Notes under the pieces: model-generated
Seen by the model: the letters and a program-made list of their open reading frames with translations, nothing else
Databases searched by the model: none
Told to the model about the DNA's origin: nothing
In this document: piece after piece, positions 1-64,000 of the stretch
How positions within the stretch are numbered: the first letter of the stretch is position 1
Layout: every line of letters starts with the position of its first letter
Made by a program: the position numbers and the translations under genes
Source: Caulobacter sp. RHG1
GTDB lineage: Bacteria > Pseudomonadota > Alphaproteobacteria > Caulobacterales > Caulobacteraceae
Reading direction: 5' to 3'
Assembly (NCBI RefSeq): GCF_013181195.1
Contig: NZ_SMZP01000004.1
Coordinates: forward strand, 372,001-436,000
DNA: 64,000 bases

Positions 1-1
1 C

Positions 2-361
2 CACCCCTGGGCTATCCTCTATTTCGGCGTCACGGCCTCACTGATCCTGGGCATGGCCGGCGTGCTGGCCGGCCTGTGGTCGGAGAAATTCGACCAACTG
101 GCGGCCGTGACCAATTTCGTGATCATGCCCATGACCTTCCTGTCGGGCACCTTCTATCTGGTCGACAAGCTGCCCGAGCCGTTCCGCACGGCCAGCCATT
201 TCAACCCGTTCTTCTACCTGATCGACGGCTTCCGCTACGGCTTCATCGGCCATGCTGACGGTTCGATCGCCATCGGCGTCATCGCCACGGGCGCCCTGAC
301 CCTCGGCCTGTTCCTGTGGTGCTGGCGCCTGTTCGTCACCGGTTACCGTCTGAAGAGCTGA
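2..361 (+). CDS. ABC-2 type transporter permease, C-terminal part
   Basis: The reading frame is open from the window edge, so the start is missing. The visible 119 residues contain three to four hydrophobic segments and the sequence SGTFYLVDKLPEPF followed by a FNPFFYLIDGFRYGF stretch, typical of ABC-2 permeases of the NodJ/YadH export type. It would form the membrane channel of an ABC exporter whose ATPase lies outside the window. Family from memory; substrate unknown. Confidence 0.8.
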   Translation, partial: HPWAILYFGVTASLILGMAGVLAGLWSEKFDQLAAVTNFVIMPMTFLSGTFYLVDKLPEPFRTASHFNPFFYLIDGFRYGFIGHADGSIAIGVIATGALTLGLFLWCWRLFVTGYRLKS

Positions 362-445
362 TTTTTCGTCGGTTTTTCAGGGACGTTTCACAGAGCCTTG
401 ATTGACAGGCCGGCCTTGTGAGCCGACAACCTGCGGCCTTCCGGT

Positions 446-480
446 CCCCGTGCTTTCAGCACGGGGGCTTCTTTCCTTTT
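446..480 (+). terminator. Hairpin with U-rich tail upstream of argD
   Basis: A perfect 9-bp stem (CCCCGTGCT / AGCACGGGG, loop TTC) is followed by a pyrimidine tract ending in TTTTT. It lies between the permease stop and the argD start. It could terminate the transporter transcript or act as an attenuator in an argD leader; the sequence alone does not decide. Confidence 0.55.
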
Positions 481-495
481 TGGGAGGCCGGTCAC

Positions 496-1710
496 TTGAG
501 CACCGCGACGTCGTCCAATCCCTCGCAGAACCACATCATGGGCGTGTACAACCGCGCTCCGCTGGCGTTCGAACGAGGCCGAGGCGCGCGACTGTTCTCG
601 ACCACGGGCGAAGAATATCTGGACTGCGTGGCGGGCATCGCCACCTGCGGTCTGGGCCACGCCCACCCGGCGCTGGTCGATGCGCTGAAGACCCAGGGCG
701 AGAAGCTCTGGCACGTCTCCAACATCTACACGATCCCCGAGCAGGAAGTGCTGGCCGACAAGCTGTGCGCGGCCACCTTCGCCGATGTGGTGTTCTTCAC
801 CAACTCGGGCACCGAGGCGATCGAATGCGCCCTGAAGGCCGCTCGTCGCTATCACGTGATGAACGGCCAGTCGGAACGCATCGACATCATCGGCTTCGAC
901 GGCTCGTTCCACGGCCGCTCCTATGCCGCGGTCAACGCCTCGGGCAACGCCGGCTATCTGGACGGCTTCGGCCCGCGCCTGCCGGGCTTCATCCAGTTGC
1001 CGTTCGGCGACATGGACGCCTTGAAGGCCGCCATCGGTCCGACGACCGCCGGGATCATCATCGAGCCCGTGCAGGGCGAGGGCGGGGCGCGGTCGCTGAC
1101 CAGCGCTCAACTGCTGGAGCTGCGCCAGATCACCCGCGACGCCGGCATCCTGCTGATCTACGACGAAGTGCAGAGCGGCATGGGCCGGACCGGCAAGCTC
1201 TTCGCCCATGAATGGGCGCCGGGCAGCGAGCCGGACATCATGTGCGTGGCCAAGGCCCTGGGCGGCGGCTTCCCGGTCGGCGCCTGCCTGGCCTCGACCG
1301 AAGGCGCCAAGGGCATGACCCCCGGCACCCACGGCTCGACCTACGGCGGCAACCCGCTGGCCATGGCGGTCGGCAATGCGGCGTTCGACGCGATCAACAG
1401 CGATGAGCTGCTGGACAACGTCAACACCGTCGCCGGCTACTTCACCCAGCAGCTGAACGGCCTGAAGGACCGCTTCCCGGACGTCGTCGTCGACATCCGC
1501 GGCAAGGGTCTCCTGATCGGCATCAAGGTGGTTCCGAACAACCGCGAGTTCATGGTCATGGCCCGCGATCAGAACCTGCTGATCGCCGGCGGCGGCGACA
1601 ACTGCGTGCGCCTGCTGCCGCCGCTGAACCTGACCATCGAGGAAGCCAGCGAAGCGATCTCCAAGCTCGAGAAGGCTTGTGAAGTCGCCCGCGCCAAGGC
1701 CTCCGCCTAA
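496..1710 (+). CDS. argD: Acetylornithine/succinyldiaminopimelate aminotransferase
   Basis: PLP-dependent class III aminotransferase (404 aa) of arginine biosynthesis; the family converts N-acetylglutamate semialdehyde to N-acetylornithine with glutamate and often also serves lysine synthesis. The PLP lysine is about K253 in the VAKALGGGFPVGA motif, with FTNSGTEAIE and YDEVQSGMGRTG upstream. I chose a TTG start preceded by GGGAGG at good spacing because the N-terminus then fits the family (STATSSNPSQNHIMGVYNRAPLAFERG); ATG at 538 is the alternative. argF follows about 110 bp downstream, so this is an arginine cluster. Confidence 0.93.
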   Translation: MSTATSSNPSQNHIMGVYNRAPLAFERGRGARLFSTTGEEYLDCVAGIATCGLGHAHPALVDALKTQGEKLWHVSNIYTIPEQEVLADKLCAATFADVVFFTNSGTEAIECALKAARRYHVMNGQSERIDIIGFDGSFHGRSYAAVNASGNAGYLDGFGPRLPGFIQLPFGDMDALKAAIGPTTAGIIIEPVQGEGGARSLTSAQLLELRQITRDAGILLIYDEVQSGMGRTGKLFAHEWAPGSEPDIMCVAKALGGGFPVGACLASTEGAKGMTPGTHGSTYGGNPLAMAVGNAAFDAINSDELLDNVNTVAGYFTQQLNGLKDRFPDVVVDIRGKGLLIGIKVVPNNREFMVMARDQNLLIAGGGDNCVRLLPPLNLTIEEASEAISKLEKACEVARAKASA

Positions 1711-1721
1711 GATCCTCCAAC

Positions 1722-1809
1722 CCCGTTTTCCCGGCGAAAGCCGGGACCCAGATCAAGCCCGTCGACTTCCCGGATGTATCTGGGCCCCGGCCTTCGCCGG
1801 GGAGACGGG
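1722..1809 (+). repeat. Extragenic palindromic repeat between argD and argF
   Basis: Two inverted copies of a CCCGGCGAAAGCCGGG-type palindrome flank a short spacer, each joined to an ACCCAGAT / ATCTGGG block. The outer arms pair (CCCGT... with ...ACGGG). Such G/C palindromes are common between genes in Caulobacter-like genomes. It ends just before the argF ribosome-binding region. Confidence 0.7.
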
Positions 1810-1824
1810 AATAGGGATAGTCCG

Positions 1825-2760
1825 ATGACTCAACCCCGCCACTTCATCGACCTGTGGAAGCTGGACGGCGCGACCCTGCGCCTGATGCTCGACGACGCCC
1901 ACGCCCGCAAGAGCGCCCGCAAGGGCTGGCCGCAGGGCAAGGTCGACGCCGACGCGCCGGCCAAGGACCGCGTGTTGTCGATGATCTTCCAGAAGAACTC
2001 GACCCGCACCCGCTTCTCGTTCGACGCCGCCATGCGCCAGCTGGGCGGCAGCGCGATCATCTCGACCGCCAACGACATGCAACTGGGCCGCGGCGAGACC
2101 ATCGAGGACACCGCCAAGGTGCTGTCGCGCATGGTCGACGCGGTGATGATCCGCGCCAACAGCCACGCCGACGTCGAGCGTTTCGCCCAGGTCTCGACCG
2201 TGCCGGTCATCAACGGCCTGACCGACAAGAGCCATCCGTGCCAGATCATGGCTGACCTGCTGACCATCGAGGAACACCGCGGCCCGATCGCCGGCAAGAC
2301 GATCGCCTGGGTCGGCGACGGCAACAATGTCTGCTCCAGCTTCATCCACGCCGCGCCGCTGTTGGGTTTCGAGCTGAAGATCGCCTGTCCGGCGGTCTAT
2401 CACGCCGACCTGCACGACCTGGCGCGCGCCGAAGGCCTGCAGGGCAAGGTCAGCATGATGACCGACGCCAAGGAAGCCGTGCGCGGCGCCGACGTCGTCG
2501 TGGCCGACACCTGGGTCTCGATGGGCGACACCGATCACGACGAACGTCTGGCCGCCTTCGAGGCCTATCAGGTCGACGACAAGCTGATGGACTTGGCGGC
2601 CGCCAATGGCGTGTTCCTCCACTGCCTGCCCGCCCACCGCGGCGAGGAAGTCACCGACGCGGTCATGGATGGGCCCCGCTCGCTGGTCTGGGACGAAGCG
2701 GAAAACCGCATCCACGCCCAGAAGTCGGTTCTGGCCTGGGCGTTCGGGGCGATTGGGTAG
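1825..2760 (+). CDS. argF: Ornithine carbamoyltransferase
   Basis: Forms citrulline from ornithine and carbamoyl phosphate (311 aa, usual family length). The carbamoyl-phosphate motif STRTR is at residues 59-63 and the active-site HCLP motif at 266-269, with SMGD before it for ornithine binding. The start is the ATG of [10 protein letters not shown]; an in-frame upstream extension reads through the palindromic repeat and is unlikely. It follows argD and belongs to the same pathway. Confidence 0.95.
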
Positions 2761-3087
2761 TCAGATCTGGCGAGGGACGGGTGTCCACTCGCAGACCGCC
2801 GCATAGAGGTCTTCCCACTGTGGATTGTCGCGCTCGATCAGGTTGATCTTCCACTGGCGCGGCCATTCCTTGAGCGATCGTTCGCGCTGGATGGCGACGG
2901 TCATCTCGTCGTGGGTTTCGAACCAGACGAGCCGCTTCAAGCCGTAGCGCTTGGTGAAGCCGGGGATCAATCCGTCGCGGTGCTGGATCATTCGCGTCTG
3001 GAACTGACTGGTGACGCCAATGTAGAGCGTGCCGCGGTAACGGTCGGTCATGATGTAGACGGCGATAGATGCGTCTTTTCCGACCAT
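2761..3087 (-). CDS. GIY-YIG nuclease-like protein
   Basis: 108 aa, one GIY-YIG domain. The N-terminal YIMTDRYRGTLYIGVTSQF holds the paired Tyr motifs, and R32 and E69-type residues follow (TRMIQHR, QRERSLKEW). This matches the small YhbQ/UPF0213-type group common in alphaproteobacteria, whose roles are mostly unknown. It converges on argF with no gap. It is a chromosomal gene and not one of the prophage homing nucleases. Confidence 0.85.
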   Translation of the reverse strand: MVGKDASIAVYIMTDRYRGTLYIGVTSQFQTRMIQHRDGLIPGFTKRYGLKRLVWFETHDEMTVAIQRERSLKEWPRQWKINLIERDNPQWEDLYAAVCEWTPVPRQI

Positions 3088-3128
3088 ATGCTAATTATGC
3101 ATCTATAGATTGATTTCATCAACTCCAC

Positions 3129-3267
3129 CCGTCATCCCGGGCCTTGTGCCCGGGACCCCTATGTCCGCTGCAGGTGCGAGTAAGGAGGCGCGTCGAGGCC
3201 CCGCTTTGTCCCGCATTTCACGTGCGCGCCGAAAGAGGGGTCCCGGGCACAAGGCCCGGGATGACGG
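3129..3267. repeat. Short element with 32-bp perfect inverted ends
   Basis: A 139-bp intergenic element whose first 32 bp (3129-3160) and last 32 bp (3236-3267) are exact reverse complements built on CCCGGGCCTTGTGCCCGGG. The centre has no obvious ORF. It resembles a MITE or a REP doublet and lies between the GIY-YIG gene and hslO. Confidence 0.8.
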
Positions 3268-3333
3268 TGGTTGAGGGCGATGTGAAAACCTTCGGGCTCG
3301 CTTTTTCGAAAAGACCGCCTATCTAGCCTCCCC

Positions 3334-4242
3334 ATGACCGATACCGCTTCCCTTCCTGGCGTCCTCGACGACGTCGTTTCCGCGTTTCAGATCGAAGGCC
3401 TGCCCGTGCGCGGCCGGATGGTTCGCCTGGGCGAGGCCGTCAACGAGGTGCTGACGCGTCACGCCTATCCCGAGCCGGTGGCCAACCTGCTGGGCGAAGC
3501 CTGCGCGCTGGCCGCCCTGGTCGGCTCCAGCCTGAAGTTCGAGGGCCGGCTGATCGTCCAAGCCCAGGGCGACGGGCCGGTGCGCTATGTCGTGGTCGAC
3601 TACGACACCAGCGGCGGCCTGCGTGGTTATTGCCGCTTCGACGCGGACGAGGTCGCGGCCATCTCGGAAGGCTTCACGCGTCCGGGGGCCAAGACCCTGC
3701 TGGGCGGCGGCGTGTTCATCATGACCCTGGACCAGGGCGCGGACATGGACCGCTATCAGGGCGTCACCCCGATCGAAGGCGAGACCCTGGCCCTGTGCGC
3801 CGAGCAGTACTTCGCCCAGTCGGAGCAGACCCCGACCCGCGTGCGCCTGGCCGTCGGCCAGATCGACACCGGCGAGGGGCCGCAATGGCGCGCCGGCGGC
3901 ATCCTGATCCAGGCCATCGCCGGCGACCAGTCGCGCGGCGAGACCCAGGAAGCCTGGACCCACGTGCAGGCGCTGTTCGAGACCACCGGCGAAGACGAAC
4001 TGATCGACCCCACCGTCACGACGGCGACCCTGCTGTGGCGGCTGTTCAACGAGGACGGCGTGCGCCTGCTGGAGGAAAAGCCGCTACGCGCCTTCTGCCG
4101 CTGCTCGGAAGACCGCATCGGCGTGGTGATGGACTCGTTCTCGGCCGAAGAAGTGGCTGACATGGTCGAGCCCGACGGCAAGATCCACGTGACCTGCGAG
4201 TACTGCTCGCGCGTCTACCAGCTGGACCCTCCGGCGGCGTAA
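3334..4242 (+). CDS. hslO: Hsp33 redox-regulated chaperone
   Basis: 302 aa. The C-terminal zinc and redox switch is intact: C255-R-C257 and C288-E-Y-C291. In the family these four cysteines bind zinc when reduced and form disulfides under oxidative stress, activating holdase function in the cytosol. The N-terminal domain reads as Hsp33 (LLGEACALAALVGSSLKFEGRL). A strong terminator follows, so it is probably a single-gene transcript. Confidence 0.95.
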   Translation: MTDTASLPGVLDDVVSAFQIEGLPVRGRMVRLGEAVNEVLTRHAYPEPVANLLGEACALAALVGSSLKFEGRLIVQAQGDGPVRYVVVDYDTSGGLRGYCRFDADEVAAISEGFTRPGAKTLLGGGVFIMTLDQGADMDRYQGVTPIEGETLALCAEQYFAQSEQTPTRVRLAVGQIDTGEGPQWRAGGILIQAIAGDQSRGETQEAWTHVQALFETTGEDELIDPTVTTATLLWRLFNEDGVRLLEEKPLRAFCRCSEDRIGVVMDSFSAEEVADMVEPDGKIHVTCEYCSRVYQLDPPAA

Positions 4243-4265
4243 GCCTGACCCGTTCTGAATTGAAG

Positions 4266-4299
4266 AAAGCCGGCGCCCCTCAGGAGCGCCGGCTTTTTT
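4266..4299. terminator. Bidirectional intrinsic terminator
   Basis: Stem AGCCGGCGC / GCGCCGGCT extended by A-T pairs, a 9-nt loop and a TTTTTT tail on the plus strand; the minus strand also ends in a T-rich run. It sits between convergent hslO and apaG and can serve both. Confidence 0.9.
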
Positions 4300-4304
4300 G
4301 CAAG

Positions 4305-4736
4305 CTAGTTGATCTTCAGCGCCGCGCCCGGCAGGTGCAGCGAGAACTCGGGGATCTCGACGTCGAACACCTCGCCGTCGGCATTGATCATCGAATAGCT
4401 GCCCTTCATCGCGCCCGAAGGGGTGGGGAGGGGACAGTTGGAGACGTAGCGGAAGGCCTCGCGGGGCTTCAGCTCCGGCTGCTCGCCGACCACGCCGCTG
4501 CCTTCCACGTCGTTCACGCGGTTGAAGCCGTCGGTGATGCTCCAGCGGCGCGAGATCAGGGTCACCGTCTCGACGCCGTGGTTTTCGATCTCGACCGTGT
4601 AGGACCACAGATAGAGGCCCTGTTCCGGAGAGGACTCCTCGGCGGCATAGACCGGGAAGACGCGCACGACGATGTCGCGGGTGCGCGCTTCATAGGCCGA
4701 ACCGTCCTGGCCGCGCCGGCGCCTCATGCGCTGCAT
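4305..4736 (-). CDS. apaG: ApaG protein (CO2+/Mg2+ efflux-related family)
   Basis: 143 aa with an ApaG/DUF525 beta-sandwich pattern: YLWSYTVEIENHG near the middle, LISRRWSITDGFNRVNDVEGSGVVGEQP, then the typical end SMINADGEVFDVEIPEFSL. Function in bacteria is poorly known. Start uncertain: ATG at 4736 gives a slightly long N-terminus (MQRMRRRRGQ), and ATG at 4727 is possible. It lies 13 bp downstream of metZ and is probably co-transcribed with it. Confidence 0.9.
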   Translation of the reverse strand: MQRMRRRRGQDGSAYEARTRDIVVRVFPVYAAEESSPEQGLYLWSYTVEIENHGVETVTLISRRWSITDGFNRVNDVEGSGVVGEQPELKPREAFRYVSNCPLPTPSGAMKGSYSMINADGEVFDVEIPEFSLHLPGAALKIN

Positions 4737-4749
4737 GGGGGGAGACGTC

Positions 4750-5949
4750 TCACGCCTGATCGAGCGCACGGATCACATCCCGCTTGAGGTCTTCGACGCT
4801 TTCCAGGCCCACTGAAAGGCGCACGCCGCCCTCGGTCACGCCCAGCGACGGGCGCTGCTCTTCGGGCACCGAGCGGTGGGTGGTGGTCGGCGGGTGGGTG
4901 GCCATCGATTTGGCGTCGCCGAGGTTGTTGGAGATGTCGACGATCTCCAGCGCATTGAGGAACTTGAAGGCCGCTTCGCGCGAGCCCAGGTCCATGGCGA
5001 TGACGGTGCCGCCGCCGGTCATCTGCTTCTTGGCGATCTCATAGCCCGGATGGTCCTTGCGGAACGGGTAGAGGACCTCTCGGACCTTCTTGTGTTCGCC
5101 GATCACGTCGGCGAGGGCCGCAGCGGTGTCGTTCTGGCGACGCACGCGCAGGTCCAGGGTCTCCAGGCCCTTGACCAGGACCCAGGCGTTGAACGGCGAC
5201 AGCGCGGGGCCGGTGTGGCGCACGTAGTCGCGGTAGAATTCCTCGTTGATCGCCTCGCTGGTCAGGATGGCCCCGCCCAGCACGCGGCCCTGGCCGTCGA
5301 TGTGCTTGGTGGCCGAATAGACCACGACGTCGGCGCCCAGCTTCAGCGGCTGCTGGAAGATCGGGGTGGCGAAGACGTTGTCGACCACGACCTTGGCGCC
5401 GACCGCGTGGGCCATCTCGGCGACGGCGGCGATGTCGGTGATTTCCAGGACCGGGTTCGAGGGCGTCTCGATCAGCACGGCCTTGGTGTTGGGACGGATT
5501 GCCGCTTCCCATTCGGCCAGGTTGGTGGCGTCGACGAAGGTGGTCTCGACCCCGAAGCGCGGCAGCAGCTCGGCGACGATCCAGCGGCACGAGCCAAACA
5601 GGGCGCGGCCGGCCACGACGTGGTCGCCGGCCTTTACCAGGCCGATCAGGGCGGCGTGGACCGAGGCCATGCCGGTCGCCTGGGCGCGGCAGACCTCGGC
5701 GCCTTCCAGCAGGGCCAGGCGATCCTCGAACATCTTCACGGTCGGGTTGTTGAACCGCGAATAGACGAAGCCAGGCTCGTCGCCAGCGAAGCGGCGGTCG
5801 GCGCCCTCGGCGCTGTCGTAGGTGAAGCCTTGCGTCAGATAGAGCGCCTCAGCGGTCTCCATGAACTGCGAGCGCGCGATGCCCCCACGAATGAGCTTCG
5901 TCGCAACGTCCCAGTCCTTAGGATCCTCGGCCACGGGCCTTACCTCCAT
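4750..5949 (-). CDS. metZ: O-succinylhomoserine sulfhydrylase
   Basis: 399 aa, Cys/Met metabolism PLP-dependent family. The PLP lysine is in YSATKHIDGQGRVLGG; YSRFNNPTV and ETPSNPVLEITDI are family motifs. It would form homocysteine directly from O-succinylhomoserine and sulfide. Assignment as MetZ rather than MetB/MetC rests on the alphaproteobacterial N-terminal style (WDVATKLIRGGIARSQF). Start at MEVRPVAEDP; the upstream in-frame ATG would add a poor extension. I looked for a SAM riboswitch upstream and did not see one. Confidence 0.88.
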   Translation of the reverse strand: MEVRPVAEDPKDWDVATKLIRGGIARSQFMETAEALYLTQGFTYDSAEGADRRFAGDEPGFVYSRFNNPTVKMFEDRLALLEGAEVCRAQATGMASVHAALIGLVKAGDHVVAGRALFGSCRWIVAELLPRFGVETTFVDATNLAEWEAAIRPNTKAVLIETPSNPVLEITDIAAVAEMAHAVGAKVVVDNVFATPIFQQPLKLGADVVVYSATKHIDGQGRVLGGAILTSEAINEEFYRDYVRHTGPALSPFNAWVLVKGLETLDLRVRRQNDTAAALADVIGEHKKVREVLYPFRKDHPGYEIAKKQMTGGGTVIAMDLGSREAAFKFLNALEIVDISNNLGDAKSMATHPPTTTHRSVPEEQRPSLGVTEGGVRLSVGLESVEDLKRDVIRALDQA

Positions 5950-6114
5950 ACGCTTTGAAATCGCCGGCATAAGGAGCGGGGAGGGGGGCTTGGTCAAGCA
6001 TCATCACCCCATCCGCGACCGGAGAATTGTCACGCGCGAAAATCACATTGTCACAGGCGAGCTTACCGAGGTCTTGCCTTGCGTTTGCGGTCGCGTTTGG
6101 CGAGTGTCGCGCCG

Positions 6115-7137
6115 ATGACCGACGCCCATGCCGCAGGGATTCTGCCCTGCCAGAATATCGAAGACCTGATCGCCCAGGAGGCGATCGTTTCGGCCACGCC
6201 GTTCGACGTCGACCAGGTGCAGCCGGCCAGCCTGGACCTGCGCCTGGGCGCGCGGGCCTGGCGGATCCGCGCCTCGTTCCTGCCGGGCCTGCATCGCAAG
6301 GTGCCCGAGCGCCTGAAGGACGTGGCCATGCACGAGCTGGACCTGACCAAGGGCGCGGTTCTGGAAAAAGGCTGCGTCTATATCGCCGAGATCCAGGAGC
6401 GCCTGACCTTGCCGATGACGATCTCGGCGCGCGGCAATCCCAAGAGTTCGACCGGGCGCGTGGACGTCTTCGTGCGGCTGCTGACCGACCATAGTCGCGC
6501 CTTCGACGACGTGGACGCCGGCTATACCGGTCCCCTCTATATCGAGATCGCGCCGCAGACCTTCTCGGTGCTGGTCCGCGCCGGCACCCGCCTGAACCAG
6601 CTGCGCCTCAAGCGCGGCGAGCCGGCCAAGCTGGCCACCCGCAGTGTCGGCGTCGATCTCTTGTCCGATACGGGGGTTGTAGGCTTCCGCGGTCGCCGCC
6701 ACGCCGGCGTCGTCGACCTCGACCATGAGGACGGACACGACCCGCGCGACTACTGGGAGCCGCTGGAGGCCCGCCATGGCGAGCTGCTGCTGGATCCTGG
6801 TGAGTTCTACATCCTGGCCTCCAAGGACGACATCGAGATTCCGGTCCTGGAAGCCGCCGAAATGACCCCGATCGACCCGTCGGTCGGCGAGTTCCGCGTC
6901 CACTATGCCGGCTTCTTCGACCCCGGCTTCGGCACGGAAGAAGCTGCCGCTGTCGGCTCCAAGGGGGTGCTGGAAGTCCGCAGCCACGAGACGCCGTTCT
7001 TGCTGGAAGACGGCCAGACCGTGGCCCGCTTGGTGTATGAGCCCCTGACCTCGCGTCCCGCGCGACTCTACGGCGAAGGCGGTTCGCACTACCAGCGCCA
7101 AGGTCTGAAATTGTCTAAGCATTTCAAGGCCTGGTGA
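6115..7137 (+). CDS. dcd: 2'-deoxycytidine 5'-triphosphate deaminase (long form)
   Basis: 340 aa, longer than the ~190-aa Dcd. Dcd/dUTPase-fold signatures are visible: QPASLDLRLGARAWRI, SARGNPKSSTGRVDVFVRLL and DAGYTGPLYIEIAP. The alphaproteobacterial long form carries two such folds; the second half here (DPGEFYILASKDDIEIP) fits. It would supply dUTP for dTMP synthesis. Divergent from metZ. Start at MTDAHAAGIL. Confidence 0.85.
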   Translation: MTDAHAAGILPCQNIEDLIAQEAIVSATPFDVDQVQPASLDLRLGARAWRIRASFLPGLHRKVPERLKDVAMHELDLTKGAVLEKGCVYIAEIQERLTLPMTISARGNPKSSTGRVDVFVRLLTDHSRAFDDVDAGYTGPLYIEIAPQTFSVLVRAGTRLNQLRLKRGEPAKLATRSVGVDLLSDTGVVGFRGRRHAGVVDLDHEDGHDPRDYWEPLEARHGELLLDPGEFYILASKDDIEIPVLEAAEMTPIDPSVGEFRVHYAGFFDPGFGTEEAAAVGSKGVLEVRSHETPFLLEDGQTVARLVYEPLTSRPARLYGEGGSHYQRQGLKLSKHFKAW

Positions 7138-7230
7138 CCGCTGAGGCGTTAGGTCGCGGCCGTGCTTAGCGTGGCGTTCAGCACGATTGCGCATATCTGA
7201 GGGCCTAGTTTCAGTCGGGCTCTCAAAGAC

Positions 7231-8136
7231 ATGTTGCGTGGCGTAGTGAGGCGTCTGTCGCGTGTGGTGATCGCGGCGGGCCTGTTGTTGGCGAGCCCTC
7301 TTTTGGTCGGGGGAAGTGGCGCGGCCAGCGCGGCGCCGGCGATGTGGGAGGTCCGGGACCGGGACTCCGTCGTCTACCTGTTCGGATCCATGCATGTGCT
7401 GCGCCCTGATGTGCGTTGGCGCACATCCGCCTTCGACCGCGCCTATGCCGCCGCCGACAAGGTCTGGTTCGAGACCCGTATCGACGTGGGACCGGATCGT
7501 ATCCAGGCCCTGGTCGACCAGTACGGCGTTGATCCCGACCGCTCCCTGACCCAGAAGCTCTCGCCGACCGGCCTGGCCACCCTGCGTCCGGTGCTCGATC
7601 GCGGCGGCGTGCCGCTCGAGCGCGTCGAGCGCCTGCGCCCCTGGGCGGCGGCGATGATGCTGTCGGTCGCGCCGATGGTGAAGGACGGCGGCAGCGTCGC
7701 CAGCGGCGTCGATGCGACGACCACCCAGCGCGCCCGCGTGTCCGAAAAGCCGATCGACAGCTTCGAAACAATTGAGCAGCAGCTGCGCATCTTTGCCGAC
7801 CTGCCTGAACAGGCCGAGCTCGACTATCTGGACGACGTCGCCCGCGAACAGCTGTCGCCGCCGCGCCATGGCGTCGCCCTGGAGCGCGCCTGGCTGAAGG
7901 GCGACATGGACGCGCTGGGCTCGCGCCTGGTCGGGCCGATGAAGACCGGGCGGCCGGCGCTGTACGAGGCGCTGCTTCATCGCCGCAACCTGGCCTGGGC
8001 CGACCGTCTGGACGCCGAGATGCGCCAGGGTTCGGGCGCGCAACTGGTGGTCGTCGGCGCTCTGCATATGGCGGGAAATCAAGGGCTTCCGGCCCTGATG
8101 AAGGCGCGCGGCTATGCGGTGCGGCGGGTCCAGTGA
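7231..8136 (+). CDS. TraB/GumN family protein
   Basis: 301 aa. An N-terminal signal peptide (basic, then hydrophobic to about residue 35, ending ASAAPA) points to export. The TraB/GumN fold is shown by FGSMHVL, WFETRI and the C-terminal VVGALHMAG, the metal-binding GxxH elements of this putative metallopeptidase-like family. Substrate unknown. A paralogue lies at 10475-11359. Confidence 0.8.
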   Translation: MLRGVVRRLSRVVIAAGLLLASPLLVGGSGAASAAPAMWEVRDRDSVVYLFGSMHVLRPDVRWRTSAFDRAYAAADKVWFETRIDVGPDRIQALVDQYGVDPDRSLTQKLSPTGLATLRPVLDRGGVPLERVERLRPWAAAMMLSVAPMVKDGGSVASGVDATTTQRARVSEKPIDSFETIEQQLRIFADLPEQAELDYLDDVAREQLSPPRHGVALERAWLKGDMDALGSRLVGPMKTGRPALYEALLHRRNLAWADRLDAEMRQGSGAQLVVVGALHMAGNQGLPALMKARGYAVRRVQ

Positions 8137-8270
8137 GCGATCGAGGACGTGTCGCGCGGCAACGCGCCGCACCACATCTGGTGGACACTCGGTGCGAATA
8201 CACAAATTCTAGCCCTCGTTCTCCTGAGGCGCGACTCAGTCCCGCCCGGCGCGGAGGACGACGGAAATTC

Positions 8271-8579
8271 ATGGAGGCCCTTTTGGCCCGCATCGCTCAA
8301 GATCCGTTCGCCATTCTCCAAGGCCGCGTCGAGGCCTGGGAACGTTGCGCGCGCATCCCCGGCTGCGACAAGGCCGTTTGGCGCCAGGACGCGCAAGGCC
8401 GCGTGATCCGGTGGGCCGATTTCGGCGACCGCTTCTCTCGCTACGGCTGGGAAGTCGCCAGTCGCCCGCGTCCCGGCGTGCTGGGCCGCGCCCTGGCCGT
8501 CAAGCGCCAGGAGGCCGTGCACTGGCGCGGCCTGACCGCTGAAACCCTGTCGATCGACCCCTTCCGCCAAGCCGCCTGA
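8271..8579 (+). CDS. Hypothetical protein
   Basis: 102 aa, no motif recognised. Contains two close cysteines (CARIPGCDK) and a Trp/Arg-rich middle. The start is the ATG after a GGAGG-type site; the upstream in-frame extension looks noncoding. It follows the TraB/GumN gene by about 130 bp. Confidence 0.6.
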   Translation: MEALLARIAQDPFAILQGRVEAWERCARIPGCDKAVWRQDAQGRVIRWADFGDRFSRYGWEVASRPRPGVLGRALAVKRQEAVHWRGLTAETLSIDPFRQAA

Positions 8580-8633
8580 GGCAAGCCTACTCGACATAAT
8601 GACAATGATGCTTGACATGATTGCGCTCTGAGG

Positions 8634-8651
8634 TGACAAGTTAGCTTGTCA
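8634..8651. promoter_or_regulatory. Operator-like palindrome TGACAAG-N4-CTTGTCA
   Basis: Perfect 7-bp inverted arms about 20 bp upstream of the membrane-protein/XRE operon, with TTGACA at about 8612 as a possible -35. The XRE protein encoded by the second gene is the natural candidate to bind here; this is inference. Confidence 0.5.
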
Positions 8652-8671
8652 AATTGAGAGGGGTGCTTGTC

Positions 8672-9259
8672 ATGGCCGATACGATGCCTTTGGGCCTGAG
8701 GCGGCTGCTGTTCGCGCTGGGAATCCTGGCCTTCATGGCCGCGTTGTCGGCGATGGCGGTGTTGAAGCCGTTCCACGGCCTGGTGTCCTATGCCGCGATC
8801 TTCATCTGGGCCGTCGGCTTCCTGGCCTTCACCTATTTCGGCAGCACACGCATCAGCGACTGCCAGCCCATGGGCAAAGCCTCCATTCGCTATCGTCGCC
8901 GACTGGCCATGGCGATGCTGACCTATTTCGTCGTGCTGATGGGCTCGATCGGCCTGCTCAACGCAGGCGACCTGACCGGGCCGCTGCTGTGGGTGGTGGC
9001 CGCCGCGCCGGCCGCGCCGATCCTGTGGGTGCTGGCCATCATGGGCCTGTACCTGAAGGAGGAGGGCGACGAACTGGAACGCGCGATCCATGTCGAGGCC
9101 ATGCTTTGGGGCCTGGCTAGCGTATTGGGTGTCTCGACCGTCTGGGGTTTTCTCAGCAACGCCGAGGTCGTTCCCGCGCCGCCGCTGTTCATGACCTTCC
9201 CGTTGTTTTGCGCCGCTTGGGGGATGAGCCAGGGCTTCATCCGGAGGCGCTACCGTTGA
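8672..9259 (+). CDS. Small integral membrane protein
   Basis: 195 aa with about five hydrophobic helices (residues ~8-25, 35-52, 80-98, 103-122, 145-165). A GAGAGGGG site precedes this ATG. The TGA overlaps the TTG of the downstream XRE regulator, a close translational coupling seen in membrane-protein/HTH pairs of unknown role. No enzymatic motif seen. Confidence 0.75.
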   Translation: MADTMPLGLRRLLFALGILAFMAALSAMAVLKPFHGLVSYAAIFIWAVGFLAFTYFGSTRISDCQPMGKASIRYRRRLAMAMLTYFVVLMGSIGLLNAGDLTGPLLWVVAAAPAAPILWVLAIMGLYLKEEGDELERAIHVEAMLWGLASVLGVSTVWGFLSNAEVVPAPPLFMTFPLFCAAWGMSQGFIRRRYR

Positions 9260-9450
9260 AGAACCGCCTGAAGGTGCTCCGCGCCGAACGCGACTGGAGC
9301 CAGGCGGATCTCGCCGAAAAGCTCCAGGTCTCGCGCCAGACCGTCAATGCCCTGGAGACCGGCAAGTACGACCCCAGCCTGCCGCTGGCCTTCAAGATCG
9401 CCCGGCTGTTCGAGCAACCGATCGAAGCGATCTTCCAGGACGAGGCCTAG
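9256..9450 (+). CDS. XRE-family HTH regulator, short form
   Basis: 64 aa, almost only a helix-turn-helix: RAERDWSQADLAEKLQVSRQTVNALETGKYDPS. Similar short regulators (YozG type) sit beside small membrane proteins. The TTG start overlaps the upstream stop and has GGAGG before it. Probably autoregulates through the palindrome at 8634-8651 (inference). Confidence 0.85.
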   Translation: MKNRLKVLRAERDWSQADLAEKLQVSRQTVNALETGKYDPSLPLAFKIARLFEQPIEAIFQDEA

Positions 9451-9480
9451 GGCCTCTCCACCTCGAACTTCAGCCTCGCC

Positions 9481-9504
9481 GTTCGGCGCCCTTGTGCGCC
9501 GAAC
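9481..9504. terminator. Hairpin after the XRE gene
   Basis: Perfect 9-bp stem GTTCGGCGC / GCGCCGAAC with a 6-nt loop in the gap between the XRE gene and the hydrolase. No long T run follows, so it is a weak terminator or a processing hairpin. Confidence 0.45.
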
Positions 9505-9535
9505 CCTTCCTCGCGCCTGTTCTCAGGAGAAACCA

Positions 9536-10417
9536 ATGCGCAAGCCGCATAACATCCACCTGTTCGCCGTCCTCATCGCGATCCTGTCTGCGCTCGGCGT
9601 CATCGGCGGCGCTCACGCCGCCGACCGGATGCGCGTCGCTGTTACGGGGCAGGGGCCCGACGTCATCTTGATCCCGGGCCTGGCCTCGTCGGGCGCGGTA
9701 TGGGACGCCACCGTCAAGCAACTGTCGGCCACGCATCGCGTCCACGTCGTGCAGGTGGCGGGCTTCGCCGGCGCGCCGGTCGCCGGCAACGCCGAAGGGC
9801 CGGTGGTCGAACCGCTGGTCGAGGCGATCGACGACTACATCGCCTCGGCCAAGCTGACGTCTCCGGCCGTGATCGGCCACTCGATGGGCGGCTTCACCGG
9901 CCTGTTGCTGGCCCAGCGCCATCCCGAGCATGTCGGCCGCCTGCTGATCGTCGACAGCCTGCCGTTCTTCGCCACCCTGATGTCGCCGACCGCCACGGTC
10001 GAGACCGTGCGACCGCAAGCGGCCGCCATGCGAGACGCCATCGCCGGCATTGATGCGGCCGCCTTCGACAGCCAGCAAGCCATGACCCTGCCGCGCATGG
10101 TCAAGTCGCCCGAGGGGCTGAAGGCGGCTCTCGAATGGTCCAAGGCGTCGGACCGGCCGACCGTGGCGCGGGCGATGTACGACCTGATGACGACCGACGC
10201 CCGTCCGGGCCTGACGGCGGTGAAGACGCCGGTGACGGTGCTCTATCCGCTGGACCCGGCGACGGGCGCGACGGCGGCCATGGTCGACGGCCTATACGGC
10301 GCGGCCTATGCGGCGCTGCCGGGCGTGGCCCTGAAGCGGATCGACGGCGCGCGCCACTTCATCATGCTGGACCAGCCCCAGGCCTTTGCCGCCGCGGTCG
10401 AGGCGTTCCTGCGCTGA
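9536..10417 (+). CDS. Secreted alpha/beta hydrolase
   Basis: 293 aa. A signal peptide (to about residue 29, GGAHAAD) suggests periplasmic location. The nucleophile elbow GHSMGG and the C-terminal His in DGARHFIMLD support an alpha/beta hydrolase; the family oxyanion strand reads VILIPGLASSGAVWD. Substrate unknown. Start chosen at the ATG after CAGGAGA. Confidence 0.85.
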   Translation: MRKPHNIHLFAVLIAILSALGVIGGAHAADRMRVAVTGQGPDVILIPGLASSGAVWDATVKQLSATHRVHVVQVAGFAGAPVAGNAEGPVVEPLVEAIDDYIASAKLTSPAVIGHSMGGFTGLLLAQRHPEHVGRLLIVDSLPFFATLMSPTATVETVRPQAAAMRDAIAGIDAAAFDSQQAMTLPRMVKSPEGLKAALEWSKASDRPTVARAMYDLMTTDARPGLTAVKTPVTVLYPLDPATGATAAMVDGLYGAAYAALPGVALKRIDGARHFIMLDQPQAFAAAVEAFLR

Positions 10418-10474
10418 GCCTTGCGTCTGGAGGCGACGCCCTTCAAGCATGGGGCCTTCAGTGAAGGGGGCTCC

Positions 10475-11359
10475 ATGCTCAGCAAGCTTTGTCGGCCGGC
10501 GCGTCGGTTTGCGGTCGGCCTGGTTTCGGTGCTGGCCATTCCGGGAGCGGCTCTCGCCGAGCCGGCGTTGTGGGCGATCAAGGACGCGGACTCGACGATC
10601 TATCTGTTCGGAACGATCCATGCCCTCAAGCCCGACGTGCAGTGGCGCTCGCCATTGATCGACAAGGCCATGGCGGACAGCGGCGACCTGACGCTGGAGA
10701 TCATTGGTGGCGACGACCCGGCCGTGATGCAGCCGCTGGTCATCAAGTACGGCCTGAGCCCCAGCCAGAAACTGTCGGCCCGCATCGGCCCCGAACGCTT
10801 CCAGCGCGCCAGCGAACTGGCCAAGAGCGCCGGCATGCCGCCCGAGATGCTGGAGATCATGCGTCCCTGGATGGCGGCGGTGTCGCTGTCGATGGCCCCG
10901 ATGATCAAGGCCGGCTACGACCCCAAGGCTGGCGTCGAGCAGGTGCTGCTTGCCATGGCTCGCGAGGGCGGAAAGGCCCAGGCTGGCCTCGAGACCCCCG
11001 AGCAGCAGGTGCGCTTCTTCGCAGACTTGCCGGCCAAGACCGAAGACGACTTCCTGGCCTCCACGCTTGAGGACGCCGAGGAGGGTCTGGCCAAGATCGA
11101 CAGCCTGGTCGCCGCCTGGGTCTCCGGCGACGTGCCGCGCCTGGAAACCGAGTTCGTGACCGAGATGAAGGGCGAGTACCCCGAGCTCTACGACCTGCTG
11201 ATCACTAAGCGCAACGAGGATTGGGCCCGTCAGCTGAAGACCAAGCTGGCCGGCTCTGGGGTCAGCTTCGTCGCGGTGGGTTCAGGACACCTGGTGGGGC
11301 CAGACAGCGTCCAGGCGCAGTTGGCGAAGCTGGGGATTAAGGCGGCGCGGGTGGAGTGA
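10475..11359 (+). CDS. TraB/GumN family protein, paralogue
   Basis: 294 aa with a signal peptide (ending ALAEPALW). Conserved elements FGTIHALKPD and the C-terminal VAVGSGHLVGPDS match the protein at 7231-8136. The two share the ordering signal peptide - IKDADS/VRDRDS - YLFG - RPW - ETPEQQ(V)RFFADLP, indicating a tandem-type duplication separated by unrelated genes. Activity unknown. Confidence 0.8.
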   Translation: MLSKLCRPARRFAVGLVSVLAIPGAALAEPALWAIKDADSTIYLFGTIHALKPDVQWRSPLIDKAMADSGDLTLEIIGGDDPAVMQPLVIKYGLSPSQKLSARIGPERFQRASELAKSAGMPPEMLEIMRPWMAAVSLSMAPMIKAGYDPKAGVEQVLLAMAREGGKAQAGLETPEQQVRFFADLPAKTEDDFLASTLEDAEEGLAKIDSLVAAWVSGDVPRLETEFVTEMKGEYPELYDLLITKRNEDWARQLKTKLAGSGVSFVAVGSGHLVGPDSVQAQLAKLGIKAARVE

Positions 11360-11360
11360 T

Positions 11361-11473
11361 CCTCCCCCGCGATGCGGGGGAGGTGGCCCAGAGGGCCGGA
11401 GGGGGCTAGCTCGGCTTCGCAGCATTCGTCCCCTCAGTCACTTCGTGACAGCTCCCCCGCAGCACGGGGGAGC
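11361..11473. repeat. Caulobacter-type intergenic palindromic repeat
   Basis: Inverted CTCCCCCGC...GCGGGGGAG modules at both ends around GGCCGGAGGGGGCTAG and CAGTCACTTCGTGACAG hairpins. It fills the gap between the converging TraB/GumN and HD-domain genes and may fold as several hairpins. Confidence 0.7.
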
Positions 11474-11475
11474 AT

Positions 11476-12069
11476 CTACTCCGCTGCCGCCCGCAGATAG
11501 ATCGACCGCTTCGGCACGCTCATCACCCGCTGCAGCATGGGCTCAAACGCCTCCAGCGGCATCGACTCGAACTTCGGGTCGAAGGCTTCCTGGTCGTACT
11601 GGTGGCAGAACTTGGCGGTGTGCTCGAAGTCGGGGTGCCCGCGGAACTGGTCGCGCATGTCGCGGTCCAGGCCCAGATGGTGGAAGAAGTAATAGCCCTG
11701 GAAGATGGCGTGGTGGGCCACCATCCAGTGGTTCCGTTCCGACACGAAGGGCTGCAGGATCGCCGCGGCGATGTCGGCGTGATTGCGCGGACCCAGGATG
11801 TCGCCGATGTCGTGCAGCAGGGCGCAGACGACATATTCCTCGTCCTCGCCGGCCTGGTGGGCGCGGGTGGCGGTCTGCAGGCTGTGGTCCAGCCGGTCGA
11901 TGGCGAAGCCGCCGCAGTCGCCCTTCAGCAGGTTGAGATGCGAAATCAGGCGGGTGGGCAACTCGCGCCCGAACTCGACCGAGGCCCCGGCGATGATGCC
12001 CCAGTCCTCGGGCGTGCCATCGGTCATGGCGTGAAATTGGGCGCGCGGATGATGGTCGCCGTCGGCCAT
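11476..12069 (-). CDS. HD-domain protein, PhnZ/TmpB-like
   Basis: 197 aa. Histidines and the HD pair are visible in DRLDHSLQTATRAH, ALLHDIGD and VAHHAIFQGYYFFHHLG, the spacing seen in HD-domain di-iron oxygenase-like proteins of the PhnZ/TmpB group as well as in HD phosphohydrolases. Which activity applies cannot be told. The last chromosomal gene before the prophage. Confidence 0.75.
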   Translation of the reverse strand: MADGDHHPRAQFHAMTDGTPEDWGIIAGASVEFGRELPTRLISHLNLLKGDCGGFAIDRLDHSLQTATRAHQAGEDEEYVVCALLHDIGDILGPRNHADIAAAILQPFVSERNHWMVAHHAIFQGYYFFHHLGLDRDMRDQFRGHPDFEHTAKFCHQYDQEAFDPKFESMPLEAFEPMLQRVMSVPKRSIYLRAAAE

Positions 12070-12146
12070 GGCGTTTCTCTCCCCAAACGTCTGTTTGAGG
12101 TGATCGTGCGCTCGAAGGCGGCGTCCGTCAACGAAGGGGAGGAGGC

Positions 12147-12194
12147 TGGAGCGGGCGGGGGGAATCGAACCCCCGACATTCAGCTTGGGAAGCT
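12147..12194. repeat. attL: displaced 3' end of tRNA-Gly
   Basis: Identical over 48 bp to 63883-63930, which forms the 3' half of the intact tRNA-Gly at the right end. It encodes the anticodon loop to CCA part only, so it is a remnant and not a tRNA gene. The identity breaks exactly at T12194/A12195. Confidence 0.95.
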
Positions 12195-12225
12195 ACGGTT
12201 TATTGAAGGAAATCAATAGGACCGC

Positions 12226-12285
12226 TCCCAACTCTACCCTATCGGCGCTGAGCGCCACAAAGGGTTGCGAGGCATTTTCCCAACT
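12226..12285. promoter_or_regulatory. Candidate integrase arm-type sites, left arm
   Basis: Two direct copies of TCCCAACT (12226-12233 and 12278-12285) lie between attL and the integrase stop. Two more copies in the same orientation lie just inside attR. Such short repeats beside both cores are what arm-type integrase binding sites look like. A TATTGA/TCAATA inverted pair lies at about 12200-12217. Confidence 0.5.
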
Positions 12286-12294
12286 GGAACTGGC

Positions 12295-13398
12295 TTATGT
12301 ATCGGCCCGATTGATGCGCGCAGCAAGTGCCATGACGATGGCGTCACGGTCGACGTAGGTGGCCAGCAATCGCGCAACGCGGCTATCCTCCCATCCGACG
12401 ATATCGGCGATCTCCGAGGCCGTCAGGCTCGCTCGGCGCAGGCGGGTCGCGAAGGAGCCGCGCGCATCGTGAAGGTGCTTGTCGACGCCGGCGGCCGACT
12501 TGGTGTCGATCACCTGATGTTCCAGGCCGTTGACGCTCCATGGCTGGCCGCGCGTGTTGGACAGCACGGTCAGGCAGGCCGGCGGAGGCGGGCGCTTCTT
12601 CTTGGCAGCGCGTTCGCATAGCTCGGCGTGGCGGGCCGCCTGCTGCACCCGTATGCGCTCCAGAAGCGCCTTGGTCTCTGGCAAGACCGGGATGGTCTGG
12701 GTCTTCTTACCCCGGCTCTTGGAGGTCGGCTTGACGATAGCCACGTCGCCGACCTGAGACCACAGAAGGGACGCCAAATCCTCGCGACGGAGGCCGGTGA
12801 GGCAGGCCAGCGGAACGATGAAGGACACCTCTGGAGACGAGGCCTTGTTCATGAAGGCGGCGACCTCGCCCGGCTCCCAGATCTGGTCCGCACGCGACGA
12901 GGTGTACAGTTGCGAGAGGCCAGCGGCGGAGTTTCGCTCCAGGATGCCAGCGTCGACGGCCTGCGCCAGGACAACAGACAGGACTTGGATCGCATAGTCC
13001 GCGGAGCGCGGCCGGTCCTTCCACTGGTTGCGCCAGTCGATGATGTCGGCGCGGACGCGACGGTCGTCGAGGAGCTTGTAGGTCAGGCCGCCGATGTCGT
13101 CAGGGCCGTCGTCAGCGGAGATCCGGTCTAGCCAGCGTGACCACTCCGCCTTGGTGCTCTTGGCCAGGCGCTCGAACTCAGGCGATCCCTTGTAACGACG
13201 GACTAGGCCGGCGAGGGTGTCGTTCGGCCGGTTGCGGATGCTCTCCAGCGCCCGATTGTACGACGCCATGAACTCGGGCGTGCCCGGCGCGCCGTCTAGC
13301 TTCGGCCCGCCCTTCCACGCATACCAGTAGACGCGCGTCGTGCCGCCCTTGAGGGTCTTCTTGACCCTATTCAGACCCTTTAGCCGCACGACGGGCAT
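12295..13398 (-). CDS. int: Tyrosine-recombinase integrase
   Basis: 367 aa. Catalytic elements are visible in order: Arg in LTGLRREDLASLLW, Lys region SKSRGKKTQTIPV, HxxR in HLHDARGSFATRL, GWED, and the Tyr nucleophile in LLATYVDRD. It would catalyse site-specific recombination between phage and the tRNA-Gly attB. It lies about 100 bp from attL. Start at the ATG with GGAGAG upstream (MPVVRLKGL); it overlaps the preceding gene by 32 bp. Confidence 0.93.
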   Translation of the reverse strand: MPVVRLKGLNRVKKTLKGGTTRVYWYAWKGGPKLDGAPGTPEFMASYNRALESIRNRPNDTLAGLVRRYKGSPEFERLAKSTKAEWSRWLDRISADDGPDDIGGLTYKLLDDRRVRADIIDWRNQWKDRPRSADYAIQVLSVVLAQAVDAGILERNSAAGLSQLYTSSRADQIWEPGEVAAFMNKASSPEVSFIVPLACLTGLRREDLASLLWSQVGDVAIVKPTSKSRGKKTQTIPVLPETKALLERIRVQQAARHAELCERAAKKKRPPPPACLTVLSNTRGQPWSVNGLEHQVIDTKSAAGVDKHLHDARGSFATRLRRASLTASEIADIVGWEDSRVARLLATYVDRDAIVMALAARINRADT

Positions 13399-13606
13399 TC
13401 TTCTGTTCTCTCCAGGCATGCAGGTCATCGATCGGGGTGGCAGGCTGCTTCCCGGCTGGGTCCAACGTCAAGGGGCCGGGCTTGATCTCGACCCCGCCGC
13501 CCGGCAGGCAGACGATGGAAGCGGCGCTGAGGCCGACATCCTTCAGGGCGCGCATCACGCGGGAAATGTCCGCTTGGTGGGTGGTTTTCCCCCTAGCCAT
13601 TCGCAT
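13367..13606 (-). CDS. Small protein upstream of integrase
   Basis: 79 aa, unrecognised. The N-terminal half (HQADISRVMRALKDVGLSAASI) could form a helical DNA-binding segment, so an excisionase-like role is possible by position only. Strong AAGGAGG site; the ATG six bases downstream (13600) is an alternative start. Overlaps both neighbours. Confidence 0.7.
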   Translation of the reverse strand: MRMARGKTTHQADISRVMRALKDVGLSAASIVCLPGGGVEIKPGPLTLDPAGKQPATPIDDLHAWREQKNARRAAKGSE

Positions 13607-14036
13607 CCCCCTCCTTAGATAGGGCGCGGACCCGTGAGGCCGCCTCGCCCTGACCCGCCCCGCGAGCGGCGAGAGCGTGTAGGCCGCGCGAGGCCGACTC
13701 CAGGTGCTTGATGCCGTCGACCACTTCCACGGCGGGAAGGCCCTTCGCGATCCATTGCGCCAGCAAGCCCGCGCCGAAGTCGAAGATCGCGTTGAGGTAG
13801 GCGTTCGGATGGCCGACCGTCAGCTTGTCGGTCAGACCTTCGCTGTCCAGAACCCGCCCCTTCACTAGAGAGGCGTCATCCGTGGCGTTGAGGGCCGACA
13901 GCAGGTTGCTGGCCAGCGCTTCAGGATCCTCGCCGCCGATGAACCAGCGGCCGGTGGCGTCCTGCTCCACGGCGTCAATCAGGGCCTGGGCGGCGGGCTT
14001 CAGGCCCGCATCGTCGCCCTTGAACATGTCGGTCAT
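13593..14036 (-). CDS. Phage hypothetical protein
   Basis: 147 aa, acidic N-terminus, no recognised motif. Its ATG overlaps the stop of the zinc-ribbon gene upstream (ATGA), marking it as part of the leftward early operon. Confidence 0.7.
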   Translation of the reverse strand: MTDMFKGDDAGLKPAAQALIDAVEQDATGRWFIGGEDPEALASNLLSALNATDDASLVKGRVLDSEGLTDKLTVGHPNAYLNAIFDFGAGLLAQWIAKGLPAVEVVDGIKHLESASRGLHALAARGAGQGEAASRVRALSKEGDANG

Positions 14037-14188
14037 AAGTGGTCCTCGTCTTCATCCACATCGCCGCAGTCGGGGCATGTCGCGACGGCTTCGTCCCCTG
14101 CGTCGCCTTCCTGGGGGGTGAGATACCGATCCCAGTCTGTGACTACCTCGCCGTTGCCCTGGCAGCGCTCGCACGTCTGGCGGCTCAT
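14033..14188 (-). CDS. Tiny zinc-ribbon protein
   Basis: 51 aa with two CxxC pairs, CERC near the N-terminus and CPDC near residue 39, then a very acidic tail (DVDEDEDHL). Start and stop both form ATGA overlaps with the neighbours, which is good support for a gene this small. Probably a structural zinc ribbon; role unknown. Confidence 0.7.
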   Translation of the reverse strand: MSRQTCERCQGNGEVVTDWDRYLTPQEGDAGDEAVATCPDCGDVDEDEDHL

Positions 14189-14619
14189 CCGGCTTGGTCC
14201 TTTCGGGAGAGGGCGGCGCGATATGCTCCGATGTGGCCCTTCCGGCTGTTCTGGATTTTGGCCAGCGCTTCGTTAGGATTGCCGTCCTGAGCAGCATTCC
14301 ACCCCGCCGTGACGCCGGCCAGATAGTTGCTGTCGGCCAGCATGTCGGACTTGGCTTCCGACAGCTTCGCCGCCTCCCGCAGCCGCTCGTTCTCCTGCTG
14401 AAGGGCGGTTTCAGCCGGCAGGAAGGCTACGGCGTGTTTCACGCGCGTCAGAGCAGCTTCAGCAGTTTCGCGCGCTCGGGCATTCTCTCCGCCTTCCAGG
14501 GCCAGATCCGCATGTTCGGCGGCAAGGCGCTGTAGCAGGTCGATCACGTCAGACCGCTTGATCAGGCCGCTATCCGGCGCAGCAGCTACGACCCGCTCTC
14601 GTTGTTCAGTCGTGGTCAT
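14185..14619 (-). CDS. Phage hypothetical protein, coiled coil
   Basis: 144 aa with a long charged helix around residues 45-95 (ETAEAALTRVKHAVAFLPAE, QQENERLREAAKLSEAK) suited to a coiled coil. Resembles the small ead/Ea22-like or accessory proteins found in early operons, but I cannot name it. ATGA overlaps at both ends. Confidence 0.7.
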   Translation of the reverse strand: MTTTEQRERVVAAAPDSGLIKRSDVIDLLQRLAAEHADLALEGGENARARETAEAALTRVKHAVAFLPAETALQQENERLREAAKLSEAKSDMLADSNYLAGVTAGWNAAQDGNPNEALAKIQNSRKGHIGAYRAALSRKDQAG

Positions 14620-14732
14620 GGGGTCAGCCCCTCCTCAGGGCTTGAGGGTGGAATTTGGGGGCAGCACGCGCCGACCTTTCGCGGGACTAGCCCGTCACCA
14701 GGCGCGGCGCTCTGCTGGAAAGGCGGGGTCAT
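14616..14732 (-). CDS. Possible 38-aa peptide
   Basis: A 38-codon frame whose ATG overlaps the methyltransferase stop and whose TGA overlaps the next ATG. The double ATGA coupling is the main evidence. The product is Pro/Gly-rich with a CC pair and no recognised motif. It might only be a translational bridge. Confidence 0.4.
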   Translation of the reverse strand: MTPPFQQSAAPGDGLVPRKVGACCPQIPPSSPEEGLTP

Positions 14733-15448
14733 GCGGCCTCGCGAAGCTGGAGGATCGCGCGAAGCTGCCGGCCGATGTGCTCGGTGAAGGGCGGGGGAAC
14801 GGCCTCCGACATCTCGCCCATCGAAGCCCAAGGCATCTGCATGAGCTGACGCGCCAGCGCGGGCCGGTCTTCGCCAGGGAAGTCCATGGTCCGGCCGGTG
14901 CCCTTGCCGGTCCTGTGCTCGCCGCTACGGCAGCGCAGGTGGCCGCCATAGATGTTGGCGATCGGGTGGCCCTGGGGACCGAGATCGGCCGGCGCTGAGA
15001 GGTCCCAGTTCGTCTCGAACAGGCGCTCGCGCGTGAGCACGTACTTCCGGCCCGCGCTCGTCACCATGTGCATATCGAACATGGTCCCGAACAACGAGAC
15101 GGGACTGATCAGGTGAGCGCGAGCCGCCCTGACGTTCTCGATGACGTAGGGACGGCCGGAGTCGCGGAGTATCTCACGGGTCAGCGGGATCAGGTTTAGG
15201 TGTCGTCCCCGCGCGTTCGCCGGGGTTAGCTCTGAGCCAAACTGACAAGGCGGGCTCGCGTGGATCGCGTCGAAGCTGGCGACCCACTCCGACTTAAGAT
15301 CCACCGCGTTCGCCTGAACGAACTCGTCAGCGGTGCAGCGGGGCTGGCGCTCAATATCAACCGACGTCACGTGGAAGCCGGCGAGTTGATAGCCCTTGGC
15401 GGCGCCACCCGCGCACGAGAACAGGTCGAGAAGGCGAGGCCGGCTCAC
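14729..15448 (-). CDS. DNA (cytosine-5) methyltransferase, short
   Basis: 239 aa. Motif I LDLFSCAGGAAKGY, the catalytic PCQ in HASPPCQFGSE and motif VI VIENV are present, followed by a reduced target-recognition region. Shorter than stand-alone Dcm enzymes but of the size of many phage C5 methyltransferases. It would methylate phage or host DNA. No cognate endonuclease is next to it, so it is probably an orphan protecting the phage genome. Confidence 0.88.
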   Translation of the reverse strand: MSRPRLLDLFSCAGGAAKGYQLAGFHVTSVDIERQPRCTADEFVQANAVDLKSEWVASFDAIHASPPCQFGSELTPANARGRHLNLIPLTREILRDSGRPYVIENVRAARAHLISPVSLFGTMFDMHMVTSAGRKYVLTRERLFETNWDLSAPADLGPQGHPIANIYGGHLRCRSGEHRTGKGTGRTMDFPGEDRPALARQLMQMPWASMGEMSEAVPPPFTEHIGRQLRAILQLREAA

Positions 15449-15798
15449 GACCGCCCACCTTCGCGGCTGTCCCCGTCCCCTTGTGTAGAGACGGTAGAGG
15501 GGTGTCTAGCCCGATCCTGCCCGTCTTGACCCTTCGGGCCATCGGTAGGCGGGGAGGAGTCATGCTGGGCCGGAAAGGCTTCGGGGTGCTGGATCGCGGT
15601 CAGCAGGTCCATGGCGAGGTGATGGTTGTCCTCGTCCACGCTCGCCGCATAAGCCTCGATCGCCACCAAGGCATGGGGATCGGCACCACTATAGTCCAAG
15701 ACCAAATAGCGGGCTTCCGGTCGGAACGGCTTGCCGTCCACGCGGGTCACGCGAAACCGGTCCTCGAACCCGCCTTTTCCGTATCGGCTGGTGGTCAT
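15445..15798 (-). CDS. Phage hypothetical protein
   Basis: 117 aa. The N-terminal 60 residues (FRVTRVDGKPFRPEARYLVLDYSGADPHALVAIEAYA) are a compact beta-alpha fold; the C-terminal 45 are low-complexity. I know similar small proteins in many phages with no function. Coupled by ATGA to both neighbours. Confidence 0.75.
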   Translation of the reverse strand: MTTSRYGKGGFEDRFRVTRVDGKPFRPEARYLVLDYSGADPHALVAIEAYAASVDEDNHHLAMDLLTAIQHPEAFPAQHDSSPPTDGPKGQDGQDRARHPSTVSTQGDGDSREGGRS

Positions 15799-16493
15799 GC
15801 TTTCTCTCCAGCTTGTCGGCGTAGGAACGACGCCCGCGCCACTTGTCGCCGAGCAACTCGTCCATGGGGCTGTCGTAGCGATGGCCGTTTTGGCCGAGGC
15901 TGCTGGCGTCGGCTCCGGCGAAAGGGGCGATCAAAGGCCACCGCCACCCCCCGAAGCATGTGGGTCTGCTGCCAGACGTCGAGCCCAAGCTCGCGCTCGA
16001 TTTCCTCGACCCGGCGCCAGTAAGCATCACAGCCCACCGGTTCCTTCTTGGGGTCGCCAATCCAGCCCATGCAGACGCGCGGGTACTTCTCCAGCAGGCG
16101 TCCGAAGCGCGCGATCGGCCCATCCATGTGATAGACGGGCATCCCCTTCTCGACGGGGAACGGCCAGTCCAAAAGCTGGCCATCGTTGATCTGCGACGGC
16201 GCGCCGGGAATGTCGGGCATGATCGCCTTGACGTTCGGACGCCAGATGAACGGCTCAAGCCACTTGAAATAGGTGGCGCTCGGCACGTTCTCTTCGGACC
16301 ATTCACGGGCGGCCTTCATGGCGGCGATCCAGGTCGAGAAATTGCCGTGATCGGTTATGATCAGGCGGCCAATTTCCAGCACGGTGGCGAGCTGGTCGGG
16401 CCGGTACATGCTGACGAGCAAGTCGCGGCCGGTGCATACGTCGATGAGCGCTGCATTCGGCGTGATCGGCGTGACGTGGTGGATGTCGGTCAC
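15795..16493 (-). CDS. DpdA-like 7-deazaguanine DNA-modification enzyme, frameshifted
   Basis: GTG start overlapping the upstream TGA. The first ~182 residues read as a tRNA-guanine-transglycosylase-type barrel: ITDHGNFSTW (47-55 region, cf. TGT DSGGF), MPDIPG (92-97), MPVYHMD (118-124) and the HMLRG segment (178-182). DpdA enzymes of this superfamily exchange guanine in DNA for a 7-deazaguanine. At the G6 run 15947-15952 the coding signal moves to another frame, which continues with WPLIAPFAGADASS and NGHRYDSP, matching the family C-terminus; the annotated frame degrades into Arg-rich nonsense before ending with ATGA. The other frame runs to 15689. Sequencing error, pseudogene or recoding are all possible. 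The protein would be about 232 aa as annotated. Confidence 0.75.
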   Translation of the reverse strand: MTDIHHVTPITPNAALIDVCTGRDLLVSMYRPDQLATVLEIGRLIITDHGNFSTWIAAMKAAREWSEENVPSATYFKWLEPFIWRPNVKAIMPDIPGAPSQINDGQLLDWPFPVEKGMPVYHMDGPIARFGRLLEKYPRVCMGWIGDPKKEPVGCDAYWRRVEEIERELGLDVWQQTHMLRGVAVAFDRPFRRSRRQQPRPKRPSLRQPHGRVARRQVARASFLRRQAGEKA

Positions 16494-16636
16494 TGCGACA
16501 CCGCCTCCGCGAAGAACCGAGCGCTCGGCTTGATCCCGTGCGTGTTCGGCCCCCGATGCTCCTTGCAGAACTTCGACCGGGTCTTGTCGGTGATCGCGCC
16601 GCCGCAGCCCGGCGATTTGCAGGTCGGGCGGCTCAT
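16490..16636 (-). CDS. Tiny zinc-binding protein
   Basis: 48 aa with CKSPGCG and a following CKEH, a single zinc-finger-like arrangement (C-x4-C ... C-x2-H). Its stop overlaps the GTG of the DpdA-like gene and its ATG overlaps the upstream stop, so it is firmly placed in the operon. Role unknown. Confidence 0.7.
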   Translation of the reverse strand: MSRPTCKSPGCGGAITDKTRSKFCKEHRGPNTHGIKPSARFFAEAVSQ

Positions 16637-16857
16637 ACTCCACCTCGGCTATGCTCACCGTTGGAGAGGGCGGCCCGTTGAACCAGCATCTCGTCGGCTA
16701 TCCGATAGGCCTCCTCGGCGGCGTAGATCAGGTTTCCGCTATAGCGCGGCTCCGCCAGACTGTTGGCCAGCAAGCCCGTCAGCGCCGCCATCGCGAACCG
16801 ATCGCGCAAGGTCTCCGCCCCTACGGTAGGGCTGGAGGGGGTGTGGTCGGGGGTCAT
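16633..16857 (-). CDS. Phage hypothetical protein
   Basis: 74 aa. Helical (RDRFAMAALTGLLANSLAEP, AAEEAYRIADEMLVQRA); this type of small protein is very common in phage early operons. Start at MTPDHTPSSP, overlapping the upstream stop; the longer in-frame extension is an artefact over the neighbouring gene. Confidence 0.7.
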   Translation of the reverse strand: MTPDHTPSSPTVGAETLRDRFAMAALTGLLANSLAEPRYSGNLIYAAEEAYRIADEMLVQRAALSNGEHSRGGV

Positions 16858-17423
16858 GATGCACCGCCGGGTTGGGTGGCGGCCTCGATAGCGGCGTAGA
16901 CCTCTGCTACCGTCTCGATCCATTGCGCCCAGCGAGGCTTGGTCGGCTCCTCCCACGACTTTTGATAGGGGTGGTGCATCAGGGCGTCCGCGTCCTGCGT
17001 GCCCTGGCAATCGTGCATGGCTCGGCAACCGGCAACGAGCTGCCTCATCGTCAGGGTGGTGTTCGGCGCGTAGTGCTCAGCCTCTTCGGCCGCGAATTGC
17101 TCATCGGGGGTGGCAGCCTCGTCCGCCAACATCGCGTCAGCCATGGCCCCGTAGTCGATGTTGTCCCAGATCACGCCCAGGCCGCCGCACTCCCGGCAAC
17201 CGGCTCCGGGCTGGCACCGGAAGACTGAACTGCGCGGGTAGTCGCGGGTCGAGACGTAGCCGTCGATGCTCTCCTGGCAACCAGTACAGGCGCGCCAGAA
17301 GCCGTCACCGTCGTCCATGACTTCGGCGATCCGTTCTGCGAGCGCGGGCAGGGAACCCGCGTCCGCGCTGCCCACGGGTCCACCGTTCCGGGAGACCTCC
17401 TGTTCTTGTCTGATCTCACCCAT
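16854..17423 (-). CDS. Zinc-motif phage protein
   Basis: 189 aa. Cysteines in CTGCQ, CQPGAGCRECGG form a DnaJ-type zinc pattern around residues 50-85; the C-terminal half is acidic and helical. Not recognised further. Start at MGEIRQEQE with GGAAGAAA upstream, overlapping the end of the DUF1364-like gene by 8 bp. Confidence 0.7.
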   Translation of the reverse strand: MGEIRQEQEVSRNGGPVGSADAGSLPALAERIAEVMDDGDGFWRACTGCQESIDGYVSTRDYPRSSVFRCQPGAGCRECGGLGVIWDNIDYGAMADAMLADEAATPDEQFAAEEAEHYAPNTTLTMRQLVAGCRAMHDCQGTQDADALMHHPYQKSWEEPTKPRWAQWIETVAEVYAAIEAATQPGGAS

Positions 17424-17913
17424 CTCGTGTTTCTTCCTTATGCGTAGGGGTGGGGGACGCCGGACGCTTCTGGAAGCCACGGCTCTGGATCTTCCGGGGC
17501 GTGGCGGGACGCTCGAAGCCGCGCGACTGGATCTCTCGGCCCTGAGGCCAGGCGACCTTGCGGGTGGCGATCTTCGCCTTGGGCTTGGTCTCGATGACCG
17601 GCGGCGGCGTCGGCACGGGGCTGACGATGAAGTGGCCGCTTTCGAGCAGCCAGCGCATGGTCTTGCGGTGCGCGCCGTCCCAGAGGTCGAACTTGACCGT
17701 CTTGGGCTCGTTGCCCTGGTCAACCCGGCCGTGGCAGGTCCAGCACAAAAACGCGATGGCCGCGTCACTGGCCTTCAGGCCCGTGCCCTTGCCGTCCCGG
17801 CCTTGATTGCTATGCGCGCTGACGACTTGGCCCTCGTTGCGGACGCCGCAGAGCATGCAGTGCGGAGCCTTGGCGGCGAGGCGGATCAGGCCAGGGTGAC
17901 GGTAGTTGGCCAT
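17416..17913 (-). CDS. DUF1364-like phage protein
   Basis: 165 aa. The N-terminal ~85 residues carry CMLCGVRNEGQVVSAHSNQ, GTGLKASD and CWTCHGRVD, the Cys/His set of phage DUF1364 proteins, an HNH-related zinc fold found near recombination genes. The C-terminal part is Arg/Lys/Pro-rich with a repeated KIQSRGF. May act in recombination or junction processing; activity not shown. Confidence 0.75.
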   Translation of the reverse strand: MANYRHPGLIRLAAKAPHCMLCGVRNEGQVVSAHSNQGRDGKGTGLKASDAAIAFLCWTCHGRVDQGNEPKTVKFDLWDGAHRKTMRWLLESGHFIVSPVPTPPPVIETKPKAKIATRKVAWPQGREIQSRGFERPATPRKIQSRGFQKRPASPTPTHKEETRDG

Positions 17914-18440
17914 CAGGCGGCCTCCGCCCGGCGTGACAGCGCCATCGGGTCGACACCAAGCATTTCGCCGAGGATCGCGAGGCACTTGTCCTTGGCGTCC
18001 TGGAAGGTCGCCTTGTCCATGGCGGGGAGCTTCATGCTCTTGGCCCGGTAGGACGTGACGACCTTCCCGCGCACGGTGACGATGACGTAGTCTTCCAGCA
18101 TCGCCGCCGTGGCTTGGATCGTCGCGGCCAGACGCACAGCCTCGGTCTTGAACTTGCAGGCCGTCTCTTGGACGTCGCAGAAGCCAGCGCGGATCAGGCA
18201 GTGCTTGCGCAGGATCGTCGCCGACGGGAAGCGCGCCGCGTCCGCCTCGCTCAGGTTCGCGAAGGCCTCGTTGACGATCGCAAAAAACTGGGCGTGGCTC
18301 TTGGCCGACCGCTCCTGCACTTCCGTCAGGACGTAGCGCTGGCCGATGACGAAGGCCTCGTCGCACCGCCGAGAAAACCCCGGCGGCGGGACCATGGCCT
18401 CGCCGTTCCAGACGAAGGGTAGCGGAGCGGCGGCGTCCAT
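17913..18440 (-). CDS. Recombination-region hypothetical protein
   Basis: 175 aa. Lies directly downstream of the YqaJ exonuclease with ATGA coupling. Central segment RFPSATILRKHCLIRAGFCDVQ and the later FQDAKDKCLAILGEMLGVDP recur in phage proteins beside exonucleases, whose function I do not know. Start at MDAAAPLPFVW. Confidence 0.65.
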   Translation of the reverse strand: MDAAAPLPFVWNGEAMVPPPGFSRRCDEAFVIGQRYVLTEVQERSAKSHAQFFAIVNEAFANLSEADAARFPSATILRKHCLIRAGFCDVQETACKFKTEAVRLAATIQATAAMLEDYVIVTVRGKVVTSYRAKSMKLPAMDKATFQDAKDKCLAILGEMLGVDPMALSRRAEAA

Positions 18441-19075
18441 CAGGCGGCCTCGCGGATCACGGCGGCGCGCAGAGCGTCGATAGTGGCGTCGACCTCGGCC
18501 AAGAAGGCGCGAACCTCGCGCTCGGTCTCGGCGATGCGGATTTCGTCGCGCGGGAAGCGCTTGACGAACTTGCGCATGTCGGCCGGGAGGCGGGGGTCGT
18601 AGCTGACGAAATCGCACCAGGCCCGGCCGGTGCAGGCCATCTGCCAGTTCATTTGGATCTGGTACTTGGTCGGGATGGTGCCGCTAATCAGCGTGTCGAT
18701 GTGGGTCGACGTGTTGGGGCACTTGATCTCGATCAGCCCGTCGTCGCCGACCAGGCCGTCCGGGCTCGCGCCGGACATGGCGATGCGCGGGTGATCGACG
18801 AAGCCGACCTCGGCGATCTCTGCCTCGGTCAGGAACTCATAGAGGGAGCGTGCCTCCGCCTCCTTCTCGTTCCCCCAGTCCATGGCCGCGCTCTTGAAGC
18901 CCTCGGCCGCGACGCCGGTCAGGCGCTCGGAAATCAACTGGGCGGCATAGTTGCCACGCGACGCCGAAGGTCCTGACTTGCCCTTCGCCAGGACGTCAGC
19001 CACGCGCGAGGCTGTCACGCGGCCCAAACGCAAGGCCTTCCACTCTGGCGTTCCCTGAATAATCAAGGCCGTCAT
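18440..19075 (-). CDS. YqaJ-type (lambda Exo-like) recombinase exonuclease
   Basis: 211 aa. Opening QGTPEWKALRLGRVTASRV is the YqaJ signature; the nuclease core is SGASPDGLVGDDGLIEIKCP with Asp, Glu and Lys in D-(x)n-ExK order. 5'-3' digestion of duplex ends would load the Erf annealase encoded one gene upstream, giving a two-component recombination system. GGAGGA precedes the ATG. Confidence 0.9.
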   Translation of the reverse strand: MTALIIQGTPEWKALRLGRVTASRVADVLAKGKSGPSASRGNYAAQLISERLTGVAAEGFKSAAMDWGNEKEAEARSLYEFLTEAEIAEVGFVDHPRIAMSGASPDGLVGDDGLIEIKCPNTSTHIDTLISGTIPTKYQIQMNWQMACTGRAWCDFVSYDPRLPADMRKFVKRFPRDEIRIAETEREVRAFLAEVDATIDALRAAVIREAA

Positions 19076-19749
19076 TGATATGTCCTCCGGCGGGAGCAAT
19101 TCGGTTTTGGAGGGGTGGGGCCTAGGTGGGCTCGCCTCGCGTCGGTGTAGCCGTCGCACCACCTGGTGATGGTCATGACGCTGACTGAATGAGCGTCAGC
19201 CGCCGCTTCCATTGAGGGATATTCGACGCCATCAATCTCGACCGTGTAGCTGGTCCGCCGATTGCACTGCTGCTCTTGGGTCGTCGCCCACCGAACGTTG
19301 CCGGGCACATAGCCCTTGGCGTTGTCTATGCGGTCGAGCGAAGTGCCAGCGGGCCGGTCGCCCATGTAAGAGTAGAAGGCCTCGAACGAGGCTATCCAGG
19401 ATGCGAAGATCGTTATCCCGCGACCACCCCACCTCGGGTAATCTTTGTTGTCCGGATCTAAGCATCGGGCTTTCATTGCGGACCAAGAACTGTACTCAGG
19501 CGAATTCCTCATCCCGTGGCGCCGATGGGCTCCATGGTCGGTCTTGCAGCCGCAATGGGTTCTGGTCTTCGCGCGTAGGGTTCGGCCGGCCGGCAGAAAG
19601 ACGACGCGGCCACAGGCGCATCGGAACTCGCCAAAGACGCGGCCGCTATCGCCGCGCCGCTGCGCAATGCCGTTGAAGGTCAGGCTTCCGACCGTCTGAC
19701 CAACGTGACTCGCATATCGACTTTCGATAGTGCGCGCAGGCATGGTCAT
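19072..19749 (-). CDS. HNH homing-endonuclease-like protein
   Basis: 225 aa. An N-terminal zinc domain (CACGRVVF, THCGCK) is followed by the phage HNH/HTH block SLDRIDNAKGYVPGNVRWATTQEQQCNRR and a C-terminal DNA-binding helix pair (MEAAADAHSVSVMTITRW). It interrupts the Erf-exonuclease pair and is ATGA-coupled on both sides. Related to the HNH genes at 39530 and 42909. Confidence 0.85.
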   Translation of the reverse strand: MTMPARTIESRYASHVGQTVGSLTFNGIAQRRGDSGRVFGEFRCACGRVVFLPAGRTLRAKTRTHCGCKTDHGAHRRHGMRNSPEYSSWSAMKARCLDPDNKDYPRWGGRGITIFASWIASFEAFYSYMGDRPAGTSLDRIDNAKGYVPGNVRWATTQEQQCNRRTSYTVEIDGVEYPSMEAAADAHSVSVMTITRWCDGYTDARRAHLGPTPPKPNCSRRRTYQ

Positions 19750-20531
19750 TGAGCGACCTCGCGCAGCTTGCGAGCGCGGGCATTCCAGGCGCGGACGATG
19801 AGGTCGGCTTGATCGGCAGGCAGGGCCTGGATCATCTCGCCGTTGGCCTTCTTCCACGCCGTCAGTTCGGCCGCGGTCTCACAGAGGTCGATGGCGTTGA
19901 TCGAAGTGGTAACGGCAAGCGGCGCGCCGCCCTTCTGGCCGTCGTCGTCGCGGTCTTGCTTGGCGCGGCTGGTCAGGTTCAGCAGCAGCTTGGCGGTGTA
20001 GCGCTGGCCATAGCTGGTCGACGAGCCGACGCCCTGGACGCCGTTCTTGGACCCGGTCATGTCGATCGGCAGGGTGATCGAAGTGCGCTCGGTGTATCCG
20101 GCGCGGTGGCGCAGGACGCCAGTGATCGTGACCTCCCCGGCGGCCTGGTTGCAGAGAAAGGACAGGCCGAAGCCGTGGGTCGCCAGAACGGGCTTGATCG
20201 CCTCGTTGATGTCCGACCACTCGGCATAGGTCGACTGGACCTCGCCCTGCTTGTTTTTGATGGCGCCGTTCTCGTCGATGACCGGGAGTTCCGGCTGCAT
20301 CAGCGCGAAGGCGTCGGCATAGGCGGCCTCGGCGTTGCGGCCGATCACGCGCTCCTGCATGTCCAGCAGGCGCTCCAGGCGGTCCATGCTGACGTTCGGG
20401 TCCAGCACGACGCGCTCGATCATGCTGATCAGGGCAGCGGTTTCCGCGCCGGCGCGCGCCGACACCGGAGGGGCAAAAGCGGTCTGTTGGTAGTCGGCGG
20501 GCAAGATCCGCGCGGCGGCGAGGTCTTCCAT
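19746..20531 (-). CDS. erf: Erf-family single-strand annealing protein
   Basis: 261 aa. Erf core visible from about residue 70: AYADAFALMQPELPVIDENG, STYAEWSDINEAIKPVLATHGF, GSSTSYGQRYTAKLLLNL and the acidic DRDDDGQ. It anneals single strands in phage recombination and probably circularisation. Partner exonuclease two genes downstream. Start after CAGGAGA. Confidence 0.9.
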   Translation of the reverse strand: MEDLAAARILPADYQQTAFAPPVSARAGAETAALISMIERVVLDPNVSMDRLERLLDMQERVIGRNAEAAYADAFALMQPELPVIDENGAIKNKQGEVQSTYAEWSDINEAIKPVLATHGFGLSFLCNQAAGEVTITGVLRHRAGYTERTSITLPIDMTGSKNGVQGVGSSTSYGQRYTAKLLLNLTSRAKQDRDDDGQKGGAPLAVTTSINAIDLCETAAELTAWKKANGEMIQALPADQADLIVRAWNARARKLREVAQ

Positions 20532-20578
20532 GATGATCTCCTGGGTGAAGTCGTGGGTCGCGGCGAGCATCGGCCGCC

Positions 20579-21643
20579 TCAGAACCGGATCGAGACGTTG
20601 GGGATTTCGCCGGCCTTAATGGCCAGCACGACGGACTTGGCCTTGGCTTCGGGAATGCCGAGCGCCACTAGGGCGTCCTTCGCGGCGCCCATGACCTTCG
20701 ACTTGTGCTCGATGTCGGCTTCGCGGGCTGCCTGCGCGGCTGCGGCGGCCTGGGCCTCAGCGGCGCGCCTGGCTTCCTCGCGGGCGATGCGTTCAGCTTC
20801 AGCCTTTTGCGCGGCTTCAGCCTGTTCGGCGCGGCGGCGTTCGGCGGCGATGGCCTCGTCGTGCTGGCGCTGCTGGGCGGCGCGCGCTTCCGCAGCTTCG
20901 CGCTCGACTTGGGCGCGGGCGGACTCCTCTGCCGCCTTGGCTGCGGAGGCTATGCGCTCCTCCTCGGCCTTGGCGGCCTGTGCGGCGCGCTCGGCGTGTT
21001 CTCGCTCCGCCCGTTCAGCGGCCTCGCGGGCCTGGCGCTCATCCTCGGCGGCGCGCAGCGCGGCCAGTTCGGCGCGGTCGGCCTCTTCCTTGCGCATGCG
21101 CTCAAGGGCGCTCGTCAGGGCGGCGACAGCGGCGGCCTTGAGGTTGTGGCCCGCCTGCTCGAAGTCTTCGAAGCTGGCGTCAATGACCGTGGCCTCGACC
21201 TCGGCGAGGCGGGCGGCCACCTGATCGCTCTGGGCGCCGACGTCGAACGCGGCAGCCGACTGCAGGCGCTCCAGCACCGCCTTGCAGCGGTCAACACGCG
21301 CCTTCTCGACCTCTTCCCAGTCAGTGAGCGGCTGGCGCACCTCGGCGGCCAGGGCGTCCATCTTCTCGCGGATTTCGCGGCGGGCGGCGTCGACCTTGTT
21401 GATCTGCTCGCGGGCGCTCTCGTTCAGCGTCTTGCCGGCGGCATCGATAGCGGTCTTGGAACGGACGATCTTGTAGGCGGCCGACTTGATGGCGTCGCGG
21501 CCCTTGGCGGTGCTGACGTCGACGCCGGCCTTGGCCGACTCCACGCGTACGGCTTCCAGGAAGGCGGCGAACTTCGCGCCGTCGGTCAGGACCATCGACG
21601 GATCGGCTTCAACGAGCGGAAGCAGGGAGGTAGGAGCGTTCAT
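20579..21643 (-). CDS. Large coiled-coil phage protein
   Basis: 354 aa. Residues ~175-305 are an almost unbroken Ala/Glu/Arg heptad-like helix (EEADRAELAALRAAEDERQ and on). N-terminal segment (VRVESAKAGVDVSTAKGRDAIKSAAYKIVRSKTAID) recurs in phage proteins upstream of RecT/Erf. Function unknown; perhaps an accessory of recombination. Very biased composition, so homology by composition should be distrusted. Confidence 0.8.
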   Translation of the reverse strand: MNAPTSLLPLVEADPSMVLTDGAKFAAFLEAVRVESAKAGVDVSTAKGRDAIKSAAYKIVRSKTAIDAAGKTLNESAREQINKVDAARREIREKMDALAAEVRQPLTDWEEVEKARVDRCKAVLERLQSAAAFDVGAQSDQVAARLAEVEATVIDASFEDFEQAGHNLKAAAVAALTSALERMRKEEADRAELAALRAAEDERQAREAAERAEREHAERAAQAAKAEEERIASAAKAAEESARAQVEREAAEARAAQQRQHDEAIAAERRRAEQAEAAQKAEAERIAREEARRAAEAQAAAAAQAAREADIEHKSKVMGAAKDALVALGIPEAKAKSVVLAIKAGEIPNVSIRF

Positions 21644-21786
21644 CGGGTGGTCTCCTTCAGTTGGCGCAGGCGCGCGGCGTAGGCGTCGCGGCAAGCCTGC
21701 TGGGTTGATGGATCTGCCCGCGCGATCTGCTGGGCGTGGTCGGAGCCCCAGGCCCGGAGTTCGTCGGGCGAGCGGGCCAGGGCCAT
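21640..21786 (-). CDS. Possible small protein, start unclear
   Basis: A frame with good codon bias ends in a TGA overlapping the coiled-coil gene start. The coding signal extends upstream of the ATG used here toward a CTGA overlap with the preceding gene (about 21838), so the true start may be non-ATG. Product helical, ~48-66 aa, unrecognised. Confidence 0.45.
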   Translation of the reverse strand: MALARSPDELRAWGSDHAQQIARADPSTQQACRDAYAARLRQLKETTR

Positions 21787-21833
21787 GCAGAGCCGGGCGG
21801 CGGCGAGGGCAGCGCAGGGCAGGGCGTCATCGG

Positions 21834-22082
21834 TCAGGCAAATGCCCTGGCCAGCGCCGCGCCCTCCAGCTTCGGGCGGCCGGCGGCGATCAGCGCCGTG
21901 TCGCGATCGACGCGGAACACCCGGCGGCTGCGCTCGGTCAGCGTAAATTCGCGGACTTCCAGCCCGCCATAGCGGGTGGCGTGTTCGGCAACCCAGGCAC
22001 AGGCGGCGCCACGGTCATCGAAGGTGCGAACGGTGACGCCAAGGCGGTTCACCGCGCGCCAATCGGTGCGGACAACAGACAT
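21834..22082 (-). CDS. Phage hypothetical protein
   Basis: 82 aa, unrecognised. Predicted mixed alpha/beta (AACAWVAEHATRYGGLEVREFTL). Leftward early operon member 15 bp after the next gene upstream. Confidence 0.65.
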   Translation of the reverse strand: MSVVRTDWRAVNRLGVTVRTFDDRGAACAWVAEHATRYGGLEVREFTLTERSRRVFRVDRDTALIAAGRPKLEGAALARAFA

Positions 22083-22097
22083 AGGGAAGTCCTCGGG

Positions 22098-22292
22098 TTA
22101 GGCCGCGCGAGGCGGCGTGGGGTCGGTGGGACGCTTGGCCGGCCGGTACATCGGCAGGACGTTCGGGCGGGCGACCGAGGGCGCGGCCATCAGGGCGTCG
22201 TGCGCTTCCTGAAGGGCGGCTTGGTCGGGATGGTTGATCGGCATCGCCAGCGAGGCGCGGCGGACCATCTTGGCGAGGTCGGCGGCGGTCAT
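22098..22292 (-). CDS. Phage hypothetical protein
   Basis: 64 aa, helical with a Pro-rich C-terminus. Start at MTAADLAKMV overlaps the upstream stop by ATGA. No function recognised. Confidence 0.6.
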   Translation of the reverse strand: MTAADLAKMVRRASLAMPINHPDQAALQEAHDALMAAPSVARPNVLPMYRPAKRPTDPTPPRAA

Positions 22293-22480
22293 TGCAGTGC
22301 TCCAGCGAGGCCGCAGTAGCCGTCCCGGTAGAAGTTGGAGCCGTTCGACTTGCTGGTAGTGCGCCATGCCATGCAGGCCGAGGCGACGCAGTGCGGACCG
22401 GGTCCTTCAGCGACCTGTTGGCTGGCGCCGAAGTTCTTGGCGTACGGACACGCCTTGGTCTTGGCTTCATCCTCGGTCAT
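22289..22480 (-). CDS. Small cysteine-rich phage protein
   Basis: 63 aa with four cysteines (ACPYAK, PHCVASAC, GYCG) that could bind a metal. ATGA coupling at both ends. Unrecognised. Confidence 0.6.
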   Translation of the reverse strand: MTEDEAKTKACPYAKNFGASQQVAEGPGPHCVASACMAWRTTSKSNGSNFYRDGYCGLAGALQ

Positions 22481-22752
22481 CAGGCGGCCCTCGGAATGTC
22501 GCCAGCGGCGCGAGCCCAGCAGCGGGCGGTGTGCAGCGCTTCGAGAAGCTGGCAGTGACGGACAACGAGGTCCGCCCAGACCACCTTGGCGCCCGCCGCG
22601 TCGGCCGCCTCCATCTCGTCGTTCATGACGTCGAGCAGATCGGCGATGGAGGTTTCGGCCAGGGCCATCGGGCGACCACCCGGAACGCGCATCAGCACGT
22701 CGCCGCCGACCGACCAGAAGGTCATGGGGGTAGGGGTGATGGTGGCGGCCAT
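22480..22752 (-). CDS. Phage hypothetical protein
   Basis: 90 aa, mainly helical (ETSIADLLDVMNDEMEAADA, LVVRHCQLLEALHTARCWA). Start at MAATITPTP; the upstream in-frame extension is noncoding by composition. Confidence 0.6.
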   Translation of the reverse strand: MAATITPTPMTFWSVGGDVLMRVPGGRPMALAETSIADLLDVMNDEMEAADAAGAKVVWADLVVRHCQLLEALHTARCWARAAGDIPRAA

Positions 22753-22756
22753 GGTC

Positions 22757-23152
22757 TCAGGCCTCCCCGTAGTAGCGGGCGGCGTCGCGGCGGCTCTCGG
22801 CGCGGTATTCAGCGGCGGCCTCGGCGTCATCGGCCGCTTCCTCGCTGGCCTCGACCAGCATCGCGTCATAGTCGCCGTCGGTCAGGGCCTCGATCACCGC
22901 AGCGGCGATCTGATCATCGGTCTCGAAGCCCAGCGCGAACGCCTTGCCCCAGCCAGAGGTCAGGCCGTCGATCTCGGCGACCTTGATCTCCTCGACCTCG
23001 CTGTCCGAGCCGGGGTCGTAACCCTCGACCGGGCCAAAGCGGCCGGTCTCGGGCGAGCCCCAAGCGACGCTGAACGTCAGCTTGACCTCGAACTCACCGC
23101 CTTCGCCCGCGCTGAGGCGGACGGTCGTGTAGTGGGTGAAGCGCTTGGCCAT
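22757..23152 (-). CDS. Acidic phage hypothetical protein
   Basis: 131 aa; beta-rich N-terminus (VRLSAGEGGEFEVKLTFSVAW) then a strongly acidic helical tail. Acidic early phage proteins sometimes mimic DNA or bind host factors, but nothing specific is seen here. Confidence 0.65.
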   Translation of the reverse strand: MAKRFTHYTTVRLSAGEGGEFEVKLTFSVAWGSPETGRFGPVEGYDPGSDSEVEEIKVAEIDGLTSGWGKAFALGFETDDQIAAAVIEALTDGDYDAMLVEASEEAADDAEAAAEYRAESRRDAARYYGEA

Positions 23153-23155
23153 GGT

Positions 23156-23485
23156 TCAGACCCCCGCCGAGACGACGACAGCCGAGGCCGGGGCGCTGCG
23201 CTCGCGGTCGATGCGGACGGCGACCTTGGCCACCGTGACGACCTTCTCGACCTTGGCTGGAGCCTCGGCGACCGGAGCCTTGCCGACGGTGAAGACCTTC
23301 ACGCCCTTGGTGAAGTGGCCGAGGCGATTGCGGCCCTGGACCGTCTGGCCAGCACGGGCGCGAGCGTCCAGCTCAGCGCGGGCGGCGTCGTATTCGGCCT
23401 TCGTGACGGTCAGCTTGCGCTGAACCGGCGCACGCGATGCGGTCGCTTCGATCATTGCGGCGTCTAGGGTGGAGGTGGTGGCCAT
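23156..23485 (-). CDS. First gene of leftward early operon, hypothetical
   Basis: 109 aa, no cysteine, basic middle (QGRNRLGHFTKGVKVFTVGK). It is the promoter-proximal gene under the operator-controlled leftward promoter, with a leader of roughly 20 nt and GGAGCG before the ATG. Confidence 0.65.
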   Translation of the reverse strand: MATTSTLDAAMIEATASRAPVQRKLTVTKAEYDAARAELDARARAGQTVQGRNRLGHFTKGVKVFTVGKAPVAEAPAKVEKVVTVAKVAVRIDRERSAPASAVVVSAGV

Positions 23486-23513
23486 GTCGGCGCTCCATCA
23501 ATTCGATGAAGCT

Positions 23514-23567
23514 ACTATGATGGGGGAAATATCCCCCGTCAACAAGAAAGTGGGGGATTTGTCCCCC
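23514..23567 (-). promoter_or_regulatory. Leftward early promoter with two CI operators
   Basis: On the minus strand, TTGACG (23542-23537) and CATAGT (23519-23514) are separated by 17 bp, and the palindrome GGGGGAAATATCCCCC (23522-23537) fills that spacer. A second operator GGGGGATTTGTCCCCC lies at 23552-23567, 30 bp away (about three helical turns). The repressor at 25477-26109 is the likely ligand, as three matching sites flank its own gene. Confidence 0.8.
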
Positions 23568-23596
23568 GGTTATCTTGCTGCTATCCTCCACCCATA

Positions 23597-23622
23597 GAAA
23601 AGCCCGGCACTAGGGCCGGGCT
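23597..23622 (-). terminator. Terminator of the CI operon
   Basis: Perfect 8-bp stem AGCCCGGC / GCCGGGCT with a 6-nt loop, followed on the minus strand by TTTTC. It would stop leftward transcription from the immunity operon before it reaches the early promoter region. Confidence 0.6.
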
Positions 23623-23636
23623 GGATGGAGGTCGGG

Positions 23637-23888
23637 ATGGACTTGAACCAGGCGCCGCGCGATGTTGCCGGCCACACGCTGGCGGAGTTGGGCATGGATC
23701 GAGTGGAAGAGCTGAAGCCCAGCGCGGCGGTGCCGGTGATCTCCAGCGCCGCCGTTGAAGCGGTGCTGAAGTGGGCCCACGACAATTACGATGGCTTGTC
23801 GTTTCGCATAGCCGACATCACCGAGGCCGATGCGCGCGAGCTATTGGCCCTGGCGTTGGCCGCGGATCGCGACGGCAAGATCGGTTAG
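23637..23888 (+). CDS. Immunity-region hypothetical protein
   Basis: 83 aa on the plus strand against the surrounding leftward genes. Good G/C-ending codons and GGAGG six bases before this ATG. C-terminal half is helical (DITEADARELLALALAADRDGK). It overlaps the convergent gene downstream by 48 bp. No function recognised. Confidence 0.6.
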   Translation: MDLNQAPRDVAGHTLAELGMDRVEELKPSAAVPVISSAAVEAVLKWAHDNYDGLSFRIADITEADARELLALALAADRDGKIG

Positions 23889-24383
23889 CTCGGTGTACAG
23901 CCGAATGCAGGCGGTCGTAAAAGACCGAACCTCGGCCAAGGTGACCGCCTGTTTCTTCGACTGACCTAGGTGCGGATGGCGTAGCAGCAGGCCTTCGGTC
24001 GTGCCGCGAGCCGGGACGAGAAGCACTTCCGAGACCGGATCATCCGCAGAGGGTACCGATTTAGGCGTAGGGACGACTGCGACCGTCCAGTGGGCTAGAT
24101 GATGCCGAGTTTGCGCGCGCTTTCTGCATTGCGCGGACAGTTGCCTCCAGCGCTCAGAGAGTTCATCCGGCACGGCATAGGGCGCAATTGCGTCGACGGT
24201 CTTCAGCTTCATCTCGAAGCCACGAACAGCGTCGTGAATCAGGTGATGGAAGGGAGCGCCATCGCCGAGCATGGCTCCGAAGCATGAGGTGACGCCGTCT
24301 TCCACAGCCGAGAAGGCCTGGATGCCTCGGCCGACGGCCAGCAGCAGCGGATCCATATCAGGCATCTCAGTCGATCCTGTCAT
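23841..24383 (-). CDS. Immunity-operon hypothetical protein
   Basis: 180 aa, helical, no membrane segment. GGAGGCTGAA precedes the ATG. Last gene of the leftward repressor operon, so probably expressed in the lysogen. Unrecognised; candidates for such genes are superinfection exclusion or host-fitness functions. Confidence 0.7.
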   Translation of the reverse strand: MTGSTEMPDMDPLLLAVGRGIQAFSAVEDGVTSCFGAMLGDGAPFHHLIHDAVRGFEMKLKTVDAIAPYAVPDELSERWRQLSAQCRKRAQTRHHLAHWTVAVVPTPKSVPSADDPVSEVLLVPARGTTEGLLLRHPHLGQSKKQAVTLAEVRSFTTACIRLYTELTDLAVAIRGQRQGQ

Positions 24384-24438
24384 TTCAGCCTCCAGGAAGG
24401 TAAGGGCGCTTTCACCCCTCCAAGGGGTAAGGGGGGGG

Positions 24439-25209
24439 CTAGAGCGTCCAGCCGCAGCTGGCGGCTAACGGCTTCACCGCGATGTCCATTCCTTTGAGCT
24501 GGAATACGGCGGTGACAGGGCTCTCGCTGAAGGGGGTGGTCTGAAGTACGAGGCGATCCGCCTTGGCCATCTTCTTGATCAAATCAATGTCTGAGCCCGA
24601 AGCGAAGGTGGCCTGACTGTCGGTCGATAGTCCCCATTGTTGGCTGGATGCGGCCTCAGTCCCAACTCGAACTACGACATGCTTCCAATCACTATATGGG
24701 CTCCCACTATCATTCCCGAGATAGTTGTTCCAATTGACGAAGAGCTCAGTCTTCTTTGATTGGCATCGAATGATCAGAACAACTGGCTCACCGGTAGACG
24801 ACGCACCTTCGCTCGCCTTCAGCGAAATCATGAGCGTCTTGCTATCATCGACCGGATTGGTGCTGTCGTGGGTTTCCCAGGCACCGATGGCAGGGTTGGC
24901 AGGCTTGTCGCCAGGCATTGGCCCGTAGCAACGGGCCATCATCGGCATGAAGCCGTCGCTGCTGGCGAAGACGGTGGTAATGCCGTCGTAGAAGAATGGC
25001 TCCGATCCGACGTAGGCGCCCATCCGGTTCTTGGCGTTGACCTTGCCGCGATAGACCTTCGGGTCGTTCGAGCAGCGCTCTACCTCCTCGAACTTTGCGC
25101 TCTCGCCGTCGATGAGGTCGCGCCTCACGGCCTTCTCAACCGGATTTTCGCAGCCGGTTAGGCCGACCGAAACAAGCGCGAGCGCGGTCGCTCCTGCCCT
25201 AAACTTCAT
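24439..25209 (-). CDS. Lipoprotein with VasI-like domain
   Basis: 256 aa. Signal peptide with lipobox LTGC (Cys about residue 20), so it should be lipidated and periplasmic. Residues ~20-75 form a short module (ESAKFEEVERC...GKVNAKNRMGAYVG) also present in the lipoprotein at 48699. Residues ~110-256 match the VasI-type pattern: DDSKTLMISLKA, VLIIRCQSKKTELFVNW, WGLSTDSQATF, LVLQTTPFSESPVTAVFQLKG and CGW. No other T6SS gene is near. Its place in the repressor operon suggests lysogenic expression, perhaps excluding other phages (inference). Confidence 0.75.
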   Translation of the reverse strand: MKFRAGATALALVSVGLTGCENPVEKAVRRDLIDGESAKFEEVERCSNDPKVYRGKVNAKNRMGAYVGSEPFFYDGITTVFASSDGFMPMMARCYGPMPGDKPANPAIGAWETHDSTNPVDDSKTLMISLKASEGASSTGEPVVLIIRCQSKKTELFVNWNNYLGNDSGSPYSDWKHVVVRVGTEAASSQQWGLSTDSQATFASGSDIDLIKKMAKADRLVLQTTPFSESPVTAVFQLKGMDIAVKPLAASCGWTL

Positions 25210-25225
25210 TCCCCCTCCTCAGCCG

Positions 25226-25450
25226 CTAGGCGGCGTTCTGTTTCAGGCGGCGGCGCATGTAGCCATAGTGCATGGTGCCGGCCATGCAGCCATTGACAAG
25301 CTCCCAGCCTTCGGCGGCGCGTTCGTTCAGCAACTTGTCGAAGCCGGGGGCCCCAAGCATGACGATGGTCCGGTACTCGTACTCCTGGACATAGGAACCG
25401 TTGCGGCCGTCCTGATCGGCGTAGAGATCGGCCTTCTTCGAACCAAACAT
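25226..25450 (-). CDS. DUF4177-like small protein
   Basis: 74 aa. The pattern YEYRTIVMLGAPGFDKLLNERAAEGWELV is typical of DUF4177 proteins, small alpha/beta proteins of unknown role. Lies between the repressor and the lipoprotein on the same transcript. Confidence 0.7.
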   Translation of the reverse strand: MFGSKKADLYADQDGRNGSYVQEYEYRTIVMLGAPGFDKLLNERAAEGWELVNGCMAGTMHYGYMRRRLKQNAA

Positions 25451-25476
25451 TTCCGCTCCTTGTGCCTAGGCGGCAC

Positions 25477-26109
25477 TCAAATCTCCGCTATTACCATTGT
25501 GACGCGGCCGATAACCTCCCAGGTCTCGCCGTCGCGCGGGTAGATCGGCTCGTTCGTCGGGTTCCAGCTCTCAGGCTCCAATCGATACGGATCTTTTCCG
25601 CCGAAGCGCTTGAACGTCGTCTTGCCCCGGCTTGAAAAGATGTAGCGGCGCCCGCGCACCAGTTCCCGATCGGCCCGGTTGACGATCAAGAGGCTGTCGT
25701 CCGGCGCAACGCGGTTCATGGAGTCGCCGCGCGCCTTCGTGCCGAAGTAGTCGCCAGGCGGCAGACCGCTGATCTCGATAGTCTCGCTTTCGGGCGGAAG
25801 CTGCGAAACATTGTCGGCGAGCTGGCCTGCGGCGACCCAATCGATGATCGGCACAGGTCGAGCGCCAGACCTTTGCGGCTTCGCGGGTCTTGGCGGCTCA
25901 ATATCGGAGCCCTTCATGAAATAGGCGACCGGATATCCAAGTTGGCCCGCGATCTTCTGGAGCGTGTCCATTCGCGGATTGGCCGTCTTGGCTCCGAGGA
26001 TGTCTTTGACCAAGCTGTCGTTGGTTCCGACCTTCAGGGATAGTGACCGATAGCTTTCGCCGCGCTCCTTAATGGCGGCCTTCAGGCGGGTTTTATCAAG
26101 CTCTGACAT
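25477..26109 (-). CDS. CI-like repressor, S24/LexA type
   Basis: 210 aa. N-terminal HTH (YRSLSLKVGTNDSLVKDILGAK, residues ~20-41). C-terminal self-cleavage domain: Ala94-Gly95 scissile pair in WVAAGQ, nucleophile Ser130 in ARGDSMN, and Lys167 in KTTFKRF. This predicts RecA-stimulated autocleavage and SOS induction. The ATG lies 2 bp from operator GGGGGATAATGCCCCC, there is no Shine-Dalgarno, and CATTAT inside the operator would put the transcript start at the ATG, so the mRNA may be leaderless like lambda cI from PRM. Confidence 0.9.
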   Translation of the reverse strand: MSELDKTRLKAAIKERGESYRSLSLKVGTNDSLVKDILGAKTANPRMDTLQKIAGQLGYPVAYFMKGSDIEPPRPAKPQRSGARPVPIIDWVAAGQLADNVSQLPPESETIEISGLPPGDYFGTKARGDSMNRVAPDDSLLIVNRADRELVRGRRYIFSSRGKTTFKRFGGKDPYRLEPESWNPTNEPIYPRDGETWEVIGRVTMVIAEI

Positions 26110-26111
26110 GT

Positions 26112-26186
26112 GGGGGATAATGCCCCCGTGACGCTTGCTCACGCAGGGGGATGTGTCCCCCGTTGACGACGGGGGATTTTTCCCCC
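26112..26186. promoter_or_regulatory. Divergent cI/cro control region, three operators
   Basis: Three 16-bp palindromes: GGGGGATAATGCCCCC (26112-26127), GGGGGATGTGTCCCCC (26146-26161) and GGGGGATTTTTCCCCC (26171-26186). Rightward promoter: TTGACG at 26163-26168 with the third operator in the spacer and a weak -10 near 26186-26191, which would start transcription at or next to the ATG at 26198. The leftward promoter for the repressor overlaps the first operator. Confidence 0.8.
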
Positions 26187-26197
26187 ACTGTGTCGTC

Positions 26198-26419
26198 ATG
26201 AGCATCCCCGAATTCATCCGCATGTGCGACGCCTACTGCGCAAGAGCGCAGGTCTCGCGCACCTGGCTGTCCAAGCGACTGCTCAAGGACACCACCCGTC
26301 TGCAAGATTTGGCAAACGGATCTGTCGACATCGGCGTCAAGCGCCTTGCTCGCGCCGTCGATGATCTTCGCAAACTCGATGGACGCCCCAAGGCTCGCGC
26401 CACCCAAGAGGCCGCATAA
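26198..26419 (+). CDS. Cro-like DNA-binding protein
   Basis: 73 aa, first rightward gene opposite the repressor. A helix-turn-helix-like stretch AQVSRTWLSKRLLKDTTRLQDLANG lies at residues 16-40. Position and size suggest Cro, the early antagonist of CI; sequence similarity is weak. Only ~12 bp separate it from the third operator, so its mRNA may be leaderless. Confidence 0.65.
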   Translation: MSIPEFIRMCDAYCARAQVSRTWLSKRLLKDTTRLQDLANGSVDIGVKRLARAVDDLRKLDGRPKARATQEAA

Positions 26420-26640
26420 TGTCGGCCTTCGCCCACATCGTGACGGACTGGACGCCGCTGGTCGGCGGCCTGTGTGGCTTCGCGGCCTTCGGCGAGATGC
26501 TGTGGCGCAAGCTGGTCGTCGGGCCTCGCGCGGCCCAAAGGATGCGCGCGGCGACGCAAGATGTGCGCGATCTGCGAACCCACCTGCGCAACATCAACGA
26601 GCGGCAATCGTCGCCGAAAGGCGGTCCCAATGCTGGTTGA
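26419..26640 (+). CDS. Small membrane protein
   Basis: 73 aa with one hydrophobic segment near residues 10-28 (WTPLVGGLCGFAAFGEMLW) and a basic C-terminal tail. TAATG overlap with the Cro-like gene. Unrecognised. Confidence 0.6.
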   Translation: MSAFAHIVTDWTPLVGGLCGFAAFGEMLWRKLVVGPRAAQRMRAATQDVRDLRTHLRNINERQSSPKGGPNAG

Positions 26641-26857
26641 CCGCTTCGAAGAGCCGGTCGCTGCGGGCGTTGAGTTGTCGAGCGTTGTCGATAATCCGCG
26701 CGGCAGCGCCAGGGCTAGACTTCTCCAGTTCCTGGGCCGTGGAGACCAGGAAGGATTCCAGCACGTGGAGATGTGCGCCGTAGTCGGCGAGCGAACCGAG
26801 AGTTTCGCGCGCGAACTCCTTCGAGTTTCGGGCAAGTTCGCGTGTCTCTTCGTCCAT
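26594..26857 (-). CDS. Antisense small helical protein
   Basis: 87 aa on the minus strand, overlapping the end of the upstream rightward gene. All helical (NSKEFARETLGSLADYGAHL, AAARIIDNARQLNARSDRL), good codon bias and GGAGAA before the ATG. Being antisense to the early rightward transcript, it could be expressed in the lysogen only. Unrecognised. Confidence 0.6.
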   Translation of the reverse strand: MDEETRELARNSKEFARETLGSLADYGAHLHVLESFLVSTAQELEKSSPGAAARIIDNARQLNARSDRLFEAVNQHWDRLSATIAAR

Positions 26858-27080
26858 CTGAAGTTCTCCGTGAGTCGTTTTGCAGCTCTCACGGGAGCGC
26901 GCCCCGCTGCGTCCGTCAATGCGGCCAGCGGGGCGATGACCCCGGCATGGGCCTGACGCCATGCTTTCGGGGACTCACCACCACAACCAGATCGACGGCT
27001 CAGCGCAGCGCCTACGCCCCGCTGCCCAGGCTGTCGCGGCGCGCGCGTCGTTACGAGAATGGCTTCGCGCGCGCCAACCC

Positions 27081-27299
27081 TCACGTCACACCCCCTTCGC
27101 TTGCGCGTCCTCCTCCCACGCGCCGGCGACGAACGGCTGGGCCCGACCCCACCAGGCCCGGCCGTTCACCCACTTCATTCGCTGCAATACGCCGAGCCAT
27201 GGCTCGATAGGCGTAGGCGCGCGCCGCCGCTTCCTCGGCCAATCGCTCCTGCTCGGCCGCGCCGACCAGGCAGACCACCACTCGCTCCCACGCGCTCAT
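27081..27299 (-). CDS. Doubtful minus-strand small ORF
   Basis: 72 aa; the first ~45 codons have phage-like codon use (EQERLAEEAAARAYAYRAMARR) but the last third reads better in a second frame on the same strand (MKWVNGRAWW, about 30 aa, ending near 27110). Either two overlapping small genes or none. Confidence 0.35.
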   Translation of the reverse strand: MSAWERVVVCLVGAAEQERLAEEAAARAYAYRAMARRIAANEVGERPGLVGSGPAVRRRRVGGGRASEGGVT

Positions 27300-27404
27300 G
27301 ACGCTCCCCGCCGCCGGCCCGCCTGCCGGTCGAGCGAAGTTATGGGCGAAACCCAATCCGGGGTCGCGTTCCAACGCACCTGCGAAATGAACAGGCTCGC
27401 CTAG

Positions 27405-27866
27405 ATGACGAAGATCCGCGAACCGCTTTCCGTCGCCGACGCAATCACCGAGATCGCCAAGACCGTCGGCTGGGAAGAAACCGCCGCCGTCGTCGGCCTG
27501 ACCGTCCGTAGCATCGCCTACTGGTCGGACCCGGAAGACCCGCGCGAGCCAAAGCTTTCGCAGGCCCTGGCGCTGGACGCTGGGTATCGCGCCGCGACGA
27601 AGGGCGACTATGCGCCGATCCAGGCCGCCTACGGACATCAGCTCGACCTTCTTCAGGCGCCGGTCGGCAACCGTGACCAGCTTCGCCAGATCGTCGGCGA
27701 GTTGGTGAAGGAGACGGGCGAGGCCGTGTGCGCCGTGCTGCACGCCAGCGACAACCCAGATCCGAACGCAGAGCGCGACGCGGTCCGCGAGCTTGACGAG
27801 GCCGCCGAAGTCATCGGCCGCGCCCGCGCCGCCATCGTTCCGTTCCCGAAGGCGGTGTCCCAATGA
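27405..27866 (+). CDS. CII-like phage regulator
   Basis: 153 aa. N-terminal ADAITEIAKTVGWEETAAVVGLTVRSIAYWSDPED resembles the HTH of phage CII (CP76-type) regulators, which choose between lysis and lysogeny; the C-terminal half is helical. Position in the rightward early operon after the Cro-like gene agrees. ATGA overlap with the next gene. Confidence 0.65.
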   Translation: MTKIREPLSVADAITEIAKTVGWEETAAVVGLTVRSIAYWSDPEDPREPKLSQALALDAGYRAATKGDYAPIQAAYGHQLDLLQAPVGNRDQLRQIVGELVKETGEAVCAVLHASDNPDPNAERDAVRELDEAAEVIGRARAAIVPFPKAVSQ

Positions 27867-28162
27867 CCGCGATAGGGAAGGGCGACTTCGTCGAGGCCCT
27901 GCGCGACGACGCCGTTGAAGGCGTGCTCATTCACGCCGGGCGGGTCTACGTGGTTGAGGACTGCTTCCGGCCGGACGGCTGCGGTCCCTGCGATCAATGC
28001 GGCAACGACACTGACGTCGTCTTGGTCGAGGGCGTGCCGATCGAGCCCGGCTGGGGCTGGTGCCCGTGTCTCTTCAAACCGGTCTACCGACCGAAGCCTG
28101 ACGCATTCGCTGACCTTCTGAAGGTCCCGACCGACGCTCCTCGGGAGCCCGTCGCCGCATGA
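27863..28162 (+). CDS. Cysteine-rich phage hypothetical protein
   Basis: 99 aa with CGPCDQCG and a later CPC, a possible zinc site, and a C-terminal KPVYRPKPDAFADLLK segment. Unrecognised; ATGA overlaps at both ends. Confidence 0.65.
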   Translation: MTAIGKGDFVEALRDDAVEGVLIHAGRVYVVEDCFRPDGCGPCDQCGNDTDVVLVEGVPIEPGWGWCPCLFKPVYRPKPDAFADLLKVPTDAPREPVAA

Positions 28163-28296
28163 GTGTCATCACCACACCGACCGCGCCCAGGCATGGCCGA
28201 CCCACTCCGGTCGCCATCGCAATCGCCGCCGAGCTGCTGATCTGGGCCGGGCTCATCACCCTCATCGTTTTCGCCGTCCGGTCCTGCGGGTCCTGA
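28159..28296 (+). CDS. 45-aa single-span membrane protein
   Basis: ATGA-coupled to the gene before. Residues ~17-38 form one transmembrane helix (VAIAIAAELLIWAGLITLIV) after a basic N-terminus. Unrecognised. Confidence 0.6.
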   Translation: MSVITTPTAPRHGRPTPVAIAIAAELLIWAGLITLIVFAVRSCGS

Positions 28297-28352
28297 CGGC
28301 CTGGCCAAGCGTCGGGGCCACCGTCCGGCGCACAAGGAGAGGGGCTTCTCTC

Positions 28353-28685
28353 ATGAAGACCAAGACCATCAAGGGCCTGTTGGGCCTGACCGCTACTGTC
28401 GCCGTGATCGCTTTGGCTGGCTGCGGCGGCGTCTACAACACCGATACCTATCAAGCCGAGCGTGACGCGCTCTACAGCGACAAGCCCGCCCAGATCACCT
28501 GCTTCGGCTACGGCACGGTGATGTTCGATGGCTCGTCAACGGGCAAGGTGCTCTACGACGACGGCGGCCGGGTCAGCTTCGTCGACGCTGCGAACGGTCG
28601 CTACACCACGGTCGAAGGCGAGTGCCGCGTGGTCTACGCGCTGGCCACTGCGCCGTCGCGCGCCACCCAAACGGGGGCTCGCTGA
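28353..28685 (+). CDS. Small lipoprotein
   Basis: 110 aa. Signal peptide with lipobox LAGC (Cys at ~24), then a short beta-rich domain with two cysteines (TCFGYG, GECRVV). It lies in the early operon, so the envelope may be altered soon after infection; function unknown. Confidence 0.7.
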   Translation: MKTKTIKGLLGLTATVAVIALAGCGGVYNTDTYQAERDALYSDKPAQITCFGYGTVMFDGSSTGKVLYDDGGRVSFVDAANGRYTTVEGECRVVYALATAPSRATQTGAR

Positions 28686-28687
28686 TC

Positions 28688-29293
28688 ATGGCTGACGACG
28701 CCGTCCCGCATAGCGATGTCTTGGGCAGCAATGCCCAGAGCCAACTGAAGTCGATCGTCGAGCGGCTGGAGCGACTGGCTGTCGAGAAGGCCGAGATCGC
28801 CGAGCAGGAGAAGGAAGTCCTGCTGGAGGCGAAAGGTAATGGCTATTGCACCAAGACCATCAAGAAGGTCATCGCCCGCCGGAAGATCGAACGCGCCAAG
28901 CTCCAAGAGCAAGAGGCGATGATCGACCTTTACGAGTCCGCCCTTGACGGATTGCCCCTGTTCGAGGCTGCCGAGCCGAAGGACGGAAACGGCGGCATCG
29001 CGACCGTCACCCTGACGATGGGCGATGGCAGCGCGGTCGCGGCGACGCCCGACCAGATGGCGGTTGCCATGGCCACGCTCGACGGGAAGTCGACGGGGCA
29101 GGCCCTCTACGAACAGGCTGTCGCCATCGTGAAACGCGATCGCAAGGCGTCGATCTCCTACCTCCAGCGCAAGCTGCAGCTCAACTTCGATACGGCTTCC
29201 AACCTCATGAGCTTGATGGAGGAGACCGGCGTGGTTGGTCCGCCCGATCGAGCCGGCAAGCGCGAGATCCTGGTCCAGGCGGAGGCCGCGTAG
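28688..29293 (+). CDS. GapR/DUF2312 - FtsK-gamma fusion protein
   Basis: 201 aa, two domains. Residues ~14-90 (SNAQSQLKSIVERLERL, AEIAEQEKEVLLEAKGNGY, CTKTIKKVIARRK) match DUF2312/GapR, the Caulobacter nucleoid protein that binds overtwisted DNA. Residues ~140-198 (LYEQAVAIVKRDRKASISY, LQRKLQLNFDTASNLMSLME, TGVVGPPD, REILV) match the FtsK gamma winged helix, which in FtsK reads KOPS and activates XerCD. A linker of ~50 residues joins them. The family of each half is clear; the fusion and its role are the novelty. It may load on replicating or transcribed phage DNA. Confidence 0.85.
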   Translation: MADDAVPHSDVLGSNAQSQLKSIVERLERLAVEKAEIAEQEKEVLLEAKGNGYCTKTIKKVIARRKIERAKLQEQEAMIDLYESALDGLPLFEAAEPKDGNGGIATVTLTMGDGSAVAATPDQMAVAMATLDGKSTGQALYEQAVAIVKRDRKASISYLQRKLQLNFDTASNLMSLMEETGVVGPPDRAGKREILVQAEAA

Positions 29294-29581
29294 ATGCCTC
29301 GCGCCGTCACCTCCCAGGCCACCGTCGGCCATGACGGCGCGGCCTTCTCGTCCTGGCTCAAGGGGGTCGGCGAAGTCCTTCGCCATCCCTGGCGCTGGAT
29401 GACGGTGGACCTGACCAAGCCCGCCGCGCCGCCGGCCCAGGTCGAGCCTTTCGAACGCCTGCGCGCCCACGCCGCCGGCAGCGACCCCGGAGCGGTCCGG
29501 GCGCGCAAGGAGCTGCGCGTCGCTACCTTGCGCGGCCTGGCGCAGGCCACCGGCAAGCCCATGCCGGCGCTGAAGGACTGA
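29294..29581 (+). CDS. Phage hypothetical protein
   Basis: 95 aa, starts directly after the GapR-like stop. Basic, Trp-rich N-terminal half and a helical C-terminus (RARKELRVATLRGLAQAT). Unrecognised. Confidence 0.6.
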   Translation: MPRAVTSQATVGHDGAAFSSWLKGVGEVLRHPWRWMTVDLTKPAAPPAQVEPFERLRAHAAGSDPGAVRARKELRVATLRGLAQATGKPMPALKD

Positions 29582-29583
29582 CG

Positions 29584-30273
29584 ATGTCCGGCGGCGGTAA
29601 GAACTTCCAGCACGTCAACGATTGGTGCCCCCAGCGTCGCGGCTACTTCGGCTCGTTGCTGATCCGGTGCTGCAATTGCCCGACCACGGCGAAGATCGCC
29701 GACCACAGCGACAAGCCGCGCTCGGTTTCGGACGCGTCACGCGCCTTCCGCCGCGATGGCTGGCGCATTGGCCCGCGCCGCAGCGCTGACGAATGCCCGA
29801 AGTGCGTCGCTGGCTACATCAAACCTTCTCCGCGTCCGGCAACGCCGCCGCCGGCGCCCGTCCAACCGAAAGAACCCATCATGGTCAGCACCGCCCAGGC
29901 GGCGCCCGGCGTTGCCGCTGGCGTCTCCGCCGATCCTCCTCGCCAGCCCACGCCGAAGGACCGCCGCGCGATCCAGAATGCCCTGGACCTCGTCTATGAC
30001 GACGAGGCTGGGCGATACCGTGGAGCCGAGACTGACCGCACGGTGGCCGAACGATTGGACCTGCCGCGCGCCTGGATCTCGGAGGAGCGAGAGCGGTCCT
30101 TCGGTCCCGAGCGCTGTGAAGCCGACACCCAAGATCTCGCCGAGCTTAAGCGCATCGTCGCCCGAACCGCTGAAATGGCGGAGAAGTACGTCGAGCACGC
30201 GACCCAGGCCGAGGCCGTGGGCCAAAACGCCAAGCGCCTGATCGAGAAGCTGGCCGCGCGAGGCGTCCAATGA
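29584..30273 (+). CDS. Zinc-motif phage hypothetical protein
   Basis: 229 aa. N-terminal cysteines (WCPQRR, RCCNCPT, CPKCVAGY) suggest one zinc domain in residues ~15-78; a Pro/Ala linker leads to a C-terminal HTH-like and helical part (DRTVAERLDLPRAWISEERERS). It may bind DNA. Not recognised further. Confidence 0.65.
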   Translation: MSGGGKNFQHVNDWCPQRRGYFGSLLIRCCNCPTTAKIADHSDKPRSVSDASRAFRRDGWRIGPRRSADECPKCVAGYIKPSPRPATPPPAPVQPKEPIMVSTAQAAPGVAAGVSADPPRQPTPKDRRAIQNALDLVYDDEAGRYRGAETDRTVAERLDLPRAWISEERERSFGPERCEADTQDLAELKRIVARTAEMAEKYVEHATQAEAVGQNAKRLIEKLAARGVQ

Positions 30274-30650
30274 TCGTGGCCGGCTACACCGCGCGTCGAA
30301 CCGATCGCGACCGCACCACCCCAAGCCGTGTGCTGACGGGGTCCTTGATGGGCGACCCCACCGGCGACCGGTTGGAGCAAGACCGCGCCGCCCGCATCCG
30401 CCTTGGCATCATCGCTGAGGACGAGCCGACGATCGTGCCGTCGGTTCTTGCCGTCCTGCGCGCCCTGGCCGCCCAACCGCTAAACGGCACCGACCTTCGC
30501 ACCGCCCTGGGCACCAGCCGCGACGCCTCCGATCGCCGTGCCAAGGCCGCCATGAGCGCCGGCTTCGTCGAGAAGGGGGGCAGGGGCAACAACTCCACCT
30601 TCCGCCTCACTGAGGACGGCCGGGCCACGCTGGAGGCGCAGCCCCAATGA
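30270..30650 (+). CDS. Winged-helix phage protein
   Basis: 126 aa. Residues ~55-120 form a MarR/GntR-like winged helix (LRALAAQPLNGTDLRTALGT, RAKAAMSAGFVEKGGRG, FRLTEDGR). Probably a small DNA-binding regulator. ATGA overlaps at both ends. Confidence 0.65.
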   Translation: MIVAGYTARRTDRDRTTPSRVLTGSLMGDPTGDRLEQDRAARIRLGIIAEDEPTIVPSVLAVLRALAAQPLNGTDLRTALGTSRDASDRRAKAAMSAGFVEKGGRGNNSTFRLTEDGRATLEAQPQ

Positions 30651-30958
30651 GCACCCGTCGCCAGCAACAACTGATCCAGGCCATCCGCGACATGAACGCC
30701 GCCGAAGAGCCGATCACCTATGACCGCCTGTGCGAGCGCATCGGCATGGTCTCCAAGGGCGGGGTCAGCCGGCTGCTCAACCTGCTTCGCAAGGAAGGGC
30801 GGGTCGATTGGCATCCGCGCCAGCACGGGACCCTTCGGCTGGTCGAGGGCCCGTCGCGCGCCGAGATGGAGCGCTGGTCCGATGAGGAGTTGGCCAGGGT
30901 CGCTTATGACGCCTTCCAGATCGAGGCGGCGCGTTCTGCGGCGCGGGTGGCGGCTTGA
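30647..30958 (+). CDS. LexA-like winged-helix protein
   Basis: 103 aa. QQQLIQAIRDMNAAEEPITYDRLCERIGMVSKGGVSRLL looks like a LexA-type DNA-binding domain without any protease domain. Possible regulator of early genes or an accessory of replication. Coupled to both neighbours. Confidence 0.65.
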   Translation: MSTRRQQQLIQAIRDMNAAEEPITYDRLCERIGMVSKGGVSRLLNLLRKEGRVDWHPRQHGTLRLVEGPSRAEMERWSDEELARVAYDAFQIEAARSAARVAA

Positions 30959-31746
30959 GCTTTATACGAAAGGAAGTGATCGGCGACGCCACGCTCTACA
31001 TGGGCGATGCGCGCGACATTCTGCCGACGCTGGCGCCGGCTGATTGCGGCCTGATGGATCCGCCGTACCTCGTCACGTCCGGCGGTGGCTCGCTGGAGGC
31101 GATCGACAAGGCTGGGTTTTCCGGCTGGATGCGCGACGCCTACAACAACAGCGGCGAGATTGTCGCTTGCGACCTCGACTGGTCCGACTGGTTGCCCCTT
31201 CTGCCGGCCGCCCTGCGCCCGGACGCGCACGCCTACATCTTCACCAACGATCGGAACTTGGCCGTCGCCCAAAGCGCCGCGGAGGCGGCAGGCCTGCAGT
31301 TCCATCGCCTGCTGACTTGGGACAAGCGCACGGCCATGCCGAACCGCTGGTACCAACAGACCTGCGAATTCGTACTCTTCATGCGCAAGGGCAAGGCGTT
31401 CAGGATCAATGATCCGTCGTCGAAGGCCCTGGTCTCAATATTCCAGCGTGACGAGAGCGCACACCCGACCGAGAAGCCAGTCAGCCTTTGTCAGTTCTAC
31501 ATCGAGAACTCGACTAAGCCGGGCGAGGTGGTCCTAGACCCGTTCATGGGGTCGGGCACAACGGGCGTTGCGGCGATCCGCGCCGGCCGGAAGTTCGTCG
31601 GCATCGAGTTGACCGAGCAATGGTTCGAGGTCGCTTGCAGGCGCCTGGCCAAGGCCGTCGCCGCGGCGCCGGGCATGTTCGACGCGCCTGCCGCTGAGCC
31701 TGTCCAGCCCTCCATGTTTGCTGATAGGCCAGGAGAGGCGGCGTAG
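30955..31746 (+). CDS. DNA (adenine-N6 or cytosine-N4) methyltransferase
   Basis: 263 aa. Motif IV DPPY (LMDPPYLV) comes before motif I FMGSGTTGVAAIRAGR, the beta-class order also used by CcrM. TEKPV precedes motif I as usual. TTG start overlapping the upstream TGA. An orphan enzyme probably protecting phage DNA or altering host methylation-dependent expression; target unknown. Confidence 0.9.
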   Translation: MSFIRKEVIGDATLYMGDARDILPTLAPADCGLMDPPYLVTSGGGSLEAIDKAGFSGWMRDAYNNSGEIVACDLDWSDWLPLLPAALRPDAHAYIFTNDRNLAVAQSAAEAAGLQFHRLLTWDKRTAMPNRWYQQTCEFVLFMRKGKAFRINDPSSKALVSIFQRDESAHPTEKPVSLCQFYIENSTKPGEVVLDPFMGSGTTGVAAIRAGRKFVGIELTEQWFEVACRRLAKAVAAAPGMFDAPAAEPVQPSMFADRPGEAA

Positions 31747-32574
31747 ATGGCTAAAGCTCCAGAACAGCCCGCACTCTTCGACCTATCGCCACAGCCGCGA
31801 CGATTGAACGATCACGGCCAGCGCGTGGTGGCCTGGTTCTCGTGCGGTGCCACGTCGGCCATCGCGACTAAACTCGCCATCGCTCGTTGGGGAGATCGGG
31901 TTGAGGTCGTCCGCATCCGCCTGGGGCGTGAGCACGCGGACAATGATCGCTTTGCAGCAGATTGCTCGGCTTGGTTCGGTAAGCCGATCCTCGACATTCG
32001 CTCGCACCGCTACGACGACCATTTCGAAGTCGCTGTTGGGGAGCGCTACATCAACGGGCCGGACGGCGCGAAATGCAGCGCCATCCTAAAGCGCGCCGTT
32101 CGCGAGGCCTTCCAATCGTTCGACGACATCCAGGTATTCGGCTTCGACGCTGACGAAGAGGTCTCGCAGAACCGGGCGCGAGACTTCCGCCTCCATCATC
32201 CCGAAATCATGCTGGTCACGCCCCTTTTAGATGAAGGGCTCGGGAAGGCTGACTGCCTGGCGATGGTGGAGCGAGCCGGCATTGAGATCCCGGCGATGTA
32301 CCGGCTCGGCTTCGGCAACAACAACTGCGTGGGCTGCTGGAAAGGCGGGATGGGATACTGGAACAAGATCCGCCGGGACTTCCCGGAGGTCTTCGCCGAG
32401 GCCGCCCTGGTCGAGCGCTCGATCGGTCGTTCAGCTATCAGAACAAAGGCCGACGGCCAGGTTTTCCTCGACACCCTCGATCCTGCACGCGGCCGTTTTG
32501 AAGACGAGCCGAAAATTTCCTGCGGTCCCACCTGCTTCACCGCAGAGTCCAAGATCACGGGCGAGGCCGCTTGA
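31747..32574 (+). CDS. PP-loop (PAPS reductase-like) protein
   Basis: 275 aa. A PP-loop-like P-site WFSCGATSAIATKLA (residues ~29-43) replaces the usual SGGxDS, and NNNCVGCWKGG near residue 195 supplies a CxxC. This is the adenine-nucleotide alpha-hydrolase/PAPS-reductase fold often found beside phage methyltransferases. It activates a substrate by adenylation; which one is unknown. It starts at the base after the methyltransferase stop, so a DNA- or RNA-modification role is a fair guess. Confidence 0.75.
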   Translation: MAKAPEQPALFDLSPQPRRLNDHGQRVVAWFSCGATSAIATKLAIARWGDRVEVVRIRLGREHADNDRFAADCSAWFGKPILDIRSHRYDDHFEVAVGERYINGPDGAKCSAILKRAVREAFQSFDDIQVFGFDADEEVSQNRARDFRLHHPEIMLVTPLLDEGLGKADCLAMVERAGIEIPAMYRLGFGNNNCVGCWKGGMGYWNKIRRDFPEVFAEAALVERSIGRSAIRTKADGQVFLDTLDPARGRFEDEPKISCGPTCFTAESKITGEAA

Positions 32575-33278
32575 GCATTTCCGACCTCATTCGTCGTATG
32601 GCCGCTGTTGGCGCGCCACCTGAGGCCATCGCGATAGCTGTTGAAGCGATCGAGGCGGCCCAGGCGGCTGCGCCCGCTCGCGCCCGAGGCGGTTCGGCCG
32701 AGCGAATGGCCCGGAAGCGCGCTCGTGACGCTGCCGCGTCACATGTGACGCCGGATGTGACGCATTGTGACGCCGAAAGTGACGTCGGTGACGGTCGCGG
32801 TGACGCCGAAACCCTTTCCCTCCCTCCTTCCCCCCAGACCCCCCAACCACCCACCCATACCCGTGGTGGTGCTACTACGCGTGAGCGTGAGGCGGTCGTC
32901 GACGACTGGCCGAAAGGCACGGCCCGCGACCACGCTGGCGACCTGCAGCTCATCAACCGCAACCTCGACCTAGCCCGGGAGCCTGGGCTGATCACCAGCC
33001 TGGGCGAGATCTCCCGGTGGCGACAGCAAGGGTTCTCCTGGCTGCTGGACGTCTTCCCGGCGATCGAGGCCCACGCCGCTCGCGCCAGGGCCGATCCGGT
33101 GAAGACCTGGACCTACTTCACCCCGGCCATCGCCAGGGCCCACGCCAATCGAAACCGCCCCCTCGAACCCGTCCAAGTGGACCACGCCCATGAACGACCT
33201 CACCACGACCGGCGGAAAGCCGCCTTCGTTGACCGACTGCAGGCTATCGACGGAGCTATGGACGCTGCTTTCAAGTGA
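32571..33278 (+). CDS. Phage replication initiator-like protein
   Basis: 235 aa. N-terminal helix MSISDLIRRMAAVGAPPEAIA, a low-complexity Thr/Asp/Val middle (encoded by the GTGACG repeats), a Pro-rich linker and a C-terminal domain (WRQQGFSWLLDVFPAIEAHAARARAD). Organisation and position match phage initiators with an origin inside the gene, as in lambda O. TTG start in a TTGA overlap. Confidence 0.65.
   Translation: MSISDLIRRMAAVGAPPEAIAIAVEAIEAAQAAAPARARGGSAERMARKRARDAAASHVTPDVTHCDAESDVGDGRGDAETLSLPPSPQTPQPPTHTRGGATTREREAVVDDWPKGTARDHAGDLQLINRNLDLAREPGLITSLGEISRWRQQGFSWLLDVFPAIEAHAARARADPVKTWTYFTPAIARAHANRNRPLEPVQVDHAHERPHHDRRKAAFVDRLQAIDGAMDAAFK
32725..32805 (+). repeat. Iteron-like GTGACG repeats, candidate origin
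   Basis: Seven direct copies of GTGACG start at 32725, 32745, 32757, 32767, 32779, 32788 and 32800, most spaced 9-12 bp, i.e. about one helical turn. They lie inside the initiator-like gene, encoding its variable Val-Thr/Asp-rich segment. This is the layout of lambdoid origins. Confidence 0.6.
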
Positions 33279-33762
33279 AGCGCCGGCCGAGCTGGAGGTC
33301 GAGGCGATCTGCAAGGTTCCGGCCCTTCATGCCGAGGCCAAGGTCAGCGTGCCGCGCCTGGCCGCCGTGGCGGCGCCGTGCGGAGCTGATGCCGTCCGAG
33401 CGCTGCTCCAGCCCCTCGTCCTCGTCTACGGCGTGGGGGAGGCGGCGCGCTCGCCCGCGTTCTGGAAGATCTACCGCGAGCAGCTTGCCGGCCTTCCGTA
33501 CGAAGCCCTTGAGCAGGCCGTGAACGATTACGCAGGCCAGCCTGGCGCGGAGTTCTTCCCCAAGCCCGGCCCTCTGAAGGCCTTGGCCACGTCGAGAGCC
33601 ATACCGATCCTGAAGGCTCTCTCCCGCGCCAAGCGCGTCGCCCAGTCCGCGCCGATGAAGCCGTTCACGCCGGCCGAGACGGCGCAGCGAAGAGCAGAGG
33701 TCGCCGCGCTCATGTCCAAGTTCAAGATCGGCCCCGGCGCGCCCGCCGCGCGCCAGCCCTAA
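33190..33762 (+). CDS. Possible helicase-loader-position protein
   Basis: 190 aa, overlapping the initiator gene by 89 bp in another frame. The central part (SPAFWKIYREQLAGLPYEALEQAVNDYAG) recalls replication accessory proteins that follow initiator genes, like lambda P, but no ATPase motif is visible. The role is by position only. Confidence 0.6.
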   Translation: MNDLTTTGGKPPSLTDCRLSTELWTLLSSEAPAELEVEAICKVPALHAEAKVSVPRLAAVAAPCGADAVRALLQPLVLVYGVGEAARSPAFWKIYREQLAGLPYEALEQAVNDYAGQPGAEFFPKPGPLKALATSRAIPILKALSRAKRVAQSAPMKPFTPAETAQRRAEVAALMSKFKIGPGAPAARQP

Positions 33763-33786
33763 CCACCAGCAATCGGGGAAGACCTC

Positions 33787-34449
33787 ATGACCACCACCAT
33801 CACCGACACCCGCCGCTGGTACTGCCTCCGCACCGCGACGCGCCAGGAGAAGGCCGCCGTCGAGAAGCTGCGCGAGCACTTCACCGAGGTCCTGATCGAG
33901 GGCGGCGTGACGTGTGAGGCCGAGATCTACCTTCCGGTCGAAAAGCGCCGCTCGCTGCTCCGCCGCCCCAAGGATGGGAAGGAGTACGAGATCGTCGAGC
34001 GCCCCCTGATGCCCGGATATCTGTTCGTGAAGGCCCCATCAGCGGAGGCCGTGAAACAGTGCGTCCGCGACGTCGAGGCGAAAATCGACGGGGTCGAGTT
34101 CATTCACGCCGTCTTGGAATATCGCCGAAACGATGGTCGCCTGATCCCGTATCCGATCGCTTCCAGCCTCATTGAGGGGCTGATGAAGGAGCAGGCCGAT
34201 GGCGACTTCGACTTCACTCCGATCGCCAAGCGCTACCGTCCGAGCAAAAGCGATCGGGTGCTGATCACCAGGGGGCCATTCTCAGGCTTCCTCGCCCAGG
34301 TGATTGCGATGTCGGCCGACGAGCGACGGGTTTCGGTCGAGGTTTCTATCTTCGGCCGCACGGGGCCGGCGGAGATGCCGGTGGGCGACATCGCACCGGC
34401 CACGGTCGACGATGTGGCGGAGCGGTCACGCGTCTCATCAGCCGCTTAG
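33787..34449 (+). CDS. NusG/RfaH-like antitermination factor
   Basis: 220 aa. N-terminal NGN domain (RRWYCLRTATRQEKAAVEKL, RPLMPGYLFVKAP) and a C-terminal KOW motif from about residue 155 (DRVLITRGPFSGFLAQVIAM ... VSVEVSIFGR). The last early gene, directly before the ~310-bp gap and the late genes. As a NusG paralogue it would bind RNA polymerase and let it read through into the long late operon, as RfaH does at ops sites. Confidence 0.85.
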   Translation: MTTTITDTRRWYCLRTATRQEKAAVEKLREHFTEVLIEGGVTCEAEIYLPVEKRRSLLRRPKDGKEYEIVERPLMPGYLFVKAPSAEAVKQCVRDVEAKIDGVEFIHAVLEYRRNDGRLIPYPIASSLIEGLMKEQADGDFDFTPIAKRYRPSKSDRVLITRGPFSGFLAQVIAMSADERRVSVEVSIFGRTGPAEMPVGDIAPATVDDVAERSRVSSAA

Positions 34450-34757
34450 GTGGATGCCAAACCACATATTGCGCCCGCCAGCGAACCAAGGCACATATAT
34501 GGCGTTCGCCGCCCCGACCGCAGGGGGCGGAAGGCCAGTCTAGTAGCGGTGGATTTCCGGCGCTGGCTTCAGGACCATCGGCATTATGGCCGAGTCGCAA
34601 GGTTGCCTAGAAATCATCACCATACCCGCCGGTAGCGTGCTGCCGGCCCAGCCCGTCGCCGGTTAACATCCAAGCGCGGACCTTCGGGGACGCCACCGGC
34701 GGCGCGGCTGCTTATCCGAGCCTGGCGGTTTCCAGGCCAATCAGAAGGAAGAGACGC
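34450..34757 (+). other. Early-late gap; possible late leader and 26-codon ORF
   Basis: No standard gene. It holds G/C inverted repeats and would be the place for a late promoter or an antitermination recruitment site for the NusG-like protein. A 26-codon frame at 34586-34666 (MAESQGCLEIITIPAGSVLP...) has phage-like codon use but no clear ribosome site. Confidence 0.4.
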
Positions 34758-35009
34758 ATGAACGTCCGAGCCAAATTCTACGTGACTGAGATCAAGCACG
34801 TCGTGACCCACCAGCCCGACACCGTTTGCGCCACCATCGTCATGGCGCCGGTCTATGGCGACGGCACCGATAACGCTGCCTGGTCGAAGTGGACGCCGAA
34901 CGGAAAACTGGAGATGACGGTCACCAACCCGGCCGCCATCGAGCGCTTCGACCTTGGCAAGTCCTACTACCTCGATTTCACGCCCGTCCCCGAACCGGTG
35001 GCCGGTTAA
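34758..35009 (+). CDS. Phage hypothetical protein
   Basis: 83 aa, beta-rich (VRAKFYVTEIKHVV, TVCATIVMAPVYG). Preceded by AGAAGGAAGAG. Similar small proteins are widespread in siphophages of alphaproteobacteria; function unknown. Confidence 0.7.
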   Translation: MNVRAKFYVTEIKHVVTHQPDTVCATIVMAPVYGDGTDNAAWSKWTPNGKLEMTVTNPAAIERFDLGKSYYLDFTPVPEPVAG

Positions 35010-35095
35010 GCCTTTCCCGCCTCTCCCGGCCCCAGGCCTGAGATAGCCCCCTCCTGCTGAACCGGAAGGGGCGGGGATACCAACAGGAGACTGTC

Positions 35096-35185
35096 ATGTT
35101 CAAGCGCTCTCCGGTCCACATCGCGTCGGTCGTGACGATCGCGGCGGCCTTGCTGCTGCTGAACCATCTGGCAGGCCTCCGCTGA
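35096..35185 (+). CDS. 29-aa membrane peptide
   Basis: CAGGAGA precedes the ATG. One hydrophobic helix (IASVVTIAAALLLLNHLAGL) fills the peptide. Its TGATG stop/start is shared with the next small gene. Unrecognised. Confidence 0.55.
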   Translation: MFKRSPVHIASVVTIAAALLLLNHLAGLR

Positions 35186-35325
35186 TGATCCGCTTCTTCC
35201 GTGACCTGCTGAACGCCTGCCGTGACGTCCTAGCCCGCCATGCCGACGCCGGCGCCAAGATCGTAGCCGCTCGCCAAGAGATCGAAGACGGCGCCCGCCC
35301 GAAGGCGCGGCGCTTCAAGCTCTAG
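35185..35325 (+). CDS. 46-aa basic peptide
   Basis: Starts within the TGATG of the previous gene. Amphipathic helix then a basic tail (RPKARRFKL). Unrecognised. Confidence 0.55.
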   Translation: MIRFFRDLLNACRDVLARHADAGAKIVAARQEIEDGARPKARRFKL

Positions 35326-35326
35326 G

Positions 35327-35425
35327 ATGTTCGCCCTGGGATTCATCACTGGCGGCGTCACCGCCATCCTGGTTGCCTTGGTCCTGATGTATCGGGCCTG
35401 CCGGCGCGCCGTCCGCGGCTACTGA
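35327..35425 (+). CDS. 32-aa membrane peptide
   Basis: ATG one base after the preceding stop. One transmembrane helix (ITGGVTAILVALVLMYRAC) with a basic C-terminus. It forms a three-gene cluster of tiny proteins with the two upstream genes. Confidence 0.55.
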   Translation: MFALGFITGGVTAILVALVLMYRACRRAVRGY

Positions 35426-35440
35426 CCGCCTAACCTTCAC

Positions 35441-35487
35441 CTGATCCACCCATGTACGGCGCCGCGGCAAAGGCTGGCGTGGATCAG
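35441..35487 (+). promoter_or_regulatory. Hairpin upstream of GIY-YIG gene
   Basis: Arms CTGATCCAC (35441-35449) and GTGGATCAG (35479-35487) pair perfectly around a 29-nt G/C-rich loop, about 40 nt before the nuclease start. Hairpins sit before the three HNH genes of the late region too. Confidence 0.6.
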
Positions 35488-35525
35488 ACGAGCGAGGCCC
35501 AGGCCTCAGACCGCCGGAGGGACAC

Positions 35526-35972
35526 ATGCCCGAAGGCTTCTACGTCTACCGCCTCATCGATCCTCGGAACGGCGAGGCGTTCTACATCGGGAAGGGCAAA
35601 GGCCGCCGCGCCTGGCGTCACGCCCGCGCCGAACTGTCCGGTCGCGAACTGAACGGCCTCAAGGCCGAGCGCCTCGGTGAAATTCGCCGCGCTGGCCTGA
35701 CGGTCGTCGTGGATATCGAGAGGGAAGGGCTGACCGAGACCGAGGCGTTTGCCCTAGAGCGCGCCCTGATCAAGGCCTCAGCCCCGACACTAACGAACAT
35801 CAGCCAGGGTTGTCGCTCTCCCACGGAGGTCGTGGCCGCCTCGACCCGCGCCAGCCGCCACGAGATCAAGCCGCTCTGTGCGATGTGGAAAGAGGGGGCG
35901 GACCGGGAGCGAATGGCGCTCTGGGTGCGCATCACATCCGGTCTCGTCAGGCTCCAGGCCAAGGCCGCTTGA
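35526..35972 (+). CDS. GIY-YIG homing-endonuclease-like protein
   Basis: 148 aa. GIY-YIG domain at residues ~5-95: FYVYRLIDP, AFYIGKGKGRRAWRHARAEL, ETEAFALERALI. The YIGKG form and size resemble LEM-3/phage GIY-YIG enzymes. It lies just before the small terminase, a typical landing place for free-standing homing nucleases. Confidence 0.85.
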   Translation: MPEGFYVYRLIDPRNGEAFYIGKGKGRRAWRHARAELSGRELNGLKAERLGEIRRAGLTVVVDIEREGLTETEAFALERALIKASAPTLTNISQGCRSPTEVVAASTRASRHEIKPLCAMWKEGADRERMALWVRITSGLVRLQAKAA

Positions 35973-35996
35973 AAAACAATCAAAGGAAATCAAACC

Positions 35997-36317
35997 ATGC
36001 CCGTACGAGGCGGAAAGCGCTCTGGCGCTGGCCGGCCCAAGGGCGCGGCGAATAAGGCGACGGCAGATATCAAGGAAGCCGCTGGCGAGTACAGCGACGC
36101 CGCCTTGAAGGTCCTGGTCCGTGTGATGGGCGACTCCACCGCCCCGGCGGCGGCGCAGGTCGCGGCGGCGAACGCCATACTCGATCGCGCCCATGGCAAG
36201 CCGAAGCAGTCGCTGGATGTCGATGCCAATGGCCTTGGCCCCGTGTCGATCACCTACGTGACGAACGGCCAACCGGCGCCAGCTGGGTCCTCCGATGAGG
36301 ACTACGAGACGAGCTGA
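35997..36317 (+). CDS. Terminase small subunit candidate
   Basis: 106 aa. Basic N-terminus GGKRSGAGRPKGAANKAT with helices (AAAQVAAANAILDRAHGKPKQ) as in small DNA-binding proteins preceding PBSX-type large terminases. ATG overlap with TerL. It would recognise packaging sites and recruit TerL. Confidence 0.75.
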   Translation: MPVRGGKRSGAGRPKGAANKATADIKEAAGEYSDAALKVLVRVMGDSTAPAAAQVAAANAILDRAHGKPKQSLDVDANGLGPVSITYVTNGQPAPAGSSDEDYETS

Positions 36318-37564
36318 TGCGGTATGAGCCGATCCCGGCTTTCCGGTTCCTGACCGAGAAGCCGCTGGGCTGGTATCGTTTCCGGGGAGCCTTCGGCGGT
36401 CGGGGTTCGGCCAAGTCCTGGGAAGTGGTCAACGCCGCGATCTACATCGCGCTCATCACGCCCGGCCTTCGCGTGGTCTTCCTCCGGGAGATCATGGCGA
36501 ACCTCAAGGAGTCGTCCCTGGAGCTGGTGCGCAGCCGGCTCAAGTTTTACGGGCTGCTCGCTTCGCCAACCGAGCCTGGCGGTTACTTCCGCGAGGTAGA
36601 CGGGACCTTCGTTGGCCGCGGCGGCCAGAAGATCATGTTCATCGGTCTCTGGAAGGGCGGGAAGCCCGAGGGGATCAAGTCGCTAGAAGGCGCAGGTCTG
36701 ACGATCCTGGAAGAGGCGCAGGAGGTGCGCCAGGCCTCGCTCGACGTCCTCATCCCGACCGTTCTGCGGACCAAGGTTTCCGAGCTGTGGGCGATCTGGA
36801 ACCCCTCGCTCGCCAGCGACGCCATCGACCAGTTCTTCCGCGGCGCGGTGAAGCCCCGCAAGGCCATCCTGCGCAAGATCAACTACGACCAGAACCCACA
36901 CTTCCCCGAAGCGCTCCGCGAACAGATGGAGCTGGACTTCAAGAAGGACCGGCTGCGGGCGCTTTGGATCTGGATGGGGGCTTACCGTCCGTCGGTCGAA
37001 GGCGCGATCTTCAATCGGGAGGGCCTGGACGCCGCGTGGCGTGCTGGCCGCAACGCTGAGGGCGGATGGGGCCGTGTCGTGGTCGGCGTCGACCCATCGG
37101 GCGGTCGTGACGAAGTCGGCATCGTGGCCGCGGCCGAGTTCGGCGATGGCGCGATCATCCTTGAAGACGCGACCTGTCCGGCCAAAAGCCCAATGGCATG
37201 GGCGACTGCTGCTGCCAAATGCGCCGAGCGATGGGGTGCTGACTGCATCGTGGTCGAGAAGAACTTCGGCGGCGACATGGTCGAGAGCACCTTGAGGGCG
37301 GCCGGCGTCACAATTCGGATTGTCATGGTCCACGCCAGCCGCGGCAAGCACGTTCGCGCCGAGCCTGTCGCCGGCCTCTACGATCAGGGGCGCGTCGCCC
37401 ACCTCGAGCAATTCCCTCTGATGGAGGCGGAAATGCTCATGACCACGCCAGCCGGCTACCAGGGCGAGGAAAGCCCTAATCGGATGGACGCCGCGGTCTG
37501 GGCTGTCTTCGAACTGAAGATCGACCCTGGCTACCGCTACAGCATGATGGAGGCGGTTGACTGA
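36317..37564 (+). CDS. Terminase large subunit
   Basis: 415 aa. Walker A GGRGSAKS at residues 27-34, Walker B LTILEEAQ near 128-136, and the nuclease domain opening with VVVGVDPSGGRDEVG near residue 255; later acidic residues (CIVVEKNFGGD, PNRMDAAVWA) complete the RNase-H-like site. It pumps DNA into the prohead and cuts concatemers. Usual size for the PBSX-like family. Confidence 0.95.
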   Translation: MRYEPIPAFRFLTEKPLGWYRFRGAFGGRGSAKSWEVVNAAIYIALITPGLRVVFLREIMANLKESSLELVRSRLKFYGLLASPTEPGGYFREVDGTFVGRGGQKIMFIGLWKGGKPEGIKSLEGAGLTILEEAQEVRQASLDVLIPTVLRTKVSELWAIWNPSLASDAIDQFFRGAVKPRKAILRKINYDQNPHFPEALREQMELDFKKDRLRALWIWMGAYRPSVEGAIFNREGLDAAWRAGRNAEGGWGRVVVGVDPSGGRDEVGIVAAAEFGDGAIILEDATCPAKSPMAWATAAAKCAERWGADCIVVEKNFGGDMVESTLRAAGVTIRIVMVHASRGKHVRAEPVAGLYDQGRVAHLEQFPLMEAEMLMTTPAGYQGEESPNRMDAAVWAVFELKIDPGYRYSMMEAVD

Positions 37565-39447
37565 TGATCTCTCTCGACAGCCTCCGCTCGTTGGTCACGG
37601 GCCTGGGCACCAGCAAGGATAAGGGCGCCAGCGCCTCCTACTACTTCCAGCCGCTGGGCCCGGACGAACTGAACGCGATGCACCGCGGCGACTGGCTCGC
37701 CCAGAAGGTCATCGACATCATCCCGAACGACATGACCCGGGAGTGGCGGAACTGGCAGGCCAAGCAGCCCCAGATCGAGAAGATCGAGGCCGTCGAGAAG
37801 GCTCCGCTGATCAACCTGCAGGTCAAGGTCAACCTGGCGCTCAAGATGGCGCGCCTGCATGGCGGCTCGGTGATCTACATCGGTATCAAGGGCACTGTGG
37901 ACCTGTCTGAGCCGCTGGACCCCCGCAGCATCGGCAGGGGTGACCTGGCCTATCTCCACGTCCTGAGCCGCTACGAGGTGACCTGCGGCGAAACGGTCAC
38001 CGACGTCACCAGCGAGTTCTACGGCCAGCCGTCCTACTACGAGGTCGCCGGCGCCAACGGGGCGCCAGTCCAGATCCACCCTTCGCGCGTCGTCCGGTTC
38101 GTCGGCGCGCCGGTTCTGGATCGGCGTTCGGTCGGGAATGACCCGTGGGGCGATAGCGTCCTGCAAGCGGTCTATGACGCCGTCCGCAACGCCGGGTCCG
38201 CTCAGGGCCACATCGCGGCGCTGATCCCCGAGGCCAAGGTCGACATCATCCATATGCCGGGCCTGGGCGAGTTTACGAAGACCGAGGCGGGGCGCGCGAA
38301 GCTGACGGCCCGCTTCACCTACGCCAACACCATGAAGAGCATGCTCAACGCCGTGCTCCTCGATGGCACCGGCGGCGCGGGCAAGGACGCGGGCGGCGAG
38401 AAGTGGGAGCAGAAGCAGATCAGCTTCGCCCAACTGCCGGAGCTGCTGCAGTCCTATCTATCGATCGCGTCGGCCGCGGCGGACATCCCCGCTACCCGCA
38501 TGCTGAGCCAGAGCCCGAAGGGCCTGAACGCCACCGGCGACAGCGACATGCGCAATCACTACGACAACTGCACCGCCCGCCAGGGCACAGAGTTGTCGCC
38601 CGCGCTGAACCGCCTTGATGAGGTGATCCTTCGCTCGGCCCTCGGGTCGCGGCCGGCGGCCATCTACTACGAGTGGGCCCCGCTCTGGGGTCTGACCGAG
38701 AAGGAGCAGGCCGAGGTCTTCAAGATGAAGGCGGACGGCGCCCGCGCCCTGGCCGGCGCCAAGGGCGGCCCGCTGTTGCCGGTCAACGCTCTGTCCGACG
38801 CCTTGGTCAACACCTTTACTGAGGACGGGTCGCTGCCAGGCCTGGAAGCGGCGATCGAGGAGCATGGCACGCTTGCCGATCAGCCCGAGACCGAGTCCGC
38901 CAACGAAAACACCGAGCAGCCGGAAAGCGGGGAAGAGGGCGAGGAAGGGCAACCTACCCGCCGCGCCGCCAACGACGCCAAGCCGCGCCCGCTCTATGTC
39001 AGCCGCAAGCTGATCAACGGTCGCGAGTTCCTGAAGTGGGCCAAAGAGCAGGGCTTCGCCAAGACGCTGAAGGCCGACGACCTGCATGTGACCATCACGT
39101 ACAGCCGCGAAGCCGTGGACTGGATGGCAATGGGGCAGTCGTGGGGCGGCGAGGATGGCAAGCTGACCGTTCCTGCCGGCGGCGCCCGCCTTGTGGAGCC
39201 GCTTGGCGATGAGGGCGCGGTCGTCCTGCTGTTCAACTCGTCCGAGTTGGCATGGCGACACATGGGCATGCGCGAGGCCGGGGCGTCTTGGGATCACCCC
39301 GAGTATCAGCCGCACGTCACCATCACTTACGAGGTGGGCGACGTCGATCTGAGCCAGGTCGAGCCCTACCGCGGCAAGCTCGTTTTCGGCCCTGAGGTCT
39401 TTGAGGAGATCGACGAGTGCTGGGCCGAGAACTTGAACGAGACCTAG
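37564..39447 (+). CDS. Portal protein fused to Acb1-like 2H phosphodiesterase
   Basis: 627 aa. Residues 1-~440 are a DUF1073-type portal: GDWLAQKVIDIIPNDMTREWRNW, RFVGAPVLDRRSVGNDPWGDS, SPKGLNATGDSDMRNHYD, IYYEWAPLWG. After an acidic, Glu/Asn-rich linker (~441-472) comes a second domain with two HxT motifs: H508-V-T510 (DDLHVTITYS) and H584-V-T586 (QPHVTITYE), 76 residues apart, as in 2H phosphoesterases. Acb1 anti-CBASS nucleases of this fold degrade cyclic nucleotide alarms, and this portal-plus-2H arrangement is annotated in databases as Acb1-like. Whether the domain is active or cleaved off is not shown here. Confidence 0.88.
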   Translation: MISLDSLRSLVTGLGTSKDKGASASYYFQPLGPDELNAMHRGDWLAQKVIDIIPNDMTREWRNWQAKQPQIEKIEAVEKAPLINLQVKVNLALKMARLHGGSVIYIGIKGTVDLSEPLDPRSIGRGDLAYLHVLSRYEVTCGETVTDVTSEFYGQPSYYEVAGANGAPVQIHPSRVVRFVGAPVLDRRSVGNDPWGDSVLQAVYDAVRNAGSAQGHIAALIPEAKVDIIHMPGLGEFTKTEAGRAKLTARFTYANTMKSMLNAVLLDGTGGAGKDAGGEKWEQKQISFAQLPELLQSYLSIASAAADIPATRMLSQSPKGLNATGDSDMRNHYDNCTARQGTELSPALNRLDEVILRSALGSRPAAIYYEWAPLWGLTEKEQAEVFKMKADGARALAGAKGGPLLPVNALSDALVNTFTEDGSLPGLEAAIEEHGTLADQPETESANENTEQPESGEEGEEGQPTRRAANDAKPRPLYVSRKLINGREFLKWAKEQGFAKTLKADDLHVTITYSREAVDWMAMGQSWGGEDGKLTVPAGGARLVEPLGDEGAVVLLFNSSELAWRHMGMREAGASWDHPEYQPHVTITYEVGDVDLSQVEPYRGKLVFGPEVFEEIDECWAENLNET

Positions 39448-39470
39448 GGAGCGAGCTGCGCTATAAAAAC

Positions 39471-39505
39471 GGGCCGATTTGGTGCTGGTAACACCGCATC
39501 GGCCC
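39471..39505 (+). promoter_or_regulatory. Hairpin upstream of HNH gene 1 (late region)
   Basis: Outer stem GGGCCGAT / ATCGGCCC (8 bp) with an inner GGTG / CACC stem, 25 nt before the HNH start and just after the portal stop. No T tract follows. Confidence 0.6.
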
Positions 39506-39529
39506 TGACCTGACCACATGGAGCGACCC

Positions 39530-40060
39530 ATGGGCCCGGCTGCAAAGCCAATAGCAGAACTCCTGCGCGGAGAAACCCGGTTCGGCCGGCTCTCAGTGCT
39601 CGGCGAAGCTGAGCCCCGGATAGTCGGCGGACGCATTCGACGCTTCGCCGCCTGCGGGTGTGATTGCGGGGGCTACATCGAGACCCGCATCGACGCCTTG
39701 CAAGCCGGCCGCTCACTGAGTTGCGGTTGTCTGGGGCGAGAGCGGGTTGCGGGTCTCGCGGCGGCCGTCCTGGAGCGGCATGGCCACGCCGCCGGGGGCC
39801 GGGTTAGCCGCGAGTATCAGTCGTACGCGAACATGCGAAACCGCTGCCTGAACCCGCACGCGGACAACTTCGAATACTACGGCGGCCGCGGGATTGCGGT
39901 GTGTGAGCGCTGGCTGGAAAGCTTCGAGAACTTCCTTGCGGACATGGGGGCGCGTCCGGTGGGAATGACCCTGGACCGCATCGACCCCAACGGTGACTAC
40001 GAGCCTGGCAACTGCCGCTGGGCGACGGCCAAAGAGCAGGCGAACAACCGCCGCTCCTAG
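39530..40060 (+). CDS. HNH homing-endonuclease-like protein
   Basis: 176 aa. Zinc cysteines CGCDCGG and CGCLGRE, then [15 protein letters not shown] and the HNH/HTH block [31 protein letters not shown]. Second ATG chosen because GGAG lies six bases before it, the same GGAGCGACC context used by the next gene. It separates portal and prohead protease genes. Confidence 0.88.
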
Positions 40061-40074
40061 CCTCGGGAGCGACC

Positions 40075-41397
40075 ATGAACATCACCGACAGCGTGACGCT
40101 CGGCGACGCCCGAGTGACCGATACCGGCTACCTCGAAGCCAACGCCCGCACCGCGCGGGTTGGCATCCAGCAGTACCTTGGGAGCGAACTCGGCCGGCCC
40201 GACCTGGGCGTGGTGAACGTCTATCGGGACGAAGCCGAGGTGTTCGCCAAGTCCTCGCTGGAGACGTTCTCGAAAATCCCGGTGACCAACGACCATCCGA
40301 GCGAGAAGGTCACGGCCGACAACTGGAAACGCTATGCGGTCGGCACGACGGGCGATGAGGTGCTTCGCGAGGGCGAGTACCTCAAGATCGGCCTGAAGAT
40401 CACCGACGCCGCCGCAGTGAAGGCCATCCGCGACGGCAAGCGCGAACTCTCCGTCGGCTACGAGACGGCCCTCGTCTGGGAAGACGGCGTCGCCCCGGAC
40501 GGCACCCCCTATCAGGCTCGGCAGACGCAGATCGTCGCCGATCACATCGCCATCGTAGCCCGCGGTCGCGCGGGCTCAGAAGTCCGCATCGGTGACGGTG
40601 CGGCGACCTGGGGCATCAGCCCCATCCAGGATGCAGGGCCGGACATCGCAGAAGCGAAAAGCCAGCTGAGAGCGGCCATAGCACTCCACGAGAAGCACAT
40701 GAGCGGCGCCGCCCCAACAACGGGCAAGGCCGGAGAGAGGTCGCAACAGGCGATGATGGACATGATGGTCAGAGCCCTTGAGGCCTTGACCGGCGAGTCA
40801 TCGACCGGCGGCATGGGGAAAATGGACGCAGCCCCAATTGAAAAGCGCCGCACTCAAGGAGGCCAAGACATGGCTTTGAAGACCATCATCGTGGACGGCC
40901 TCCCGGTCGAAACCACGGACGCGGGCGAAGCCGCGATCAACAAGCTTCGCGGACTATTGGACACCGCATCCGCATCTATCGCGGCCAAGGACACCGACCT
41001 GGCCAAGAAGGACGCCGAGATCGACGACCTGAAGGGCAAGCAGCTCACGGACGCCGATCTCGACAAGCGCGTCGCCGCCCGCGCCGCCCTGGTCACCACG
41101 GCCACCGCCATCGCCAAGGACGTGAAGACCGACGGCCTGAGCGACAACGAGATCCGCGCCGCCGTCGTGCGCGCGAAGATCGGCGACGCCGCGGTCAAGG
41201 ACAAGTCGGCCGACTACGTCAACGCCCGCTTCGACATCCTGGCCGAGGACGTGGCCGGCGCCGGCGGGGCCGACCCGTTCCGCGACGCCATGAGCGACCG
41301 CCGCCCGCCGACCGCGCCGGGCAACCCGGGCGCTGTTGACGCCGCCTACAAGGCCATGACCGACGGCATGACGTCGGCCTGGCAGACCCAGCAGTAA
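40075..41397 (+). CDS. Prohead protease (DUF2213-like) with scaffold domain
   Basis: 440 aa. Residues 1-~170 (KIPVTNDHPSEKVTADNW, GKRELSVGYETALVWEDG, QIVADHIAIVARGRAGSEVR) match DUF2213 capsid proteases, with H in NDHP and S in ELSVGY as likely catalytic residues. The C-terminal ~175 residues are a coiled-coil scaffold. The same frame contains an independent start (see nested gene). Confidence 0.85.
   Translation: MNITDSVTLGDARVTDTGYLEANARTARVGIQQYLGSELGRPDLGVVNVYRDEAEVFAKSSLETFSKIPVTNDHPSEKVTADNWKRYAVGTTGDEVLREGEYLKIGLKITDAAAVKAIRDGKRELSVGYETALVWEDGVAPDGTPYQARQTQIVADHIAIVARGRAGSEVRIGDGAATWGISPIQDAGPDIAEAKSQLRAAIALHEKHMSGAAPTTGKAGERSQQAMMDMMVRALEALTGESSTGGMGKMDAAPIEKRRTQGGQDMALKTIIVDGLPVETTDAGEAAINKLRGLLDTASASIAAKDTDLAKKDAEIDDLKGKQLTDADLDKRVAARAALVTTATAIAKDVKTDGLSDNEIRAAVVRAKIGDAAVKDKSADYVNARFDILAEDVAGAGGADPFRDAMSDRRPPTAPGNPGAVDAAYKAMTDGMTSAWQTQQ
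40870..41397 (+). CDS. Nested scaffold protein
   Basis: 175 aa, in frame within the protease gene. ATG 40870 is preceded by a perfect AAGGAGG seven bases upstream, so a separate product (MALKTIIVDGLPVETTD...) is likely. Long heptad-like helix around residues 35-75. This copies the lambda C/Nu3 strategy of making free scaffold in excess over protease-scaffold. Confidence 0.75.
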   Translation: MALKTIIVDGLPVETTDAGEAAINKLRGLLDTASASIAAKDTDLAKKDAEIDDLKGKQLTDADLDKRVAARAALVTTATAIAKDVKTDGLSDNEIRAAVVRAKIGDAAVKDKSADYVNARFDILAEDVAGAGGADPFRDAMSDRRPPTAPGNPGAVDAAYKAMTDGMTSAWQTQQ

Positions 41398-41412
41398 GGG
41401 AGGGCCAGCACC

Positions 41413-41850
41413 ATGCCCGCGGTTCAAACCACCTACAGCATGACCCACGCCAAGTGGGTCGAGGGGATGATCCCCAATTCCGAGCCCTGCGTCGTGGTCA
41501 GCCGTCTGGCTGAAGACGTCGAAGGTATCGGCTTCGGCAAGGTCTGCGTTCAGGGCACGGCCGACAACCAGGTCGTCGACTCCGAAGCGACCGTGAAGTT
41601 CGTCGGCATCGCCGTGCTCGACCCGACCAAGGACGGTGACAAGTACAGCCAATACGACACCGTCGCCGTGATCAAGAAGGGGCCCGTCGTGGTTACCGCC
41701 TCGGTCGCGGTCGCCGTCGGTGACCCCGTCTACTACGTGCCGGCCAGCGGCGTTCTGACGAACGTCGCGACCAGCAACACCCTCATCGCCGGCGCCCAGT
41801 GGGATACCAGCACCTCCGGTGCTGCCCTCGCTGTGCTGCGTCTCGGCTAA
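41413..41850 (+). CDS. Capsid cement/decoration-like protein
   Basis: 145 aa, almost all beta (SEPCVVVSRLAED, GIAVLDPTKDGDKYSQYDTVAVIKKGPVVV, GDPVYYVPASG). The pattern is that of small structural cement proteins placed between scaffold and major capsid genes. Confidence 0.7.
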   Translation: MPAVQTTYSMTHAKWVEGMIPNSEPCVVVSRLAEDVEGIGFGKVCVQGTADNQVVDSEATVKFVGIAVLDPTKDGDKYSQYDTVAVIKKGPVVVTASVAVAVGDPVYYVPASGVLTNVATSNTLIAGAQWDTSTSGAALAVLRLG

Positions 41851-41864
41851 CCGGAGCGCCAGAA

Positions 41865-42818
41865 ATGCAAGGCATCTACACCCACGACGCCCCGCAGCGG
41901 GCGCTGAACTTCCTGGTCAGTCAGACCTCGCTCATCGAGCCGACGGTTTATGCGACCAAGTACGGCGACATCCAGTACGCCGAGCTGATCCCCGTCGACA
42001 CTTCGGCGCCCGACTGGATCGCCTCGGTGACCTACTACTCGTCGGACGCGGTCGGCCAGGCCGCCTGGTTCTCGGGCAAGGCTCAAGACGTCCCGAACGT
42101 CGAGCTGCTGCGCGAGAAGTTCCAGACCAACGTCAACATGGCCGCCATCGGCTATCGCTACGATCTGGAAGAACTGGGCACCGCCCAACTGCTGGGCATG
42201 AACCTCAACGCCGATAAGGGCGTGGCTTCGCGCCGCGTGGCCGAGGAGTTCATCGACGGCGTCGCCTTCGCGGGCGACACGGGCAAGGGTATCACCGGCC
42301 TGATCAACAACGCCCAGGTCACCGCCACCCAGGCCCCGGCCGACGGCGCCGGCTCGGCGCGCACGTTCGCCTCGAAGACGCCGGACCAAGTCCTGCGCGA
42401 CGTGAACAGCCAGCTGACCGGCATCGGCACGGACACGAAGAACACCGAACTGGCCGACACGGTGGTGTTCCCGTACTCGATCCTGCTGGATCTCTCGACC
42501 CGCCGGATCGACACGACGAACCAGACCACGATCCTGGAATGGATCAAGGAAAAGAACATCTACACCCTGACGACCGGTAAGCCCCTGACCATCAAGGGCC
42601 TGGTCGACAAGCTGGACACCGCCGGCACCGGCGCCAGCAAGCGGATGGTCGCCTATCGGCGCTCGCCCGAGGTGCTGAAGATGCACATGCCGATGCCGTT
42701 CCGCTTCCTGCAGGCGTGGCAGATGGGGCCGATCCTGTTCGAGGTGCCCGGCATCTTCCGCCTGGGCGGCACGGACATCCGTCGCCCCAAGGCCGTCCGC
42801 TATTTGGACAATATCTAA
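41865..42818 (+). CDS. Major capsid protein (DUF2184-like)
   Basis: 317 aa. Matches DUF2184-type major capsid proteins: APDWIASVTYYSSDAVGQAAW, IGYRYDLEELGTAQLLGMNL, AEEFIDGVAFAGD, FRFLQAWQMGPILFEVPG. HK97-fold is expected from the family. Start at MQGIYTHDAPQ with CCGGAGCG upstream. Confidence 0.88.
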   Translation: MQGIYTHDAPQRALNFLVSQTSLIEPTVYATKYGDIQYAELIPVDTSAPDWIASVTYYSSDAVGQAAWFSGKAQDVPNVELLREKFQTNVNMAAIGYRYDLEELGTAQLLGMNLNADKGVASRRVAEEFIDGVAFAGDTGKGITGLINNAQVTATQAPADGAGSARTFASKTPDQVLRDVNSQLTGIGTDTKNTELADTVVFPYSILLDLSTRRIDTTNQTTILEWIKEKNIYTLTTGKPLTIKGLVDKLDTAGTGASKRMVAYRRSPEVLKMHMPMPFRFLQAWQMGPILFEVPGIFRLGGTDIRRPKAVRYLDNI

Positions 42819-42850
42819 GCCAAAACAGCGACTTGCTGCTATAATGTGAA

Positions 42851-42878
42851 GTGCCGGGGCGCTCCAACGCCCCGGCAC
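42851..42878 (+). promoter_or_regulatory. Hairpin upstream of HNH gene 2 (late region)
   Basis: Perfect 11-bp stem GTGCCGGGGCG / CGCCCCGGCAC with loop CTCCAA, 30 nt before the HNH start. A TATAAT sequence (42840-42845) lies just upstream, so a dedicated promoter is possible, though no good -35 is seen. Confidence 0.65.
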
Positions 42879-42908
42879 CTCTGACCGCCACGAACCCAGG
42901 AGTTCGAA

Positions 42909-43448
42909 GTGGCTGAACGTCGTGTTAGGCGCGATTTCACGCGCGAGGAAGTCCTTCGCGTTCTCGACTACGACCCCGAGACCGGGGGTTTCCGGTGGCG
43001 GGTGAAGCGCCGCGCATATGGGGGTCACGTTGAGGCGGGTGCGGTCGCTGGAGCGATCAACGCCGACGGATATGTCCAGATCGGCCTTTGGGGCGCGCAC
43101 TACCGGGCGCAGCATCTTGCCTGGCTCATCATGACCGGCGAATGGCCACCAAGCGACCTGGACGTCGAGCACGAGAATAGGATCCGATCGGACAACGCAT
43201 GGCGCAACCTTCGCCTCGCGACCCGGTCCCAGAACAACATGAACGCCGGGCTGCGGTCCGACAACAAGTCGGGCCACAAGGGCGTCAGCTTTCGCCGAGA
43301 CACCGCCAAATGGCACGCCCGCATCAAGGTCGGTGGCCAAGTCATCCTGCTCGGCAACTTCGAAAAACTCGCCGACGCCGTCGCAGCCCGCCGCGCTGCT
43401 GAGCGTCGCTACTTTGGCGACTTCGCGGCGATCAGCACGGAGAACTGA
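42909..43448 (+). CDS. HNH-AP2 homing-endonuclease-like protein
   Basis: 179 aa, GTG start after AGGAG. HNH core DGYVQIGLWGAHYRAQHLAWL, DLDVEHENRIRSDNAWRNLRLATRSQNNMN, then an AP2-type DNA-binding domain (GHKGVSFRRDTAKWHARIKV). Lies between capsid and neck genes. Confidence 0.9.
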   Translation: MAERRVRRDFTREEVLRVLDYDPETGGFRWRVKRRAYGGHVEAGAVAGAINADGYVQIGLWGAHYRAQHLAWLIMTGEWPPSDLDVEHENRIRSDNAWRNLRLATRSQNNMNAGLRSDNKSGHKGVSFRRDTAKWHARIKVGGQVILLGNFEKLADAVAARRAAERRYFGDFAAISTEN

Positions 43449-43449
43449 C

Positions 43450-43707
43450 ATGCCCAAGATCACCAACATCAGCCCCGGCCCGCGGGGCGTGAACACCGAG
43501 GATGGCGTCGTCTTCCTCCAGCCCGGCCAGAGCCGCGACGACCTGAAGGTCAGCGACGCCGAACTGAAGAGCCTGTCGGAAGACTGGTTCCGCGTTGGCA
43601 GGACCGCCAAGGCGGACGTGGACAGCGCGACCGAGGCTGAGGTTGCCGCCAAGGCTGAAGCCGAACGCAAGGCCAAGGCCGAAGCCGCCGCCAAGGCTGG
43701 CCAGTAG
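43450..43707 (+). CDS. Small virion-region protein
   Basis: 85 aa. N-terminal beta segment (KITNISPGPRGVNTEDGVVFLQPGQS) of a type seen in small capsid-neck proteins, then an Ala/Lys/Glu helix. Role unknown. Confidence 0.7.
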   Translation: MPKITNISPGPRGVNTEDGVVFLQPGQSRDDLKVSDAELKSLSEDWFRVGRTAKADVDSATEAEVAAKAEAERKAKAEAAAKAGQ

Positions 43708-43716
43708 GAGCGCGTC

Positions 43717-44202
43717 ATGGCGGGCTACGGTGACGATCAGAAATTCGAGGCATGGGAAGAGGCCAACGGCCTCACCCGGCCCGATGGCGCGCCGTCGTCC
43801 GCCGCTCTGCGCGAGCAGGGGAGTGGATACGTCGACTCCCAAGACTTCCCCGGCGTTCCAACCGGCGGCTTGGCCCAGGAGCGCGCATGGCCGCGCACCG
43901 GTGCCGAGGCCTACGGTCAGCCGATCCCTAGCGACGTCATTCCGGTGAAGATCGAACACGCCAGCTACGCGGCGGCTTACTTCGTCGCCCACAACCCGGA
44001 CGCCTTTACGGCCAAGGGCTCGCTGGACGCGCAGGTGAAGCGAAAGAAAGAGCGCGTCGAAGGTGTCGTCGAGGAAGAAACCGAATACTTCGCCGCGCCG
44101 GCCGCCGTCAGCGCCGGAGGCGAGGTCACGGTTCCGATGGCGGATGCGCTGCTGAAGCCGTTCCTGGGCCAGCCCGACTTTCCCGACGTTCTGGTCGTCT
44201 GA
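43717..44202 (+). CDS. Head-tail adaptor candidate (DnaT-like)
   Basis: 161 aa. N-terminal GYGDDQKFEAWEEANGL and a central helix pair (PVKIEHASYAAAYFVAHNPD) as in phage DnaT-like/adaptor proteins following the capsid gene. Likely binds the portal side of the neck. Confidence 0.65.
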   Translation: MAGYGDDQKFEAWEEANGLTRPDGAPSSAALREQGSGYVDSQDFPGVPTGGLAQERAWPRTGAEAYGQPIPSDVIPVKIEHASYAAAYFVAHNPDAFTAKGSLDAQVKRKKERVEGVVEEETEYFAAPAAVSAGGEVTVPMADALLKPFLGQPDFPDVLVV

Positions 44203-44606
44203 TGAGCACGATCTACGACCGCGGCCGGGCCCTGGCGATCCGCCAGCTTGCCCCGCTGGACCAGGGAGGGAAGGGCCAGCGCGTGACGCTGACCTACGTC
44301 ATCCCTGGCGCCTATGATGATGAGACCCAGACCACGGGCCCGGACGCGACGGTCGTGCAGCAGTGCAGTGGCCTGGAGAAGAGCATCGCCCTGGACCGGG
44401 TCGACGGCACTCTCATCATGAGGGGCGATAGCGAGTTCGCCCTGTCGCCTGTGACGGTCGATGGCGCCGATGTTCAGATCCCCGAACCGTTCCCGGCCCT
44501 GGCGACCCTGACGCTTGCCAACGGCTTGGTGAAGACGGTCCTGCCGCCCGATCCCAAGCGCCCGTCTGGGCTGCTTATCGCCGTCACCCTGCAGCTTCGC
44601 GCCTAA
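44202..44606 (+). CDS. Neck protein (stopper-like)
   Basis: 134 aa, beta-rich; DRGRALAIRQLAPLDQGGKGQRVTL and TLIMRGDSEFALSPVTVDG suggest a head-closure/stopper fold. Position after the adaptor and before the tail-completion gene agrees. ATG overlap with the gene before. Confidence 0.65.
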   Translation: MSTIYDRGRALAIRQLAPLDQGGKGQRVTLTYVIPGAYDDETQTTGPDATVVQQCSGLEKSIALDRVDGTLIMRGDSEFALSPVTVDGADVQIPEPFPALATLTLANGLVKTVLPPDPKRPSGLLIAVTLQLRA

Positions 44607-44608
44607 CG

Positions 44609-45073
44609 ATGGCCGGGTTCGCCGATAGTGTCGCCCGCGGCTGCGACGACTTCCTCGCCACCGCGCGCCGGACGGTCGAGATCGTGGTCGAAATGGTCGG
44701 CGACGAGACAATCGAGACTTCGCCGGTCGGGCGGCCCGAGACCTGGCAGCGCCAGCCGCCGGCCGACTACAAGCCCGGCGCCTTCAAATCGAACTGGCGG
44801 CTCACCCTCGATGGCGTCGACGCCACATTCGACCCGAACCGCACCTCGTCGTTCTTCGTGTCCGGCCTCGACAAGCTACCGGCCGATCCCTTCGGCCACC
44901 GCTTCGTGTTCAGCAACGCCGCGCCGTACGCCTGGCGCATTGAGAAAGAGGCCTGGGCCATCGAGGCCCGCGGCGGCGTCATCGGGCCTGTCTCGATGGA
45001 GTTCAACCGCATCGTCTCGGCGGCGAAGGCTCAGGCGCAGAGCCAGGGTGGGCGGGGAGTGCGAGAGCTATGA
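44609..45073 (+). CDS. Tail completion / neck protein (gp10-like)
   Basis: 154 aa. The pattern FKSNWRLTLDGVD and FVFSNAAPYAWRIEKEAW is typical of HK97-gp10-like neck proteins. ATGA overlap with the tail terminator gene. Confidence 0.75.
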   Translation: MAGFADSVARGCDDFLATARRTVEIVVEMVGDETIETSPVGRPETWQRQPPADYKPGAFKSNWRLTLDGVDATFDPNRTSSFFVSGLDKLPADPFGHRFVFSNAAPYAWRIEKEAWAIEARGGVIGPVSMEFNRIVSAAKAQAQSQGGRGVREL

Positions 45074-45498
45074 GCGATCCCGTCGCCCCCGAGGTCTCGA
45101 TGGCGAAGGCGCTGGAAGCGGCGCTGAAGTCCATAGACCCCGCCATGCTGACCGCACTGGAGAACGTCAGCTTCACGCCGCCGGCCGTGACCGTCGCCTA
45201 TCAAGAGGTGATCCACGTCCTGGCGACGCCGGACAACGCCGAGAAGGGCGGCTCCACCTTCCTGCAGACCGGATACATGCAGGTGATCCTGCGGTTCCCC
45301 GGCGCCAAGGGTAAGGGGGCTGCTTGGGCTTGCGCCCGCGCGATCCGCTCGCTGTTTAAAGCCGAGGCCAGTTTCGAGGCTGATGGCATCACCACCAATA
45401 TCGGGCTCACGCCCCGCATTCTGCCCGGCTCCAACGACACCGACGGTCGCTACGTGCTGACCGTCCGCGTCCCGTTCAACGCCGAACTCCCGAACTGA
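45070..45498 (+). CDS. Tail terminator protein (DUF4128-like)
   Basis: 142 aa. FLQTGYMQVILRFPGAKGKGAAWACARAIRSLF and GRYVLTVRVPF match DUF4128 tail-terminator proteins, which cap the tail tube. Confidence 0.75.
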   Translation: MSDPVAPEVSMAKALEAALKSIDPAMLTALENVSFTPPAVTVAYQEVIHVLATPDNAEKGGSTFLQTGYMQVILRFPGAKGKGAAWACARAIRSLFKAEASFEADGITTNIGLTPRILPGSNDTDGRYVLTVRVPFNAELPN

Positions 45499-45579
45499 TC
45501 GGCCACCCCAGGCCGCCAGACCCCGCCGGACATGCGCCGGCGCTCCCGCATGTCCCGCACTCAGACCTAGGAGGTCACC

Positions 45580-46788
45580 ATGGCCAACGCTCAGGGCGTC
45601 AAGCGCAAGATCAAGCGCGTCAAGCAAGCCATCCAAGGCACGCCGGTCACCGCCGGTAGCCAGCTCATCCGCCGCACCAGCTTCACGATGGGCAAGGCGT
45701 CGGACACCTACGAGAACAACGAGATCGTCGACCACCAGCAATCAACGGGCCAGACCGAGGGTACCTACAGCACCTCGGGCAAGCTGGACGGCCTGCTGTC
45801 GCCGGCCACCTACGTCCCCGAGTTCGAGAACCTGCTGCGCAAGGACGCTGCCGCCACGGCGGCGCTCGCTGGCATGTCGATCACCATCGCTGCTGCGGGC
45901 CAGGCCTGGACCATCAGTCGCGCGGCCGGCAGCTTCCTGACCGACGGCGTGAAGCAGTTCGATCTCGTCCGTTTGCCGACCGCGGCCTTCAACGCCGCGA
46001 ACAAGGACAAGAACTTGCTGGTGACTGCCGTCACGGCGCTGGCGCTGACGGTGATCCCGCTGAACGGCGCGGCCCTGGTGCCGGAAGGGCCGATCGCCGC
46101 CGCCGGCCTGACCGTGCCGGGCAAGAAGATCTGGGTTCCGACCAGCGGCCACACTGACACGTTCTTCACCTGGGAGGACTGGAGCCCTGACGTCCCGTCG
46201 TCGAAGGTCTACCCGGATGTGAAGGTGGGCGCGGCCCAGATCACCATCCCGGCCACCGGCAACCCTACCGTCTCGTTCGATCTCGTGGGCCTGTCCCGCA
46301 CGCTGGGCACCGCCGAGATTCTAACCGCGCCGACGGCGGCCACTACGACCGCCGTCCTGTCGGATGCTGTCGCCAAGGTGATCGTCGGCAACACCATCAC
46401 GCCCATCACCAGCGGCACGATCAACATCACGGGCAATGTCGGGCCGGGCGAGGCCGAAGTCGGCAGTCAGGCGCGTTCCGGGCATCAGCTCGGCCGCATT
46501 GGCGTCACGGTCTCGATCACCGCCAAGTTCGGCAGCCTGACGCTCGCGCAGATCCGCGAGAACCAGAACATCGTGGCCATCGCCATCCCGATCCCCGTCG
46601 ACGGCACCGCCAACGCCGAGTTCGTGACCATCGTCCTGCCGGCCGTGAAGCTCTTCACCGACGACACCGATGATGGCGAGAAGGAAATCATCGGCACCTA
46701 CAACGGCACCGCCCAGATCCCGGCGACAGGCGGCGCGGCGCTGGCGAACCACCAGACCATCGTCAGTCTTCAAGATTCCATGGCGTAG
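45580..46788 (+). CDS. Major tail tube protein
   Basis: 402 aa, beta-rich with repeated Ala/Thr/Val strands; QLIRRTSFTMGKASDTYENNEIVDHQQSTG at the N-terminus and a duplicated immunoglobulin-like C-terminal half fit phage tail tube proteins. AGGAGG before the ATG indicates high expression. Confidence 0.82.
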   Translation: MANAQGVKRKIKRVKQAIQGTPVTAGSQLIRRTSFTMGKASDTYENNEIVDHQQSTGQTEGTYSTSGKLDGLLSPATYVPEFENLLRKDAAATAALAGMSITIAAAGQAWTISRAAGSFLTDGVKQFDLVRLPTAAFNAANKDKNLLVTAVTALALTVIPLNGAALVPEGPIAAAGLTVPGKKIWVPTSGHTDTFFTWEDWSPDVPSSKVYPDVKVGAAQITIPATGNPTVSFDLVGLSRTLGTAEILTAPTAATTTAVLSDAVAKVIVGNTITPITSGTINITGNVGPGEAEVGSQARSGHQLGRIGVTVSITAKFGSLTLAQIRENQNIVAIAIPIPVDGTANAEFVTIVLPAVKLFTDDTDDGEKEIIGTYNGTAQIPATGGAALANHQTIVSLQDSMA

Positions 46789-46802
46789 CAGAAGTGGGTA
46801 TG

Positions 46803-46830
46803 ATCCAGCCAAGTATAACCTTGGCTGGAT
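46803..46830 (+). promoter_or_regulatory. Hairpin upstream of HNH gene 3 (late region)
   Basis: Perfect 11-bp stem ATCCAGCCAAG / CTTGGCTGGAT with loop TATAAC, ending seven bases before the GTG start. The only ribosome-site-like bases (GGATGA) are inside the 3' arm, so the hairpin could hide the start. Confidence 0.65.
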
Positions 46831-46836
46831 GACGCC

Positions 46837-47610
46837 GTGAATTCGAACGATAGAAAGTGTTCGTCGTGCGATCGGCCGCACTTGGCCCGGGGCCTGTGCC
46901 AGCTTCACTATAATCAACTTCGGCGAGGCGTCGGCATCAGCGAGCCTCGCTACAAGGCAGGCTCCCCGACTGAGCGGCTTGCCGCTCTCTCGACGCGCAA
47001 TCCAGTCTCTGGGTGCTTAGAGTGGGGCGGAAATCGAAACCGGGCTGGCTATGGCCGCATCAGTATCGAGAACAAAGGCTATTTGGCTCACCGAGTGGCA
47101 TTCGGAATCGCCCACGGGCCGATCCCTGATGGGCTGATCGTGTGTCATCGGTGCGACAATCCGGCCTGCATAGAGCCCGGCCACCTGTTTCTAGGCACTG
47201 ACGCAGACAACACCGCTGACAAGGTCGCTAAGCGCCGGCACGAGTTCGGCCAAGACCATAGCGCGGCCGTACTCCGGGATGAGCAGGTGCTTGAGATCCG
47301 ATCTGACGTGCGCGCTCACGAGACGATTGCGGCGGCGTACGGGATCAGCAAGGCCCAGGTCAGTCTGATCAAAAGGTTCGAGGAGTGGCGGCATCTGCCG
47401 CTGAACGCATCTGATCGTGAAGTGCTTGAGCGTCGCATAGAGCGCGAGGCTCGGGGGCAGCGCTATCCGCACTCAAAACTTACCCCCGACGATGTGCGCG
47501 CCATTCGCGGAGACGGCCGACGTCAGAAGGATATCGCCTCTGACTACGGCGTCCGGCAGGGCGTGATCAGCGCCATCAAGACCCAAAAAATCTGGAAGCA
47601 CGTCGCTTAG
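46837..47610 (+). CDS. HNH homing-endonuclease-like protein with HTH repeats
   Basis: 257 aa. A zinc finger ([17 protein letters not shown]) begins the protein; the HNH core is [37 protein letters not shown]; two C-terminal HTH repeats follow ([18 protein letters not shown] and [19 protein letters not shown]). GTG start. Lies between tail tube and tail chaperone genes. Less G/C-ending codon use than neighbours suggests recent arrival. Confidence 0.9.
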
Positions 47611-47632
47611 CGGCGTCCAAGAGGACATCCCC

Positions 47633-48064
47633 ATGAAAGAGATCACCGACACGCCGACCCTGGTGGACCTGAGCGACCTTGACGCAGTCACCGCCGGCGA
47701 GACCCCGTTCGAAGTCGAGTACATCCGCAAGGACGGCAGCGGCTCCGGCGTCTTTCTGCTGGTCCTCGGCGGCCAGTCCGACAAGGTCCAGGCCGAGGTC
47801 AATCGCCTCGTCAACGACCGCCGCAAGAAGCAGGCCCAGGCGACCGCCGTCGGCGGCGCCGTCGAGTTCACTCCCATCGAGGACGACATCGCCTTTGGCC
47901 ATCGCCTGACCGCCGTGCGCCTCGTGGGCTGGCGCGGCATCAAACAGGACTGGTCGGCCGAGAACGCTTTCCGGCTCATCAGCCGCAACAGCGAGATCGC
48001 CGAGCAGGTCACCGCGGCGTCGAACACGCTGAGCAATTTTATGCGTCTCTCGTCCGCGGCCTGA
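47633..48064 (+). CDS. Tail assembly chaperone, G-type
   Basis: 143 aa. Between tail tube and tape measure, the usual place of the G/GT chaperone pair. Acidic N-terminus, central FEVEYIRKDGSGSGVFLLVLGGQ. It ends in SNFMRLSSAA; a slip at AATTTTA just before leads into the -1 frame T extension. Confidence 0.82.
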   Translation: MKEITDTPTLVDLSDLDAVTAGETPFEVEYIRKDGSGSGVFLLVLGGQSDKVQAEVNRLVNDRRKKQAQATAVGGAVEFTPIEDDIAFGHRLTAVRLVGWRGIKQDWSAENAFRLISRNSEIAEQVTAASNTLSNFMRLSSAA

Positions 48065-48444
48065 TCGCGTTCGGACGAGAGCAATTCGAACTGTCGGCGC
48101 GCCAGGAAGACGGCGCGCCGCTGCGCGATCATCTGAAGGCCCTGGCGCGAGGCGGTGACGAGGCAGCGTCGGAACGGCTCGCCAATCCACCTCCGCTATC
48201 GCCGCACGCTCTTCATGTCTGGAACTGGTTCGCGGACATCACCCAGACCCGGCCCAGCAATGGCTTCGGGCCGATGCGCATGCCGCGCGAGGAAATCCAG
48301 GCGTGGGAAAGGGACGAGGGCGTTACACTCGAGCCCTGGGAGCGCCGGGCCATCCTCGGTCTCGATACGGAATATCTGGTCGCTATGGCGCCCAAGGCTA
48401 AGGGCAAGTCGAAAGGCGACGCGTCGGCGCAGGAAGAGGCTTAG
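48040..48444 (+). CDS. T extension of tail chaperone (GT by -1 frameshift)
   Basis: An open frame of 134 codons without an early start codon, -1 relative to the G gene. If a ribosome slips back on TTT at 48038-48040 the fusion reads SNF-YASLVRGLIAFGRE... and continues to PHALHVWNWFADITQTRP and MPREEIQAWERDEG, the pattern of T-type/DUF1799-like tail chaperone extensions. The total product would be about 270 aa. Slippery site is single-tRNA type and not the classic heptamer. Confidence 0.72.
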   Translation, partial: YASLVRGLIAFGREQFELSARQEDGAPLRDHLKALARGGDEAASERLANPPPLSPHALHVWNWFADITQTRPSNGFGPMRMPREEIQAWERDEGVTLEPWERRAILGLDTEYLVAMAPKAKGKSKGDASAQEEA

Positions 48445-48653
48445 GACTTCTTCGCCAGCGTCTCGGCAAGCATGGCTGCGCCGGGGAAGAGGCGGCGATA
48501 GAGTGGCCCCCACGGGCCCAGCTCATGAGCACACTCGGCACACCATAGGGAGTCGTCCTCGCCGCCAACCATCTCGGGATGGAGCCAGTCAGGGTGGTCG
48601 CACGCAGGGCAGGCGTACATCACGCCCTCGGAAAACCCGTCGTCATCTTCCAT
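48441..48653 (-). CDS. Small zinc-ribbon protein, antisense in late region
   Basis: 70 aa with YACPACDHPDWLHPE and LWCAECAHELG, two CxxC pairs. Minus strand inside the rightward late operon, so likely expressed independently of the lytic programme. Start at MEDDDGFSEG. Confidence 0.65.
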   Translation of the reverse strand: MEDDDGFSEGVMYACPACDHPDWLHPEMVGGEDDSLWCAECAHELGPWGPLYRRLFPGAAMLAETLAKKS

Positions 48654-48698
48654 GGGCTCTTGGGTCAAGATAGCGTCCAGGGTTTTCGGGAGGGTGTC

Positions 48699-48983
48699 AT
48701 GCGGACAGTTATCGTTGCGGTGCTTTGTCTGGGCCTTGCCGGGTGCGGTGGGCGGATCGAGAAAGTCAAGAATCTGGCGGCTAATCAGCTTCGTGATCCG
48801 GCATCGGCTCAATTCCGTAATGTCCGCCAGGGTGGCGCTTTCGTCTGCGGCGAGATCAACGGCAAGAACGGGTTCGGAGGATACAGCGGCTTCACCCGGT
48901 TCATAGGAACTGACAACAGCGCCGTGATAGATCCGAAGGGCGATGCGTTCTTCGATAAACGCTGGGCTGACTATTGCAGCTAA
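48699..48983 (+). CDS. Small lipoprotein with SPS-type module
   Basis: 94 aa. Lipobox LAGC (Cys at ~16). The mature part (NLAANQLRDPASAQFRNV, VCGEINGKNGFGGYSGFTRF) is the same module seen in the N-terminal part of the immunity-region lipoprotein. An accessory (moron-type) gene between tail chaperone and tape measure. Confidence 0.7.
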   Translation: MRTVIVAVLCLGLAGCGGRIEKVKNLAANQLRDPASAQFRNVRQGGAFVCGEINGKNGFGGYSGFTRFIGTDNSAVIDPKGDAFFDKRWADYCS

Positions 48984-49171
48984 TCGAGAAGGCCCTTCGC
49001 CGCTAAACGGCGGATAGCTTCTGGACGGGATGGTTTGTCATCCTGGACCTCGATCCAGGCATCGATTGCCGCCAGCTCTTCGTCGGGCAAACGTACAAGC
49101 ACGCCCGGCTTTCGGCCGCCTGAGCTAGGGCGGCCCCTTGATTTCGGGATATCCCGTATTGACGAGGTCAT
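48980..49171 (-). CDS. Ribbon-helix-helix regulator
   Basis: 63 aa. GVLVRLPDEELAAIDAWIE followed by RPEAIRRLAAKGL is a MetJ/Arc-type ribbon-helix-helix. Divergent from the exported protein gene at 49259. Two GATATC-centred palindromes overlap its 5' end, pointing to autoregulation. No toxin gene is adjacent. Confidence 0.8.
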   Translation of the reverse strand: MTSSIRDIPKSRGRPSSGGRKPGVLVRLPDEELAAIDAWIEVQDDKPSRPEAIRRLAAKGLLD

Positions 49172-49189
49172 GAAATAGGGATATCCCTA
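49145..49189. promoter_or_regulatory. Two GGGATATCCC operators of the RHH gene
   Basis: CGGGATATCCCG (49145-49156, inside the RHH coding start) and TAGGGATATCCCTA (49176-49189, just upstream). Centres are 32 bp apart, about three turns. Likely RHH repressor sites controlling both divergent genes. Confidence 0.7.
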
Positions 49190-49258
49190 AATGCAGGCCG
49201 GAGCAAGCATCTCACCTCTTGCACCGGCCCTGACCCACAACACGGAAAGGGCTTTCCG

Positions 49259-49612
49259 ATGTCACAGGCTGATCACGCCTCTACCACACGCCGCTCTCTC
49301 TTTGGAGGCCTGGCGATCGTCGCGGGCGCAGCGGCGCTCCCAGTCGCTGCGTCCTCAAAGTTCAAGGCCGGGAAGTCCGAGCGCGAGTTCATTCAGGCGA
49401 TGGCCTTCATCCATGAGGATGGAGCCTGCGTCGCCAAGATGGCGTTGGCCTGCGGGCTGAAGCCATCCGAGATCACGACGATCACGATGGCAAACGGCTT
49501 CCAGCTGCATGCGTACCGAGTGGCTGAAGGCCGCGCCTACGTGATCGACGTTCTCGGCGACAGGGCTGAGCGTGACCGTCAGGCACGCGCCGCCGCAATC
49601 GCACTAGTCTAA
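49259..49612 (+). CDS. Tat-signal accessory protein
   Basis: 117 aa. N-terminal STTRRSLFGGLAIVAGAAALP is a twin-arginine signal. Mature part ~85 aa, no motif recognised (EFIQAMAFIHEDGACVAKMALACG). Divergent from and probably controlled by the RHH protein. Looks like a lysogenic conversion gene. Confidence 0.7.
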   Translation: MSQADHASTTRRSLFGGLAIVAGAAALPVAASSKFKAGKSEREFIQAMAFIHEDGACVAKMALACGLKPSEITTITMANGFQLHAYRVAEGRAYVIDVLGDRAERDRQARAAAIALV

Positions 49613-49614
49613 CA

Positions 49615-49638
49615 GGGGCTCTGGACATCCAGAGCCCC
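49615..49638 (+). terminator. Strong hairpin after the Tat-protein gene
   Basis: Perfect 10-bp stem GGGGCTCTGG / CCAGAGCCCC with loop ACAT, directly after the stop. No T run, so terminator strength is uncertain. Confidence 0.55.
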
Positions 49639-49662
49639 ACCCATCCATCCATGGAGGTTTCA

Positions 49663-49830
49663 ATGCCAGGTTATGGCACCGACGAGGAGTTCTCCGCTTT
49701 CCTCAACCAAGGCGCAGATCGCGCCAAAGACTCCGGCGACGACGTCTTCGCGGAGCTTCTCAAGGAGATCCGCTCCCTTCGCCGCGAGTTGCGGTCCCTC
49801 GTCGAAAACTGCGGCGCGTTGGCGGCCTAG
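49663..49830 (+). CDS. Small phage protein
   Basis: 55 aa after a GGAGG site. The start MPGYGTDEEFSAFL is like the opening of the adaptor at 43717 (MAGYGDDQKFEAW), then a charged helix (LLKEIRSLRRELRSLVENC). Unrecognised. Confidence 0.65.
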   Translation: MPGYGTDEEFSAFLNQGADRAKDSGDDVFAELLKEIRSLRRELRSLVENCGALAA

Positions 49831-50048
49831 GTATTCCAGTCCAGCTGGCCCGAAACCAGCCGATGGTTTTCTCGCAGCTCAGCGACGGCCTCTTCTATAA
49901 AGTCCGAGTCCAACTTCTCTGGCGGCACCTCTTTGCCAGTGTCGACGTCTCGGTTCCGCCGCTGTTTGTAAGCTAGGCGCATTTCTTTAGCGCGCTGGAT
50001 GACCTGACCGGTCACGACCAGCTCAAGAAGTTCCTTCTCAGTAGACAT
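49827..50048 (-). CDS. Minus-strand helical protein
   Basis: 73 aa, charged helices (STEKELLELVVTGQVIQRAKEMRLAYKQRR). Convergent with the small gene before and overlapping its stop. GGGAGGG upstream of the ATG. Another independently oriented accessory gene ahead of the tape measure. Confidence 0.6.
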   Translation of the reverse strand: MSTEKELLELVVTGQVIQRAKEMRLAYKQRRNRDVDTGKEVPPEKLDSDFIEEAVAELRENHRLVSGQLDWNT

Positions 50049-50172
50049 CACGCCCTCCCGTTGAAGCCGCAACTCTCGCGCGCATCCGGCAGGCCGTCAC
50101 CCTGAACAGATCAAGTCCACACAGCCCCGCTTCGGCGGGCGCTTGTCGTGCGTGAAAGCCTGGAGGTGACCC

Positions 50173-53100
50173 ATGGAAACCTTGGCAACTTTGGCCTTGG
50201 ACGTTCGCGTCCCGAAGGCCGACGAAGCGACCGCTTCCCTCAGGGCGATGAAGGGGGCTGCTCGCGAAGTCGAAGATCAATTCACCAGGACCAGCGCCGC
50301 GCAGCGCGACGCGGCCATCGCCCAAGGCCTTTCGGGAACGGCGGCTGGCAACGCCGAGAAGTCGATGAGGGCCCTCGCCACCGTCTATGGCCAGGCCCGC
50401 GACAGCTTGGGTCGGTTCGCGAAGGAAGATGGCAGCTTCCGCGCGTCGCAAGAGGCGACGGCGCTGATGATGATCCGCAATGCGCAGGCGGCGAGCGCAT
50501 TGGCGAAGCAACAGGAGCAGGCGGCGAGAGTGGTGGCAAAGGCCGAAGCTGACGCCGCCCGCGAAGCACAGGCCGCATGGAAGCATTCTCAAGCCATTCA
50601 GGCCGAAATCATGCGCGAGCGCGTGGCGCTTGCCCGCGCGGCTGAGCGGGAAGAAAGCCAAGCGGCACGCGCCGCGGCGAAGGCGATTGCAGACGCCGAC
50701 CGGGAGGCCGAGCGCTCCGCCCAACAAGTCACCTCCTTCCGCCTGCGCATGGCCCGTCAGCGCGCGACCGAGGAGGCCGCCGCCGCACGCGAGGGGGCGC
50801 AAGCCCAAGCAGCCGCCGCGGCGCAGGTCGCTTCGCTCTCTCGGCAATACGACAGCCTGCGTGCCTCGCTTGACCCGTTTGCCGCCGTTCAACTGCGACT
50901 CGCGCAGAACACGAAGCTCCTCGACGACGCCCTGGCGCACGGCGCGATCACCGCTCGCCAGTACGAGGACTCGCTGAGCAAGGTCACGCGCGCCGCCACG
51001 TCCGACCTGCTGGCCATCGACAACCTGAACAAGGGCCACGCGACAGCGGTTGGTGGGTCAAAGAACCTGACCTACGCCATGTTGAACCTGAGCCGCCAGG
51101 CTTCGGACATGGGGGGCGGCTTCATCGCCGCCGCGACCTCGGGCAAGCCGCTCCAGATGGTGTTCATGACCCTGGTGCAGCAAACGCCGCAGGTCGTCGA
51201 CGTGTTTGCCCAGATGAAAGCCGAGGGCGTGGGCGTGAAGACCGCGCTTGGCCAAATGGCCACAGCGGCGCGCGGCCTGATCGTCACGTTTGCCCCCTGG
51301 ATCGCAGGCCTAGCCGCGGTCGGGGCTGGTGTTTGGTATCTCGTGGACGCGCACCAGAAGCAGGCGAAGGCGCTCAAGGACCTCAATAAGGATTTGCAGG
51401 ACCAGAACAAGGAACTGGCCCAGATATCTCCCTACCTGACCCAGGCGGGCGTCGGTGCTGAACTGGCCGCTGACGGCCTGCGCAACTACGACAAATGGCT
51501 TCGCACCTCGAACGTTTCGCTCGAGCAGCAGAACAAGCTGCTGCGTGAGAACGCGCTGCGCAAGCTGAACGACCAAGCTATGGAGGCGGCTCAGAAATAC
51601 AGCGAGGCCCAAAAGGCGTTCGACCGGGTCAACAAGCCGGGCCCGACGATGATGTCCGCTGGCGGGGCCGGCGGTTTCGCGGTCGTAGCGCCGGCAAAGG
51701 CGACGGATCCAAAGGCTAATCCTTTCTACAAGGAGGCGGCTGAGAACCTGAAGATCGCCAAGGAGGCATACGAGGCCGTCAACAAGTATCGCAACGAGGC
51801 CTACCTCGCGCCTGTACCTGCCTTTAGCGATCAAGCGGACGCCGCCACCCGCACCGCCACCGCAGTCCGATCGGTCGCCAAGGAGGTCGAGCAGCTTGCC
51901 GGCCTGAAGCCCTTCGACGAGGACAAGCTGCTCAAGGCGTCGGAGGAGATCTGGCCCTATATGGCTGCCGTCATCCAGGCGACCGAAAAGCGCACGCGCG
52001 ACCTGAACGCCGCGGCGCAACAACTCGACCGGACCTTGGGCGACATCCGCATCCCGAGCGATCTCGAAAATCTTGCGTTCGAGATGGAGGAAGCCGCTGG
52101 CCAAGCGCGGGGTCTACGCTTCGACATCGAGGACATCGGCCGCGCGATTGCCGAGAACGACTGGTCTACAGGCTTCGCCGGCCTGCTGAACGTCCTGGCG
52201 AAGGTGAAGGTGGCGCTGGGCCAGAACGCCACCGAACTGCAGAAGATCCAAGCTCTGGCGGGTGTCGGCATGGGCGTCGGCTCGATCGTCGGCGGGAAGG
52301 TTGGTGCGGGCATCAGCGGTGCGGCGTCCGGCGCGCTCAGCGGCGCGGCTTTCGCCGGCTCTGCCCTGGGCACCGCCCTGTTACCCGGCCTTGGCACGCT
52401 CGCCGGCGCTGGCATCGGCGCGGTGATAGGGGGGCTGGGATCGCTCTTCGGCGGCGGCGGCGCCAAGAAGCGTGCGCGCCAGGAGGAAGAGGCCCGCCGC
52501 CAGGCCGAAGAGGCGCAGCGCGTCCAGACGGTCGCCGACACCAAGCGCTCGATCGAGATCTCGATGCTGGAGGCCCAGGGCAAGACCCTGGAGGCCGTCG
52601 CCGCCCGCCGTGAGGATGAACTCGCCGCGCTGCTGAAGCTCGACCCCTCGCTGGTCGACCTGCAGAAGCAACTCTACGCCGCGACGGACGCCGCCGAAGC
52701 CGCCGCCAAGGCCGCGGAGAAGGCTGCCCAGGTCGAGGCCCGCCGCTCTTCAATCCAAGACGAGATCGACAAGCTCACCCTGTCGTCGGCCGACCTGCTG
52801 GCCAAGGCTCGCGGGAAGGAGAGGGCGGAAGCTGTCGCGCTTGATCCGGCGCTGGGCGATCTGATCGACAAACTCTATGGCCTACAGGATGCCGCGGCGG
52901 CGACGGCTCTTCAGGCGGAGGAAGCCGCCAGGGCCGCAGCTGAGCAGGAAGCGGCGCTTGCTGCCGCCGCTGAAACAGCGCGCATCCAAGCCCATGTCGC
53001 CAACGAATTGACCGCGGCCTATGAGCGCCAAGCTGAGGCGATGAAATCCCTCGGCAACGGCCTCTTGGACACGATCTACAAGTCCTACGAGCTGACCAAG

Positions 53101-53688
53101 AGCCTGAAGGACCTGGCCAACGAACTTTCGGGCGAATTGGGCATGGCTGGCCAGATGGCGGGCTACGACGCGGCCAAGTCGAACCTGATCGCCGGCGCCA
53201 AGAAGGGCGGGGACATCGAGCCCCTGATCCGGACGTTCCTGGAAGCCTCCCAGAACACGCAGTCGTCGTCCGCCGGCTATCAGCTCGACGTCGCTTGGGC
53301 GCGGGCTCTGGCCCTACAGGAGTCGCAGCGCCAGGCCGGCATCCCCGCCGCTATCGCCAGAATGTGGCAGGGCATGCTGGCGGACCAGAAGGGCCTCCCA
53401 GCCTTCGCCAATGGCGGTTCGATGATCCTGGGTGGAAACCCCGGCATCGACCAGAACATCCTGAGCCTGAACAACCAGCCCATCGCGCGGGTCTCGGCCG
53501 GCGAGATGGCGACGTTCACACCCCAAGGCGGCGGCGCGGCCAACGACAACGGTTGGGCCGCGGTCGTCGCTGAGTTGCGGACCCTTCGCCAGACGGTCGC
53601 GAGCCAGGCCTCGGACATCAAGAAGCTGGAAAGCTACATCCGCAACAGCACCGACGGGGGCGAAGCGATGAAGACGGTCAACGCCTGA
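50173..53688 (+). CDS. Tail tape measure protein
   Basis: 1171 aa, the longest gene. Coiled-coil Ala/Glu/Arg stretches (residues ~110-230 and ~755-960) surround hydrophobic segments near 368-392 (APWIAGLAAVGAGVWYLV) and a Gly/Ala-rich region ~696-757. It sets tail length and enters the host envelope during DNA delivery. GGAGGTGA before the ATG. Confidence 0.92.
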   Translation: METLATLALDVRVPKADEATASLRAMKGAAREVEDQFTRTSAAQRDAAIAQGLSGTAAGNAEKSMRALATVYGQARDSLGRFAKEDGSFRASQEATALMMIRNAQAASALAKQQEQAARVVAKAEADAAREAQAAWKHSQAIQAEIMRERVALARAAEREESQAARAAAKAIADADREAERSAQQVTSFRLRMARQRATEEAAAAREGAQAQAAAAAQVASLSRQYDSLRASLDPFAAVQLRLAQNTKLLDDALAHGAITARQYEDSLSKVTRAATSDLLAIDNLNKGHATAVGGSKNLTYAMLNLSRQASDMGGGFIAAATSGKPLQMVFMTLVQQTPQVVDVFAQMKAEGVGVKTALGQMATAARGLIVTFAPWIAGLAAVGAGVWYLVDAHQKQAKALKDLNKDLQDQNKELAQISPYLTQAGVGAELAADGLRNYDKWLRTSNVSLEQQNKLLRENALRKLNDQAMEAAQKYSEAQKAFDRVNKPGPTMMSAGGAGGFAVVAPAKATDPKANPFYKEAAENLKIAKEAYEAVNKYRNEAYLAPVPAFSDQADAATRTATAVRSVAKEVEQLAGLKPFDEDKLLKASEEIWPYMAAVIQATEKRTRDLNAAAQQLDRTLGDIRIPSDLENLAFEMEEAAGQARGLRFDIEDIGRAIAENDWSTGFAGLLNVLAKVKVALGQNATELQKIQALAGVGMGVGSIVGGKVGAGISGAASGALSGAAFAGSALGTALLPGLGTLAGAGIGAVIGGLGSLFGGGGAKKRARQEEEARRQAEEAQRVQTVADTKRSIEISMLEAQGKTLEAVAARREDELAALLKLDPSLVDLQKQLYAATDAAEAAAKAAEKAAQVEARRSSIQDEIDKLTLSSADLLAKARGKERAEAVALDPALGDLIDKLYGLQDAAAATALQAEEAARAAAEQEAALAAAAETARIQAHVANELTAAYERQAEAMKSLGNGLLDTIYKSYELTKSLKDLANELSGELGMAGQMAGYDAAKSNLIAGAKKGGDIEPLIRTFLEASQNTQSSSAGYQLDVAWARALALQESQRQAGIPAAIARMWQGMLADQKGLPAFANGGSMILGGNPGIDQNILSLNNQPIARVSAGEMATFTPQGGGAANDNGWAAVVAELRTLRQTVASQASDIKKLESYIRNSTDGGEAMKTVNA

Positions 53689-54599
53689 TGCGCGTCATTC
53701 CTCCGCTGACCGTCACGCCAGCAATGCTGACGACGCCGGCCGTTGGTGAACCGGATGTGGCGGGCGGCGAGGTCGCCTGGGTCTCGGGCACGACCTACGC
53801 CAAGGACTTCAAGGTCATCCGCACCGCAACCCACCGCGTCTACCAGCGCCTGGTCGCAGGGGCCGGAACGACGGCGCCAGAGAGCGACACCGCCAACTGG
53901 CTCGACATTGGCCCGACCAACCGTTGGGCCATGTTCGATCTGGACCGAAACACCGGAACGACCACGGCCTCGCCGCTGACGGTCGTGGTGACGCCGGGAA
54001 GCCGCGTCGACTCCCTTGGCCTGGTTGGGCTGATCGCCGACACGGTGACGGTGAAGGTGACTGTCGGTGGCGTTGAGCGTCGCAGCTACACGGTCAACCT
54101 GCTCGATCGCATGACGACCGGCTGGTACGGCTACTTCTTCGGCCCGTTCCGCTACCGCAACGAAGCGGCGCTTTTCGACCTGCCGCCCTACACCAACGCC
54201 GTCATCACCATCACCCTTACCCGGGCAACCGGCCCCGTGACGTGCGGCGGCGTCGTGATGGGCAAGAGCGTCTATCTCGGCATCACCTTGCACAGCCCTG
54301 AGCGCGAGGGGCTGAACTTCTCGAAGATCGAACGCGACAGCTTTGGCACCGCGATCCTTCAAAAGAAGCGCTCGGTGCCGCGCGTCACCGCGCAAGTGCT
54401 CTGCAAGAAGTCCGCCGTCCCGACCATCCTGGCGCTGATCGACGACCTGAACGCCGTCCCGGCCCTCTGGTCAGGCCTCGACGACCAGGCATCGGGCTAC
54501 TTCCCCGCACTGCTGATCCTCGGCGTCTACAAGAAGCTGTCGATCAGCATGGATCATCCGAACGACGCCATCATCAACCTTGAGCTTGAGGAGGTCTGA
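53688..54599 (+). CDS. Distal tail protein with CBM-like segment
   Basis: 303 aa, ATG overlapping the tape-measure stop. Residues ~28-80 (VAWVSGTTYAKDFKVIRTATHRVYQRL...PESDTANWLDIG) resemble the small carbohydrate-binding modules found in tail proteins; the rest is beta-rich. Position suggests distal tail/hub. Confidence 0.7.
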   Translation: MRVIPPLTVTPAMLTTPAVGEPDVAGGEVAWVSGTTYAKDFKVIRTATHRVYQRLVAGAGTTAPESDTANWLDIGPTNRWAMFDLDRNTGTTTASPLTVVVTPGSRVDSLGLVGLIADTVTVKVTVGGVERRSYTVNLLDRMTTGWYGYFFGPFRYRNEAALFDLPPYTNAVITITLTRATGPVTCGGVVMGKSVYLGITLHSPEREGLNFSKIERDSFGTAILQKKRSVPRVTAQVLCKKSAVPTILALIDDLNAVPALWSGLDDQASGYFPALLILGVYKKLSISMDHPNDAIINLELEEV

Positions 54600-54601
54600 T
54601 C

Positions 54602-55600
54602 GTGGACCCTTACGTCTTCACGCCCCCACCGACGCCTCCGACCACCCAAGATCCGACGAACTTCGACGCTCGGGCTGATGCCCTGGTGGCGTGGCTGGTT
54701 ACCCTGACAACGGAACATCAGGCCTTCGCCAATCTGCTCGCGCCCATGTTCTCACAGTTGGCCCTTGCGGCCGCGCCGGGTGGGATCGTCCTGACCTACA
54801 CGTTCGATGGCGCGTCGGCGGCGGTCGGCGACCCGGGCAACGGCAAGCTGCGCCTGAACAATCTCACCCAGGGCTCTGCGACGGCGGCCCTGGCCGACAA
54901 CCTGGACAATCAGGGCGTCTCGGCTGCGCCGCGCCTGGCTTTGCTGACCAGCACCAGCGCCATCAAGGGCACGGTGTTCATCTATCAGGTCGGCAATCCG
55001 CTGAAGTGGATGGTGGCGACCGCGACGGCCAACACCGCGGCGGCCGGCTACGCCAACATCGCCCTCTCGAACGTTCAGGTTTCGGCGGCCAACCCCTTCG
55101 ACAATGGCGCTGACCTGGTGATGATCCTGGTCCCCAAGGGCGACAAGGGCGACCAGGGCAACGTTGGACCGGCTTCGGCGTGGGTGCTCGACAACACCTT
55201 CAATCCGACCGGCACGCCCAACCTGATCACCCTGGCTGTCCCTTCCGGGTTCAACGACCTCAAGTTCGAGATCGATGGCGTGGTCCCGTCTGGCGTCGAC
55301 GTCCTCTACATGGCCGTGAGCACGAATGGCTCGACCTTCTCGTCGCTCATTCCGGTCAACACCGGAAACCTCGCGGCGTTCTACGGCAACGTCGAGCTGG
55401 CGGCCTACAACACCACGATGCCGATCATCCGGGGCGCTGTCTCAGGCGCGCTTGGCGGGGCTCCCGCCGCATCGAGCGCGGGTCAAATTGGCGTCGGCAA
55501 TGCACGCGTAGCCAGCGCCGTCACCCATGTCCGCTTCGGCCTGGGCAATGGCGCGAACACCTTCGTCGCTGGCGGGGCTATCCGCACCTATAGGAAGTGA
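54602..55600 (+). CDS. Tail fibre-like protein
   Basis: 332 aa, GTG start. Pro-rich N-terminus, a short collagen-like KGDKGDQGNVGP near residue 180, then a beta-rich Gly/Ala C-terminal domain probably trimeric. Likely receptor-binding or baseplate fibre. Confidence 0.72.
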   Translation: MDPYVFTPPPTPPTTQDPTNFDARADALVAWLVTLTTEHQAFANLLAPMFSQLALAAAPGGIVLTYTFDGASAAVGDPGNGKLRLNNLTQGSATAALADNLDNQGVSAAPRLALLTSTSAIKGTVFIYQVGNPLKWMVATATANTAAAGYANIALSNVQVSAANPFDNGADLVMILVPKGDKGDQGNVGPASAWVLDNTFNPTGTPNLITLAVPSGFNDLKFEIDGVVPSGVDVLYMAVSTNGSTFSSLIPVNTGNLAAFYGNVELAAYNTTMPIIRGAVSGALGGAPAASSAGQIGVGNARVASAVTHVRFGLGNGANTFVAGGAIRTYRK

Positions 55601-55604
55601 AGCC

Positions 55605-56129
55605 ATGATCGAACTTCGTGTTGAGCGCGGGCCTGACGGCGAGGCTCTAGCGCCGGTCTCCCGCGAGCTGACGGCCGAGGAGGTCGCCGCGCTGGTTGGG
55701 TCGATCGACCAAGTCATTGCCGACGAGTGCGCCCGTATCGACCGGGCAAGTGACGCCCGCGACGCCCTGGATCTGCAGTTCGACTTTGAGGCAACGCCGG
55801 CCCTCCTGATGACCGGCCAGACGGTCGCCGCCGGGGTACGAGCGCTTCAGATGGGGGCGGTCAACATCACCGATTGGCAGGGCCAGCAGGCGAGGGCGCT
55901 TGCCGCCGTGCTGGAAGGCAACCCTACCGCCGTCATCAAGGTCATCGTCTCGGACAACGCAACCGTCCTGGCGCCGGCCGAGCAGTTCCTCCGCTGCTTC
56001 GAGGCAGGGTCTCAGCGCAAAGAGGCCAATGCCATCTGGCGGGTTCAGCGCAAGGCCCTGGTCCGCGCCCAGACGACTATTGCCGGCGTCGCCGCTACGC
56101 GCGCGGCCGCCGATGCAGGTTGGCCGTGA
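55605..56129 (+). CDS. Tail-region hypothetical protein
   Basis: 174 aa, helical; the N-terminal MIELRVERGPDGEALAPVSRELT and a long helix follow. It could be a fibre assembly or baseplate component. Start at the ATG nearest the fibre gene stop. Confidence 0.6.
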   Translation: MIELRVERGPDGEALAPVSRELTAEEVAALVGSIDQVIADECARIDRASDARDALDLQFDFEATPALLMTGQTVAAGVRALQMGAVNITDWQGQQARALAAVLEGNPTAVIKVIVSDNATVLAPAEQFLRCFEAGSQRKEANAIWRVQRKALVRAQTTIAGVAATRAAADAGWP

Positions 56130-56130
56130 G

Positions 56131-56484
56131 ATGGTCGCGCCCAAGGGAGCGATGAAGGGCCTCGCGCCCTATTCGAGGCGGGTGGCGGTTTCGGCGGATG
56201 GTTCGTGGTCGCCGCCCCTGCCAGCCGGACGTTTCACGGCCTGGCCTGTTGCGACCGCTGTCGTCGAGAAGGCCGCCGACAACGCCCGAACCTATGACCA
56301 CGGCCTGACCACGCCCACGAGCCTCGCCGACGCCATCGCCTTTGTTCGCGGGCGGGTGACCCGCTTCGTGATCCTGAAGACCGGCCTCATCCCGACCGTC
56401 CTGGGCCAGGAAAAGCCCATCACCGAGCCCGTCGGGACCGAAGTTCTGTTCGTCCACGTCACGGTTCGGTCGCCGAGCGCCTGA
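56131..56484 (+). CDS. Tail-region hypothetical protein
   Basis: 117 aa, mixed beta/alpha (LADAIAFVRGRVTRFVILKTG). The frame is open further upstream inside the previous gene, so the start at 56131 is chosen by spacing. Unrecognised. Confidence 0.55.
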   Translation: MVAPKGAMKGLAPYSRRVAVSADGSWSPPLPAGRFTAWPVATAVVEKAADNARTYDHGLTTPTSLADAIAFVRGRVTRFVILKTGLIPTVLGQEKPITEPVGTEVLFVHVTVRSPSA

Positions 56485-56633
56485 CACCGCCCGCCGCAGC
56501 GGGTTCGTTCCTATCCACCGCGCCGAGGGGCGCTCAAAAGCATTGGAGCCAGCCCCTTCGGAGCCTGGCATGTCCGCACTCCGGCCGGAGTGTGCCGGAG
56601 ACCCTTCCCGAGCCGGAAGGATAAATCCGCCCA

Positions 56634-56963
56634 ATGCCTACCGCTCACGTCGTCCTGTCCCAAGTCTCGCCCCGCGCCCGAGCTTCCACGGGCTCGACTA
56701 TGCCCGTCGCCGACTCCGTTGAAGTCGCAGCGAAGACGGTGACGCCCACCGGTGTCTCCGCCGTCGTGCCGGACATCGTGTCCGGTACCGCGCTCGTTGG
56801 CCAAGTCTGGAACGTGACCGCGCTCGATGCCGCGATCTGGGTGAAGTTCGGCCCTGGTGCGCCCGAAGCTGCCCCTGGCGCCGGCTGGCTCCTCCCGGCG
56901 GGCACTTCACGCGACTTCGCCGTCACCGACGCCGCCGAGAAGTGCGCCGTGAGGCTCGCCTAA
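56634..56963 (+). CDS. Small beta-rich virion protein
   Basis: 109 aa. VWNVTALDAAIWVKFGPGAPEAAP and the C-terminal RDFAVTDAAEKCAVRLA fit a small beta-sandwich found near tail fibre genes. TAATG overlap with the next gene. A 149-bp gap before it holds an inverted GCACTCCGG/CCGGAGTGTGC repeat. Confidence 0.6.
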   Translation: MPTAHVVLSQVSPRARASTGSTMPVADSVEVAAKTVTPTGVSAVVPDIVSGTALVGQVWNVTALDAAIWVKFGPGAPEAAPGAGWLLPAGTSRDFAVTDAAEKCAVRLA

Positions 56964-57118
56964 TGCCGGGCCTTCGCCTCGGCCTGGGGCTGAGCCTTAC
57001 CCCTCAACCTCGCAAGGGTGGTGGGGTCTACCCGCCTCCCGGCTTCGTATTCCTCATCGATCCTGACGGCACGTACCTGACCGATCAGGACGGCGCCTAC
57101 CTGATGGAGGCCGCATAG
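56963..57118 (+). CDS. 51-aa tail-region protein
   Basis: Starts in a TAATG overlap and ends one base before the SGNH gene start. Pro/Gly-rich N-terminal half, then an internal repeat (DPDGTYLTDQDGAYLMEAA) often seen as a short connector near tail proteins. Confidence 0.6.
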   Translation: MPGLRLGLGLSLTPQPRKGGGVYPPPGFVFLIDPDGTYLTDQDGAYLMEAA

Positions 57119-58360
57119 ATGGCCGCGACCACGCGAGTTTTTTCTGCGTCAAACGCAGCGAAAATTGAAAAGTTGAAACGAGCTGCCGCTGCCGCTCAGG
57201 CCTTCAACCCTGAGGATGCTTCCGAAGCGTCGGGCGTAGCAGTTTCGGTGTCGGGGACTCACGACGCCAACTTGTCCAAAGCGTACAGCATCACGACCGG
57301 TACGGCCGCTTGGCGCGTCTTGGGTGGCAATCCCACGCTTAAAGCCGACAACACTCAGATGGTATTCCCCGTCGCCAGCGTTTCACCGAACACCAACGGA
57401 AACCTTTCGAGCATCCTCACAGGGACCCCTGATCGACAGGCGTGGGGTTGGTCCATTGAAACCCAAACTAGTGGCGATAGCATGGAGTTCGTCGCCCAGG
57501 GCTTCACGAGTTTTTACTTCCGGATCATGGTCGACGGTCGTTACGTCGCCAAGACTCCGGTCGCCTATGCTGTGAACAACGGTGTTAACTACATAAAAGT
57601 CGACTTCAGTGGTGTCCGTGCGCAACGGACTATCCGGTTTGAGGCCAGTATGCAGGCCGGGTTTCTAGGCCTGCGGGTGAAACCTACGGAGAGCTGTCAG
57701 CGCCCCTACGTCTCAGACGGCGTCATCGTATTCTATGCAGGCGACAGTTACGGTGAAGGCCAGTTGATTGAAGCCCCTGGTCAACCCGGAGCCTTGGCAT
57801 TTGGCAATGTTGCGGCACGCTTGCTGGGTTGGGATAACCCCTATCAGCTGTCGGTTGGCGGTACGGGTTGGATCACGGCTGGCGCGGGGCGGTCGAAGCT
57901 ATACGATCAAATCGCGCTATGGCCGACACTTCATCCGGGTGTCACCCCCGACGTCGTCGTGATCGCGACTGGTTACAATGACTATTCGCAAACGCCCTCG
58001 GCGGTGGCAGTCGAAGTGGTCAATTGCTTACAGCGCATTAGAACGCTGTATCCAAAAGCCGTGGTTATCGTGCTTGGGTGCTGGGCAGGGAACCGTGGCC
58101 CTGACGCCACCACGATCACGATGGAGAACACCATACTCACCGCAGCGGTCTCCGTCAGCGACCCTCTAGTCTTCACCGTTCCGGTTTCCACGGCCTCGTC
58201 GCCTTGGCAATTCGGGGGCGGTGATACTGGAGCGCCAACGGGAACCAGCATTGGTGACTTTGAGCTCAACCCGGACAAGACGCACTGGAACAAGGCTGGT
58301 CACGCGGCGGGCGGGCGACGCCTAGCTAACGCCGTTCGCGGCCTGTTCTTTGCGGCCTAG
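57119..58360 (+). CDS. SGNH/GDSL-hydrolase tail protein
   Basis: 413 aa. Residues ~1-195 are a beta-rich attachment domain; the hydrolase starts with AGDSYGEG (nucleophile S210), continues with VGGTGW and ATGYNDY (block III Asn) and ends with DKTHWNKAGH (D386, H389). SGNH enzymes on tails deacetylate surface polysaccharide. More A/T-ending codons than the adjacent genes, hinting at recent exchange of the receptor-binding module. Confidence 0.85.
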   Translation: MAATTRVFSASNAAKIEKLKRAAAAAQAFNPEDASEASGVAVSVSGTHDANLSKAYSITTGTAAWRVLGGNPTLKADNTQMVFPVASVSPNTNGNLSSILTGTPDRQAWGWSIETQTSGDSMEFVAQGFTSFYFRIMVDGRYVAKTPVAYAVNNGVNYIKVDFSGVRAQRTIRFEASMQAGFLGLRVKPTESCQRPYVSDGVIVFYAGDSYGEGQLIEAPGQPGALAFGNVAARLLGWDNPYQLSVGGTGWITAGAGRSKLYDQIALWPTLHPGVTPDVVVIATGYNDYSQTPSAVAVEVVNCLQRIRTLYPKAVVIVLGCWAGNRGPDATTITMENTILTAAVSVSDPLVFTVPVSTASSPWQFGGGDTGAPTGTSIGDFELNPDKTHWNKAGHAAGGRRLANAVRGLFFAA

Positions 58361-58372
58361 ACCCCCACACCC

Positions 58373-58591
58373 CTACTTCGAGCGCCTGGGACCCGTCGGC
58401 ACTGTCTTCAGAATGTTCCGCACCATGGCCTCAGACCGAAATGAGGGCTTTATCACGTCGAGAAGGCCGGCGGCTTCGCGGGCCGCGAACTCCGACTTCA
58501 TGGTGATCTGCTCTGGGAGTAGCTGACCGTCCTTGCACCATTTGAGGTGCAACCGGTCGCCGTCGACTGAAACGGTTTCAAGGTACGCCAT
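58373..58591 (-). CDS. Minus-strand small phage protein
   Basis: 72 aa; starts MAYLETVSVDGDRLHLKWCKDG and ends basic. Convergent with the SGNH gene. Unrecognised accessory gene. Confidence 0.6.
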   Translation of the reverse strand: MAYLETVSVDGDRLHLKWCKDGQLLPEQITMKSEFAAREAAGLLDVIKPSFRSEAMVRNILKTVPTGPRRSK

Positions 58592-58715
58592 GGCGCGGGG
58601 ATCTACACGGGCGGCGCCTTTGAAAAAGTTACCTGGCCTGAGGTGCGGCGACAGGTCGCGCCGCTCTCATAGACACATCCTCTGCCCAACGGCGGGCGGG
58701 CAAGGACGAGCGATC

Positions 58716-58952
58716 CTAGCGGTCGGCTCTTGGCCTGGGCGTTAGATAAACCTGATGGCGTCCCGCCGCCCAGGCGACAGCGTCCACTCTGGTCGAGAAC
58801 GAAAGCTCCATTGGGAGGATGCTGGCGCCGTGGCTGGTCACGACGTCGTAATAGAGCACCGGCTCTCCGTTCTTGTCGGGGCGGGTGCGAGGCTCGATCC
58901 AAACCTTCATCGGGGCGGGCGGATACCGTGATTCCATGACGTGGCGGAGCAT
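58716..58952 (-). CDS. Minus-strand hypothetical protein
   Basis: 78 aa (or shorter from internal ATGs at residues 6 and 15). Beta-rich core KVWIEPRTRPDKNGEPVLYYDVV. Unrecognised. Confidence 0.55.
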   Translation of the reverse strand: MLRHVMESRYPPAPMKVWIEPRTRPDKNGEPVLYYDVVTSHGASILPMELSFSTRVDAVAWAAGRHQVYLTPRPRADR

Positions 58953-59118
58953 GTGAGTTGCCGGCCGTCGACTCTCCCCACCGACGGCCGGCTCCAGTCA
59001 CGTCGCGTTGAGCGGGCGCCACGACCGGCGAGCGCTCAACGGCCTTCTGGCGGCCAAGTTCCGCCCACCAACGACCATCACAACGACCAGGCCTAAGAGC
59101 CGGAGGGTAGGAGCGCGC

Positions 59119-59541
59119 ATGACCGCATCCCCAACGTCAGCCATGCTCCAGAAGGTGTTGGCCGGGCTGGCTGCCGTAGAGGCGCGCCAGGAAGAGACGA
59201 CCAAGGCCGTCGCCAGCGCCCAGGCAGACGCCAGAGAGGCGCGTGACACCGCGCGCGAGATCACCGTCATCCTCCGGGAGCAGAACGCACTGGAGCGGGT
59301 CGCCGAAGTGCGGGCCGAAGCGCGCAAGCTGGTCGCGGACCTCAGGGCCGACGTCGAGCACGCAATGACCTTGGTCCGCACCGAACAGAAAACCCAGAAC
59401 AGCCGCCTCGACGCGATCGAGTTGCTGAAGACGAAAGGCCAGGGCGTGCTGCTGGGCGGCAAATGGACCCTCGACCTTCTGAAGATCGTCGCCGGCGCCG
59501 GCGGCGGCGCGCTGCTCCTCAAGATGCTGGAGGCCATGTGA
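59119..59541 (+). CDS. Coiled-coil protein with C-terminal membrane helix
   Basis: 140 aa. A continuous charged helix spans residues ~20-110 and a hydrophobic segment ends the protein (KIVAGAGGGALLLKML). Upstream of holin and lysozyme, so it could be a holin partner of XhlA type or span-type lysis factor. Start at the ATG with GGAG before it; its stop overlaps the holin GTG. Confidence 0.65.
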   Translation: MTASPTSAMLQKVLAGLAAVEARQEETTKAVASAQADAREARDTAREITVILREQNALERVAEVRAEARKLVADLRADVEHAMTLVRTEQKTQNSRLDAIELLKTKGQGVLLGGKWTLDLLKIVAGAGGGALLLKMLEAM

Positions 59542-59813
59542 CCCGCGACTACCGCACCCTCGACGCCATCGTGGTCGTCGCCAGCCTACTGATCATGGGC
59601 TTCGTCATGTGGGCTCTGGCCTTCCTGACAATCCCGCAGGCCAACCTGCCGATCCTGGCCGCTCTGTCGTCGGGCACGTTCGGCGCGGCGCTGGGCGCCT
59701 ACGTCGGCGCGCGCTGGGGCAACAAGAAGCCGGCCAGCGAAGGCGACACCCAAACGACGGTCAACGCACCGGCAGGGGCCACGCTCACCGCGACGGTCGA
59801 GCCGAAAGCCTGA
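59538..59813 (+). CDS. Holin candidate
   Basis: 91 aa, GTG start in a GTGA overlap. Two membrane helices, ~9-32 (DAIVVVASLLIMGFVMWALA) and ~36-58 (PILAALSSGTFGAALGAYVG), then a charged tail: class II holin layout. The lysozyme follows about 100 bp later. Confidence 0.75.
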   Translation: MTRDYRTLDAIVVVASLLIMGFVMWALAFLTIPQANLPILAALSSGTFGAALGAYVGARWGNKKPASEGDTQTTVNAPAGATLTATVEPKA

Positions 59814-59917
59814 TCCTTGGCCGCGACGCCGATGGGGAGGTTGGCGCCGCGGCCGTCTGGGACCTGGGCGGCGACTAGGAGAGCCGCCCATCACAACTCC
59901 ACCACAAGGAGGCCGTT

Positions 59918-60466
59918 ATGGCTACTACTAAAGCGCGAGCTGTGCCTGCGAGCGCCCTAGCGCTCATCAAGCGTTTCGAGGGCCTGCACGACGGCGACAA
60001 GAAGACCCCGCACATTCTGGAGCCGGAGGCCGACCCGATCGGGATCTGGACCGTCGGGTGGGGCTATGCCCTGTTTGAGAACGGCAAGCCCGTGACCAAC
60101 CGCGAGCAGGCCTATCGCATCTGGCGCAAGCGCTGGCCCGGCGGCCTGACGCGCCTCGAGGCCGATCTCCTGCTGACCCAGGTGGCGCAGGAGGTGACCG
60201 ACAAGGTGGTGCGCCTGCTCGCCGGCCGCACGCCGACCGACGCCCAATTGGGGGCCATGGTGTCGCTCGCCTACAACATCGGCGTCGGGGAGATTGGCGG
60301 CAAAGCCGACTTCGCCGACAGCACCGTGCGCCGAAAGTTCCTGGCTGGTGATTTGGTCGGCGCGGCCGACGCCTTCCGGTCGTGGAAGTTTGCCGGCGGC
60401 AAGGTGCTGCAGGGCCTGGTCAACCGGCGCGAGGCCGAGCGAGCCGTCTTCCTCGGCAAGGCCTGA
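59918..60466 (+). CDS. Endolysin, GH24 lysozyme
   Basis: 182 aa. Catalytic Glu21 in LIKRFEGLHD, WTVGWGYAL, and the family segment LGAMVSLAYNIGVG. It cleaves peptidoglycan; no signal peptide, so it depends on the holin. ACAAGGAGG before the ATG. The hairpin AAGCCCCGGC / GCCGGGGCTT at 60475-60510 follows. Confidence 0.92.
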   Translation: MATTKARAVPASALALIKRFEGLHDGDKKTPHILEPEADPIGIWTVGWGYALFENGKPVTNREQAYRIWRKRWPGGLTRLEADLLLTQVAQEVTDKVVRLLAGRTPTDAQLGAMVSLAYNIGVGEIGGKADFADSTVRRKFLAGDLVGAADAFRSWKFAGGKVLQGLVNRREAERAVFLGKA

Positions 60467-60607
60467 GACGTGAAAAGCCCCGGCGCCGAGGGGGAAGCGG
60501 GCCGGGGCTTGAGGGATCGCAAGAGTAGGGGCTCTTCGATGCGATCCTCTGATGAACGCCGCGCCGGATGGCTCGTTCCGGCAATTCCTCCAGCATCGGA
60601 GACCACC

Positions 60608-60865
60608 ATGAAGCGCGTCACTCTCGTGGCCGCGTGCGCCGCTGCGTGCCTGTCGCTCAGCGCCTGCGCTACCGGCAACACCGATCCGGCCGAAGTCCTG
60701 AGGGCCCTGGGCGAAAACTACGCCCACTGCGAACGGCTGGTCAGCTACTCGGCGAGCGTCGGGGCGTTCAACCCCGGCTCGGGCGCGACCATCTCGGGCC
60801 AGGTCCGCTGCCCGCCGAAGACGGCGCCGGCGGCCGAGCCCGCTGTTCCCCCGGGCGGCACCTGA
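60608..60865 (+). CDS. Lipoprotein after lysozyme, o-spanin candidate
   Basis: 85 aa. Lipobox LSAC (Cys ~21), Pro-rich C-terminus (APAAEPAVPPGGT). Position in the lysis cassette suggests an outer-membrane spanin, but the central domain with two Cys and no separate i-spanin leave this open. Confidence 0.6.
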   Translation: MKRVTLVAACAAACLSLSACATGNTDPAEVLRALGENYAHCERLVSYSASVGAFNPGSGATISGQVRCPPKTAPAAEPAVPPGGT

Positions 60866-60867
60866 CC

Positions 60868-61323
60868 ATGTCGCGTTTCACCGATCACCTGGGCTTGGTC
60901 CTGCTGGAGTACAGCAGCGGCCGGCCCGTACTACGAGGTGGCCGCGTTCTGTGGCGGCTGTCCTCGCCGCTGACCTGGGAGGTTGGCGAACTCGGGTCGG
61001 GGGTGCTGATTATCGTGCCCTCGTTTGACCCCATCGGCTGGACCGACGAGGCCCTGCGGACCATCCGGTTCGCAGGGGTCACGGATCTGGCATCGATCCC
61101 GCCGCTGGCGCGCGGCTTGCTGCCGCCGGACGGGCCCTGGGCCAAGGCGGCGGTCCTGCACGATCAGGGCTACATCTCCGCCGGCTGGGACGGCGCCATG
61201 TCTCGGAAGGAGGTCGATGACCTGTTGAACGAGGCGATGAAGGCGCTCGGCGTACCCGCGCTCAAACGGGCACTGATCTACCGGGCCGTCCGCCTCTTCG
61301 GCGCATCGCGCTGGGGCACCTGA
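60868..61323 (+). CDS. DUF1353-like phage protein
   Basis: 151 aa. IRFAGVTDLASIPPLARGLLPPDGPWAKAAVLHDQGYISAGW is the DUF1353 signature; these proteins accompany lysis or tail genes and their function is unknown. The HDQGY motif resembles a metal or peptidase-like site. Confidence 0.75.
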   Translation: MSRFTDHLGLVLLEYSSGRPVLRGGRVLWRLSSPLTWEVGELGSGVLIIVPSFDPIGWTDEALRTIRFAGVTDLASIPPLARGLLPPDGPWAKAAVLHDQGYISAGWDGAMSRKEVDDLLNEAMKALGVPALKRALIYRAVRLFGASRWGT

Positions 61324-61392
61324 CCCAGTAGTCAAGCAATCCTTGACCACTCAAGAGGCCGTCGTCTCTCTGAGGCGGCGGGCTTTCGTCGT

Positions 61393-61575
61393 TCAGGCTC
61401 TGCGCTGGTGCGGCATCTTCCCGGCCATCGCGCGCTCAACGGCGGCCTCTTCCAGGATGCGCCGGACCTCGTCAACCCCCTCGGCATCTGTGGGCTCGCG
61501 ACCCAGGCGCGCGGCAAGGCGGTTCCAGATCGTGTTGGGGTTGTCGTTGCGCCATGTAGTGGTGACGCGGATCAT
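61393..61575 (-). CDS. Small minus-strand accessory protein
   Basis: 60 aa; C-terminal helix with DEVRRILEEAAVERAMAG. Directly upstream on the same strand a 12-codon frame (MRDERQIEHEGE, 61574-61612) with AGGAGA before it overlaps its start by ATGA and may be a leader peptide. Unrecognised. Confidence 0.55.
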   Translation of the reverse strand: MIRVTTTWRNDNPNTIWNRLAARLGREPTDAEGVDEVRRILEEAAVERAMAGKMPHQRRA

Positions 61576-61648
61576 TCGCCTTCGTGCTCGATCTGGCGTT
61601 CGTCGCGCATCTCAATCTCCTGCGATCTCGTCCCCCTTAGAGAGGGGG

Positions 61649-61843
61649 CTAGTAGGACGTCGGCATCCGATCGGCGATCGAAGCCAGGGCGTCACAGACA
61701 CCGATCTTCTGCGGATGGCCTTCCATCAGGTCGGCGATGCGCTTTAGGCTGATCGCGATGCTGACGGTCGCCGCGTATTTGTCGGAGCATGTCCGCAGAG
61801 CTTCCGGTTCAAGGTAACCTTCGAGGGGTGTCTTCTCGCTCAT
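61649..61843 (-). CDS. Small minus-strand accessory protein
   Basis: 64 aa, helical (YAATVSIAISLKRIADLMEG). Start at MSEKTPLEGYL. Member of the leftward accessory group at the right end of the prophage. Unrecognised. Confidence 0.6.
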   Translation of the reverse strand: MSEKTPLEGYLEPEALRTCSDKYAATVSIAISLKRIADLMEGHPQKIGVCDALASIADRMPTSY

Positions 61844-61887
61844 CGGGGTCTCTCGCTCTCCTGCTGTCTTGGGGGTAGGGAAGGGGG

Positions 61888-62316
61888 CTAGGCGGTGGCC
61901 CGTCCCGGCATGTCCTCGTTGTGGCGCTCCTCGGCCCAGGCGGCGCAAACCGTGGCGATATCGGCCTCGGTAGGCGCGTGCAGCCACGCCGTATGGTAGT
62001 GGCCCCAACTGGACGTGAAAGCACCGCTCGACCCGTACGGCCTGCGAACGGGCGTTGCCGCCTGCACGAGGAAGCCCGGAAGGAAGCGCAGAGCCTCCGC
62101 GACGCGCCACGCCTCAGGTTCGTTGTTCTCGTCGGCGAACGGCGCAAGGGCAGGGATGGCCTTGTAAATTTCGGCATCCTCTTCGGCCGGAAGGTCCTCG
62201 CCGAACTCCTCCAAGGCCTTCGGAAAGCTCTCATCGCTCGCCACGGCGCCAGGAATGTAGATCAGTTCCTCGACGCGCACTCCGGCGTCAAACATCACTT
62301 CAAGGGCAGTCGTCAT
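61888..62316 (-). CDS. Acidic accessory protein
   Basis: 142 aa, acidic (EEFGEDLPAEEDAEIYK). No motif recognised. GGAGAGACC precedes the ATG. Leftward accessory group. Confidence 0.65.
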   Translation of the reverse strand: MTTALEVMFDAGVRVEELIYIPGAVASDESFPKALEEFGEDLPAEEDAEIYKAIPALAPFADENNEPEAWRVAEALRFLPGFLVQAATPVRRPYGSSGAFTSSWGHYHTAWLHAPTEADIATVCAAWAEERHNEDMPGRATA

Positions 62317-62359
62317 CTGGGTCTCTCCGTCTACGGCATAAGCCGCGTTGGGGTTGGTG

Positions 62360-62935
62360 TTAGGCCGCTTTGAGCTTGGCGTTGATCTTGTTCAGCTCGA
62401 AAGCCACTGCCGACTTGAGGCCGCCGGTGATGGCCTCGTTCGCCGTCTTCAGGGCCTCCTGCATGGCCTTGGCGATTTCGTCGTTGAGGCGCTTGTCGAT
62501 CAGGAAGGCGACGCGCGTGGTCGCATCCTTGTAGCCGTAGGAGTCGCGACCGCTGGCCGAATACTCCTTCTTGGACTTGCCCTCGAAGTTAACGCCCTCG
62601 GTCAGGTACTCGTTGGCGCGGCGGATGATGTACTCGGTGATGGTCTCGGGCTCGCGCTTGGGCTCGCCGTAACCGTTCGTCGACTGGATCTTGTAGTTGT
62701 CGATGTACGAGGTGATCGAGCCGTCCAGGGCGGGGGCGATCAGACGCTCAACGCTCTCGTCGACGCGGGTCAGGATGGCCTCGCGGATCGAGGTCTGAAA
62801 CTTGCTGACGATGGCGACGGGCTCGCCGTCCTCGTCGCTGACGTTGCTGGTCAGGAAGCGGTCGATCAGCGCCTCGACGAGGCGGTCTTGCATTTGCTCG
62901 ACCGAGAGGCCGAGGCTTTCCAGGGTGATGTTCAT
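62360..62935 (-). CDS. Phage accessory protein, helical
   Basis: 191 aa; NITLESLGLSVEQMQDRLVEALIDRFL at the N-terminus and a long mid region rich in charged helices (RVAFLIDKRLNDEIAKAMQEALK). Proteins of this kind occur in several phages without known function. Divergent from an RHH regulator across a strong inverted repeat. Confidence 0.65.
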   Translation of the reverse strand: MNITLESLGLSVEQMQDRLVEALIDRFLTSNVSDEDGEPVAIVSKFQTSIREAILTRVDESVERLIAPALDGSITSYIDNYKIQSTNGYGEPKREPETITEYIIRRANEYLTEGVNFEGKSKKEYSASGRDSYGYKDATTRVAFLIDKRLNDEIAKAMQEALKTANEAITGGLKSAVAFELNKINAKLKAA

Positions 62936-62976
62936 TCGATGATCCTTGAGGGTGCGGCCAACGCCGCCTTGCGTTT

Positions 62977-63012
62977 CAATCTGATATCTAATAAATAGCT
63001 GATATCAGATTG
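62977..63012. promoter_or_regulatory. 12-bp inverted repeat between divergent genes
   Basis: CAATCTGATATC (62977-62988) and GATATCAGATTG (63001-63012) are perfect inverted arms around an A/T-rich 12-nt spacer. A further CGGATATCAG lies at 63023-63032. Likely operators of the RHH protein encoded at 63036, controlling both directions. Confidence 0.7.
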
Positions 63013-63035
63013 GCGTCAATAGCGGATATCAGAAA

Positions 63036-63239
63036 TTGTCAGAGATCGTCGAATCCGCTACTCGCCGTGGCGTGGGACGCACGAAGGTCAATTTTGAGCA
63101 GATGGCGGCGCGCTTCCCTGAGGGGACGCTGGCGCGCATGGATGACGCTCGCCGCGCCGACGAGACGCGAACGGCCTTCGTGCAAGAGGCCGTCGAGAAC
63201 GAGATCAAGCGCCGCGAGCGCTCCAAGCCCAAGCCCTAG
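63036..63239 (+). CDS. Ribbon-helix-helix regulator 2
   Basis: 67 aa, TTG start. TKVNFEQMAARFPEGTLARMDDARRADETRTAFVQEAVENEI is a ribbon-helix-helix of CopG type. Autoregulation through the GATATC-containing repeats just upstream is likely. A later GTG or ATG start would remove the domain, so TTG is preferred. Confidence 0.7.
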   Translation: MSEIVESATRRGVGRTKVNFEQMAARFPEGTLARMDDARRADETRTAFVQEAVENEIKRRERSKPKP

Positions 63240-63250
63240 AGGGGGAGATC

Positions 63251-63451
63251 ATGAGCGAGTGGCAGACGATGGACAGCGCGCCAGACGATCGCCGCATCCT
63301 GGTCGACTTCAAGGGCGCGGGGCCGATAGTGGCCTATCGCGACAAGGTCCGGCCTGACGCCCGGGTGCGCTACCTCGGCTTCGGCAAGAGCGCGTCATGG
63401 CCGTCAATCCACGAGGACTACGCGACCCGCTGGACCGACGTTCCGGCCTAA
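63251..63451 (+). CDS. DUF551-like small phage protein
   Basis: 66 aa. WQTMDSAPDDRRILVDFKGAGPIVAYR is the pattern of DUF551-like phage proteins of unknown role. GGGGGAGATC before the ATG. Last recognisable gene before the right attachment site. Confidence 0.75.
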   Translation: MSEWQTMDSAPDDRRILVDFKGAGPIVAYRDKVRPDARVRYLGFGKSASWPSIHEDYATRWTDVPA

Positions 63452-63882
63452 GGGGATTCCCCGACTCTGCTTTTGTGGTAGAAGGAGGGGCTGCGAGCCG
63501 GGACGGATTAGCTCAGCTCAGGAGAGCGCGGTCCTAACGAGGCGAAAGCCGAGACGGGGTCGAGGCCGCGGGCGAAACCCCCGCATTCGACCCAACCTGC
63601 AGCATCAGTAAGCGTACAGGGGCGGCAAGCGCTGGAACTACGCCGAGTTGGCCTTCGGGCTGGCAGCGCCCTTCACGGGCGCGGGACAGGCGCCAGGGGC
63701 CGCCCCTCAACGCTTCCAAGTCCACACTAGACCTGCGCACTAGATGCGCAGAGACCGAGACAGGCCCGTGGGCGCAGTCGGCGGGAGTGAGATTCGGCAC
63801 GAAGAGCGAACTCCGACTCCCAACTTTTTCCCAACTACATCTGGAAGGATGGTTGGAGAAGGCGGTAAACCCTTGTGATCCT
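63452..63882. other. Noncoding right end, tRNA-like structured segment
   Basis: No convincing gene. 63501-63530 contains a D-arm-like ATTAGCTCAGCTCAGGAGAGC. Further on, GGGTCGA (63557-63563) pairs with TCGACCC (63587-63593) around an inner GCGGG/CCCGC stem. I could not fold a full tRNA with a paired acceptor and anticodon stem, so it may be a degenerate tRNA or a small structured RNA. The rest to attR has only short inverted repeats. Confidence 0.35.
63818..63836. promoter_or_regulatory. Candidate integrase arm-type sites, right arm
   Basis: Two direct TCCCAACT copies (63818-63825 and 63829-63836), same orientation as the two beside attL, about 50 bp inside the core. Confidence 0.5.
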
Positions 63883-63930
63883 TGGAGCGGGCGGGGGGAA
63901 TCGAACCCCCGACATTCAGCTTGGGAAGCT
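63883..63930. repeat. attR: 48-bp core within tRNA-Gly
   Basis: Identical to attL (12147-12194). This copy came with the phage and restores the 3' half of the tRNA. Confidence 0.95.
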
Positions 63931-63957
63931 GACGTTCTACCTCTGAACTACGCCCGC
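63883..63957 (-). tRNA. tRNA-Gly (anticodon CCC)
   Basis: 75 nt with an encoded CCA end. Acceptor GCGGGCG / CGCCCGC, D-arm GTTCAGAGGTAGAAC, anticodon stem TCAGC/GCTGA around loop TTCCCAA (anticodon CCC), T-arm GGGGG-TTCGATT-CCCCC. The 3' part is the prophage attachment core, so the gene remains functional after integration. Confidence 0.97.
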
Positions 63958-64000
63958 CAGAGGACGCTCCGTTTAGCCCGCCTGGACCGCGCACTCAAGC

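Follow-up and report, generated by a model that had tools for sequence, protein, structure and literature searches.

The stretch of DNA analysed here, a window of 64,000 nucleotides from Caulobacter sp. RHG1, contains a prophage of 51.8 kb that is delimited by 48-bp direct repeats and extends from position 12147 to 63930 (Table 1). Besides an integrase and a CI-like repressor, the prophage encodes a RecE-like exonuclease, an Erf-like annealing protein, DNA methyltransferases and a transcription antiterminator, as well as a large terminase (36317), a portal, a head protease, a tail protein and an endolysin. Weak matches were obtained for the genes at 27405 (CII-like family, E 0.056) and 30270 (regulator family, E 0.02). 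The gene under study, a fusion of a GapR domain with an FtsK-gamma winged helix, lies on the early side between the CI-like repressor and a methyltransferase. The initial annotation had called it phage-encoded, which is borne out by the attachment repeats, the tRNA-Gly and the repressor, integrase, terminase, portal and endolysin genes. The host assembly (5.63 Mb, 18 contigs) has separate genes for GapR (89 aa, contig C14) and FtsK (contig C12); as both genes are located on other contigs, the fusion is an additional gene. Elsewhere in the prophage, positions 31747-32574 code for a phosphoadenosine phosphosulfate reductase-like protein (PHROG 424, E 2.6e-47) adjoining a DNA methyltransferase gene.

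Table 1 Features of the prophage and of the GapR-FtsK-gamma fusion gene, in window coordinates.
Feature	Position	Strand	Remark or evidence
Attachment repeat, left, 48 bp	12147..12194	+	
Integrase	12295..13428	-	
CI-like repressor, start of early region	25477..26223	-	
Upstream operon gene, 110 aa, lipoprotein-like beginning	28353..28685	+	
GapR-FtsK-gamma fusion gene, 201 aa	28688..29293	+	ORF, Pfam, AlphaFold2, Foldseek
GapR DNA-binding/oligomerisation domain, residues 16-87	28733..28948	+	Pfam, residue comparison
Linker, residues 88-137, with GLPLFE motif	28949..29098	+	AlphaFold2
FtsK-gamma winged helix, residues 139-196	29102..29275	+	Pfam, AlphaFold2, Foldseek
Downstream operon gene, 95 aa	29294..29581	+	
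Attachment repeat, right, 48 bp	63883..63930	+	in 3' part of tRNA-Gly
tRNA-Gly	63883-63957	-	

The ATG of the fusion stands two bases past the upstream stop codon. Its TAG (29291-29293) is directly followed by the ATG of the next gene. Pfam assigned GapR_DNA-bd to residues 16-87 (E 1.8e-23; 82.3 bits versus a cut-off of 22.6) and FtsK_gamma to residues 139-196 (E 1.7e-19; 69.7 bits versus 30.6). Nothing else within the 201 aa exceeded a Pfam cut-off, including the FtsK motor (PF01580) and Terminase_2, the large terminase being a separate gene. With 106.5 of 140 bits the fusion stayed below the cut-off of the NCBIfam GapR equivalog. By sequence, the amino-terminal half matched structures of Caulobacter GapR (6jyk, E 1.1e-29); the match of the carboxy-terminal half was to the FtsK-gamma of P. 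aeruginosa (2ve8/2ve9, E 1.1e-9). The reading frame is open and its codon-usage score positive; together, the Pfam assignments, the matches to sequences of known structure and the codon usage rule out a chance similarity or a frame artefact.

The AlphaFold2 model of the fusion (mean pLDDT 74.6, pTM 0.38) comprises two long helices, as expected for a GapR-like domain, a linker module of a hairpin plus a helix, and a winged helix. Within the linker, a low-confidence segment (residues 89-102, pLDDT <50) precedes a predicted β-hairpin (107-119) and helix (121-131). The winged helix reaches block confidences of 82-88 over residues 141-190 and contains the recognition helix at about residues 167-180. 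Foldseek returned FtsK-gamma, alone and KOPS-bound (2ve8, 2ve9), as the top PDB matches, with an rmsd of 0.6-0.8 Å and TMt of 0.80-0.89 for the first ten. No GapR chain was among the 50 best PDB matches listed, so that the assignment of the GapR half rests on sequence. The identities originally proposed for the two halves and their coordinates thus proved correct, with Pfam scores well over the cut-offs, and the carboxy-terminal half, when checked against FtsK gamma, matched it by Pfam, by sequence and by Foldseek.

GapR has been described as a tetramer encircling DNA with a preference for overtwisted DNA (passages of PMC8360656 and PMC6853979), its channel has been argued to accept B-DNA (passages of PMC6853979), and it senses positive supercoils without base-specific contacts (passages of PMC7498317). 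We compared the GapR half of the fusion with the host protein, taking residue roles from parts of PMC7498317 and PMC7373187; the former assigns E31, D68 and E88 to dimer or closed-tetramer contacts. The two proteins are identical at 58 of 86 positions and at eight of the nine DNA positions checked (34, 42, 49, 56, 59, 60, 63, 65, 66). The fusion keeps R26, E28, K34, K42, E47, K49, K56, K59, K60, R65, K66 and R69 together with the tetramer-core residue Y82, and thereby seven of the eight DNA-facing basic residues (K34, K42, K49, K56, K59, K60, R63, K66). Position 63 is an alanine adjoining R64, and the structural R65 is also retained. The remaining changes are E31 to A, D68 to E and, just past the domain, E88 to G.

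FtsK-gamma is a compact sequence reader that usually sits on a motor ring. According to passages of PMC5052618, three FtsK gammas are bound at each KOPS with the motor ring loaded beside them, and the XerD contacts of gamma (Q1288, R1289, R1292, I1293, G1294 and N1296) are a subset of its DNA-contacting residues, Q1288 and R1289 making the contacts to E184 in the E. coli XerD complex. The triple mutant R1300A/E1303A/E1306A is KOPS-blind (passages of PMC2680272). The gamma of the fusion keeps Q1288, R1289 and E1306, replaces N1296 by D, R1297 by T and E1303 by S, and has N at 1300 and L at 1304. The KOPS-reading positions N1296, R/S1300, E1303 and E1306 are therefore occupied by D, N, S and E, a combination that departs from the KOPS-reading set, and the six XerD contacts by Q, R, Q, L, N and D. 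Position 1300 is S in the host's own FtsK, and 1292 is Q.

The combination of both domains recurs in other proteins. We found at least 185 GapR/gamma fusions among the matches listed, 183 from three protein searches (the best 120 each of 409, 277 and 2147 matches) and two from phage translations; the resulting 342 proteins also hold 98 with gamma only and 59 with GapR only. At least 80 of the listed fusions, including the window protein, have the order GapR then gamma, at least 104 (phage 45A6 included) the order gamma then GapR, and one, from RcOceanus, the order gamma-gamma-GapR; pairing in both orders is expected if the two activities work together. These numbers rule out a unique protein. 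The initial annotation had known of no described protein of this architecture, and broad queries of the open-licence literature, assessed by their best matches, likewise yielded no description; the architecture itself is not rare, however, and occurs also in isolated phages.

Closer to the host, a full-length fusion was found, among the matches listed, only in the window genome and in G320 for 390 genomes of the family, in a search blind to reverse-order fusions, and only in the window genome and in G665 for 385 genomes across the class. The gamma of G665 is very divergent: its locus (L127), from another alphaproteobacterial family, joins GapR to a downstream gamma-like domain that has strongly diverged, and is perhaps a separate fusion event. 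Of 403 viral relatives, the best 79 loci were examined; four carry a fusion and the other 75 GapR alone. No match to the window protein at ≥80% coverage was obtained in 50,697 phage and 72,556 plasmid records. Ruegeria phage 45A6 encodes a protein of 351 aa with gamma at residues 141-198 and GapR at 280-350, named 'cell division protein FtsK'. The RcOceanus protein is matched at ≥80% coverage by eleven Rhodobacter capsulatus phage records; Pfam confirmed two of these as gamma-gamma-GapR, and the annotation is 'hypothetical protein'. RcOceanus gp48 lies near genes for an AAA-ATPase, a nuclease and a methylase. The paper on the RcC phages (PMC8601537) contains in its main text none of the terms GapR, DUF2312 and FtsK.

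Several database names in this group deserve comment. The motorless gamma-GapR proteins P0155 and ANH49054.1 go under 'DNA translocase FtsK' or 'cell division protein FtsK', which is misleading. Eleven Caulobacter phage records have matches to the GapR domain, the copy of phage DMCA having 89 aa and a Pfam GapR domain. A GapR of an Erythrobacter phage has been presented as the first from a phage (passages of PMC12185513), though several phage records already carry DUF2312 names.

Among the 184 single-gamma fusions listed, Q1288 is present in 183, R1289 in all, N1296 in 181 and E1303 in 171. N1296 or E1303 is replaced in 14 of these 184, and both residues in only two, the window protein and P0153; outside this set, L049 and the first gamma of RcOceanus gp48 show the same double replacement. 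These counts use the set of 184, while the residue alignment has 31 fusion rows with near-duplicates among them (L047/P0007, L048/P0010). The 98 gamma-only sequences listed have invariant G1294, Y1295, N1296, E1303 and E1306, nearly always R or K at 1297 and S or T at 1300, whereas in the fusions the first five positions vary somewhat and 1297 and 1300 widely; as the searches started with fusions, the gamma-only set is biased to similar sequences, and it includes one protein with the look of a truncated fusion (P0017). The retention of N1296 and E1303 suggests that most fusions are able to read a KOPS-like site, and judging by these residues they probably dock on host-type KOPS. The fusion of the window is an outlier, its recognition helix being changed within an intact predicted fold, and its residues indicate that it most likely reads a site different from KOPS. 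With D, N and S at 1296, 1300 and 1303, set against N1296 and E1303 in all 98 gamma-only sequences listed, the earlier proposal that gamma reads KOPS does not hold up for this copy.

Comparison of individual proteins suggests that gamma has been gained, lost and exchanged. Over residues 1-92, P0005 and the window protein are 100% identical, whereas their identity is 29% in the linker and 63% for gamma; P0006 and P0014 are 88% identical to the window protein in the GapR domain, 25% in the linker and 65% in gamma. P0123 (241 aa) is near-identical to P0122 from phage 45A6 on both sides of a block of ~110 residues that holds gamma and that it lacks. Among the 20 loci chosen for comparison of neighbours, Caulobacter phage DMCA and the IMG/VR locus L050 carry a stand-alone GapR in the place corresponding to the fusion, and no gamma-bearing ORF was found in the fetched DMCA or L050 locus. 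L050 has relatives of both flanking genes, that of the upstream gene (71% over 73 aa) upstream of the stand-alone GapR and that of the downstream gene (55%) directly downstream of it, as is the DMCA relative of the latter (54%). Gamma thus appears to be an optional, exchangeable cassette attached to a clamp that stays the same; the cases of exchange and deletion are comparisons at the protein level. Such exchange alone is not proof of sequence specificity, as gamma could bind a protein instead. Directly after the GapR domain the linker starts with GLPLFE (28949-28966), and among the matches listed LPLF occurs in 29 of 80 GapR-then-gamma proteins versus three of 59 with GapR only, and in none of 28 loci of the genus. 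We take GLPLFE to resemble a sliding-clamp-binding peptide without its leading Q, a residue that is usual in such peptides.

To relate the fusion to KOPS, we counted GGGNAGGG in the host genome, where it occurs 492+832 times versus 344+433 for the reversed pattern and, among the 100 places listed, in long one-stranded runs; both the excess and the runs are expected if the host uses GGGNAGGG. Within the prophage the strand ratio is 12:1 (6:4 for the reversed-pattern control), and the total of 16 in the 64-kb window compares with 14.35 expected, hence no excess. Forty records were counted, four of them named phages and the other 36 taken from the 79 viral loci. Among these, the fusion phages have 44 occurrences in 200,039 bp (4 records; reversed-pattern control 34) and the plain-GapR phages 318 in 1,488,328 bp (33 records; control 269). 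The three phages with gamma before GapR were left out of this two-group sum and have 1 in 53,160 bp (45A6), 11 in 37,609 bp (RcOceanus) and 11 in 42,073 bp (RcFrancesLouise). The KOPS density is 0.220 per kb in phages with the fusion and 0.214 per kb in those without gamma, hence no higher in the former. The counting proposed along with the KOPS reading thus lent it no support, and with the window close to expectation we dropped KOPS enrichment as evidence of a target site. Prophage 8-mers with at least 12 occurrences did not stand out either (best z 2.9); neither count yielded a target site for the fusion. The best host match to XerD, which lies below the family cut-off, has A, T and A at E184, Y187 and W188 of the E. 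coli protein, three of the listed gamma contacts, which also include E119, Q123, I127 and H257 (passages of PMC5052618); the comparison covered these three. The window KOPS counts and these XerD residues support neither a KOPS nor a XerD reading for the window fusion, and the idea that it couples phage DNA topology to dimer resolution loses ground accordingly; we regard the KOPS and dimer-resolution reading of this protein as weak.

The best idea remaining from the initial annotation is that of a GapR-type clamp directed to specific sites. We consider it about an even call that the fusion is an early protein of the phage and acts as a ring clamp of the GapR type to which an exchangeable gamma arm gives a sequence aim. 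As to its tetramer, site-specific loading, address and purpose, this is a model that we infer: by homology, the GapR part would form a tetramer around stretched or overtwisted DNA, each subunit would carry a flexibly tethered FtsK-gamma, and the tetramer would thus display four gammas, which as sequence-reading arms may bias where the clamp loads or stays. By analogy, gamma on the FtsK hexamer sets the loading of the ring at KOPS, and the fusion would be a motorless counterpart; its role might be the handling of positive supercoils of the replicating phage. The GapR tetramer, the KOPS loading by gammas and the flexible linkers together favour such an addressed clamp. It is supported by two complete domains, the fold of gamma being intact in the model and the DNA contacts, as read from the alignment, mostly kept. 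Against it, the motif counts above yielded no target site, and the residues for dimer and closed-tetramer contacts E31, D68 and E88 are changed to A, E and G.

Three other readings were weighed against the addressed clamp. The fusion could be a transcription or nucleoid factor of the phage, GapR binding phage DNA broadly, which has been proposed for the GapR homologue DsbA of phage T4, and gamma serving as an operator-binding helix-turn-helix for an early or late operon. Its place among a CI-like repressor, a transcription antiterminator and the weak CII-like and regulator matches would suit this role, as would the changed recognition helix, expected for a new operator, and the example of DsbA, which is reported to be homologous to the GapR family and might bring RNA polymerase to the late promoters of T4 (passages of PMC7824862); since N1296 and E1303 are kept by nearly all listed fusions, which suggests a shared KOPS-like target for most of them, we consider this unlikely. 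Alternatively, gamma could be a protein-docking arm, with the XerD of the host as its partner or with FtsK as its competitor for XerD or KOPS. Q1288 and R1289, near-invariant among the listed fusions and present in the window copy, agree with docking, and XerCD is used by some phages (abstract of PMC4246890), yet both residues are equally fixed in the gamma-only set and do not discriminate. The direct XerD contact N1296 is D and 1292 is Q (as in host FtsK), the contact residues of the host XerD match differ as given above, and the prophage is equipped with an integrase and a tRNA attachment site of its own, all of which makes docking quite improbable to us; that the phage would in this way alter chromosome dimer resolution or division, in lysogeny or during infection, we hold to be improbable to the same degree.

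The gamma of the window copy might also be a relic without a target, in which case the protein would act like an ordinary GapR of a phage. Replacements affect N1296 and two of the three residues mutated in the KOPS-blind FtsK, the double replacement of N1296 and E1303 is confined to two of the 184 fusions listed, and sister phages manage on GapR alone. An open frame with a positive codon-usage score, a confidently predicted winged helix that matches FtsK-gamma within 0.6-0.8 Å, and the retention of Q1288, R1289 and E1306 nevertheless render decay of this domain very improbable.

Taking the addressed clamp further, the fusions might together represent a 'motorless FtsK', that is, GapR clamps of alphaproteobacterial phages that are mapped to KOPS or to a private site and whose readers are traded while the clamp remains constant, a generalization that is possible but rather doubtful at present. 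If it is true, most members would borrow the KOPS map of the host to clamp the host or the phage chromosome, and some, like the window copy, would have a reader retuned to a site of their own. The natural fusions provide a set for asking whether a topology-sensing clamp can acquire a sequence address, and they bear on the evolution of FtsK-gamma specificity outside FtsK and on the use of host KOPS polarity by phages. Since GapR already serves as a mapping tool in GapR-seq (passages of PMC8360656), a version with an address could also find use.

Among known systems, the closest to the amino-terminal half is Caulobacter GapR (DUF2312/UPF0335; 6jyk, 6ozx, 6cg8), whose DNA-facing lysines and Y82 recur in the fusion; a GapR locus of C. 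hibisci is 69% identical over residues 1-86. In contrast to GapR, the fusion adds a carboxy-terminal linker and gamma, is changed at E31, R63, D68 and E88, and is a phage gene beside a separate host gapR. With the gamma of FtsK (2ve8/2ve9 from P. aeruginosa, 2j5p from E. coli) it shares the complete winged helix as well as Q1288, R1289 and E1306, but it lacks the motor and differs at 1296, 1297, 1300, 1303 and 1304. The same two domains are joined in a tailed-phage gene in 45A6 and in the RcC phages (RcOceanus gp48), where their order is reversed and, in the RcC proteins, gamma is doubled; N1296, R1300, E1303 and E1306 are retained by the gamma of 45A6 and by the second of the two in RcOceanus, but not by the first in RcOceanus. 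Gamma is also appended to another phage DNA-binding protein in Pseudomonas phage vB_Pae_CF63a, where its partner is RdgC and the adjoining genes are annotated as single-stranded DNA-binding and LexA-like. This RdgC-gamma protein (L013:2098-3318) matched Pfam RdgC with E 7.5e-107 and, at its carboxy terminus, gamma with E 2.4e-23; a like-named match is present in phage BR228a, and the JBD90 record matches without annotation. In Bacillus phages Sam46 and Sam112, FtsK-gamma has likewise been added to a protein that handles phage DNA, the small terminase; its partner there is a terminase domain rather than GapR, and for the Sam46 protein recognition of a site by gamma has been suggested (passages of PMC8190038).
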